Source of the DNA: Bacteroidota bacterium
GTDB lineage: Bacteria > Bacteroidota > Ignavibacteria > Ignavibacteriales > SURF-24
Reading direction: 5' to 3'
DNA length: 38,050 bases
Assembly (NCBI GenBank): GCA_030706145.1
Contig: JAUZPB010000032.1
Location: forward strand, 1 to 38,050
A program made the translations under genes and the position numbers. Shown one piece after another: positions 1 to 38,050 of the stretch. Each line of letters opens with the position of its first letter. The first letter of the stretch is position 1. Under the pieces are notes generated by a model. It saw only the letters and a program-made list of their open reading frames with translations, did not search any database and was not told the DNA's origin.

Positions 1-33
1 CCGCTTTTTAAATATTAAGGAAAGTATATAAAA

Positions 34-1323
34 CTAAATTATGGCCTTAATTGATTCATAATGTGCCTTTACTGTTTTCTCCAGATCATCTTTTGTATGC
101 GCAGTAGATACAAACATTGCTTCAAACTGCGCAGGAGCAAGATATATTCCTCGCTTAAGCATTTCGTGGAAATATTTTCCATATAGTTCTGTATTTGAAC
201 TTACTGCACCTTCATAGTCTGTAACAGGCCTTTCTGTAAAAAACATTGCCATCATCGAGGCAACGCGGTTTAATGCATAGTTTTTTCCTAGCTTCTTAAG
301 GTTTTCCTTCATTCCCATTTCAAGGTATTTCGATTTTTCTTCTAATATGGCATATACCTCAGGATGCTCTTTTATGTATGTCAGAGCTGCATATCCAGCC
401 GACATGGCAAGCGGATTTCCACTCAAGGTTCCTGCCTGATATATTGGCCCGCTTGGCGCTACCATCTCCATTATCTCTTTCTTCCCGCCAAATGCACCAA
501 CAGGCAGCCCTGCCCCTATTATCTTGCCGAATGTTGTCAGATCAGGCTCTACTCCAAGTAGCTTTTGCGCACCTCCTGAAGTGACGCGGAATCCTGTCAT
601 TACTTCGTCAAATATAAGTACTATCTTCTCTTCCTGGCAGATCTGCTTTAATTCCTTTAGGAATTCTTTCTTCATTTCAATTACACCCATATTTCCTGCT
701 ACAGGTTCAATTATTACAGCTGCAATTTCTCCTTTGTTGCTCTGCACAAGCTTCTTTATTGATTCAATATGATTGAAATCTCCAAGTAATGTGTCTGCCG
801 CATTTCCTTTTGTTACACCTGGACTTGTAGGCACTCCTAAAGTTAAGGCTCCTGAGCCCGCCTTTATAAGAAAATAATCTGCATGCCCATGATAGCAGCC
901 TTCAAACTTTATAAACTTCTCTTTTTTTGTGTATCCCCTTGCAGCCCTTATTGCACTCATCGTGGCTTCTGTACCACTGTTGACCATTCTTACCATTTGT
1001 ACCGACGGTACAAGCTCACTTATAAGCTTTGCCATCTTTACTTCGAGCTCAGTCGGCGCGCCAAAACTGGTTCCCATCTCTATTGACTTAATTAACGCGT
1101 CTTTTATGAAGTCGGGATTGTGACCGAACAGATGCGGACCCCAGCTTCCAATATATTCTACATACTCATTTCCATCAACGTCTTCTATCTTTGAACCATA
1201 TCCCTTCTTTATGAAAAGCGGTGTACCGCCAACTGACCTGAATGCCCTTACAGGAGAGTTTACTCCTCCTGGAATATATTCCTTTGCTTCTTCAAATAGT
1301 TTTTCACTCTTTGTTGTATTCAT
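34..1323 (-). CDS. hemL: Glutamate-1-semialdehyde 2,1-aminomutase
   Basis: PLP-dependent enzyme of the C5 tetrapyrrole pathway; it converts glutamate-1-semialdehyde to 5-aminolevulinate in the cytoplasm. The 429-residue protein matches the usual family length and carries the class-III aminotransferase landmarks: PGGVNSPVRAF near the N-terminus, NSGTEATMSAIR, the cofactor-binding FDEVMTGFR, and the Schiff-base lysine in TFGKIIGAGLPVG (K267). The reading frame is open up to 1359, but an AAGGA sequence lies about 8 nt before the ATG at 1321-1323, so I use that start and treat the 12 extra upstream residues as untranslated. It is transcribed away from the CHASE2 activator gene, and the 179-bp divergent gap would hold its promoter. 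Downstream gene context lies outside the window. Identification is very secure. Confidence 0.96.
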   Translation of the reverse strand: MNTTKSEKLFEEAKEYIPGGVNSPVRAFRSVGGTPLFIKKGYGSKIEDVDGNEYVEYIGSWGPHLFGHNPDFIKDALIKSIEMGTSFGAPTELEVKMAKLISELVPSVQMVRMVNSGTEATMSAIRAARGYTKKEKFIKFEGCYHGHADYFLIKAGSGALTLGVPTSPGVTKGNAADTLLGDFNHIESIKKLVQSNKGEIAAVIIEPVAGNMGVIEMKKEFLKELKQICQEEKIVLIFDEVMTGFRVTSGGAQKLLGVEPDLTTFGKIIGAGLPVGAFGGKKEIMEMVAPSGPIYQAGTLSGNPLAMSAGYAALTYIKEHPEVYAILEEKSKYLEMGMKENLKKLGKNYALNRVASMMAMFFTERPVTDYEGAVSSNTELYGKYFHEMLKRGIYLAPAQFEAMFVSTAHTKDDLEKTVKAHYESIKAII

Positions 1324-1502
1324 TTCTTTATTCCTTAATATTTTTGATAAACTGCCCATATGACAGAGAGTTTAATATCGGAACCTTATTTTCCATAGTA
1401 ACTAAAATACAATTATTTATTATCTTATACCTTATGAATTATAAGCCTTGTTGTACCTGTATTAATTTTCTTATAAAGGATTTTCTTCCGGTATAGTTTA
1501 AT

Positions 1503-3971
1503 ATGACCAAATATAAGTTACATATAAAAATACTGATTGTTCTTATTTCGCTTTTGGCAATATTTATATTCCGCGATTCCAGCCTTTTTTTTGACCAGAA
1601 ATGCAGCAGATTTCTTTATAAGCTAAATCCTCCTGAAAACCCGGATACAAATATCGTAATAATTCATATAGATAAAACAGATATTGACAACCTTGGCCCA
1701 TGGCCCTTAAAACGCAGCTATTATGCTCTCCTTATTAAAGATCTTACAGAACTGAATGTAAAGTCTATAGGTATAGAGATCTTTCTATCTGATAGGCTGC
1801 CTAGCCAGTCTATATATAATGACCTTCTAAATAATGAGATAAGAAGATCTGGCCGTGTCGTGGTCTCCTCTGTTGTTGAGTCTTATAGTAATTTACCTAA
1901 TTCAGGCACTCTTATTCTCCCTCAGCCAAAACAGTCAATTGCTGAACTTTCTACAGGACATCTGGATTATATTGAGAATGCAGGGATTTTTGTGCCTCTT
2001 AGCTATCACAAAAACTCTATCAGCGAGGATGCATTTTCATTGGCTTTGGCAAAAAAATCTTATGCAAAATCTATTTCATTACCATCTGACAGCCTGATTA
2101 AACTTAACTTCTTCTCTTCCTGGAAAAAATTCAGGAACTATACTTTCCTTGAGTTCTTTAACCTTTTTGAAAACCATAAAAGTTCGCTTAATAGCTTAAA
2201 AAATAAGATAGTCCTTGTTGGACTTAGCGATACACAGGAGTCGGCAAGCGTCATACAGACTTCTTTTGATAACCAGCTCCCAGGAATCGGCCTGCATGCC
2301 TTTGCTCTGGATAACATCCTTAATAAACGCTACATAAGAACAGACTATGAGCTTATTACTTCTCTTATACTTATTGTCCTTTTGGTTTTGCTTGTAATAT
2401 TGAACCTGAATTTTAGAGCCCTGATCAGGTATCTTTCTGCCTTTGTTTTATTTTTCCTTATCAGCTATCTGTCTTTGAATATCTTTTATATTCAGCTCGA
2501 TTATTCAGTCTTTTTGATCCCATGGCTGCTTGTGGGACTCTTTGACCTGTCTTTATTTTTAATCAAAAAAAATATTGAGTTTACTTTCTTTAGATCTGAG
2601 GCTGAAAAACTAAAAATAAAACTTAAGGAAAAAGAAACAAGGCTCTCTGATCTTGAAAAGGAACTTGAACTTGCGGGCATTGGCTCTTTATCCTCTTCTT
2701 CGTCAGGTAAATTGACTGAAAAGATCTCTGCCTTAAAAAATGAAATTGAAAACTTAAAACTTCAGCAGGAAGATCAGTTCTTAAATACCGAACTGCAAAA
2801 GGAGATGACCAGCTCTGAGAACTTCTTTGGTATTATATATAAAAGCATAGCGATGCAATCTGTTGTTTCTCTTATCACAAAGGTTGCCCCCACAGATGCT
2901 ACAACGCTTATTCTAGGTGAAAGCGGTACTGGAAAGGAACTTGTTGCAAGGGCAATCCACCAGCTTAACGATAGAAGAAAACTTAACGCATTTGTGGCCG
3001 TTAACTGCGCAGCTTTGTCTGATACTCTGCTCGAAAGTGAACTCTTTGGACACGTAAAAGGAGCTTTTACCAATGCTATCGCAGATAAAATAGGTCGTTT
3101 TGAGGCAGCCGATAAGGGAACTATATTCTTGGATGAAATTGGTGAAACATCTGAAAATTTCCAGGTAAAACTCTTAAGGATCCTTCAGACAGGCGAATTT
3201 GAAAAGGTGGGCTCTTCAAAGACAATTAAAACCGACGTTAGAGTAATTGCTGCTACTAATAAGAATCTGGAAGAACTGGTTAATGAGAAGAAATTCCGAG
3301 AGGACCTTTATTACAGGCTGAATGTAATTAAAATCGAACTGCCCCCTTTAAGAGACAGAAAAGAAGATATTAACGCAATTGCTTCTTTTTTCCTTTCTTC
3401 AGACGGTCCGGATAAGTTTTCTCTTTCAAAGGCCGCTTCGGATCAGCTGAATAAATACGACTGGAGGGGTAACGTTCGTGAACTTCAGTCTGCACTTAAA
3501 CGCGCTATGATTTTTGCCGGTTCGGCCCATAGAGACTTTATTAAGCTTAGCGACCTTCCTGAAGAGATAATTAGTAAAGATAAGTCGAACCTGGAAACAA
3601 TGATATTAGAATCCTTAAGAGAAAAAAAATTCTCCCATTCTTCTATTAATGAAACGGCAAAGGAACTGGGCAGCTTAAGCAGGGCAGTAGTATCCGAAAA
3701 TTTCAGGGGCATTGCATTTAGAACTTACTGCAGCTTTAACTTCGACCTCGAAAAGACTATACTCGAACTGTCTCAGTCTGACGACCTTAAGGTCCAGGAC
3801 AAAGTTAGAACAAAGGTCAAAACCTTTCTCTGTAATATTGAAGATGATGTAAATAAGCTAAAACCATCTGACTTTCAGAGTGTAAAGGGGAAACTGAATT
3901 CTAAGTATAAAAACCTCCCTCAGAAATATCATTCTTATCTTGATCAGATTATTATCCATTTGTTAAAGTAA
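1503..3971 (+). CDS. Membrane-bound CHASE2 sensor / sigma-54-dependent transcriptional activator
   Basis: 822 residues. A TM helix (about 8-24) is followed by a CHASE2-type extracytoplasmic sensor (about 25-275), a cluster of three TM helices (about 283-355) and a coiled coil (about 365-430). The sigma-54 AAA+ domain (about 445-680) shows Walker A GESGTGKE at 472-479, Walker B FLDEIGE with D544-E545, sensor-I-like RVIAATNK and WRGNVREL. The sigma-54-contacting loop reads GAFTNA (520-525) instead of GAFTGA. The C-terminal 130 residues are not a classical Fis helix-turn-helix, but the stretch around 705-735 (INETAKELG ... SRAVVSENFRG) looks like a helix-turn-helix and probably binds DNA. Known activators of this class hydrolyse ATP to open sigma-54 polymerase. 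The adjoining operon for envelope proteins is the likely target (inference). No clear Shine-Dalgarno precedes the ATG. Confidence 0.9.
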   Translation: MTKYKLHIKILIVLISLLAIFIFRDSSLFFDQKCSRFLYKLNPPENPDTNIVIIHIDKTDIDNLGPWPLKRSYYALLIKDLTELNVKSIGIEIFLSDRLPSQSIYNDLLNNEIRRSGRVVVSSVVESYSNLPNSGTLILPQPKQSIAELSTGHLDYIENAGIFVPLSYHKNSISEDAFSLALAKKSYAKSISLPSDSLIKLNFFSSWKKFRNYTFLEFFNLFENHKSSLNSLKNKIVLVGLSDTQESASVIQTSFDNQLPGIGLHAFALDNILNKRYIRTDYELITSLILIVLLVLLVILNLNFRALIRYLSAFVLFFLISYLSLNIFYIQLDYSVFLIPWLLVGLFDLSLFLIKKNIEFTFFRSEAEKLKIKLKEKETRLSDLEKELELAGIGSLSSSSSGKLTEKISALKNEIENLKLQQEDQFLNTELQKEMTSSENFFGIIYKSIAMQSVVSLITKVAPTDATTLILGESGTGKELVARAIHQLNDRRKLNAFVAVNCAALSDTLLESELFGHVKGAFTNAIADKIGRFEAADKGTIFLDEIGETSENFQVKLLRILQTGEFEKVGSSKTIKTDVRVIAATNKNLEELVNEKKFREDLYYRLNVIKIELPPLRDRKEDINAIASFFLSSDGPDKFSLSKAASDQLNKYDWRGNVRELQSALKRAMIFAGSAHRDFIKLSDLPEEIISKDKSNLETMILESLREKKFSHSSINETAKELGSLSRAVVSENFRGIAFRTYCSFNFDLEKTILELSQSDDLKVQDKVRTKVKTFLCNIEDDVNKLKPSDFQSVKGKLNSKYKNLPQKYHSYLDQIIIHLLK

Positions 3972-4007
3972 TAAGCAAAAAACCTTGTAAGTGACTGGAA
4001 TTTGCCC

Positions 4008-4044
4008 TTTCCAGGCATTTGAAGTGTTTTTCCAGGCATTTGAA
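4008..4044 (+). promoter_or_regulatory. Tandem 16-bp direct repeats, candidate activator (enhancer) sites
   Basis: TTTCCAGGCATTTGAA occurs exactly twice, at 4008-4023 and 4029-4044. Start-to-start spacing is 21 bp, two helical turns, so both copies face the same side of the DNA. Each copy has imperfect dyad character (TTCCA ... TTGAA). A degraded third copy (TCATGCATTTCAA) lies at 4050-4062. They sit about 60-95 bp upstream of the sigma-54-like -24 element, a normal distance for enhancer sites. Alternative: part of the first copy forms a small hairpin with CTGGAA at 3995-4000, which could be a weak terminator of the activator gene. Confidence 0.55.
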
Positions 4045-4101
4045 TTCCCTCATGCATTTCAAAAAAGTGCGAAAATACGCTAAAATCAAGCTATTCTATT
4101 C

Positions 4102-4117
4102 TGGCACGCCTTATGAC
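4102..4117 (+). promoter_or_regulatory. Sigma-54-like promoter of the lipoprotein/FecR operon
   Basis: The sequence TGGCACG at 4102-4108 is a perfect -24 element. Four bases later the -12 position reads ATGAC (4113-4117) where TTGCW is expected; the G is at the right spacing but the following invariant C is A. Transcription would start near 4126, leaving about 50 nt before the lipoprotein start at 4179. The position directly downstream of a sigma-54 activator gene and of the paired direct repeats supports the call; the imperfect -12 box weakens it. A TATATAAG tract just downstream could instead serve a vegetative promoter. Confidence 0.5.
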
Positions 4118-4178
4118 TATATAAGAGAAAGAAATTCTTAATAGTTTTAACTTTAACACAAAATAGGGAGTGCACAAT

Positions 4179-5159
4179 ATGAAACCGAACAACCTTCGAT
4201 TAGTGAACTGGATGGCTTTTTTTGTATTATTGGTATCTTTTGTTTGGATGACAGGATGCTCTAAAGATAATAGCGTAGTTGATCCACAGGGTAGTATAGA
4301 CCAGTCGACTAAAGCTGCTATGGAGAAGGTAGCTGTCAGCGATGAGACGGTCGCTTCTTTTGAACCAAACTATAATGAGGAAGATGTTACTGGATTTGTT
4401 CTTGGCAAGGTAGCTACTCAGATCTACCCTGTAAAAGTTTGGCAGAAAATGACCAGGGTTAGCAGAAATTTTGACGCTACTTACTCTGGCGATACAGCCT
4501 ATGGCAAGGTTACTTCTAATTTTGAGGGTACTCTCTATGTCGCTGGTTCTTATACAAAATCCCAGAGCGGAAGTCCTGTGGTTATAGATACTGTCGTATC
4601 AAAACAGTTCAGCACCTCAATTGTTCACAATGTTATTTTAGTTAAAACAGCCAGCCAGGATACTTCAAAGGAGCACTGGAAAGTCGTCGCAGTTTCATTG
4701 CCCGAAGGCGGTACACTGACAAGCAATATCCAGATACAGAAAATGACCCTTTTCCTTGCTAATGGCGATACTCTTAATATAACTTCACCTAACAACTATT
4801 ATCTCTATAAAATGACTGGAAAGAGAAGAATGATACCTTCTGTCTCCAAAGGTGCCGCCCTTAAGGTAAGAGTTGAATTGACTAGTGCTTATGCAGATAC
4901 TGACTTTGTCTCGGTTACTCACGGCGCTATCTATGACAGCTTTATGAAAGGCCACTATAGAGTAAAAACTAAATTTAATTTGATCTCTTCTACACCCGAA
5001 GGTGCATCTTACCGTAAGGTTTATGAAGCTACTATTAAGACAAATCAGTATATGGGTTATTTCCACGCTGTAGTTAATGCGATCCCAAGGGGAGTTGTTA
5101 TGGACGATAAGGCCCCGGTTGAGACTAATACCTGGGGTATACCTTATTTCGTTAAATAA
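4179..5159 (+). CDS. Putative lipoprotein of unknown function (first gene of envelope operon)
   Basis: I do not recognise this 326-residue protein. It has a lipoprotein signal peptide: a hydrophobic segment (about 11-24) ending in the lipobox MTGC, with C27 as the predicted lipidated residue and S-K-D after it. The mature part is rich in beta-prone, Thr/Ser/Val sequence (for example GKVTSNFEGTLYVAG) with no catalytic motif visible, and the C-terminus ends WGIPYFVK. The ATG at 4179 is preceded by AGGGAG with 8-nt spacing; an in-frame GTG at 4170 overlaps that ribosome site and is rejected. It is the first gene after the sigma-54-like promoter and is followed by a strong hairpin, so it may be made in excess over the later operon genes. 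Likely location is the inner leaflet of the outer membrane, facing the periplasm (inference). Confidence 0.87.
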   Translation: MKPNNLRLVNWMAFFVLLVSFVWMTGCSKDNSVVDPQGSIDQSTKAAMEKVAVSDETVASFEPNYNEEDVTGFVLGKVATQIYPVKVWQKMTRVSRNFDATYSGDTAYGKVTSNFEGTLYVAGSYTKSQSGSPVVIDTVVSKQFSTSIVHNVILVKTASQDTSKEHWKVVAVSLPEGGTLTSNIQIQKMTLFLANGDTLNITSPNNYYLYKMTGKRRMIPSVSKGAALKVRVELTSAYADTDFVSVTHGAIYDSFMKGHYRVKTKFNLISSTPEGASYRKVYEATIKTNQYMGYFHAVVNAIPRGVVMDDKAPVETNTWGIPYFVK

Positions 5160-5190
5160 ATATCCTTTTTGATTTTACTTTAGATGAGAA

Positions 5191-5240
5191 AAGGTGGCGG
5201 CCAGGTATCTACTTTTTGTAGCTGGCCGTCCTTCTTTATA
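5191..5240 (+). terminator. Strong hairpin between operon genes (partial terminator / attenuator)
   Basis: CGGCCAG (5198-5204) pairs with CTGGCCG (5222-5228). A 4-nt bulge on one side is followed by an inner stem CTAC/GTAG around a TTTTT loop. AAGG and CCTT can extend the base. The tail TTCTTTAT is only moderately T-rich, so readthrough into the next lipoprotein gene is plausible. Confidence 0.6.
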
Positions 5241-5279
5241 TTGAATTAGAACCCGGACTGTATTAAATTCACACTTACA

Positions 5280-6200
5280 ATGAAGAAATTATCTGCCTAT
5301 ATATTAATAACTCTTATTCCTTTGCTGCTCTTTGCCTGCAGTAAACCACTGCCTACTGAATTGGTTGGCAATGAGAGCTCAGATGAGCAAAGCTCACTCG
5401 AGTTTAATACTATTTCTTCTGATGATGAATTATTATACAAGAACGGCTATGATTCTACTGGTACTGATCTTTCTGTCCCCAGTACCTCTGTTGTAATTTC
5501 CGCAAGCTCTATTAAAACTACTTATAAGTCTAAAACTGAAGTAAAAGAACTTGCTGAAGCTGCTTTCTTTGACAGGGAAATGCCTGTAAAACGCCAGGGT
5601 GGAAAACTCTTAGGCTATAGGACAAAACTTTTGGGCGTCGTTAGCTTTAATAACCTGCAGGCACGGGTTGTCCCTTTTATGGCTTCTTTTAGAGAACATG
5701 GTGCAATAAAAGATACTTTACTCGGTTCATACTTCCTGCTCTATAAAAATAATAATTCTGGCGATCCATTTAATTTTGTACACGATTCAAATATTCACTT
5801 TAGACTAAAAGGCATTATGAACAGATCCGATGAGTTTGAGATCTCTACCCCAAAGGAGATTTCTGCCGAGGTCGATGTAAGCGGATCTTTGTCTAATAAT
5901 GACCTTAGCTTTAAGATTAAATGGGATAAGGCCCTTCAGGGAAAAATCCAGATCCTTATCAGCGGACTTAGCATCTCACAGAAAAATACTGTCCCTTTTG
6001 CTAAAATATATACAGATGATAAGGGCTTGGCTAAGATACCTTCTTCATTTCTTAAGGACTTCCCTCTTGCTAATTTCGATAGGATTGTCTTTACTCTTTC
6101 TAGAAGAAAAACAACAGAGTATAAATCAGGAAGTATCATAAAAGATAACACAATTGTTGCACAAACCATACATAGCATTCAGCTCGATATTCCGAAATAG
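5280..6200 (+). CDS. Putative lipoprotein of unknown function (second gene of envelope operon)
   Basis: 306 residues, not recognised. The N-terminus MKKLSAYILITLIPLLLFAC is a clear lipoprotein signal with C20 as the lipidation site and S-K-P following. An acidic, Ser-rich linker (about 25-75) precedes a beta-rich body. Around residues 75-120 lies a Lys/Glu-rich segment (KTEVKELAEAAFFDREMPVK). No enzyme motif was seen. The ATG at 5280 lies 120 bp after the first lipoprotein and lacks a strong ribosome site. Its 3' end overlaps the signal-peptide region of the outer-membrane gene, which suggests translational coupling. It may be a partner of that barrel (inference from gene order). Confidence 0.85.
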   Translation: MKKLSAYILITLIPLLLFACSKPLPTELVGNESSDEQSSLEFNTISSDDELLYKNGYDSTGTDLSVPSTSVVISASSIKTTYKSKTEVKELAEAAFFDREMPVKRQGGKLLGYRTKLLGVVSFNNLQARVVPFMASFREHGAIKDTLLGSYFLLYKNNNSGDPFNFVHDSNIHFRLKGIMNRSDEFEISTPKEISAEVDVSGSLSNNDLSFKIKWDKALQGKIQILISGLSISQKNTVPFAKIYTDDKGLAKIPSSFLKDFPLANFDRIVFTLSRRKTTEYKSGSIIKDNTIVAQTIHSIQLDIPK

Positions 6201-8193
6201 ATTATTAATAGCCTCATTGGGTATTGTAATGCTTTTTTCGTATAGAATATTTGCACAAAACTCTCTTGACCTTACAGGTAACCTGGCGAATTCTAAGAAT
6301 TCTCAGTTTAACCTGAATGGCCTTGAAAGTAACCGCTCGGCCTTTTCTAGCATAAAGGACTGGGAGTTCTCTGTGACTTATGGTGGCGAGTTTGCCAACA
6401 GCTTTAATGGCAACCTTTATCTTCTCTCACTCTCAAAAAGATTAAACGATAATTATTTCTATATCAGGTATTCTCCTGGGTACTTTAAAGATTTTACTTT
6501 TAATACTGGGACTAATATTAATTTTGGTGATACACTTGCTGTAGAGCTTAAATCTCTTTTTCACTATGAGGAGCTCTTTGGCTTTGGTTATTCACGCCCG
6601 CTTTCAAAAACTTTAAGCGCAGGCTTTTCCTTTAGATATTTTAAGCAGCAGTTCTCTAACGACCAGGCAAGCCTTAAATATAATAATAATTCTACCTCTA
6701 TCGTTGTTAATACGAAAAGCGAATCTGATAACTTCTGGATTGGTGATTTGGGCCTGAATTATTACCCGGCTTCTTTTCTTAACCTTAGCTTTTCTACAAT
6801 TAACCTCATAAAAGCTGAAGCATCAGTCGTCTCTGAGGAGAACTTACCCTACAAGATGAAAATGGATAGATCACTCCTCCTGGGACTAAATTACCAGATG
6901 ACAAATAACTTCAATGCAAAGCTGTACTATGAATTTAACAGGTCCTTTCAGGCTTCTGTTAATACGGGATTTGATCTTTTGGGTGGAAACTTAAACCTTT
7001 CTCTAGGCGCCTTTCACGATATTGATCAGGCGCCATATATTGCTGGAATTGTTCCAGGAATTAATTATTCAACAGGGCTTTTTTCTGTATCACTGACCGG
7101 AGTAAAATATTTTAGCGACCGGACCAATCAGGTGCACCCCATTACGGAATTTCGTGAAAAGGGTTTGCACAATATTCTAAACAATAGCTATAGTTTCGAT
7201 AAAGCTGTCCTTAGCGTTAATTTTGCTCTTAATACTATAGATGAAAAAATATTAAAGTTTGTAGATGTAAATGTAATTCAGGATATTTTTCCTACTCTTG
7301 CCGATAAATACCTGGAGAGCCCTTTTGCTGTAGCTAAAGTGATCAACCTTTCTGATAAAACTGTTTCTGTAAAACCCTACTGCCGTATTTCCGGAATAAA
7401 TAACGATAAGGTGCAGTCACCATCTTTTACAATTGCACCAAAAGATACGGCTGAAATACCTTTTTACACCATAATCGATCAGTCTGCCAGGATAAACAGG
7501 AAAATGGGCATTTCTCAGGCTGATTTTTATGTCTCATCTGGAAACGACAGCCAGATGGACGATGAGTTCCATAAACCTGTCCTTGTAAACGACGTTAATA
7601 GCTGGGATGGTAAGGTATCTGACCTTAAGTATTTTGTCTGGCACGACCTTGATAGATCTCTTGTTACTGCAAAAAATATAATTCAGCTCCATAAACAGCA
7701 GCTGGATTCTTTACCTTCTGCTTTATCTAAGTTCTATATAACTTCGATCCTCTTTGAAAAATATGTAAGCCAGATGGTTTATGTCAGCGATCCAAGAGCT
7801 TCTGTAAACAGGGTCCAGTTTCCATCTGAAACTTTAAGCCTGAAAGGCGGTGCCTGCGATGACTTGAGCGTTGGCTTCTCAAGTCTTCTTGAAAGCGTTG
7901 GCATACAAACTGCCTTTGTTGATTTTAAGTCTGACTCTAGCATTAGTCATGTTAATTTGCTAGTTAATACGGAACTGTCTCCTGATCAGGCCAGGCTTAT
8001 TACTGGCAATGATAAAAAATATGTGCTGAGAAAAGATCAGTCAGGCAATGATGAGGTTTGGATCCCGCTCGAAATGACTTCTCTTACTGATTTTAATAAG
8101 GCCTGGGAAACTGCAGCTGAAAAATTTAATAGCGAGGCTATCGAAAAAATGGGACTGGCTAAGGGAACAGTTGAGATTGTAGATTTGTATTAG
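6154..8193 (+). CDS. Outer-membrane beta-barrel protein with C-terminal transglutaminase-like domain
   Basis: About 679 residues. The N-terminus (RNRLLIASLGIVMLFSYRIFAQ) is a signal peptide. Residues about 45-355 alternate polar and hydrophobic residues with aromatic strand ends (FAVTYGG-like strands, NDNYFYIRYSPGYF, LLLGLNYQM, FNAKLYYEF), typical of a PorV/TraF-like outer-membrane barrel. An Ig-like segment follows (about 365-460). The C-terminal part carries a transglutaminase/papain-like signature: LKGGACDDLSVGFSSLLESVGI with Cys568, then His599 in SHVNLLVN, and WIPLEMT where the third triad residue (usually Asp) would be Glu. The frame opens with TTG at 6154, overlapping the previous gene by 47 bp. 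The first ATG (6229) would cut off most of the signal peptide, so a TTG start at 6154 or 6157 is favoured but uncertain. The exact substrate is unknown. Confidence 0.82.
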   Translation: MLHKPYIAFSSIFRNRLLIASLGIVMLFSYRIFAQNSLDLTGNLANSKNSQFNLNGLESNRSAFSSIKDWEFSVTYGGEFANSFNGNLYLLSLSKRLNDNYFYIRYSPGYFKDFTFNTGTNINFGDTLAVELKSLFHYEELFGFGYSRPLSKTLSAGFSFRYFKQQFSNDQASLKYNNNSTSIVVNTKSESDNFWIGDLGLNYYPASFLNLSFSTINLIKAEASVVSEENLPYKMKMDRSLLLGLNYQMTNNFNAKLYYEFNRSFQASVNTGFDLLGGNLNLSLGAFHDIDQAPYIAGIVPGINYSTGLFSVSLTGVKYFSDRTNQVHPITEFREKGLHNILNNSYSFDKAVLSVNFALNTIDEKILKFVDVNVIQDIFPTLADKYLESPFAVAKVINLSDKTVSVKPYCRISGINNDKVQSPSFTIAPKDTAEIPFYTIIDQSARINRKMGISQADFYVSSGNDSQMDDEFHKPVLVNDVNSWDGKVSDLKYFVWHDLDRSLVTAKNIIQLHKQQLDSLPSALSKFYITSILFEKYVSQMVYVSDPRASVNRVQFPSETLSLKGGACDDLSVGFSSLLESVGIQTAFVDFKSDSSISHVNLLVNTELSPDQARLITGNDKKYVLRKDQSGNDEVWIPLEMTSLTDFNKAWETAAEKFNSEAIEKMGLAKGTVEIVDLY

Positions 8194-8241
8194 TATAAGA
8201 ATATTGATTTATGAAAAATCTCTTTTTTTTAAGGAAAATAG

Positions 8242-8922
8242 ATGAATAAGATAATTGTACTTTTTTTTATAATGTCTTTTGCCATTGTGGCTCAGACCTT
8301 TAAGGTTGAAAAGGTTAGCGGAAAGGTCCTGGCCTTGAGGGGAACAAGCGAGAATTGGACCGATATTAAACAGGGCGATAAACTTTCGGGAAGTGACCTT
8401 CTGGTTACAGGTGAGAACTCATATATACAGCTTAGTAAAGATGCAAGCAGCTTTTTGCTAAAGAGTAATTCGGCCCTGGGACTTAATAGTATTAAAAAGC
8501 TCTCTGTTGATGAGCTTCTGCTTGCCCTTGCTTCTGAGGAAATTAAAAATGTCCCGAAGAATAAATCGGATTCAAAGACAAAAACTACGGCTGTCTATGG
8601 ATCGAAAATTGACAATAAACTTGCTGCTACTATACCTGCAAACGATCTGGGGCTGAAGAAGATCAACGGTGCAAAACAACTAGCTGAAAGCGGCTTTAAG
8701 GAATCTTCTGTCCTTGTGGCAAAAGAAACCTTTAGAAAGTATCCTGATATGCAGAAAAGGATCTCTGACAGGATCTATTTTGCAGATATCCTGGAAAGGC
8801 TTGGCGTCTATGATGAGGCTTATTCTGAGTTCTTAAAAATTAATGGACTTGCTATGAAGGATTCTGAAAGATCTATAGTTAAAGCTAAGCTGGAGTCACT
8901 GTCTAAAAAAATCTCAAAATAA
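8242..8922 (+). CDS. FecR-like periplasmic protein with C-terminal TPR-like helices
   Basis: 226 residues. A signal peptide (1-17, ending AIVAQ) is followed by a FecR-like domain (about 18-90): VEKVSGKVLALRG, DIKQGDKLSGSDLLVTGENSYIQL. FecR domains bind signals or peptides in the periplasm and commonly travel with CHASE2 sensors (established association). After a Lys/Ser-rich linker, residues about 145-226 form TPR-like helices (AKQLAESGFKESSVLVAKETF, YFADILERLGVYDEAYSEFLK). The ATG is preceded by AAGGAA at 5-nt spacing. It is the last gene of the envelope operon; 48 bp separate it from the barrel gene. It may relay the state of the barrel or lipoproteins to the CHASE2 sensor (inference). Confidence 0.82.
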   Translation: MNKIIVLFFIMSFAIVAQTFKVEKVSGKVLALRGTSENWTDIKQGDKLSGSDLLVTGENSYIQLSKDASSFLLKSNSALGLNSIKKLSVDELLLALASEEIKNVPKNKSDSKTKTTAVYGSKIDNKLAATIPANDLGLKKINGAKQLAESGFKESSVLVAKETFRKYPDMQKRISDRIYFADILERLGVYDEAYSEFLKINGLAMKDSERSIVKAKLESLSKKISK

Positions 8923-8937
8923 AATTACCCCGAAAAT

Positions 8938-8985
8938 AAAGATTTATCCAAGTAAAGATTTACCTAAGCAAAGATTTTTCCATTC
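8938..8985 (+). repeat. 16-bp tandem repeat, about 2.75 copies
   Basis: AAAGATTTATCCAAGT (8938-8953), AAAGATTTACCTAAGC (8954-8969) and a partial AAAGATTTTTCC (8970-8981) follow one another without gaps, between the FecR-like gene and its terminator. Confidence 0.75.
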
Positions 8986-8986
8986 G

Positions 8987-9012
8987 AAGGTTCCTTTTTT
9001 TAAGGGAACCTT
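8987..9012 (+). terminator. Terminator hairpin after the envelope operon
   Basis: AAGGTTCC (8987-8994) pairs perfectly with GGAACCTT (9005-9012) around a T-rich loop. The tail (ATTAAAATTGTC) has few T residues, so it may need a factor or act by RNA stabilisation. The rest of the 301-bp gap to cysE (8923-9223) is AT-rich, with the tandem repeat before this hairpin and an operator-like palindrome at 9172-9186. Confidence 0.6.
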
Positions 9013-9171
9013 ATTAAAATTGTCTCTTTCTGAAAATTTCTTTAAATAACTTCCATCTTAATGTCACATCGGCCTCCATAAAATTGCACCAATCCTTTGT
9101 TTTTATTGATTTTTAAAGATTTTTTTTGCGTATTGTAAAAAAGGATCTCTAAAGGAGAGAACTAGTTCAAT

Positions 9172-9186
9172 TTAACCGCTGGTTAA
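9172..9186 (+). promoter_or_regulatory. Palindrome upstream of cysE-cysK, possible operator
   Basis: TTAACC (9172-9177), GCT, GGTTAA (9181-9186) form a perfect 6-bp inverted repeat with a 3-bp spacer, 38 bp before the cysE start codon. A TATGAT (9193-9198) just downstream could be a -10 box, although no good -35 is visible. The regulator is unknown. Confidence 0.35.
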
Positions 9187-9223
9187 TCTTATTATGATAT
9201 AAGAGAAAAATAGAGTATAACAG

Positions 9224-10102
9224 ATGAAAGAAAAAGTAAGTAATGATAAAAATAATTGCTCGCAAACTGAATCGTTTTCAGCTAGATTGTTTAAACTAAG
9301 ACAACCGCCTGATTGCATATTGCCTGATAAGTCCGAGGTCCAACGCTTCGCCGAAGAATTTCTTCAGATACTGTTTCCCCATTTTGGCAATAAGGTATTT
9401 TATTCGGCAAATGATATAGAAGTAGAACTGCTGCTTCTTAAAAAGAACCTTGCTCATATCTTAAGACCAATGGAGCAGTCAATGAAAATGTCGATTGATG
9501 AGGTCTCGGAAAACTTTTGCCAGAAGTCCGCTATTATTTATGAAAAATTGCTCCTGGATGCCGAAGCAATAACTAAGGGGGACCCCGCAGCTGAAAATAT
9601 TGATGAGGTTATATTAGCTTATCCAGGCTTTTATGCTATAGCTATTTACCGTATTGCTCATGAGTTCTATATAATGGGTGTGCCCCTTTTCCCACGCATT
9701 CTTACTGAATATGCACACCAGATGACAGGCATAGATATTCATCCCGGAGCACAGATTGGAAGATCTTTCTGCATCGATCATGGCTCAGGTACTGTAATAG
9801 GCGAATCCACAATAATTGGTGAAAATGTAAAGATCTATCAGGGCGTCACGCTCGGCGCTCTTAGCGTTAGCAAATCGCTTGCTAAATCAAAACGACATCC
9901 TACAATACAGGATGATACAGTTATTTATTCGGGTGCAACAATTCTTGGAGGTGATACTGTTATTGGCCATAATAGCGTGATAGGGGGTAATGTATGGCTT
10001 ACCGAGAGTGTACCTCCTTATTCAATAGTTTACCATAAAAGTGAAGTAAAGGTCCGTAGCTCTAGACAGGCAGAAGAAGAGCCAATTGATTTTTCGATCT
10101 AG
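9224..10102 (+). CDS. cysE: Serine O-acetyltransferase
   Basis: Makes O-acetylserine from serine and acetyl-CoA, the first step of cysteine synthesis. The 292-residue protein has a helical N-terminal part (about 35-140) containing the SAT signature AYPGFYAIAIYRIAHEFY. A left-handed beta-helix of hexapeptide repeats follows: GIDIHPGAQIGRSFCIDHGSGTVIGESTIIGENVKIYQGVTLGAL, with the catalytic His-Asp region in IDHGSG. The length and long N-terminal extension fit the EpsC/SAT type found with cysK in Bacteroidota. The ATG at 9224 has only a weak ribosome site. The next gene is cysK, 91 bp downstream and on the same strand, so the two form a two-gene cysteine operon. Confidence 0.95.
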   Translation: MKEKVSNDKNNCSQTESFSARLFKLRQPPDCILPDKSEVQRFAEEFLQILFPHFGNKVFYSANDIEVELLLLKKNLAHILRPMEQSMKMSIDEVSENFCQKSAIIYEKLLLDAEAITKGDPAAENIDEVILAYPGFYAIAIYRIAHEFYIMGVPLFPRILTEYAHQMTGIDIHPGAQIGRSFCIDHGSGTVIGESTIIGENVKIYQGVTLGALSVSKSLAKSKRHPTIQDDTVIYSGATILGGDTVIGHNSVIGGNVWLTESVPPYSIVYHKSEVKVRSSRQAEEEPIDFSI

Positions 10103-10127
10103 TTCTTGATCGCTATAGTTCTTGATC
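10100..10127 (+). repeat. 12-bp direct repeat with 16-bp period at the cysE stop codon
   Basis: TAGTTCTTGATC occurs at 10100-10111 and again at 10116-10127. The first copy begins with the cysE TAG stop. It resembles the other short tandem duplications in this window. Confidence 0.6.
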
Positions 10128-10193
10128 CGGTTTTCTTATGATTTATTTGCTGAATTTTTTAAACTAACTTTTAAGGGAGTGAGGGAAAATATT

Positions 10194-11120
10194 ATGAAGG
10201 CAAACAATATACTTGAAACAATTGGTAATACTCCGGTAGTAAGGATTAATAATCTCTTTGACAAAAACATTGAGGTCTGGTATAAACTTGAAAGAGCTAA
10301 CCCGGGCGGTAGTATTAAGGATCGTATTGCCCTTTCTATGATTGAAGATGCAGAAAAAAGAGGTATACTCAATAAAGACAGCATTATAGTTGAACCTACA
10401 AGTGGCAATACTGGTATTGGACTTGCAATGGTTGCTGCTGTAAAAAAATATAAGCTCATACTTGTTATGCCTGAGTCAATGTCTATCGAAAGAAGAAAGA
10501 TCATGGCTGCCTACGGAGCAAAGATTGAACTGACTCCAAGAGAAAAAGGTATGAAGGGCGCAATCGAAAAGGCTGGCGAACTTGTTAAGGAAAATAAAAA
10601 CGCTTGGATGCCTATGCAGTTCGATAATGAAGCAAATACACGCATTCACCGCGAAACTACTGCTCAGGAAATATTAAATGATTTCCCTGGCGGACTTGAT
10701 TATATAATTACTGGCGTTGGTACTGGTGGCCATATTACCGCACTGTGCGAAGTCCTTAAACCAAAATTTCCACAACTTAAAGTATTTGCTGTAGAACCTG
10801 AACTTTCAGCTGTATTAAGCGGCGGTAAACCTGGGGCTCATCCTCTGCAGGGACTTGGTGCTGGATTTATTCCAACTATAATGAGACCTGAACTCCTTGA
10901 CGGCGTTATTCAGATAAGTAAAGATGAAGCTTTTCAATATGCCGTAAAAGCCGGAAAAGAAGAAGGATTGTTTATCGGAATTTCCTCCGGCGCTGCTCTT
11001 GCTGCAGTTGCAAAAAAATTACCAGAAATACCAGAGGGAAGCAAAGTCCTTAGCTTCTGCTATGATACTGGCGAAAGATATCTTTCAATTGAAGGACTAT
11101 TCGATAAAGGTACTGCATGA
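10194..11120 (+). CDS. cysK: Cysteine synthase (O-acetylserine sulfhydrylase)
   Basis: PLP enzyme that condenses O-acetylserine with sulfide to give cysteine. The 308-residue protein shows the family landmarks: [10 protein letters not shown] at the start, the Schiff-base lysine in [11 protein letters not shown] (K42), the substrate loop [11 protein letters not shown], the phosphate-binding GVGTGGHIT, and [10 protein letters not shown] near the C-terminus. The frame is open from 10122, but AAGGGAG/GAGGG precedes the ATG at 10194 and the protein from there matches family length, so I use that start. It follows cysE in the same operon and ends before a strong terminator. Confidence 0.96.
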
Positions 11121-11157
11121 GTGTAACTAAATTTTAAATTAAACTCATTTAGCTATT

Positions 11158-11195
11158 AGTAAAGGCAGAATTACTCTGCCTTTACTTTTATTATT
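11158..11195 (+). terminator. Intrinsic terminator after cysK
   Basis: AGTAAAGGCAGA (11158-11169) pairs with TCTGCCTTTACT (11175-11186), a perfect 12-bp stem with a 5-nt loop, followed by TTTATTATT. This is the clearest intrinsic terminator in the window. Confidence 0.92.
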
Positions 11196-11301
11196 CGCTA
11201 ATAAGGACCTCCTTAAACTTTTCAAAACAGACCTGCCTTGATAGAGAATTTTTTCTGACTCTTCTTTTCTACACATTTGTACAACTAGTTAAAAATATTT
11301 T

Positions 11302-11310
11302 TGGTATAAT
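11302..11310 (+). promoter_or_regulatory. Extended -10 promoter for the propeller-protein operon
   Basis: TGGTATAAT (11302-11310) is a consensus TATAAT hexamer preceded by TG at the extended -10 position. No convincing -35 box is seen. A 9-bp direct repeat TGTACAACT flanks it at 11278-11286 and 11318-11326 (40 bp apart). The start codon at 11438 gives a leader of about 120 nt. Otherwise the 317-bp gap from cysK (11121-11437) holds only the cysK terminator. Confidence 0.6.
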
Positions 11311-11437
11311 AAAGCCGTGTACAACTTCCTGGTTTTGTGCTGGAAATGAATAAAATTTCTAGTCAGATAGAATGTCTGATTTATTTGGATCTTATAACGG
11401 GATCTCGATACGTATGACTCTGTTAGGAGGTGTAACG

Positions 11438-14176
11438 ATGAAAAGAATTCTTTTGCTTATATCTTTTTCTTACTCTTTGCTTTTTTGCCAGTCAAAACAG
11501 TGGATAGACTACTTTGGAATATCAACTGTCACAAGTCTCGCCGTAGAAGGACAATTCCTTTGGGCAGGAAATGCTACAAACCTTACAAGACTTAACACAT
11601 TAACAGGTAAAATGGATTTCTATGACTTCTTGAACTCCAGCCTGCCTAAAAATAGTATTCTTTCAATTTCTGTCGATAAAAATGGGAATAAGTGGATTGG
11701 AACTGAAGGCGGTGGACTTGCAAAATATGATAATTCAAATTGGACCATTTACAATAAGTCTAATTCCACTCTTCCAAATGATACTATTCATTCAATTGCT
11801 TCTGACCAAATGGGTAATATATGGATTGGTACAAATAAAGGATTAGCTAAATTTGATGGGCAGAAATGGGCAGTTTATAACAGCTCTAATTCTGCTTTGC
11901 CTGATGATCGTTTTAATGCAATAGCTATCGACCAGAAGGGTAATAAATGGATTGGTACTAATTCTAATGGGTTAGTAAAATTTAATGATACAACCTGGAC
12001 GTCATATAACAGATCTAATTCCGGTATACCTGATAATATGGTCTATGCCGTGGCTGTTGACTTAAAAGGGAATATCTGGGTCGGGACTTATGTCGTTTTC
12101 CACGTAAAAGGAGGACTTTCGAAATTTGATGGTAAAATCTGGACAGTCTATAATGACTCTAACTCTTATCTGCCCAACGAACCCACAACAGCAATTGCAG
12201 TTGATAGTAATGAAATTTTGTGGACAGGAAGCCGTGGTTTAATAAAATATAACGATACAGCATGGACTGTCTATAATACGCATAATTCCGGTATTCCAAC
12301 TGACCTGATTGCTTCAATTGCAATAGATAACAAGGGAAATAAATGGTTCGGCTCTTCAATTGGACTTGTGAAATTTGACGGCAAAGACTGGACAATATTT
12401 AATACTGCAAATTCTGAACTGCCTGATAACATAATTACTGCAATTGCAATTGACAAGGATAATACTAAATGGTTTGGAATCTGGTTCCTGGGCGGAGTAG
12501 CTGCATTCGATAACCAAAAATGGACATACTTTGATCCATCGCACTTCAGCTATCCTGAATTCTATCAATACATAAGTGCAATTGCAGTAGATAAGAAAAA
12601 TGTTAAATGGATTGCTACATTAGGCGGCGGACTAATTAAATATGATGGCAAAACATGGACACAATATAACACTTCTAATTCTGAACTGCCGGATGATTAC
12701 GTAAAAGCAATTGTTGTCGACAAACTGGATAATAAATGGATCGGCACGGGCAGTGGACTTGTAAAATATGATGATAAAGTTTGGACAATCTATAATACAT
12801 CCAACTCTGGTATACCTGGCAATTATATTGCTGCAATTGCACTAGACCATGAGGGCAATAAATGGATAGCTTGTAACGGACTTACAAAGTATGATGATAG
12901 AACATGGACATTGTATAATACTTCTAATTCCGGCTTACCTGAAAATGATGTTACAGCAATTGCAATCGATCAGAAAGATAATAAATGGATAGGAACTTAC
13001 TCAAAAGGTCTGGCAAAATTCGATAACAAAAACTGGATAACCTATGATTCTTCCAACTCGCCCTTAAGCGGTAACTATATAAGCTCAATTGCTATTGACT
13101 CCCTTGGTAATAAATGGATTGGATTACATAACTATTATGAAAGCCATGGCGGACTTGCAAAACTAGATAGCACGAATTGGACAATTTTTAATGCTTCTAA
13201 TTCAGGCCTGCCACATGATGACATTTATTCAGTCATAGTTGATCAAAAAGGAAACAAATGGATTGGAACCTATAAAGGCCTGGCAGTTTACAGGGAAGAT
13301 GGAGTATTACTAGATAATTTGCCAAATATTCCCATACTCATCTCTGTTAAAAATAATTCGAAGGACCAGCCCTTAAGTCTTACACTGCAATGGGAAAAAG
13401 CAGCTATGGCAGATTCATATCACCTCCAGCTAGCAAATGATAGCCTCTTCAAGATAATTGTTCTGAATGATTCTCTCCTAACCTCTGGTTCAAGGAGCAT
13501 TGCAAATCTTCTTGAGGGTAGGATCTACTACTGGAGACTAAAAGCTAAAAATAACTTGGGAGAAAGTAATTGGTCCAATCCCTGGAATTTTACTACAGTA
13601 TTATATTCCCCTGATAGCTTAAAGGTTAAGGTAATTAGTGCAAAAGCGTTCCAGCTTTCATGGACAGACAGATCAGGTGAAGAAATTGGCTTTATTGTAG
13701 AAAGAAGACAACAGTCCGTCTTTACTACTTTAGATACCACACATGCTAATATTACAAGCTACATCGACTCAACTATTGAAGGTCAGACATTTTATGAATA
13801 TAGAGTCAAAGCATATAACAAATATGCCGTTTCATCCTATAGCAATACCGCGTCAATTGCAGCAACTGGAGTAAATTACTCTGGAACAATTCCAACTGAG
13901 TATTCTCTTTCCCAGAATTACCCGAATCCATTTAACCCTGCAACTTTGATCAGATATGGATTACCGAAAGAAAGCTATGTTAGAATTGTAGTATACAATT
14001 CCTTAGGACAGATGGTCCGGGAATTAATACTAGCTAATCAAAATGCGGGATTTCATGAAACTATTTTTAATGCAGGCAATTTTGCTTCAGGTGTTTACTT
14101 CTACCTTCTTGAGGCAAAAGCAACCGATGGATCAAAAGATTACAGGGAAATAAGAAAGATGATGTTAGTGAAGTAA
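11438..14176 (+). CDS. Type IX-secreted two-propeller protein with two FnIII-like domains
   Basis: 912 residues. A signal peptide (1-17) is followed by about 14 repeats of 40-47 residues (about 20-625) with the reg_prop pattern W-T-x-(Y/F)-N-x-x-N-S-x-(L/I)-P ... (I/V)A(I/V)D-x-x-G-N-(K/I)-W-(I/V)-G. That number fits two seven-bladed beta-propellers. Two fibronectin-III-like domains follow (about 628-720 and 722-808). The C-terminus is a type IX sorting domain (about 818-912) with LSQNYPNPFNPAT and FASGVYFYLLEAK. AGGAGG at 11425-11430 sits 7 nt before the ATG at 11438; the longer reading frame from 11372 is rejected. The protein should be exported and anchored or released at the cell surface. 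In known Bacteroidota sensors such propellers form the periplasmic half of hybrid kinases binding glycans; here no kinase is attached. It is first of three tandem paralogues. Confidence 0.92.
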   Translation: MKRILLLISFSYSLLFCQSKQWIDYFGISTVTSLAVEGQFLWAGNATNLTRLNTLTGKMDFYDFLNSSLPKNSILSISVDKNGNKWIGTEGGGLAKYDNSNWTIYNKSNSTLPNDTIHSIASDQMGNIWIGTNKGLAKFDGQKWAVYNSSNSALPDDRFNAIAIDQKGNKWIGTNSNGLVKFNDTTWTSYNRSNSGIPDNMVYAVAVDLKGNIWVGTYVVFHVKGGLSKFDGKIWTVYNDSNSYLPNEPTTAIAVDSNEILWTGSRGLIKYNDTAWTVYNTHNSGIPTDLIASIAIDNKGNKWFGSSIGLVKFDGKDWTIFNTANSELPDNIITAIAIDKDNTKWFGIWFLGGVAAFDNQKWTYFDPSHFSYPEFYQYISAIAVDKKNVKWIATLGGGLIKYDGKTWTQYNTSNSELPDDYVKAIVVDKLDNKWIGTGSGLVKYDDKVWTIYNTSNSGIPGNYIAAIALDHEGNKWIACNGLTKYDDRTWTLYNTSNSGLPENDVTAIAIDQKDNKWIGTYSKGLAKFDNKNWITYDSSNSPLSGNYISSIAIDSLGNKWIGLHNYYESHGGLAKLDSTNWTIFNASNSGLPHDDIYSVIVDQKGNKWIGTYKGLAVYREDGVLLDNLPNIPILISVKNNSKDQPLSLTLQWEKAAMADSYHLQLANDSLFKIIVLNDSLLTSGSRSIANLLEGRIYYWRLKAKNNLGESNWSNPWNFTTVLYSPDSLKVKVISAKAFQLSWTDRSGEEIGFIVERRQQSVFTTLDTTHANITSYIDSTIEGQTFYEYRVKAYNKYAVSSYSNTASIAATGVNYSGTIPTEYSLSQNYPNPFNPATLIRYGLPKESYVRIVVYNSLGQMVRELILANQNAGFHETIFNAGNFASGVYFYLLEAKATDGSKDYREIRKMMLVK

Positions 14177-14200
14177 TTTTTAACATTCTGCGAGGCTGTT

Positions 14201-16453
14201 ATGAAGAGCTTAATTATCTTCTCTATCCTTTTTCTTACATGCATTTGCTCTGCACAAAATGAACTGTGGAAACATTATTATAGCCATAACCATGTTACAT
14301 CAATTGCTGCAAAGGGTGATTATCTTTGGATTGGCTATGATTGCGGTCTGGAAAGACGTAATATTATTTCAGGAAAAGTTGACCTCTATTTTACTTATAA
14401 TTCCGGACTCCCTAAATCCAATATTATTAAAACTATTGCTATAGATTCTGAAGGAGACTTATGGACTGCAACTGGAGGTTATCAGAGCCATTTAGAATAC
14501 GCTAATGGATATTATGATGGCGGACTTGCTAAATTTAATGGTACTAAATGGATTGAGCTTTCAGACAGGTTCAATAACTTCAACTCACTTAATGATTTCT
14601 CATTTGTAGCGGCTGATAATCATAATAACATTTGGATCAATATTAGAAGCATCGGCCCCAGTGCTTTCTATAGATATGATCTAGGGCGCGACTCTGCATT
14701 TATTGTATCTGGCTCGTACATAGATTCTACTAAACCATGGGGTAATATTGTCTCTGCGGCTTTTGATGATTCGGGACATAGCTGGTTTGCTACAAGTGAT
14801 GCAGGACTTATTAAATATGATGGCAAAACGTGGACAAGATTTAATAAGCATTATTATAATATACCAACAGATTCACTTACATCTGTTGCGGTGGATAAAA
14901 AAAGAACAGTCTGGGTAGGTACCTATAATTTGGGCATCGTAAAATACGATAGCTCAAGCTGGACAGTTTTTAATAGATCTAATTCTGATCTTCCTAGTGA
15001 CTTTGTCAGTGCAGTTACTGTAGATAGCTCAGGAAACGTGTGGGCCGGTACTAATAATGGCATTGCACAGTACAATGGGATTAAATGGATTGTATATAAT
15101 GATAGTAACTCTTCATTGCCTGATAAACATATCTCATCTCTTACAGTGGATTCAAAAGGAAATCTCTGGGCAGGAACTAACCTGGGTGGCTATGCAATGT
15201 TTGATGGCAAAGCTTGGCTGGCTTATAACTCTTCTAACTCCAGGCTCAAAAACAATAATATCTTAGATATTGCAGCTGACTCATCAAATACAATATGGAT
15301 AATTAGCCAAGGTGCAGTATATAGGGTTCGGGGTGATAACTGGATAGATGTTTCTAATGAAAATACTGTCCTTAAAAATAAAAGTGTCTTTAGCGTTTCT
15401 GTTGATCGAAAAAGTAATAAATGGTTCTTGGCATCAGAAAATTGCACCTGTGGCTATCCTACACTGGCTATTAAATATAATGATACTACATGGACGATCT
15501 TTGATTCAACAAATACTAACCCTTTGATCAAAAAATTTACTTCCGTTGCATTCGATTCATCAGGCAATACATGGTTTTCTATTGACTGCGGATTGGCTAA
15601 ATATGATGGGAAAAATTGGAGCGCTTACCTTTCCTCAGATAATGTTCCGCCATTGTGCCCAAGTAATGCTTTTTGCTTAACTGTTAAGGCAGATGGAAAT
15701 GTATTTTGGGGAAATGAAGAAGGAATAATACGTTTTGATGGAACAAAATGGTTTGAATTCTACAGGGGATATAAAGGAATTGCCGGAGTCCATGACCTTG
15801 CAGTTGATCACAGGGGATCTTTATGGGCTGCTATGGCGGCCAATGATGGAAGCAGGTTAAGAGGTGGACTTACAAAGTTCGAAGGATATAAAGAAACTTC
15901 TTTTTATTTAAATTGCGGACCTTGGTTTTGGAGTATTGCCATCGATAATATGAACAATAAATGGATGGGCGGAAAATGGTGCGGACTTATAAAGATTGAT
16001 GGAGTAAATGACTCATCAACTTCAGTCTTTAATACAGCAAATTCTGGCATGCCGGATAATCAGATAAGCAGCATTGCTATTGATAAATATAACCGAAAAT
16101 GGATCGCATCTCCAAATACAGGTATCGTTCTTTATATCTCTGATCAGGTAATACCAGTCAATGTAGATAAAAACGGTAAAAGAAATCCTCTTTCATTTTC
16201 ACTTTTGCAAAATTATCCTAACCCCTTTAATCCCCTTACAATTATTGGATACACATTAGCTAAAGATTCTTTTGTCTCTCTGAAACTTTATGACATACTC
16301 GGAAGGGAAATAATTGTTCTTGAAAATGGCTTTAGAACAGCAGGCCCTCATAATGTAAAACTAGATGGTTCATCTTTACCAAGTGGAATCTATATCTACA
16401 GATTAAAGGCAGGTCAGTTCAATGACTCGAAAAAATTAGTCCTGCTTAGATAA
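14201..16453 (+). CDS. Type IX-secreted two-propeller protein, second paralogue
   Basis: 750 residues. The signal peptide is about 1-18 (ending CICSAQ). I count about 14 propeller blades (about 20-650), but they are more diverged than in the upstream paralogue: blades 3, 4, 11 and 12 lack the usual N-S-x-L-P turn, and several Cys residues appear (ENCTCGYP, NCGPWFW, KWCG). There are no FnIII domains; the type IX sorting domain follows directly (about 660-750; LLQNYPNPFNPLT, LPSGIYIYRLKAG, ending KKLVLLR). It starts 24 bp after the first paralogue, with GAGG before the ATG, so the two are cotranscribed. Function is unknown beyond a surface binding or sensing role suggested by the fold. Confidence 0.92.
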   Translation: MKSLIIFSILFLTCICSAQNELWKHYYSHNHVTSIAAKGDYLWIGYDCGLERRNIISGKVDLYFTYNSGLPKSNIIKTIAIDSEGDLWTATGGYQSHLEYANGYYDGGLAKFNGTKWIELSDRFNNFNSLNDFSFVAADNHNNIWINIRSIGPSAFYRYDLGRDSAFIVSGSYIDSTKPWGNIVSAAFDDSGHSWFATSDAGLIKYDGKTWTRFNKHYYNIPTDSLTSVAVDKKRTVWVGTYNLGIVKYDSSSWTVFNRSNSDLPSDFVSAVTVDSSGNVWAGTNNGIAQYNGIKWIVYNDSNSSLPDKHISSLTVDSKGNLWAGTNLGGYAMFDGKAWLAYNSSNSRLKNNNILDIAADSSNTIWIISQGAVYRVRGDNWIDVSNENTVLKNKSVFSVSVDRKSNKWFLASENCTCGYPTLAIKYNDTTWTIFDSTNTNPLIKKFTSVAFDSSGNTWFSIDCGLAKYDGKNWSAYLSSDNVPPLCPSNAFCLTVKADGNVFWGNEEGIIRFDGTKWFEFYRGYKGIAGVHDLAVDHRGSLWAAMAANDGSRLRGGLTKFEGYKETSFYLNCGPWFWSIAIDNMNNKWMGGKWCGLIKIDGVNDSSTSVFNTANSGMPDNQISSIAIDKYNRKWIASPNTGIVLYISDQVIPVNVDKNGKRNPLSFSLLQNYPNPFNPLTIIGYTLAKDSFVSLKLYDILGREIIVLENGFRTAGPHNVKLDGSSLPSGIYIYRLKAGQFNDSKKLVLLR

Positions 16454-16462
16454 GCCCTAATA

Positions 16463-16498
16463 AATAAAACCTGGTAGAATAAAACCTGGTAGAATAAA
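16463..16498 (+). repeat. 15-bp tandem repeat, about 2.4 copies
   Basis: AATAAAACCTGGTAG is perfectly repeated at 16463-16477 and 16478-16492 and followed by a third partial AATAAA. It lies in the 57-bp gap between the second and third propeller genes, directly before the ribosome site. Confidence 0.8.
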
Positions 16499-16510
16499 GG
16501 GGAGATGAAT

Positions 16511-18769
16511 ATGAAAAATATTGTAAAACTTCTTGCTGCCTTTTTTTTATCTGTCATTATCTCATTTGGATATTCCTGGCCGCAAATGACTGGGAAATGG
16601 AAACATTATTTTAATCAAAATTATGTAAAAGCACTTGCTTCCAGAGGCGATACTTTGTGGATAGGTCATGACCAGGGCTTTGAGCAAAGAATTATTTCTA
16701 CAGGTAAGTTCAATTTGTTTTATACTAATAACTCCGGACTTATATCAAATTACATCAACGCAATAGCAATTGATTCTGCGGGAAATAAATGGCTCACAGT
16801 CGGAAAACAAGCTGAGATTACTGATAAGCAGGGCTTAATGAAATTTGATGGGAAAAACTGGACCGTATATACCAAAACCGATAGCGGCTACCCGATCTTT
16901 GAAAACGTATTTGCAATTGATTCTTCAGGCAAGCTCTGGATTCCTGGCCCGGAATCTGACCTTCTGATCTTCAATGGCGCTCATTGGAACTTTCTTAGTG
17001 CAAAAGGTAAGGGTGTTGCATGGAGCAGCCCTCTTTCTTTTACTATAGACAAATTTAATAATAAATGGATTGGACTTTATGACGGCCTTGTTAAATTTGA
17101 CGGAACTGACTGGAACTATTATAAACTCTCTTATGGCTTCCCATATAAAAATATTATCTATTTCCTTGTAAGTGATTCGAAAGGAAACATCTGGGGAGGA
17201 ACTAACGAAAGTGGGATCATAAGATTTGACGGGAAGTACTGGACTGAATTTAGTAAAGCGAATTCTCCCTTGCCTGCTAACGGCGTTTCGGCTCTTTACT
17301 GCGATAAGCATGATAATATCTGGATCGGATGCTGCAAATATAACTATCATGAACCAGATAGTACTTTCGGCCTTATGAAATACGATGGCACTAACTGGAC
17401 TCTTTTTAATGTTAAAAATTCACAGCTGCCGTCAAACTATATTACTGCAATTACTGAAGATGATTATGGTAATATTTGGATAGGAACAAGGAATAAAGGG
17501 CTTGTTAAATATGATGGTACTAACTGGAAATCTTATACTACATCAAATTCTTCTCTTCCTTCAAAGAACATTAAGAAAATAACTATCGACCCTAAAGGTA
17601 ACAAATGGTTCTGCTCGGATGCAGGATTAGCTGAACTGCAAGAAAATTCCTGGAGGCTCTTTGATATTGAAAATTCTGGGCTGCCAGTTAATACTGTAAA
17701 TACAGTAGCTTTCGATTCAGTTTATAATAAGTGGATTGGTACCGATAGCGGACTTGTTAAATATGATGGCAAAAACTGGAATCTGTACAATAAGTGGAAT
17801 TCCGGATTGCGCGAAAACTTTGTTTCTGCATTAACAATAGATCATAAAGGAATTATATGGATAGGTAATAACAGGTTTCAAACCGCCTATAGCCCGCCTG
17901 GCGGACTTACAAGCTTTAATGGAATAAATTGGAAAATATTTAATTCCGATAATTCTCCTCTGCCCAGGAATCTTATCTCTGCAATCAAAGTAGACTCGCA
18001 GAATAACAAATGGATAGTCTATAGCGATATGGATGAAATGGCGCCGGATCCAAAGTTAGGCCTTTATGGCCTGTTCAAGTTTAATGACTCTACATGGAAA
18101 TATTATCTTGATTATGCCGGACTTCCTATTTATGCCTTGGAATTTGATATGTCTGGTAAAATATGGGTTGGTGGAAAAAAATTCGGTCTTACTGTATTTG
18201 ATGGAAAGAGTTGGAAAAATTATTATAGAGAGAATTCTGGCCTGCCTTGCGATACTGTGACTTCAATTGCAGTTGATAAAAATGGCTATATATGGATAGG
18301 AACATTTAAAGGCCTGGCTGTAACTAATGGGGAAAACTGGCAGATCTATGACTCATTAAACTCTGAACTAAAAGCAAATATTATTAACTCACTTGCAATT
18401 GATGATTCTAATAACCTGTGGATTGCACAGATGAATAACTGGGTCTCTACTCTTAATCTTGATGGGATTTTTGTTCCTTCTGGATTATCTTCCCATGTTA
18501 GTCTAAACAAATTTTCTCTTTCACAGAACTACCCAAATCCATTTAACCCTATAACAACAATAGAATATTCAATTGCTGAAAGGGCAAATGTAGAACTAAA
18601 AATATTTAATATTCTTGGCCGTGAAATAAAAACATTGGTTAATAAAGAGCAGTTTCCAGGAAAGTACAAAGTTCTGATAAATGCCTCTTTGCTGCCGAGT
18701 GGTGTTTACATATATACTATTTGGGCTGGAGAGTTCCGGGATTCAAAGAAGCTCCTTTTGATTAAATAG
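16511..18769 (+). CDS. Type IX-secreted two-propeller protein, third paralogue
   Basis: 752 residues with a signal peptide (hydrophobic stretch LLAAFFLSVIISFGYS). About 14 reg_prop blades (about 25-650) again suggest two seven-bladed propellers, followed by a type IX sorting domain (about 663-752; LSQNYPNPFNPIT, LPSGVYIYTIWAG, ending KKLLLIK). Its first blades (GKWKHYFNQNYVKALASRGDTLWIG) are close to those of the second paralogue, indicating duplication of that gene. GGGGAG ends at 16504; the ATG at 16505 directly abuts it, so the next in-frame ATG at 16511 with 6-nt spacing is the better start. It is the last gene of this operon, since an inverted repeat overlaps its stop codon. Confidence 0.92.
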   Translation: MKNIVKLLAAFFLSVIISFGYSWPQMTGKWKHYFNQNYVKALASRGDTLWIGHDQGFEQRIISTGKFNLFYTNNSGLISNYINAIAIDSAGNKWLTVGKQAEITDKQGLMKFDGKNWTVYTKTDSGYPIFENVFAIDSSGKLWIPGPESDLLIFNGAHWNFLSAKGKGVAWSSPLSFTIDKFNNKWIGLYDGLVKFDGTDWNYYKLSYGFPYKNIIYFLVSDSKGNIWGGTNESGIIRFDGKYWTEFSKANSPLPANGVSALYCDKHDNIWIGCCKYNYHEPDSTFGLMKYDGTNWTLFNVKNSQLPSNYITAITEDDYGNIWIGTRNKGLVKYDGTNWKSYTTSNSSLPSKNIKKITIDPKGNKWFCSDAGLAELQENSWRLFDIENSGLPVNTVNTVAFDSVYNKWIGTDSGLVKYDGKNWNLYNKWNSGLRENFVSALTIDHKGIIWIGNNRFQTAYSPPGGLTSFNGINWKIFNSDNSPLPRNLISAIKVDSQNNKWIVYSDMDEMAPDPKLGLYGLFKFNDSTWKYYLDYAGLPIYALEFDMSGKIWVGGKKFGLTVFDGKSWKNYYRENSGLPCDTVTSIAVDKNGYIWIGTFKGLAVTNGENWQIYDSLNSELKANIINSLAIDDSNNLWIAQMNNWVSTLNLDGIFVPSGLSSHVSLNKFSLSQNYPNPFNPITTIEYSIAERANVELKIFNILGREIKTLVNKEQFPGKYKVLINASLLPSGVYIYTIWAGEFRDSKKLLLIK

Positions 18770-18777
18770 GGAGCTTC
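18748..18777 (+). terminator. Inverted repeat overlapping the stop codon of the third propeller gene
   Basis: GAAGCTCC (18748-18755) pairs perfectly with GGAGCTTC (18770-18777), enclosing the TAG stop in its loop. The T-run comes late (TATTTTTAC about 10 nt further), so termination efficiency is uncertain. Confidence 0.5.
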
Positions 18778-18894
18778 GCAGCAAACTATTTTTACCTGTA
18801 AATAAAAAATGGACTTTTTTTTAAGTAGCAGAATGTAATTCGAAAAACAAGGGAAGGCATCCGGTTTGTAATTGACAAAATCTAAAGATTATAT

Positions 18895-18933
18895 GCGCTT
18901 ATACCAGATAAAAAATATATCCGATATAAGCGC
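18895..18933 (-). terminator. Hairpin between the propeller operon and the MCP remnant
   Basis: GCGCTTATA (18895-18903) pairs with TATAAGCGC (18925-18933), and the loop can partly pair further. It lies just beyond the ancestral stop of the minus-strand chemotaxis receptor, whose terminator it probably was. On the plus strand it is followed by CTTTTCT, so it could also stop transcription from the propeller genes. Nothing coding was seen in 18778-18987. Confidence 0.5.
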
Positions 18934-18945
18934 CTTTTCTAGATC

Positions 18946-18975
18946 TTAACTTTTTATAACTTAACTTTTTCTAAA
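18946..18975 (+). repeat. 15-bp tandem duplication
   Basis: TTAACTTTTTATAAC (18946-18960) is followed immediately by TTAACTTTTTCTAAA (18961-18975), matching at 13 of 15 positions. Confidence 0.6.
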
Positions 18976-18987
18976 TCCTAATTACTT

Positions 18988-19573
18988 CTATATCTTTTCC
19001 CATTCCAAATACTGATCCTCGTTGTTCAGATTTAACAGGGGAAAGTTTTCCTCAGCTTTTTGCCGGAGCATTTATATGCATTACTTTATTTCTTGTTACT
19101 AGATTATTTGTCCTGCTCTTTTTTCTTACTTCTGAAGCAACTACAGCAAACCCTTTCCCATGCTCCCCGGCTCTTGCTGCTTCTATTGCTGCATTTAGTG
19201 CAAGCAGGTCGGTCTGCCTTGCTATTTCTTCTATTTCAGCAAAGGCTACTCACTGTACAAGTGGCCTGCTTATTTTATTTGCGATGAATAAACCGATTAT
19301 CATTGAACCTGTAATGCCTAGAATGATCAAAATGACCATTACTTTTGTAGCTGTATTTGCAATATCTGTGTTATCATCAGAAGTCTTTTGTGCTACTTCC
19401 AGTTTTAATTCTTTGATCTGGTCAAGATTTTCCTGAATTGCTTTTGCGCTCCTTAACATTTCTCCATTTAGTAAAGCAAATGCTTCCTTGAAAAACCAGT
19501 GACTGCAAACTCCGAAAATTTTATAAACATTACATAGCAATAAAATGTGGCTTCTCGGAAAAAATATTGACAA
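18988..19573 (-). pseudogene. Decayed methyl-accepting chemotaxis protein
   Basis: Three conserved pieces of a chemoreceptor remain in order on the minus strand. First (down to 19253) is the end of a ligand domain with a TM helix running into the start of HAMP: VILIILGITGSMIIGLFIANKISRPLV. An in-frame TGA (19250-19252) follows. Directly after it comes the signalling-hairpin tip, [20 protein letters not shown] ... [17 protein letters not shown] (about 19125-19240), without the HAMP and methylation helix that should lie between. The frame is then lost. A shifted frame at 18988-19065 keeps a natural receptor C-terminus, EENFPLLNLNNEDQYLEWEKI, then stop; its last five residues resemble a CheR-docking xWExF pentapeptide. 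A full receptor would be over 500 residues, so several internal deletions, a stop and a frameshift have inactivated it. The 5' limit is uncertain. Confidence 0.88.
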
Positions 19574-19601
19574 AAATAAAAAATTTTTAATCCGCCTTAT
19601 A

Positions 19602-19636
19602 TTTTCTTTTTTTCTTCTTTTTTTTCTTCCTCTTTT
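19602..19636 (+). other. 35-nt pure pyrimidine tract upstream of the histidine-kinase gene
   Basis: An unbroken run of T and C, mostly T, lies between the chemoreceptor remnant and the kinase start. It is the longest low-complexity tract in the window. Confidence 0.7.
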
Positions 19637-19664
19637 ATATCTTTGACGAATCTATAATATCGGA

Positions 19665-22355
19665 ATGTTTATGGACTTTACCGGCAGAACAATACTCGTT
19701 GTTGAAGATGAGGCCATTATAGCCATGACTGAAAAACTGTGCCTGCAAAAGGAAGGTTATCTGGTCAGGCATGTCTTTAGGGGTGAAGACGCAGTTAAAA
19801 CCGTAAATGAAAACCCTGATCAAATAGACCTTATTTTAATGGATATTGATCTTGGACGCGGTATGAATGGAACTGAAGCTGCAAAGCTAATTCTTGATCA
19901 ATATGATATCCCTATTCTATTCCTCTCCTCTCACACCGAGAAACACATTGTTGAACTGACCGAAAAAATAACCAATTATGGGTATGTCGTAAAAGGCTCG
20001 GGTGAAACAGTTCTGCTTACTTCCATAAAAATGGCTTTTAAACTCTTCCTTGCCAAAACTGAGGCACTTAAACAAGAAACTATTTCTTATGAGACTGCTC
20101 AAAACCTGGCTATTACTGTCCAGTCAATCGGCGATGGCGTAATTGCTACAGACATAAATGGATGCGTAACAAGGATGAACCCAGTAGCTGAACTGCTCTG
20201 CGGCTGGAAACTTGAGGATGCTACGGGTAAGCCCCTTAGTGAAGTATTTAATATTATTAATGCTAAAACACGTCAAAAGGTAGACAATCCTGTCGAAAAA
20301 GTACTCAAAACCGGACAAAAAGTTGGCCTCGCAAACCATACTGTCCTTGTATCCAAAGACGGAAAGGAATATCATATCTTTGATAGTGCAGCTCCTATTC
20401 GCAATAAAAGCGGGGTGACCTTTGGAGTTGTACTAGTCTTTGCTGATGTTACTGAAAAATACAAAAAAGAGGAAAGATTAAGGGAAAATGAGGAACGACT
20501 CCGCTTTGCTCTGGAAGGTACAAACGATGGTCTCTGGGATATTAATATTAAGACTGATGAAGTATACCTGAGCCCCCGCGGATGTGAACTCCTTGGTTAT
20601 AAACCTTCTGAATTCTTTGAAACTGTGAAAGTATGGAGCGACCTGATCTATGAGGAGGACCGTAGCGAGACTAATGAAAAACTCCTCAAATATCAAAAAA
20701 AAGAATCTGAAATATTCGAAGTTGAACATCGCTTAAAAACCAAGTCAGGAACTTTTAAATGGTTCCTCTCCAGAGGTAAGGCTGTCTCTTTTGATGAAGA
20801 TGGAAATCCTCTGCGCATGACAGGCACTCATACCGATATCTCCCAGCGAAAAGAGGCTGAAGAGGCTCTCAAAGAAAGTGAACAGAGGTTTAGAACTTTG
20901 GTCGAAAATGCCCCGGTCCCCCTTACCGTTGCCAGAAATGGCGTTACTGTTTACTCCAATATCATTTTTGCTAAACTGCTTGGCTTTGATAATGTTGAGG
21001 AGATACTTGAAAAACATTTGGGTGATTATATAGCCCCGGAATGCAAAGCTATGGCTAGAGAAATCGTCCAAAAACGCGAAAAAGGGGAAGATGCACCGAA
21101 AAATTATGAAATTACTGCAATGAGGAAAACAGGTGAAAAGGTCCAGGTTTATATTCAAACTAACCGCATAAAAATGCCAGATGGCTTAACCTATACTATT
21201 GCTTCTTTTACAGACCTTACTGAATATTATAAAATGACCGAGGCCCTCCGCCAGAGCGAGGAGCGACTTAGATTCGTTATGGAAGGCGGCAATTTGGGAT
21301 TCTGGGATTGGAATATTGAAACTGACGAAGTCTATCGCAATGAGCAATGGGCTACTATGCTTGGCTATACATTTGAAGAACTTAGAAATACCGTCAAACA
21401 GTGGCAGGACTTTATTCATCCTGATGACAAAGAAAGAGCTTGGCAGTCCATTTTGGACCTGCTTGAGGGAAGAACCAAATTCCATAAAATTGAATATAGA
21501 CTGCAGACTAAATCAGGCGATTATAAGTGGATCTATGACCGGGCAATGATCACTATGCGCAATTCGGAGGGAAAACCAATCCGTATGAGCGGAACTCATG
21601 TCGATATTACAAGAAGAAAAGTCAACGAAATTAGACTCCACTATTACACTGAGGAACTTAAAGCTTCAAATGCAGTCAAAGATAAATTCTTCTCAATAAT
21701 TTCACATGACCTGAAAGGGCCTTTCATGGGATTTCTGGGACTTACTGAGGAATTAGCAAATAATATTGATTCCTTGGAAAAAAACGATATCTCTGAAGTC
21801 GCTGCTGTAATGCACAATTCGGCAAAAAAAACATATGAACTCCTAAATAACCTTCTGGAGTGGTCAAGACTTCAGACTGGAAGATTTCAATATAATCCCG
21901 AGCCACTGGATCTGTTTTCAGAAGCAGAGGATATTACAAGGCTTTTCTCTTCGGCTGTCGCACACAAATCTATCAGTATCCATAATAATATTACTAAAAA
22001 CTTGTTCGTTAATACAGACCGGAATGCTCTGCAGACCATCCTAAGAAACCTCGTCGATAACGCTATAAAGTTCTCTAATGAAGGAGGAAAGATTACTATA
22101 AACTCTTTGAGAACAAATGGCTCAGTTCAACTCTCAGTTGCAGATTCTGGCATAGGCATGAGTAAAGATAAACTTGAAGAATTGTTAAATGCACATTCAG
22201 GCCTAACAACTAGAGGGACTAAAGGCGAAAAAGGCTCAGGACTTGGACTTTCATTGGTCCAGGACCTTGTAAGAAGGTGCAAGGGTGAGCTTATTATAAA
22301 AAGTGAGGAAAACAAAGGGACTGAATTTATATTTACACTTCCGAATAGTTTCTGA
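19665..22355 (+). CDS. Receiver / multi-PAS / histidine kinase
   Basis: 896 residues with no TM segment, so a soluble cytoplasmic sensor. An N-terminal receiver domain (about 5-120) has phosphoacceptor D60 in LILMDIDL, the acidic VVEDEA, the T/S position in FLSSHTEK and lysine in YVVKGSG. Four PAS domains follow (about 145-262, 275-392, 400-520, 530-648), two ending in clear PAC segments (MTGTHTDISQRK, MSGTHVDITRRK). The HisKA domain has the phosphorylatable H681 in SIISHDLKGPF. The ATPase domain shows the N box NLVDNAIKFSNEGG, G1 ADSGIGM and G2 GEKGSGLGLSLV, so the kinase should be active. There is no C-terminal receiver and no response-regulator gene beside it; the N-terminal receiver may accept phosphate from another kinase. 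Start is ATG 19665 or, with a weak GGA at better spacing, ATG 19671. Confidence 0.93.
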   Translation: MFMDFTGRTILVVEDEAIIAMTEKLCLQKEGYLVRHVFRGEDAVKTVNENPDQIDLILMDIDLGRGMNGTEAAKLILDQYDIPILFLSSHTEKHIVELTEKITNYGYVVKGSGETVLLTSIKMAFKLFLAKTEALKQETISYETAQNLAITVQSIGDGVIATDINGCVTRMNPVAELLCGWKLEDATGKPLSEVFNIINAKTRQKVDNPVEKVLKTGQKVGLANHTVLVSKDGKEYHIFDSAAPIRNKSGVTFGVVLVFADVTEKYKKEERLRENEERLRFALEGTNDGLWDINIKTDEVYLSPRGCELLGYKPSEFFETVKVWSDLIYEEDRSETNEKLLKYQKKESEIFEVEHRLKTKSGTFKWFLSRGKAVSFDEDGNPLRMTGTHTDISQRKEAEEALKESEQRFRTLVENAPVPLTVARNGVTVYSNIIFAKLLGFDNVEEILEKHLGDYIAPECKAMAREIVQKREKGEDAPKNYEITAMRKTGEKVQVYIQTNRIKMPDGLTYTIASFTDLTEYYKMTEALRQSEERLRFVMEGGNLGFWDWNIETDEVYRNEQWATMLGYTFEELRNTVKQWQDFIHPDDKERAWQSILDLLEGRTKFHKIEYRLQTKSGDYKWIYDRAMITMRNSEGKPIRMSGTHVDITRRKVNEIRLHYYTEELKASNAVKDKFFSIISHDLKGPFMGFLGLTEELANNIDSLEKNDISEVAAVMHNSAKKTYELLNNLLEWSRLQTGRFQYNPEPLDLFSEAEDITRLFSSAVAHKSISIHNNITKNLFVNTDRNALQTILRNLVDNAIKFSNEGGKITINSLRTNGSVQLSVADSGIGMSKDKLEELLNAHSGLTTRGTKGEKGSGLGLSLVQDLVRRCKGELIIKSEENKGTEFIFTLPNSF

Positions 22356-22384
22356 AATACCTTCAGAAATTTATTTTCTCTTTG
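22349..22384 (+). terminator. Intrinsic terminator overlapping the histidine-kinase stop codon
   Basis: TTTCTGAA (22349-22356) pairs with TTCAGAAA (22362-22369) around a 5-nt loop, followed by TTTATTTTCTCTTT. The TGA stop is within the left arm. It separates the kinase from the convergent rtcB gene. Confidence 0.8.
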
Positions 22385-22393
22385 TCTTCTTCT

Positions 22394-23845
22394 TTACCCC
22401 TTTATGACGCCAACGGGCCTTATCTTAGCTACTTTCAGCGTTATACCTGAATTATGCATAACATCAACAACATTGGAGACATCTTTGTATGCCTCGGGCA
22501 TTTCTTCAGCAATGGTTTTAATTCCTTTTGCTTCAATAGCAATTCCTTTTTTGTTAAGCTCGCTTATTATGTCCCTTCCTTTTGCTGCCTTTAATGCCTG
22601 ATGCCTGCTTTGCATCCTTCCTGCTCCATGGCATGAGCTTCCGAAGGTCTCTTGCATTGCTTTTTCTGTGCCTGCTGCTACAAACGAATATCTTCCCATA
22701 TCTCCAGGAATAAGTACAGGCTGCCCATATTCTTTATATTTTAAGGGGATAAGCGGATTGCCTGGTGCAAATGCTCTTGTTGCTCCTTTGCGGTGAACAC
22801 AAACTTTCTTTTTCTTGCCATCAATTTCATGCTCTTCTATCTTTGCTATATTATGACATACATCATAAATGAGATTAAACCCAAGCTCAGCTTCACTCAT
22901 ATTAAATGTTTCCATAAATGACTTTTTTGCAAGGTGCATTATTATTTGGCGGTTGTTCCATGCAAAGTTTGCTGCTGCCTGCATTGCTGATAAGTATGCT
23001 TCACCTTCTTTTGACTTTACAGGCGCACATGCAAGCTGCCTGTCTGGAAGCGAGAACCCATACTTGCTCTCAGATTTCATAAGTACTTTCAGATAGTCAT
23101 CACAGACCTGATAACCAAGTCCTCTTGAACCTGTATGTATTAGCACAACTATTTGTCCTTTGAACATTCCAAATGCTTTTGCAGTATCTTCATCATAAAT
23201 ATTATCTACTACATCAACTTCAAGAAAATGATTACCCGATCCAAGTGTGCCTGCTTGATCTAATCCTCTTTCAATTGCTCGTTCACTTACTGCCTCTGGA
23301 TCGGCATTCTTAAGCTTGCCCGACTCTTCTGTAAAATATGTATCTTCTTCTTTCCCAAATCCATTTTCAATTGCCCAGTATGCTCCATCCCGCAGTATTT
23401 TCTTCATATCTTTTGAAGAAACCTTCTTTATCGCTCCGCTTGCTCCAACACCCGTGGGAATGTTACGGAAAAGATTTTCTACAAGTTTCCCAATCCTCTT
23501 TTCCAGAGGTCTATATTCCAGAGATGTTGCTATAAGCCTTACTCCACAATTGATGTCATAACCTACACCACCTGGAGAAATTACACCTTCATTTATGTCA
23601 GTTGCTGCAACTCCTCCTATCGGAAATCCATAACCCCAGTGTATATCCGGCATTGCAAGACTGTATTTCTGTATCCCCGGAAGATGGGCAACATTTATTA
23701 CCTGCTTTATTGCCTCATCATTCTGAAGATCTTCAATCATTTCTTTTGATATGTATATTCTGCCTGGTACTCTCATCCCGCCAAATGGTGAAATCTCCCA
23801 GAGCTCGTTTCCGATCTTATTAAGGTTTATTCCATTTATTATCAT
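22394..23845 (-). CDS. rtcB: tRNA-splicing / RNA-repair ligase RtcB
   Basis: GTP- and Mn-dependent ligase that joins 2',3'-cyclic phosphate (or 3'-phosphate) and 5'-OH RNA ends in tRNA splicing or RNA repair. The 483 residues match the normal family length. Visible motifs include MPDIHWGYGFPIGGVAA, GVISPGGVGYDINCGVRL with the metal-binding Cys, LGSGNHFLEV, LIHTGSRGLGYQV, and GSSCHGAGR containing the His that is guanylylated. The ATG at 23843-23845 overlaps the archease TGA as ATGA, so the two are translationally coupled. No RtcR regulator or RtcA cyclase gene is next to it. There is no sign of damage. Confidence 0.97.
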   Translation of the reverse strand: MIINGINLNKIGNELWEISPFGGMRVPGRIYISKEMIEDLQNDEAIKQVINVAHLPGIQKYSLAMPDIHWGYGFPIGGVAATDINEGVISPGGVGYDINCGVRLIATSLEYRPLEKRIGKLVENLFRNIPTGVGASGAIKKVSSKDMKKILRDGAYWAIENGFGKEEDTYFTEESGKLKNADPEAVSERAIERGLDQAGTLGSGNHFLEVDVVDNIYDEDTAKAFGMFKGQIVVLIHTGSRGLGYQVCDDYLKVLMKSESKYGFSLPDRQLACAPVKSKEGEAYLSAMQAAANFAWNNRQIIMHLAKKSFMETFNMSEAELGFNLIYDVCHNIAKIEEHEIDGKKKKVCVHRKGATRAFAPGNPLIPLKYKEYGQPVLIPGDMGRYSFVAAGTEKAMQETFGSSCHGAGRMQSRHQALKAAKGRDIISELNKKGIAIEAKGIKTIAEEMPEAYKDVSNVVDVMHNSGITLKVAKIRPVGVIKG

Positions 23846-24273
23846 ATATCAAACACTATTATTGTGACTAATTGGTTATCCCTTTTTTCTATACTCATCT
23901 GATGAAACGTTACAGCTTTTATTTCTTCTTTTATGTTGTGATGAACTGAAAGAGCTTCACCAGAAACCGTTGCCTTAAGATGCATTCTTCCTTTTGCATT
24001 TTCCTCTTCAATAGTAAGCTTTTGTATTGAATGAAATATCCACTTTCGTGCAGAAAGCTGAAAATTTAATTCACTGACAAAACTCACTAGGAGTTCTTCA
24101 AGAGTATCTTCATAAATAAAAATATCTTTTTTTTCAGGCTTAACTGTTTCAAAGTCATCTGTGACTGAATTTTTCCATGCAAGAGCAGCTCCAATAAAAA
24201 GCTCCTCGATTGTATCGGCACTTACTTCAAAGGCTATATCTGCTGTATGATCTACTAAATTATAACTAAACAT
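23842..24273 (-). CDS. Archease, RtcB activating cofactor
   Basis: 143-residue archease-family protein. The family speeds RtcB guanylylation and allows multiple turnovers (established). The N-terminus YNLVDHTADIAFEVSADTIEELFIGAA contains the conserved DHTAD motif with the metal-binding aspartate, and the C-terminal VTFHQMSIEKRDNQLVTIIVFDI fits the final conserved strands. It lies upstream of rtcB with a 4-bp ATGA overlap, the usual order for this pair. It starts 162 bp from the divergent DpsL gene, so the promoters of both face away from a shared gap. Confidence 0.93.
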   Translation of the reverse strand: MFSYNLVDHTADIAFEVSADTIEELFIGAALAWKNSVTDDFETVKPEKKDIFIYEDTLEELLVSFVSELNFQLSARKWIFHSIQKLTIEEENAKGRMHLKATVSGEALSVHHNIKEEIKAVTFHQMSIEKRDNQLVTIIVFDI

Positions 24274-24358
24274 GTGTAAACATTTTTTTTATTAAGATAA
24301 TATTAACTTACAAAAGATCTGCCCTTATTCAATGTCATTTTATTGGTGATTTAACCAT

Positions 24359-24387
24359 TTGACAATTACCTGCTTTCTTTTTATTTA
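24359..24387 (+). promoter_or_regulatory. Candidate promoter of the DpsL-ferredoxin operon
   Basis: TTGACA at 24359-24364 is a perfect -35 hexamer. Seventeen bases later lies TATTTA (24382-24387), a poor -10; TTAATA a few bases further is an alternative with longer spacing. It is 49-77 bp upstream of the DpsL start codon. I see no clear OxyR-type half-sites here. Confidence 0.4.
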
Positions 24388-24435
24388 ATAAATGATATTT
24401 CGAACCCAATGAATTAAATGAAAGGAGCGATATTG

Positions 24436-25059
24436 ATGGATACTACGAAGAAACATGCTACAGGTAAGGTCAAGGCCGGTGATACTTCTAAAAGGGTTGG
24501 TATCGAAGTTATTGAAGCCAAGGGCCTTGAGGTAAAAAACCTTGTCGAAAAGCTTATTGATGCTGCCGGTGCTGAATTTACAACTTATTATTACTATACT
24601 ATTCTTAGAATGCATCTTGCTGGACATGAAGACTATAAAGAAATTACTGAGGATGCAAGATTAGAGGATCGTGCCCATTTTGAACTTATTGTCCCTCGTA
24701 TCTATGAACTTGGAGGTGAAATTCCACACGATATTAGGGTATTTGCCGATAGGGCTGGCTGCCCCGATGCTTTCTTGCCCGAAAGCCCAAGCGCTGAAAA
24801 TATATTGAAGGTCTTACTCGAAGCTGAAAGATGTGCTATAAGAACATGGACTGAAATATGTGAAATTACTTTCGGAAAGGATTTCCGCACTTTCGATATG
24901 GCCTCACGCATCCTTCAGGAGGAAATTGAACATGAAGCTTGGTTTATCGAACTCCTTAGTTTTGAAAAGGATGGTATTGGTACTCCTTCGGGCCACTTCC
25001 GCCGCGGTAACCCAGGTGAGGCTCCATATAGCAAAAACAGAGGATTTTATAACCCGTAA
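24436..25059 (+). CDS. DpsL / thioferritin-like iron-storage and DNA-protection protein
   Basis: 207 residues of the Dps-like (DpsL) branch of ferritin-like proteins, which oxidise Fe(II) with peroxide and store the ferric core. Four-helix-bundle metal motifs are visible: E47 in [15 protein letters not shown] at 77-81, E131 in EAERC, and EEIEHEAW at 162-169. The paired cysteines C133 and C142 ([12 protein letters not shown]) are characteristic of DpsL and set it apart from classical Dps. Basic N- and C-terminal tails ([27 protein letters not shown]) could touch DNA. An AAAGGAG at 24420-24426 precedes the ATG at 24436, so the ATG at 24418 is rejected. A ferredoxin gene follows after 15 bp and a peroxide regulon lies next to it, consistent with a peroxide-defence role. 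Confidence 0.9.
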
Positions 25060-25074
25060 AGAATTATTATTCTC

Positions 25075-25422
25075 ATGCCGGAATTCATTGTAAAATTCAT
25101 TATGCCGGATAATACCGTTAAACAGATCTCTGTTAACCAAATTGAGGATATTCTGGATGCAGCCTTGAATGCAGGTATTGAACTCCCTTATAGATGCCTT
25201 CAGGGCTGGTGCCTTTCTTGCGCTGCTAAAATCGTCTCTGGAGAAATTGATCAGAATGATTCAAAACGATTCTTTAAAGAAGACCGTGAAGATCACTTTG
25301 CGCTTATTTGCACTGGTAAGGCTAGGTCAGACCTTGTCTTAAAGACACACGCCAAAGATGAAATGAAGGCTTCTAGAAAGAAAAACCACCTCCCTTACCC
25401 AAAAGGCAATTGGGGTGATTAG
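25075..25422 (+). CDS. Plant-type [2Fe-2S] ferredoxin
   Basis: 115-residue electron carrier. Cluster ligands match the plant-type pattern C-x4-C-x2-C-x29-C: C41, C46 and C49 in YRCLQGWCLSC and C79 in ALICTGKA. The beta-grasp start (FIVKFIMPDNTVKQISV) and DILDAALNAGIELPY also fit. A basic C-terminal tail (about 95-115) is extra. It starts 15 bp after the DpsL stop without a strong ribosome site and is surely cotranscribed with it. The arrangement suggests it could donate electrons to reduce and release stored iron from the DpsL cage, as Bfd does for bacterioferritin (inference; Bfd itself is a different fold). Confidence 0.92.
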   Translation: MPEFIVKFIMPDNTVKQISVNQIEDILDAALNAGIELPYRCLQGWCLSCAAKIVSGEIDQNDSKRFFKEDREDHFALICTGKARSDLVLKTHAKDEMKASRKKNHLPYPKGNWGD

Positions 25423-25440
25423 AATTCTCCACTAATTGCC
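25405..25440. terminator. Inverted repeat between convergent ferredoxin and oxyR genes
   Basis: GGCAATT (25405-25411) pairs with AATTGCC (25434-25440), with GGGG/CTCC possibly extending the stem. It spans the ferredoxin stop codon and most of the 26-bp convergent gap. No T-run follows on either side, so it is a weak terminator candidate. Confidence 0.35.
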
Positions 25441-25448
25441 AGCACAGA

Positions 25449-26402
25449 CTATTCAACTATTAAACTGTTCTCCTTGCTCATTATTGTTTGGGCAATGGGA
25501 TTATCTGCAACTGCCTTTAATATCTCGGTTTCAAATGCATTTATAATATGCTTCTTTAAATAAGCTCTAAGGTAAACAAGACTTATTTCACGCTTTGGAA
25601 CTGGAGCTTCAAATTCTCTTAAGTATTTCATCTGCTCCTTATTCTCTATGTCTTTAGTAGCAAGATAGGGAAGCAGTGTCATTCCAAAGTTCTTTTCAAC
25701 AAGCTTTTTTAGCGTCTCAAGATTCCCGCCTTCAAACCTTAGGTTGAATTGATGCTTGTGTGAAGCATGATCCTTGCACAACTGCAGCGCATGCTCTCTG
25801 AAACAATGCCCTTCTTTTAAGAGCAGAATATCATTTACAGAAAGTTCACCTGCTGCAATTTTCTTCTTCTTGTATAATCTGTGCCCTGGTGGAACATAAG
25901 CAACAAAAGGCTCGTAATATAGCGGCTTTTCAATCAGATCGTTCTGATAAAGAGGAGTTGCCATTAAACCTACATCTATCTCTTCTTTCCTTAGCTTCTC
26001 TAGTATCTGATGGGTCTGTATCTCATCTATTACAAGATCTACTTTGGGATAATTCTCTAGAAATGATTCCAGAAATAATGGCAGCAGATATGGCGCTATT
26101 GTTGGAATTACTCCAACACGGAAAACTCCCGATATTTCTTTTGAATGTATACTGATTATATCATTAATTCGCGCTGTCTCCTGCAGTACTTTTCTTGCCT
26201 GCTCAATTACCGCTTTGCCTATGTCTGTAGGTGTAACAGGAAATTTGCTTCTGTCGAAGATCAGTATACCTAGCTCATCTTCTAGTTTTTGTACCTGCAT
26301 GCTTAATGTGGGCTGTGTAACAAAACATTTCTGCGCTGCAGTCGCAAAATGCCTGTAATTATCAACCGCTATTATGTACGATAGTTGAACAAGTGAAACC
26401 AT
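25449..26402 (-). CDS. oxyR: OxyR-type LysR-family peroxide sensor
   Basis: 317 residues. An N-terminal winged helix-turn-helix (about 1-60; HFATAAQKCFVTQPTLSMQVQKLEDELG) precedes a periplasmic-binding-fold effector domain. The segment LLLKEGHCFREHALQLC carries C200 and C209, with the same nine-residue separation as the redox cysteines C199 and C208 of E. coli OxyR, so it should sense H2O2 by disulfide formation. It is divergent from ahpC, with 239 bp between start codons holding a two-half-site OxyR-type operator. It probably activates ahpC and may repress itself. Other LysR regulators lack this cysteine pair, so the assignment is firm. Confidence 0.94.
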   Translation of the reverse strand: MVSLVQLSYIIAVDNYRHFATAAQKCFVTQPTLSMQVQKLEDELGILIFDRSKFPVTPTDIGKAVIEQARKVLQETARINDIISIHSKEISGVFRVGVIPTIAPYLLPLFLESFLENYPKVDLVIDEIQTHQILEKLRKEEIDVGLMATPLYQNDLIEKPLYYEPFVAYVPPGHRLYKKKKIAAGELSVNDILLLKEGHCFREHALQLCKDHASHKHQFNLRFEGGNLETLKKLVEKNFGMTLLPYLATKDIENKEQMKYLREFEAPVPKREISLVYLRAYLKKHIINAFETEILKAVADNPIAQTIMSKENSLIVE

Positions 26403-26523
26403 TAAAGTTTTAATCCCCTATGATTGTTTTTCATGGCCTGTGACCCTTGCCTATTTGTGGACCCCTTAACCGGTCAATGACAAAACCTTTCACATAGCCA
26501 GTACCCCCTGCTTATACTACGAT

Positions 26524-26559
26524 ATAGATTTTGTCTATGCAAATATAATTATTATCGAT
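26524..26559 (+). promoter_or_regulatory. OxyR operator upstream of ahpC
   Basis: ATAGATTTTGTCTAT (26524-26538) matches the OxyR half-site ATAG-N7-CTAT perfectly at the outer tetrads. Six bases later ATAATTATTATCGAT (26545-26559) is a second, weaker match with the inner T and A in place. The consensus spacer is 7 bp; here it is 6, giving a 21-bp period. It ends exactly where the ahpC -35 box begins. Confidence 0.8.
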
Positions 26560-26588
26560 TTGATTTATCAAGTCCCAGGGCATATTTT
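26560..26588 (+). promoter_or_regulatory. ahpC promoter
   Basis: TTGATT (26560-26565), 17 bp, TATTTT (26583-26588). The -35 abuts the OxyR operator, the geometry expected for direct activation through RNA polymerase contacts. The start site would be near 26595, about 47 nt before the ahpC ATG. Confidence 0.65.
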
Positions 26589-26641
26589 AACATAAAAATT
26601 CTAAAAGACATTTATACAATAAAAACTAAAAGAGGTAAATC

Positions 26642-27184
26642 ATGTTAACAGTTGGTCAAAAATTCCCTGAATTCAAAAAGAAAGCAGTTGTTTCAATCGA
26701 AAAAGGTAAGGAATTTCAGGATATTTCTTCGGATGACTATAAAAATGAAGGTAAGTGGCTTGTAATGTTTTGGTATCCAAAGGATTTTACTTTTGTCTGC
26801 CCAACAGAAATTGCAGAATTTAACAAAAACTATGAGGAGTTTCGTGATAGGGATGCCCATCTGGTTGCCGCTTCAACCGACTCTGAATTTGTTCACCTGG
26901 CCTGGAGAAAACATCATGATGACCTGAGCGCTCTTAAATTCCCTATGCTGGCCGATACCTCTAAGTCTTTAGCTGAAGAACTTGGAATTCTGGAGAAAGA
27001 GGAAAAAATTGCCTACAGAGCAACTTTTATAGTTGACCCTCATGGGATTATCAGATTTGTTTCTGTAAATGACTTAAGTGTCGGTAGAAACGTTAAGGAA
27101 GTACTTCGTGTTCTTGACGCTCTTCAGACCGATGAGCTTTGCCCTTGTAACTGGCAGAAAGGACAGGAAACTCTCAAAGTTTAA
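26642..27184 (+). CDS. ahpC: Alkyl hydroperoxide reductase / 2-Cys peroxiredoxin
   Basis: 180 residues; reduces H2O2 and organic peroxides in the cytoplasm. The peroxidatic Cys is C53 in PKDFTFVCPTE, matching the P-x3-T-x2-C motif. Near the C-terminus LCPCNW has C167 and C169 as candidate resolving residues, the arrangement seen in AhpC proteins that work with AhpD rather than AhpF. GAGG precedes the ATG. It is divergent from oxyR with an operator between, and an AhpD-like gene follows 111 bp downstream, after a terminator hairpin. No AhpF gene is in the window. Confidence 0.95.
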   Translation: MLTVGQKFPEFKKKAVVSIEKGKEFQDISSDDYKNEGKWLVMFWYPKDFTFVCPTEIAEFNKNYEEFRDRDAHLVAASTDSEFVHLAWRKHHDDLSALKFPMLADTSKSLAEELGILEKEEKIAYRATFIVDPHGIIRFVSVNDLSVGRNVKEVLRVLDALQTDELCPCNWQKGQETLKV

Positions 27185-27201
27185 TGCTTAACTTAAGGCT
27201 G

Positions 27202-27230
27202 AAAGGGGCTTTTTTTATTGCCCCTTTTTC
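27202..27230 (+). terminator. Terminator between ahpC and ahpD
   Basis: AAAGGGGC (27202-27209) pairs with GCCCCTTT (27220-27227) around a T-rich loop, then TTC. It should reduce transcription into the ahpD gene or allow separate control. Confidence 0.8.
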
Positions 27231-27295
27231 CTAACCTAAGTGCTTTTGAACAAAATGAACAATTTGTATTTCACTAACTAATCTATAGAAAAATT

Positions 27296-27877
27296 ATGGC
27301 TTTACAGGAAACTAAAATCGATCTGCTTAAGGATCTGAAAATTGAGGAAGTACCAGAATTTATTTCACTCGATGCGATGTCTATAGGTGAAACAAGATAT
27401 CTTAAAGATCTAAGAATAAATCTTAAAAATACTCTGGCTTCGGAGAACCTTTCTGCAAAGGAAGCTTACCTTCTTGCCCTTGCTGTTGCCGTAAATGAAA
27501 AAAATCGCATTCTTATCGGCTCTTTTACGGAACTTGCAAAAGAAAATGGCGCAACAGAGGCCGAAATTGCAGAAACTCATGCCTGCTCTTCAATGCTGGC
27601 TGTAAATAATGTCTTTTACCGCTTTCGACACTTTGCTAAAAGCGAGACTTATAACAATATGCCTGCAGGCATTAAAATGAATGTAATGATGAACCCTGTG
27701 CTGGGTAAGGAATTCTTCGAACTTCTTAGCCTTGCCGTTTCTGCTGTAAATGGATGTGAAACTTGTGTGGGATCCCATGAGTCTTCCCTTAGAAAGCTTG
27801 GGACTTCGGAATCTAGAATATTTGATTCGATTAGATTGGCCTCTGTTGTAAGAGGACTCTCAATTGCAATTTATTAA
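27296..27877 (+). CDS. ahpD: AhpD-like alkylhydroperoxidase / AhpC reductant
   Basis: 193 residues of the carboxymuconolactone decarboxylase / AhpD fold. The active site NGCETCVGSHE gives C154 and C157 (CxxC) and H161; E142, twelve residues before the first Cys, fits the proton-relay Glu of M. tuberculosis AhpD. In that system AhpD, recharged through lipoylated dehydrogenase subunits, reduces AhpC (established for mycobacteria; inferred here). It starts 111 bp after ahpC without a strong ribosome site. Because a terminator separates the two, it may be expressed partly by readthrough or have its own promoter; no clear one is seen. Confidence 0.92.
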   Translation: MALQETKIDLLKDLKIEEVPEFISLDAMSIGETRYLKDLRINLKNTLASENLSAKEAYLLALAVAVNEKNRILIGSFTELAKENGATEAEIAETHACSSMLAVNNVFYRFRHFAKSETYNNMPAGIKMNVMMNPVLGKEFFELLSLAVSAVNGCETCVGSHESSLRKLGTSESRIFDSIRLASVVRGLSIAIY

Positions 27878-27918
27878 AAACTGTTCTCCTAAAATAACAC
27901 GCGTAACCCCTTATTGGT

Positions 27919-27981
27919 TGAGGCTAAGATAAAAAGAGAGCTCTTTTTTTTGCTCTTGTGACCCAAAATATCTTTGCCTCA
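27919..27981. terminator. Bidirectional terminator between ahpD and the small secreted-protein gene
   Basis: TGAGGCTAAGATA (27919-27931) pairs with TATCTTTGCCTCA (27969-27981) at 12 of 13 positions. Inside lies a second hairpin, GAGAGC/GCTCTT, around a run of T residues. It fills the convergent gap, so it can serve both strands. Confidence 0.75.
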
Positions 27982-27986
27982 GCCTT

Positions 27987-28289
27987 TTATTTTATTAATG
28001 GCTCGTACTTATATTCACTCCGCTTTTTCCATGTGACAACTGGCCTTTTTTCATAGGCAACGTCTCTTTTGTATACTATCCCATCTTTGTAGAAATTCTT
28101 CATCACTGCTACCTGTTTGTATCTTACAGTTGGTGTATAATAGGTCGTTATTGTCTGCAGATATCCATTTACAACAGATTTACTTATTGTCTTATAAGGC
28201 TTTGGTGTTCCCGGGTATAGAGCAATAAACGGAATAAATAAAAGTAAGAATACTATCTTCAACTGCTTTATTCTAAAATTACTGTGCAT
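27987..28289 (-). CDS. Small secreted or membrane-anchored basic protein, unknown
   Basis: 100 residues, not recognised. A hydrophobic segment (about 11-25, IVFLLLFIPFIALYPG) looks like a signal peptide or anchor. The rest is Tyr/Lys-rich and strongly basic (TTYYTPTVRYKQVAVMKNFY, RDVAYEKRPVVTWKKRSEYKY), with a beta-hairpin-like alternation. No Shine-Dalgarno is present before the ATG at 28287-28289. Coding status is supported by the signal-like start, a sensible residue composition and a terminator at its 3' end. It is convergent with ahpD and divergent from the glycan operon. Confidence 0.6.
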   Translation of the reverse strand: MHSNFRIKQLKIVFLLLFIPFIALYPGTPKPYKTISKSVVNGYLQTITTYYTPTVRYKQVAVMKNFYKDGIVYKRDVAYEKRPVVTWKKRSEYKYEPLIK

Positions 28290-28485
28290 AAAAATATTAT
28301 CTGTAAAGTTTTTCTGTTTTATAGCAACATTTTATTTTTCTGACATCTTTTGGTCTACTAATTACAAAGTTCTTAAATACATGCAAATATAAACAAAGAG
28401 ATCTCATTAATACAATTGCTTATGTCATTACAGTATCTCTCTGTAATATCACAAAGTGTGCCAGAGGTAAGTAGGCTTTTTTATT

Positions 28486-28530
28486 GTACTTGACTAACTA
28501 GGCCAAAATGTCTACAATGTTAGTAAGTAC
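28486..28530 (+). promoter_or_regulatory. Promoter of the glycan operon with an overlapping inverted repeat
   Basis: TTGACT (28490-28495), exactly 17 bp, TACAAT (28513-28518): a near-consensus vegetative promoter with transcription starting near 28525. GTACTTGACTAAC (28486-28498) is the inverted partner of GTTAGTAAGTAC (28519-28530), with one base deleted. One arm covers the -35 box and the other the start site, a layout that suits a repressor. Another inverted repeat, ATTACAG/CTGTAAT (28427-28433 and 28441-28447), lies about 45 bp upstream. Confidence 0.7.
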
Positions 28531-28602
28531 ATAGGTTAAGAAAAAAGAGAATCTCCCTTTTGTACTCTCGGGTCGCCTTCCGGTAAAATATTGCTCTTAT
28601 AC

Positions 28603-28662
28603 ATGCTGTGTTAAAACTTAAGCTAAAGCTTAAAGCCAGCGGACTATCTAAACACACAGCAT
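28603..28662 (+). promoter_or_regulatory. Nested stem-loop in the glycan-operon leader
   Basis: ATGCTGTG (28603-28610) pairs with CACAGCAT (28655-28662). Within it TTAAGCT (28618-28624) pairs perfectly with AGCTTAA (28627-28633), though a 2-nt loop means that stem would open slightly. It sits in a leader of about 197 nt before the first gene. No riboswitch class or JUMPstart/ops element is recognised. The remainder of the 432-bp gap (28290-28721) holds the promoter and no open reading frame of note. Confidence 0.5.
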
Positions 28663-28721
28663 TCCAGTTGCTTCTTTATTTGCAAGATTTTTTTTGAAAT
28701 GAAAAGAATGGGTAAAGTATA

Positions 28722-29870
28722 ATGGCTAAAAATATATTAATAACCGGAGGAGCGGGATTTATTGGCTCCCACCTTTGTGATGAGCTCATAGATCATGGAT
28801 ATTATGTCAGAGTAATCGATAACCTCTCTCCTCAGGTACACCCGGTTAATACTTCAAGATCTAATAGCGAAGGACAAAGAACCGAACCACCCGAATATCT
28901 TAATCATAAGGCTGACTTTATCTATGGTGATGTTCGGGACCCTATGATTCTAAATCAGGCTCTAAAAGGTATTGATGCAGTCTTCCATTTTGCAGCTGCC
29001 GTTGGCGTAGGGCAAAGTATGTATGAAATTGAAAAATACACAAGTATAAATAACATTGGCACAGCTATTCTGCTTGAATTGCTTACTAAAAAACCCATAG
29101 AAAAACTTATCGTTGCCTCGAGTATGAGTATTTATGGTGAAGGACTATATCAGTCCTCACAGGGCAAGATATTCTCCGGAGTGCAAAGGTCCTTAGAACA
29201 GCTTAAAGTTGGCAAATGGGAATTATTTGATAAAAATGGAGAATTGTTAAAACCTGTTCCTACAAATGAAAGAAAAAGACCTGCCTTAAGTTCTGTATAT
29301 GCCTTGTCTAAATATGACCAGGAAAGAATGTCTCTTATGATTGGTCAAGCTTATAATATTCCAACCGTTGCCCTTAGATTTTTTAATGTCTTCGGTACAC
29401 GCCAGGCCCTTTCAAATCCATATACGGGCGTACTTGCAATATTTGGCTCACGATACCTCAATAATAAACCTCCTGTCATTTTTGAAGATGGAAAACAGAT
29501 GCGCGATTTTGTAAGCGTTTACGATATTGCCCAGGCTTGCAGACTGGCTCTACAGGTAGATAAGGCAAAAGGACATGTATTTAACGTTGGAAGCGGCCAC
29601 CCAGTTACAATACTTGAAATTGCAGATAAAATGGCTTCCGTAATGGATAAGTCTGATATTAAACCAATCATCAAGGGAAAATACCGCGTCGGGGATATTA
29701 GACACTGTTTTGCTGATATTAGCCTGGCTAGGCGAATTTTGGGCTACGAACCAAAAGTTTCTTTGGAACAGGGACTAACTGAGATATCTGAATGGCTCAA
29801 AGGGCAAATGGCCGAAGATATGGTCGATGCAGCTAACTCAGAACTTGATAGCAGAGGACTGACGATATGA
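28722..29870 (+). CDS. NAD-dependent sugar-nucleotide epimerase/dehydratase (extended SDR)
   Basis: 382 residues of the UDP-glucose 4-epimerase / dTDP-glucose dehydratase superfamily. The NAD-binding GGAGFIGSHL (9-18) is followed by VIDNLSPQVHP. The catalytic tyrosine and lysine are Y193 and K197 in YALSKYDQE, and ASSMSIYGEG supplies the serine. RFFNVFGTRQALSNPYTGV and FEDGKQMRDFVSVYD are substrate-domain motifs typical of 4-epimerases. It probably interconverts or modifies a nucleotide sugar for the following transferases; the exact sugar cannot be told. It is the first gene of the operon, and its TGA overlaps the next ATG. Confidence 0.92.
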   Translation: MAKNILITGGAGFIGSHLCDELIDHGYYVRVIDNLSPQVHPVNTSRSNSEGQRTEPPEYLNHKADFIYGDVRDPMILNQALKGIDAVFHFAAAVGVGQSMYEIEKYTSINNIGTAILLELLTKKPIEKLIVASSMSIYGEGLYQSSQGKIFSGVQRSLEQLKVGKWELFDKNGELLKPVPTNERKRPALSSVYALSKYDQERMSLMIGQAYNIPTVALRFFNVFGTRQALSNPYTGVLAIFGSRYLNNKPPVIFEDGKQMRDFVSVYDIAQACRLALQVDKAKGHVFNVGSGHPVTILEIADKMASVMDKSDIKPIIKGKYRVGDIRHCFADISLARRILGYEPKVSLEQGLTEISEWLKGQMAEDMVDAANSELDSRGLTI

Positions 29871-31999
29871 ATAGATCTAAAAGTACTTCAATTGGATTTA
29901 TTTCCAGAAAGAAAAAGCCTTTCAGAATTGGTATCGTTGAATGGTTTAGAATTGGTGAGGAACAAAGAGTTAAGAATATCCTTTCGGATCTGAAGACCTT
30001 AGGTATTACTAATATGCGCACTGGATTTTCATGGACTGAATGGTCGACTAAAGAAGGACAGGAATGGTATAATTGGCTTATTCCTCAGTTGGCTATGAAG
30101 GTTAATATTCTTCCTTGTTTTACTTATACTCCTCCTCAACTTGGAATTGAGACAAAAGTATCCTCCCCGCCTCGTAACCCAAAGGACTATACTGCTTTTA
30201 TAGAAGATGTAATGAAACGTTTCGGTCAGTATTTCCAATGGGTTGAACTATGGAATGAACCTAATAACCTAAATGACTGGGATTGGAGACTCGATCCCTC
30301 ATGGGAAGTATTCTCTGAAATGATTAAATATGCTTCTCAGTGGCTTAAGTCTAAAGAATATAGAACCGTCCTTGGCGGAATGTCTCCAATTGACCCGAAC
30401 TGGATTGAACTTCTTTGCAACCGCAAAACTCTTGATAATATTGATGCCGTTGGTATTCATGGCTTCCCGGGTACTTGGGAATTTGACTGGAGCGAATGGC
30501 CCGTTGCTGTCTCTAAGGTGCGCGAGGCCTTAAACCGTCATAATATAAATCCTGAGATCTGGATTACTGCTTCTGGCTATTCTACATGGCGGCATGACGA
30601 ATTCAGGCAGCTGAAGAATTTTGCAAAATTCCTTGAAGCTCCTGTACAAAGAGCATATTGGTACTCGGCGCAGGATCTTCACCCGGACCTTCCTTTCCAG
30701 GAGGTATTTCATGGTGATGAAAGACATTATCATTTCGGCCTCAAATATGCAGATGGAAGACCAAAGATCCTCTTTCGCGTCTGGGCTAAAGAAGGTCTTC
30801 AGGGCGTACTTAATATGGCAAAGTTTGGAGGTATTAACTCTGAAAATTCATCTGAATCTCCAAAGGCAAAATTGATTAGTGTAAAAAAGAATAACTCATC
30901 TGATCACCAAAGACAGATTATACGCCATAGTATCCAGATCATTGAAAAACCAGTTCTAATTACTGGCGGAGCCGGGTTCATTGGAACTAATCTTGCTCAT
31001 AGACTTTTATCTTCAGGCAAATCTGTCATTATCTTTGATAACCTCTCTAGACCGGGTGTGGAGGAAAATCTTCAGTGGCTTTTGGATAATTATGGCGATC
31101 ACGTTCAGGTCAAAGTAGCTGACATACGCAATCCCTATACTGTTAAAGAGGCCGTCCAGCAATCTGGCAGAATATATCACCTTGCCGCTCAGGTAGCAGT
31201 TACTACAAGCTTAGATAGCCCGGTTAACGATTTCGAAATTAATGTCCAGGGAACTATTAATGTGCTTGAAGCCGTCCGCTCAATAAAAGAACCTATTCCA
31301 CTTCTTCTTACTTCGACAAACAAGGTCTATGGAGAACTTCCTGATATGCAGATGGCGAAAAATTCTTCACGCTATGAACCTGTTGACTTTTTCTTAAGAC
31401 ATAATGGAATTAGCGAGAAACGCTCTCTCGATTTTCATAGCCCCTATGGCTGCTCAAAAGGAGCTGCGGATCAGTATGTAATTGACTATGCAAGGATCTA
31501 TGATATGCCTAACCTGGTCTTTCGCATGAGCTGTATTTATGGACCTCATCAGTTCGGTACAGAGGATCAGGGCTGGGTTGCTTTCTTCCTGATAAAGGCT
31601 TTGCAGAATGAACCTATCACAATCTTCGGTGATGGTTATCAGGTAAGAGATATACTTTTTGTTGAGGATCTGGTCGAGGCTCTCATCTCTGCTCACGAAA
31701 ATATTTCCTTTACACGCGGCAACGCATTTAACATTGGTGGGGGACCGCAGAATACTGTAAGCTTGCTCGAGGTTCTTGAAGTAATCGAAGAACTGATTGG
31801 TAGAGGTCTAAATGTGTCTTTTGCCCCGTGGCGTCAGGGTGACCAAAAATATTATGTGTCAGATACATCAAAGTTTAATATGATGACGGCCTGGTCACCT
31901 AAGACAAGCGCACTTGATGGAATTGAAAAGCTCTACCGCTGGCTTCTTAAGTCAAGAAGGCAATCGGCACTTTCTGATAAGGTTAGGCTAAGAGGTTAA
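29867..31999 (+). CDS. Fusion of glycosidase-like TIM barrel and CDP-paratose 2-epimerase-like SDR
   Basis: 710 residues in two parts. Residues about 18-330 look like a clan-A glycoside-hydrolase barrel (GH39-like): GITNMRTGFSWTEWS, then VELWNEPNN with the acid/base E131. Where the nucleophile Glu is expected (IT-E-x-GYST), the protein reads ITASGYSTW, with Ala235; the barrel may be non-hydrolytic or use another residue. Residues about 360-700 are a complete SDR: LITGGAGFIGTNL, STNKVYGELP, Y527 and K531 in SPYGCSKGAADQY, and MSCIYGPHQFGTEDQGW. These motifs are closest to CDP-paratose (tyvelose) 2-epimerases. The gene overlaps its upstream neighbour by ATGA, with GAGG before the start. The frame is continuous across the junction, so the fusion is real in this sequence. 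Confidence 0.88.
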   Translation: MNRSKSTSIGFISRKKKPFRIGIVEWFRIGEEQRVKNILSDLKTLGITNMRTGFSWTEWSTKEGQEWYNWLIPQLAMKVNILPCFTYTPPQLGIETKVSSPPRNPKDYTAFIEDVMKRFGQYFQWVELWNEPNNLNDWDWRLDPSWEVFSEMIKYASQWLKSKEYRTVLGGMSPIDPNWIELLCNRKTLDNIDAVGIHGFPGTWEFDWSEWPVAVSKVREALNRHNINPEIWITASGYSTWRHDEFRQLKNFAKFLEAPVQRAYWYSAQDLHPDLPFQEVFHGDERHYHFGLKYADGRPKILFRVWAKEGLQGVLNMAKFGGINSENSSESPKAKLISVKKNNSSDHQRQIIRHSIQIIEKPVLITGGAGFIGTNLAHRLLSSGKSVIIFDNLSRPGVEENLQWLLDNYGDHVQVKVADIRNPYTVKEAVQQSGRIYHLAAQVAVTTSLDSPVNDFEINVQGTINVLEAVRSIKEPIPLLLTSTNKVYGELPDMQMAKNSSRYEPVDFFLRHNGISEKRSLDFHSPYGCSKGAADQYVIDYARIYDMPNLVFRMSCIYGPHQFGTEDQGWVAFFLIKALQNEPITIFGDGYQVRDILFVEDLVEALISAHENISFTRGNAFNIGGGPQNTVSLLEVLEVIEELIGRGLNVSFAPWRQGDQKYYVSDTSKFNMMTAWSPKTSALDGIEKLYRWLLKSRRQSALSDKVRLRG

Positions 32000-32024
32000 T
32001 CTTTTTTATAAAAAAAGGGTTACT

Positions 32025-32990
32025 ATGGGAAAAAAAATGAGATCAGCCGTTTTTTTAGGCCCTAAAGAAGTAGAAGTGCAGCTTACTAACATCCCGGAAC
32101 CACAAGAAAACCAGGTCAGGATTAAACTTGAAGGCTGCGGCGTTTGCTCTTCTAACCTTCCTGTTTTCGAAGGCCGGCCTTGGTTCAATTATCCCATTGA
32201 AGCAGGCTCCCCTGGACATGAGGGCTGGGGAATGGTGGATGCTCTTGGTAAGGGAGTTAAAGATCTTTCACTGGGCGATAGAGTAGCTGCTCTTAGCTTT
32301 CATGCCTATGCAGAATATGATATCGCAAATGCCGACTGTGTGGTCTCTCTTCCTGATTCTTTGAAGGGAAAACCTTTTCCTGGTGAACCACTTGGATGTT
32401 CAATAAATATTTTTAAGAGAAGCGATATTAAAGAAGGGCAAACTATTGCCATTCTTGGAATTGGTTTTCTGGGGGCGCTCCTTGCAGATATGGCTGCAAA
32501 AGAAGGTGCAAGGGTTATTGCAATCTCGAAGAGAGAATCTTCTCTTTTAACTGCAAAAAATATGGGCGCCACTGAGACAATTCTAATGGATGACCACTAT
32601 AGAATAATTGAACAGGTTAAGTCGCTTACAGGCGGCGAATTCTGTGACCGTGTAATTGAAGCTACAGGAAAACAGTGGCCAGTTGATCTTGCTGGAGAGC
32701 TTACTAAAATCAGAGGAAAACTTATTATTGCAGGCTATCATCAGGATGGTATGCGCCAGGTTAACATGCAGCTCTGGAACTGGCGCGGTCTTGATGTGAT
32801 AAATGCTCACGAAAGAGATGAAAAAATCTATATGCAGGGGATAAAAGAGGCTATCAGAGCAATAGAGCAAGGTAGACTTAACCCTTTCCCTCTTTTTACA
32901 CATATCTATCCGCTTGAACAAATATGCCAGGCATTAGATGCAGCAGAAAGGCGTGATGATGGATTTATTAAAGCATTGGTGAAGTTATGA
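32025..32990 (+). CDS. Zinc-type medium-chain alcohol dehydrogenase-like oxidoreductase
   Basis: 321 residues. The GroES-like N-terminal domain has C41 in GCGVCSSN and H65-E66 in GHEGWG, the catalytic-zinc residues. The structural-zinc four-Cys lobe is absent, as in several sugar-nucleotide or polyol dehydrogenases and reductases of this superfamily. The Rossmann part contains ILGIGFLGALLADMAAKEGA. It starts 25 bp after the fusion gene with AAAGGG before the ATG, and overlaps the next gene by 4 bp. Together with the Gfo/Idh/MocA enzyme it likely oxidises or reduces a sugar intermediate; the substrate is unknown. Confidence 0.9.
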   Translation: MGKKMRSAVFLGPKEVEVQLTNIPEPQENQVRIKLEGCGVCSSNLPVFEGRPWFNYPIEAGSPGHEGWGMVDALGKGVKDLSLGDRVAALSFHAYAEYDIANADCVVSLPDSLKGKPFPGEPLGCSINIFKRSDIKEGQTIAILGIGFLGALLADMAAKEGARVIAISKRESSLLTAKNMGATETILMDDHYRIIEQVKSLTGGEFCDRVIEATGKQWPVDLAGELTKIRGKLIIAGYHQDGMRQVNMQLWNWRGLDVINAHERDEKIYMQGIKEAIRAIEQGRLNPFPLFTHIYPLEQICQALDAAERRDDGFIKALVKL

Positions 32991-34045
32991 ATACTGAAAT
33001 AAAAGAAAAAAGAAAAAAAGGATTTCTTAACATAGTTGCTAAACCTAAAATTGGTTTTCTGGGCGTCGGATGGATTGGCCGCAATAGAATGGAGTCAATT
33101 GCTAAAAGCGGACTCGTCGAAATAATGGGCATAGCTGACCCCTCTAGAGAGCTTGTTCAAAAGGCAAAGGAACTTGCTCCTAGAGCAGTTGGCTTTAGTA
33201 ACCTGAAGGAAATGCTCAGCCTTGAGCTTGACGGTATTGTAATTGCAACTCCAAGTGCAATGCATGCAGAACAAGCTATAATTGCACTTGAAAATAAACT
33301 GGCTGTCTTCTGCCAGAAACCTCTGGGCAGAAATGCAAAAGAAACTACTATGGTAATTCAAGCTGCACGCACTGCCAACAGACTTCTTGGTGTGGATCTC
33401 TCATACAGATACCTAAAAGGAATGCAGAGGATTAAATCAATATTGGACAATGGAGATCTAGGTAAGATCTTTGCTGCCAACATCGTATTCCATAACGCCT
33501 ATGGCCCTGATAAACCTTGGTTCTATGACCCTCGTCTTTCAGGTGGTGGATGCGTGATTGATCTTGGTATTCATCTTATCGACCTGCTTTTATGGCTCTT
33601 TAAGAATCCAAGGGTCGATACTGTTTCAAGCAGACTATTTTCTCAGGGAAATATTTTAATTGACCATAATGAAGCAGTTGAGGACTTTGCTTCCTCTAGG
33701 ATTGACCTTTCTAACGGCACTTCTGTTAATATGACCTGCTCATGGAAAATCTCTGCAGGTTGCAATGCTGTTATTGAGGCTTCTTTCTATGGTACACATG
33801 GAGCTGTCTCTGTTAAAAATATAAATGGATCTTTCTATGACTTTAAGGCTGAACGTTATAATGGCACAGCAGTCGAAGTCCTTTCAGAACCACCCGATGA
33901 CTGGGGCCCGCGCGCAGCTCTAAGGTGGAGCGAAATGCTTGTAAAGAATAATGGCTTTAATGAGGAGATCTCTGATCTGGCTAATGTTGCTTCTGTGCTA
34001 GATAGGATTTATTTAAATGATGAAGAAATTCATGAAAATACTTAA
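32987..34045 (+). CDS. Gfo/Idh/MocA-family sugar oxidoreductase
   Basis: 352 residues. The N-terminal Rossmann motif is GFLGVGWIGRNRMESIAKSG. The family's E-K-P catalytic motif is present as FCQKPLGRNAKE, with Gln replacing the usual Glu but the lysine kept. VDLSYRY and GGGCVIDLGIHLIDLLLWLF supply the substrate-domain His. Such enzymes oxidise or reduce sugars, inositols or nucleotide sugars with NAD(P). The ATGA overlap with the dehydrogenase gene argues for coordinated synthesis of two redox steps. A start at the first ATG gives about 15 extra basic residues before the Rossmann strand. Confidence 0.92.
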   Translation: MNTEIKEKRKKGFLNIVAKPKIGFLGVGWIGRNRMESIAKSGLVEIMGIADPSRELVQKAKELAPRAVGFSNLKEMLSLELDGIVIATPSAMHAEQAIIALENKLAVFCQKPLGRNAKETTMVIQAARTANRLLGVDLSYRYLKGMQRIKSILDNGDLGKIFAANIVFHNAYGPDKPWFYDPRLSGGGCVIDLGIHLIDLLLWLFKNPRVDTVSSRLFSQGNILIDHNEAVEDFASSRIDLSNGTSVNMTCSWKISAGCNAVIEASFYGTHGAVSVKNINGSFYDFKAERYNGTAVEVLSEPPDDWGPRAALRWSEMLVKNNGFNEEISDLANVASVLDRIYLNDEEIHENT

Positions 34046-34083
34046 AGATGAAAATATTTTAAGAATGACTAGGAGGTAATTAT

Positions 34084-34506
34084 ATGTCTACTCAGGAATC
34101 AAAAATAACAACCGATCATGAAACAATTAAAAAATGGATAGAAGAAAGAGGCGGCAGCCCTGCTACTGTTAAAGGAACACAGCATAAGGGTGATGATGTT
34201 GGCCTGCTTAGAGTTGATTTCCCAGGATTTAGCGGCGAAACTTCACTCGAGAAAATTACCTGGGATGAATTCTTTGATAAGTTTGAAGAATCCCACCTTG
34301 CATTTCTTTACCAGGACGAGACTAAAGAAGGACAGCAAAGCCGCTTTTCAAAATTTGTAGCCCGCGAAGAAAGTGCACATTCTAAAGAGCATAGATCACC
34401 GCATCAGGATAAGTCTTCGCATCAGGATAAGTCTTCGCATCATGATAAATCTTCGCACACTACTGGTAAATCTTCCCATGGTAAGTCTTCTAAAGGAAAT
34501 AAATAA
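34084..34506 (+). CDS. Small acidic-domain protein with His/Ser/Lys-rich repeat tail
   Basis: 140 residues. The N-terminal domain (about 8-98) contains TTDHETIKKWIEERGGSPATV, LRVDFPGFSG and ITWDEFFDKFEESHLAFLYQD. I recognise it as a widespread small protein family of unknown role, sometimes loosely labelled as branching-enzyme-related in annotations. The tail (about 99-140) is HQDKSS/HHDKSSH repeats, rich in His, which may bind metal or polyanions. AGGAGG at 34071-34076 gives it the strongest ribosome site in the operon, so it may be made in larger amounts than its enzyme neighbours. Confidence 0.85.
   Translation: MSTQESKITTDHETIKKWIEERGGSPATVKGTQHKGDDVGLLRVDFPGFSGETSLEKITWDEFFDKFEESHLAFLYQDETKEGQQSRFSKFVAREESAHSKEHRSPHQDKSSHQDKSSHHDKSSHTTGKSSHGKSSKGNK
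34402..34455 (+). repeat. 18-bp in-frame tandem repeat, 3 copies
   Basis: CATCAGGATAAGTCTTCG is repeated exactly at 34402-34419 and 34420-34437, with a third slightly changed copy at 34438-34455. Each encodes H-(Q/H)-D-K-S-S in the tail of the small protein, so copy number can change without shifting frame. Confidence 0.9.
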
Positions 34507-34527
34507 TAATAAGAGGAAAACCCGGGA

Positions 34528-35643
34528 ATGATCCAGAAGTTATATAATAATGTTCACCGTATCCTGATGACTACAGATACTATTGGTGGAGTGTGGACTT
34601 ATTCTTTAGAACTGGCCAGGGCACTCGAACCTCTTAATATCGAGGTCGTCCTGGCTTCAATGGGCACACTGCCGGATAATGAACAAAAACTTCAGGCATC
34701 AAAGATAAGCAACATAAGCCTCTTTGAAAGTACTTATAAACTTGAGTGGATGGAAGATCCATGGCTTGATGTCTTTGAGGCAGGCGAGTGGCTTAAGGAT
34801 CTGGAGGTATTAACGCAGCCTGACCTCATTCACCTTAATGAATACTCTCATGGCGCACTTGACTTCCAGGCGCCTACTCTTATTGTAGGACACTCATGCG
34901 TTTATTCATGGTATTCGGCGGTAAAACATCATGAACCTCATATGGCTTGGAACCGATATAAACAGGAGGTCTCAAAAGGACTAAAAAAAGCTGACCTTGT
35001 TACTGCTCCAACTGAGGCAATGCTTTCGGAACTTAAGCAGCATTATGGCAATTTTAACTCTGGCCATGCTATTTATAACTCAAGAAGTGTAAATGAATTT
35101 CTTCCTAAAAGAAAAGAACCTTTTATACTTTCAGCAGGAAGGCTCTGGGATGAGGCTAAAAACATCTCAAACCTGGCCTATATTGCTCCTAAGCTTAAAT
35201 GGCCCGTCTATGTTGCAGGTGAAAAAGAAGATCCGGACGGACGCTTTATAGATTTCCAGGGAGCTAACTGGCTTGGTAGATTGTCAGGCAGAGAAATTGC
35301 AAAATGGATGGGACACGCCTCAATTTTTGCACTACCTGCTAAATATGAACCTTTTGGACTCTCCCCGCTCGAAGCTGCTCTTTGCGGATGCGCTCTTGTT
35401 CTTGGAGATATCCCTTCTTTAAGAGAGGTCTGGGAAGATACAGCTTGCTTCGTTCCACCTGAGGATTATCAGACTTTATTTGATGCTTTAACAGAATTGA
35501 TCGATTATCCAGCCTTAAGGATGGAAATAGCTAAAAAGGTTCGCAAAAGAGCTTTGTACTTTACTCCTAAAAGAATGGCTGAAAATTATTCTTCTGTTTA
35601 TAACCAGCTTGTCAGCCACACAAAAAAAGTATTCTGGAATTAG
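34528..35643 (+). CDS. Glycosyltransferase, GT-B fold, family GT4-like
   Basis: 371 residues. The N-terminal half begins ILMTTDTIGGVWTYSLELARALE, the acceptor-side glycine-rich loop of GT4 enzymes. The C-terminal half has SAGRLWDEAKN, VYVAGE, and the nucleotide-sugar-binding FALPAKYEPFGLSPLEAALCGCALV with the E-x7-E motif. It is cytoplasmic or membrane-peripheral and should retain anomeric configuration. It follows the small protein by 21 bp. Donor and acceptor cannot be read from sequence. Confidence 0.93.
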   Translation: MIQKLYNNVHRILMTTDTIGGVWTYSLELARALEPLNIEVVLASMGTLPDNEQKLQASKISNISLFESTYKLEWMEDPWLDVFEAGEWLKDLEVLTQPDLIHLNEYSHGALDFQAPTLIVGHSCVYSWYSAVKHHEPHMAWNRYKQEVSKGLKKADLVTAPTEAMLSELKQHYGNFNSGHAIYNSRSVNEFLPKRKEPFILSAGRLWDEAKNISNLAYIAPKLKWPVYVAGEKEDPDGRFIDFQGANWLGRLSGREIAKWMGHASIFALPAKYEPFGLSPLEAALCGCALVLGDIPSLREVWEDTACFVPPEDYQTLFDALTELIDYPALRMEIAKKVRKRALYFTPKRMAENYSSVYNQLVSHTKKVFWN

Positions 35644-35673
35644 TTAATATCCTTTGCACTACTGAGGAGCTTT

Positions 35674-36798
35674 ATGAAAGTATTAATGTTCTATCATTCA
35701 CTACTATCTGACTGGAACCACGGCAATGCACATTTTCTGCGAGGAATTGCCTCAGAACTTATTTGCCGCAAAGATGAGGTTAAGATATTTGAACCTTCAG
35801 ATAGCTGGAGCATGAAGAATCTTCTTAAACAGCAGAAGAATGGACAAGAGGTAATTAATGATTTTTATAACTTCTATCCTTTACTTGATAGCATAAAGTA
35901 TAATAAAGATGAGCTTGATCTGGATAATATATTAGACCAGGCTGACCTTGTTATTGTTCATGAATGGAATGACCCTGATCTTATAAAAAGGATTGGTAAC
36001 CATCGTAAGCTTAATACAGGATATAAACTTCTTTTCCACGATACTCACCACCGCTCAGTTACCGATCTTAACTCTATATCAAAATTGGACCTTTCAGGTT
36101 ATGATGGTGTCCTGGCCTATGGGAGCGTAATACGTGATATTTACCTCTCTAAAGGCTGGACTCAAAGAGCTTGGACATGGCATGAGGCTGCAGATATCAG
36201 GGTCTTTCATCCTATAAAGGACAAGGTGAAAGAAGGGGACCTGGTATGGATCGGCAATTGGGGCGATGAGGAAAGAACAAAAGAGCTTTATGAATTTTTA
36301 ATTAATCCTGTCATAGAACTTAAAATAAAAACGCGCATCTATGGCGTCCGCTATCCTGATAATACTTTGAAGGAAATTGAAGGTTTAGGTATTGAATATG
36401 GCAGCTACCTGCCGAACTTTAGGGTCCCACTTGCTTTTGCTCACTTTAAGCTTACTCTGCATATTCCTAGAAAACCATATGTTAAATCCCTCCCTGGAAT
36501 ACCTACTATCCGCCCTTTTGAAGCACTCGCTTGCGGTATTCCTCTTATCTGCTCTCCCTGGGAGGATACTGAAAATTTATTCCGACCAGGCATGGATCTT
36601 CTTATTGCTTCGGATGGAAATAAAATGAAAATGATGATAAGAGATGTCTTAAATGACAACGAGCTTGCAGAGTTTCTTTCAAGGCATGGACTGGAAACTA
36701 TTCTTAATCACCATACCTGCGCCCATAGAGTAGACCAGCTTATGAGAATTTGCAAGGACCTGGGCGTTCATGAAAATAAAGATCTGATAAGGGAATGA
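35674..36798 (+). CDS. CgeB-type glycosyltransferase, first of three
   Basis: 374 residues of the GT-B/CgeB-like group (B. subtilis CgeB is involved in spore-surface glycan). The N-terminus MFYHSLLSDWNHGNAHFLRGI resembles the next two genes. The C-terminal half carries WIGNWGDEERTKELYEFL, LHIPRKPYVKSLPGIPTIRPFEALACGIPLICSPWEDTENLF, typical of the family's C-terminal domain with its conserved Glu. It starts 30 bp after the GT4 gene with GAGG in front of the ATG. It likely adds one sugar in a stepwise chain with its neighbours. Confidence 0.87.
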   Translation: MKVLMFYHSLLSDWNHGNAHFLRGIASELICRKDEVKIFEPSDSWSMKNLLKQQKNGQEVINDFYNFYPLLDSIKYNKDELDLDNILDQADLVIVHEWNDPDLIKRIGNHRKLNTGYKLLFHDTHHRSVTDLNSISKLDLSGYDGVLAYGSVIRDIYLSKGWTQRAWTWHEAADIRVFHPIKDKVKEGDLVWIGNWGDEERTKELYEFLINPVIELKIKTRIYGVRYPDNTLKEIEGLGIEYGSYLPNFRVPLAFAHFKLTLHIPRKPYVKSLPGIPTIRPFEALACGIPLICSPWEDTENLFRPGMDLLIASDGNKMKMMIRDVLNDNELAEFLSRHGLETILNHHTCAHRVDQLMRICKDLGVHENKDLIRE

Positions 36799-36800
36799 TT

Positions 36801-37913
36801 ATGAAAAGAGTGTTAAATATTGCTTTCTTCGGATCAAGCCTAGTCTCAGCTTACTGGAATGGAGCAGCTACATATTACAGAGGTATCATTAAAGCACTCC
36901 ACCATAGGGGACACAATATTACTTTCTATGAGCCCGATGCTTTCGAAAGGCAGCAGCATAGGGATATTGATGAACCTGATTATGCTAAAAGCATAGTATA
37001 TAAGGCTGATAAAAAAAGCCTGCTTAATACATTAAATAGTGCTGCAGGAAGTGATATTGTTATTAAGGCAAGCGGCGTTGGTGTCTTTGATGAACTCCTT
37101 GAAGAAAAGGTCCTTGAACTTCAGTCTGCTTCTACTATGGTTGCTTTCTGGGATGTGGATGCTCCAGCTACACTTGATAGAGTAATGAATAATCCGGATG
37201 ATCCTTTTAACAAGCTTATTCCTAAATATAATTTCATCCTCACCTACGGTGGCGGTGATCCTGTAGTTAAAGCTTACGAAAAACTTGGAGCCAGGAAATG
37301 CCTCCCTGTTTATAATGCACTCGACCCTTCGACTCACTTTCCTGTTTCACACGATGAAAGATTTAAGGGCATCTTGGGATTCTTGGGTAACCGCATGCCA
37401 GATAGAGAACTTAGAGTATGGGAATTCTTCCTTAATCCTGCACAGAAAATACCTGATCAGACTTTTATCCTTGGCGGTAGCGGCTGGGTTGAATGGGCCC
37501 CTGAGGTTAAGAACGTAAAGTTTATTGGACATGTCTATACTCAGGACCATAATGCGTTCAACTGCTCGCAGCTAGCTGTCCTGAATATTAGCCGTGAGAG
37601 TATGGCCCGCTATGGCTTTTCTCCTGCAACTAGGGTTTTTGAAGCTGCTGGCGCTGGTGCATGCATTATTACAGATAATTGGGAGGGAATTGAACTATTC
37701 TTAAAACCAAATGAGGAAATACTCGTCGCTAATAGCGGTGATCAGGTAGTCGAGATTCTTAAAGGTCTTACTGAAGAAAAGGCTAGAAAAATTGGGAAAG
37801 CTGCAATGAGGCGTGTGCTAAGTGAACATACTTACTCTCACCGCTCAGAACAGCTAGAAAATTTGTTCTTTAAGGAAACTGAACTACAGCCTGCAGGGAG
37901 AACTAAATTATGA
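36801..37913 (+). CDS. CgeB-type glycosyltransferase, second of three
   Basis: 370 residues. The N-terminal part FFGSSLVSAYWNGAATYYRGIIKALHHRGHNITFYEPD is paralogous to the flanking transferases. The C-terminal part has LGFLGNRMPDRELRVWEFFL, FILGGSGW, and SPATRVFEAAGAGACIITDNWEGIELFL, the CgeB C-terminal signature. AAGGGA lies 6 nt before the ATG at 36801, so I prefer it over the ATG at 36795 that abuts the ribosome site. The stop overlaps the next ATG as ATGA. Confidence 0.88.
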   Translation: MKRVLNIAFFGSSLVSAYWNGAATYYRGIIKALHHRGHNITFYEPDAFERQQHRDIDEPDYAKSIVYKADKKSLLNTLNSAAGSDIVIKASGVGVFDELLEEKVLELQSASTMVAFWDVDAPATLDRVMNNPDDPFNKLIPKYNFILTYGGGDPVVKAYEKLGARKCLPVYNALDPSTHFPVSHDERFKGILGFLGNRMPDRELRVWEFFLNPAQKIPDQTFILGGSGWVEWAPEVKNVKFIGHVYTQDHNAFNCSQLAVLNISRESMARYGFSPATRVFEAAGAGACIITDNWEGIELFLKPNEEILVANSGDQVVEILKGLTEEKARKIGKAAMRRVLSEHTYSHRSEQLENLFFKETELQPAGRTKL

Positions 37914-38050
37914 AATTTAGAAACCTTGATATAGTTATTCTTGGACTTTCAATTACCTCTTCCTGGGGTAATGGGCATGCCACTACATACCGTTCTTTAG
38001 TAAAAGAACTCTCAGCAAGGGGGCATAATATTCTTTTCCTCGAGAGGGAC
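37910..38050 (+). CDS. Glycosyltransferase, third CgeB-like, truncated by window end
   Basis: Only the first 47 codons are inside the window and the frame stays open to the last base. The start FRNLDIVILGLSITSSWGNGHATTYRSL, followed by VKELSARGHNILFLERD, closely parallels the N-terminus of the preceding CgeB-type gene, with the same GxxS ... W-NG-A-TYR ... RGH arrangement. GGGAG precedes the ATG, which overlaps the upstream TGA. The operon continues beyond the window. Confidence 0.85.
   Translation, partial: MKFRNLDIVILGLSITSSWGNGHATTYRSLVKELSARGHNILFLERD

Follow-up and report, generated by a model that had tools for sequence, protein, structure and literature searches.

In FecA-FecR-FecI transenvelope signaling, an outer-membrane barrel works with a periplasmic FecR-type protein toward a transcriptional output. 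Outer-membrane barrels have also been connected with CHASE2 proteins, as the barrel NsrA of Sinorhizobium is required for signaling to the CHASE2 cyclases CyaK and CyaD1/D2 (PMC7529298, PMC13001267). In Burkholderia, biofilm regulation involves a FecR protein with a CHASE2 kinase, and what CHASE2 domains sense has been described as unknown (PMC5192318). Among periplasmic proteases, those of the LapG/DvhG type recognize retention domains, dock a targeting helix, and cleave at a [TAP]AAG site directly behind such a domain (PMC13090378). The window described here, which is the whole stretch of 38,050 nucleotides that was analyzed, contains an operon with likenesses to all of these systems. In the open-access literature searched, outside which most subscription journals lie, we found no described equivalent of a barrel-peptidase/FecR/CHASE2 system and no paper that names CHASE2, FecR, and transglutaminase together. 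The genes and the promoter-like element concerned are as follows.

1503..3971, + strand: CHASE2 and sigma54-activator AAA+ protein of 822 aa, a predicted inner-membrane sensor and transcriptional activator
4102..4117, + strand: sigma54-type promoter-like element TGGCACGCCTTATGAC, with a canonical -24 half and a degenerate -12 half
4170..5159, + strand: LP1 lipoprotein, likely start ATG 4179, invariant lipobox Cys30
5280..6200, + strand: LP2 lipoprotein, invariant lipobox Cys20, 3' end overlapping the barrel gene
6154..8193, + strand: barrel-peptidase gene, TTG start, 679 aa, stop codon 8191-8193
8242..8922, + strand: FecR-like/LapA-retention-module-like periplasmic protein with a helical, TPR-like C-terminus

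As in FecA-FecR-FecI, an outer-membrane barrel and a periplasmic FecR-type protein are found together with a transcriptional output; the differences are that the FecR-like protein here appears to be secreted, that a CHASE2-sigma54 activator provides the output, and that an enzyme domain is attached to the barrel. The Burkholderia BiofilmReg operon (a FecR-LysM protein and a CHASE2 histidine kinase) likewise pairs a FecR protein with a CHASE2 sensor but has neither barrel nor peptidase, and its output is a two-component regulator. The Sinorhizobium system is similar in that an outer-membrane barrel feeds a CHASE2 inner-membrane protein, but in NsrA the barrel is the C-terminal part, the papers mention no protease domain (PMC7529298, PMC13001267), and the output is cAMP rather than the sigma54 transcription proposed here.

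We consider it about an even chance that the outer-membrane barrel holds an active periplasmic cysteine peptidase that is coupled to the FecR-like protein and the CHASE2-sigma54 activator in a relay with feedback on the operon. The barrel and the Ig-like segment, the LapG-like fold and its invariant Cys-His-Glu residues, the operon, its co-inheritance, and the sigma54-type element were computed from sequence and by structure prediction, and the relay would join them in the following manner. The barrel or the Ig-like part would sense or dock something at the outer membrane, and the tethered peptidase, near the inner face of this membrane, would act on the FecR-like protein or on another envelope protein. 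The FecR-like protein would then convey this peptidase-dependent state to the periplasmic domain of the CHASE2 protein, which as an activator would adjust sigma54-dependent transcription of the operon, giving a feedback loop. By analogy, the NsrA precedent of a barrel that signals to CHASE2 cyclases supports such a relay.

The barrel-peptidase gene had been called at 6154-8193 in an earlier sequence-only reading, which pointed to the motifs GGACDDLS and SHVNLLV; the open reading frame is as called, and the motifs fall at residues 565 to 572 and 598 to 604. The gene is present in a single copy in its own genome. A search for the same fusion elsewhere, as that reading had proposed, yielded full-length relatives with 32 to 55% identity to the window protein in 30 of 59 genomes searched from the same order, and hence this is not a chance open reading frame. 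The family occurs in Ignavibacteriales (Ignavibacteriaceae, Melioribacteraceae, and related MAGs), and an alignment-based scan of genome contigs recovered 77 loci. The C-terminal domain is the best-conserved part of the protein, and Gln35, invariant in the alignment, is likely the first residue of the mature form. A phmmer comparison of the full-length protein with the PDB was uninformative, returning just porins and antibodies (E of at least 0.2), and a weak DUF4755 match at residues 44 to 82, seen in only 1 of 30 members, was dismissed as chance. The parts of the protein and the residues discussed below are encoded as follows.

6154..6255, + strand: putative signal peptide, residues 1 to 34, read from the sequence and the relatives' alignment
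6361..7275, + strand: outer-membrane beta-barrel, residues 70 to 374, about 16 strands, FadL/TodX/PorV-like (AlphaFold, Foldseek)
7276..7605, + strand: Ig-like beta-sandwich linker, residues 375 to 484 (AlphaFold strands 392 to 478)
7606..8190, + strand: transglutaminase/LapG-like domain, residues 485 to 679 (AlphaFold model; LapG profile and Foldseek matches)
7855..7857, + strand: predicted catalytic Cys568 codon, N-terminus of the core helix, invariant in 107/107
7948..7950, + strand: predicted catalytic His599 codon, start of the next strand, invariant in 108/108
8071..8073, + strand: Glu640 codon, third triad residue, right after strand 633-639, invariant in 106/106

An AlphaFold model of the full protein (30-sequence alignment; pLDDT, 82.5; pTM, 0.51) has about 16 strands at residues 70 to 374, a beta-sandwich at 375 to 480, and a helix/strand domain at 485 to 679, while the relative placing of these domains is uncertain given the pTM value. 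A barrel of about 310 residues, an Ig-like segment, and a transglutaminase-fold domain in one chain were what the sequence-only reading had predicted; the modeled barrel spans 305 residues, the other two parts follow it in the same chain, and a structure with no barrel, named in advance as counting against the prediction, did not result from the modeling. Foldseek matched the barrel to FadL (E value, 1.7e-7), to PorV, a T9SS shuttle (8gl6_F; E value, 2.4e-6), and to TodX, and these matches, together with the 16 predicted strands, indicate a FadL/PorV-like transmembrane beta-barrel fold, although the window protein matched none of the sequence families of FadL, TodX, or PorV. These top fold matches differ from the protein described here in being without the C-terminal Ig-like and peptidase domains. 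Both termini of outer-membrane barrels are normally on the periplasmic side, and the C-terminal domain should therefore be periplasmic. Lying behind a signal peptide and C-terminal to the last barrel strand, it fits the position near the inner face of the membrane that had been suggested for it.

When the C-terminal domain was modeled alone (AlphaFold, 79-sequence alignment), the pLDDT was 93.5 and the pTM was 0.90. In this model, Cys568 opens a helix (568 to 581), His599 opens a strand (599 to 605), and Glu640 follows a strand (633 to 639), which is the residue layout of the transglutaminase-like superfamily (PF01841/papain-like fold). From these secondary-structure positions and the homology to LapG, we infer that the three residues take up a canonical triad layout, and thus that Cys and His probably come together; the other result named in advance as counting against the prediction, a Cys and His far apart, is not what the layout indicates. 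The counts given above cover relatives with a reliable residue at the position, and two further sequences are truncated or gapped at Glu640. The suspected replacement of the third-triad Asp by Glu is real and fixed across the family. The variation described for the superfamily includes Glu as the third residue (PMC10318531), and so Glu640 alone is not exotic.

By sequence profile, the best match of this domain is LapG in the PDB (4u65_E; E value, 6.6e-6, with a further match at 6.7e-5), an alignment that covers the Cys half only, with His and Glu assigned by conservation and model position. LapG 4u65_E was also ranked first by Foldseek for the isolated domain (E value, 3.1e-4), with modest TM-scores of 0.38 to 0.40, and was followed by many hydrolases, such as PNGase and pseudomurein endoisopeptidase. 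A viral fold search gave two unnamed matches and, again, pseudomurein endoisopeptidase, which is support for the fold only. Further likenesses to LapG/BTLCP proteins (PDB 4u65 and 4fgo; DvhG) are the Cys at the start of a helix, the acidic residues around it, which may correspond to the LapG calcium motif, the predicted periplasmic location, and an operon neighbor resembling the LapA retention module. In contrast to LapG, the domain is covalently attached to an outer-membrane barrel, all relatives have Glu at the Asp position of the LapG/BTLCP Cys-His-Asp triad, and no LapD or LapA was recognized among the operon genes. The window copy has in addition lost an Asp next to the catalytic Cys: residue 567 (codon 7852-7854), at a position resembling the LapG calcium site, is D in 94, N in 11, E in 1, and A in 1 of 107 sequences, the Ala being that of the window's protein. 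A LapG-like calcium site may therefore be altered here, while the acidic residues D569 and D570 flanking Cys568 are kept. The barrel fold, LapG as the best profile and fold match, and the invariance of the triad in distant relatives support the relay; the Cys-half alignment, the TM-scores, and Ala567 weaken it.

Outside the order, a phylum search and named genomes showed the C-terminal peptidase module on other N-terminal parts, namely behind a smaller barrel-like part (L162 and L163), with an NHL propeller and TPR (L049, L187, and similar long proteins), and with an unassigned domain and TPR (L181 and L182), and the module is also present in KSB1 and Spirochaetaceae records. Among 23 loci without a recognized barrel match, the profile found a FecR-like gene in 15, and a CHASE2 gene was nearby in 14; as the CHASE2 partner, some distant relatives have a sigma54 activator and others an adenylate/guanylate cyclase. 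In these more distant relatives, FecR and CHASE2 partners thus mostly stay with the Ig-peptidase module while its N-terminal part changes, and this retention of the peptidase domain and, mostly, of its partners through swaps of the N-terminal part and the CHASE2 output supports the relay. Searching with the FecR profile turned up additional FecR-CHASE2 pairs at other places in these genomes. At three of these loci (L196, L198, and L199), a Peptidase_C1 protein adjoins FecR, with a caspase two genes further, and at L197 a TPR-CHAT protein adjoins CHASE2, whereas no peptidase was found near the pair of L194, whose close relative L195 was outside the scan. These peptidases were noticed post hoc at a handful of loci and are suggestive support for the relay rather than a test of it. 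In L181 and L182, succinate dehydrogenase genes follow the peptidase-CHASE2 pair on the same strand (Sdh_cyt and the flavoprotein were matched in L181).

Between the crosslinking and peptidase activities that had been suggested as alternatives, peptidase activity is the likelier, since LapG is the closest relative in both sequence and fold and since unrelated cysteine peptidases lie near four paralogous FecR-CHASE2 pairs. We think it unlikely that the domain instead acts as a transglutaminase or another amide-forming enzyme and crosslinks LP1, LP2, or surface proteins to one another or to peptidoglycan, in an envelope-building operon that the CHASE2-sigma54 activator switches on and whose barrel has no signaling role. 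Pfam Transglut_core was matched in 29 of 30 members, and while the window protein is below the gathering threshold of this transglutaminase-like family (14.0 versus 23 bits), some relatives are above it (L165, for example, at 31.7 bits). Two conserved lipoproteins are co-encoded, and the sigma54-type element before the operon would make it an output of the activator; like the Transglut_core matches, these points favor such an enzyme. Against this stand the protease LapG as the nearest relative, the hydrolases among the next fold matches, the true peptidase families at the paralogous loci, and the absence of LP1 and LP2 homologs near the module in most of the distant relatives.

The order LP1, LP2, barrel-peptidase, and FecR-like gene is kept in nearly all loci examined. 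LP2 is a conserved operon partner, and at 71 of 83 loci the barrel gene starts before the LP2 gene has ended (median gap, -4), suggesting translational coupling. LP1, for which no match was found in Pfam or the PDB, was found in each of the 30 operon genomes and also in 8 genomes without a full-length barrel protein among the 59, and it is therefore less tied to the barrel protein than are the FecR-like gene and the CHASE2-sigma54 activator. The idea that the lipoproteins are substrates gained no support from this distribution. LP1 homologs without a barrel protein (L188 to L193) are in varied contexts that give no functional clue; in L190, the surroundings include a two-component system and a DUF5666 repeat protein with a T9SS tail.

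The linkages to the FecR-like gene downstream and to the CHASE2-sigma54 activator upstream, which were absent from the sequence-only reading, are stronger than those to the lipoproteins. Wherever the sequence extends far enough, the FecR-like gene is the next one downstream of the barrel gene (79 of 79 loci), and its ortholog was found in 30/30 genomes that encode the barrel protein and in 0/29 of the others (Fisher, 2e-17); for the full-length CHASE2-sigma54 ortholog, the numbers were 30/30 and 2/29 (Fisher, 8e-15), both values being inflated by shared ancestry of the 59 genomes. The two exceptions are a partial operon on a short contig (G035) and a genome in which no operon was detected (G037). 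Only 36 of 84 barrel loci have a CHASE2 gene next to them, which weakens the relay. In one family (f3), the activator is usually encoded at a distance from the operon, and the linkage across genomes is therefore not just adjacency; the co-inheritance as a whole and the constant place of the FecR-like gene support the relay. Operon presence varies within four genera (g6, g7, g13, and g15), and the operon therefore seems to have been gained or lost repeatedly as a unit.

The FecR-like protein weakly matched NCBIfam retention_LapA (NF033682) in 23 of 29 members (best E value, 2e-6), while Pfam FecR (PF04773) was listed in none of the 29. The window member scores 23.8 bits, short of the 50-bit curated cut-off, and its match spans residues 20 to 84 only. 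Since LapG membership fails on the triad residue and FecR membership on Pfam, these parts are better said to work like LapG and FecR than to be LapG and FecR. In an otherwise variable linker, the helix residues L92, A95, and L96 and the residues T116 and Y119 are invariant. It is conceivable, if quite improbable, that the FecR-like protein is a Lap-like substrate whose retention-like domain and conserved helix DELLLALA present the conserved linker motif NTAVYG for cleavage, leading to its release or inactivation, much as LapG-type enzymes cut at their site after docking the targeting helix (PMC13090378). The retention_LapA matches and the invariant linker residues are in line with this, but in the paralog L194, which matches Pfam FecR (E value, 3.2e-12), the corresponding stretch is the classical FecR strand ASVRGT, and NTAVYG may thus belong to the structure of a FecR domain. 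Paralogs without a barrel-linked peptidase also have a helix and motif of this kind, and the proposal of NTAVYG as a peptidase-specific TAAG-type site is weakened by these equivalents. Very unlikely, finally, is a non-catalytic binding or scaffold domain that links the FecR-like protein to the outer membrane; although enzyme folds are sometimes reused as scaffolds in signaling and catalysis is here predicted only, scaffolds usually lose such residues as the Cys, His, and Glu that are invariant in every relative covering them, over several phyla.

For the output of the proposed peptidase relay, Pfam matched CHASE2 (E value, 6.5e-28) and Sigma54_activat (E value, 7e-69) in the protein encoded at 1503-3971, both above the cut-off. 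Of 30 loci, 22 have the sequence TGGCAY upstream of LP1, compared with 14 of the 421 other genes at these loci (Fisher, 1e-21), in support of the relay. Weakening it are the degenerate -12 half of the element and, in the activator, both GAFTNA in place of GAFTGA, as read from the sequence, and the result that Pfam found no helix-turn-helix or other DNA-binding domain.

The system around the barrel-peptidase is more interesting than the fusion alone. The operon offers a defined chain of parts for how outer-membrane barrels inform CHASE2 proteins, with a probable peptidase attached to the barrel, and the unit suggests an undescribed way to carry information, or to process a protein, across the cell envelope. 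The paralogous loci suggest that FecR-CHASE2 systems recurrently recruit cysteine peptidases, which, if true, would link envelope proteolysis to inner-membrane signaling. With some hesitation, we propose that outer-membrane-tethered cysteine peptidases, FecR-like periplasmic proteins, and CHASE2 inner-membrane transducers may be joined in one relay, a new transenvelope class with interchangeable outer-membrane front ends (large barrel, small barrel, or propeller-TPR), peptidases (LapG-like, papain, caspase, or CHAT), and outputs (sigma54 activator or cyclase). One protein encoded elsewhere in the window (11372-14176) combines two-component-regulator propeller repeats and fn3 domains with a C-terminal signal for type IX secretion.
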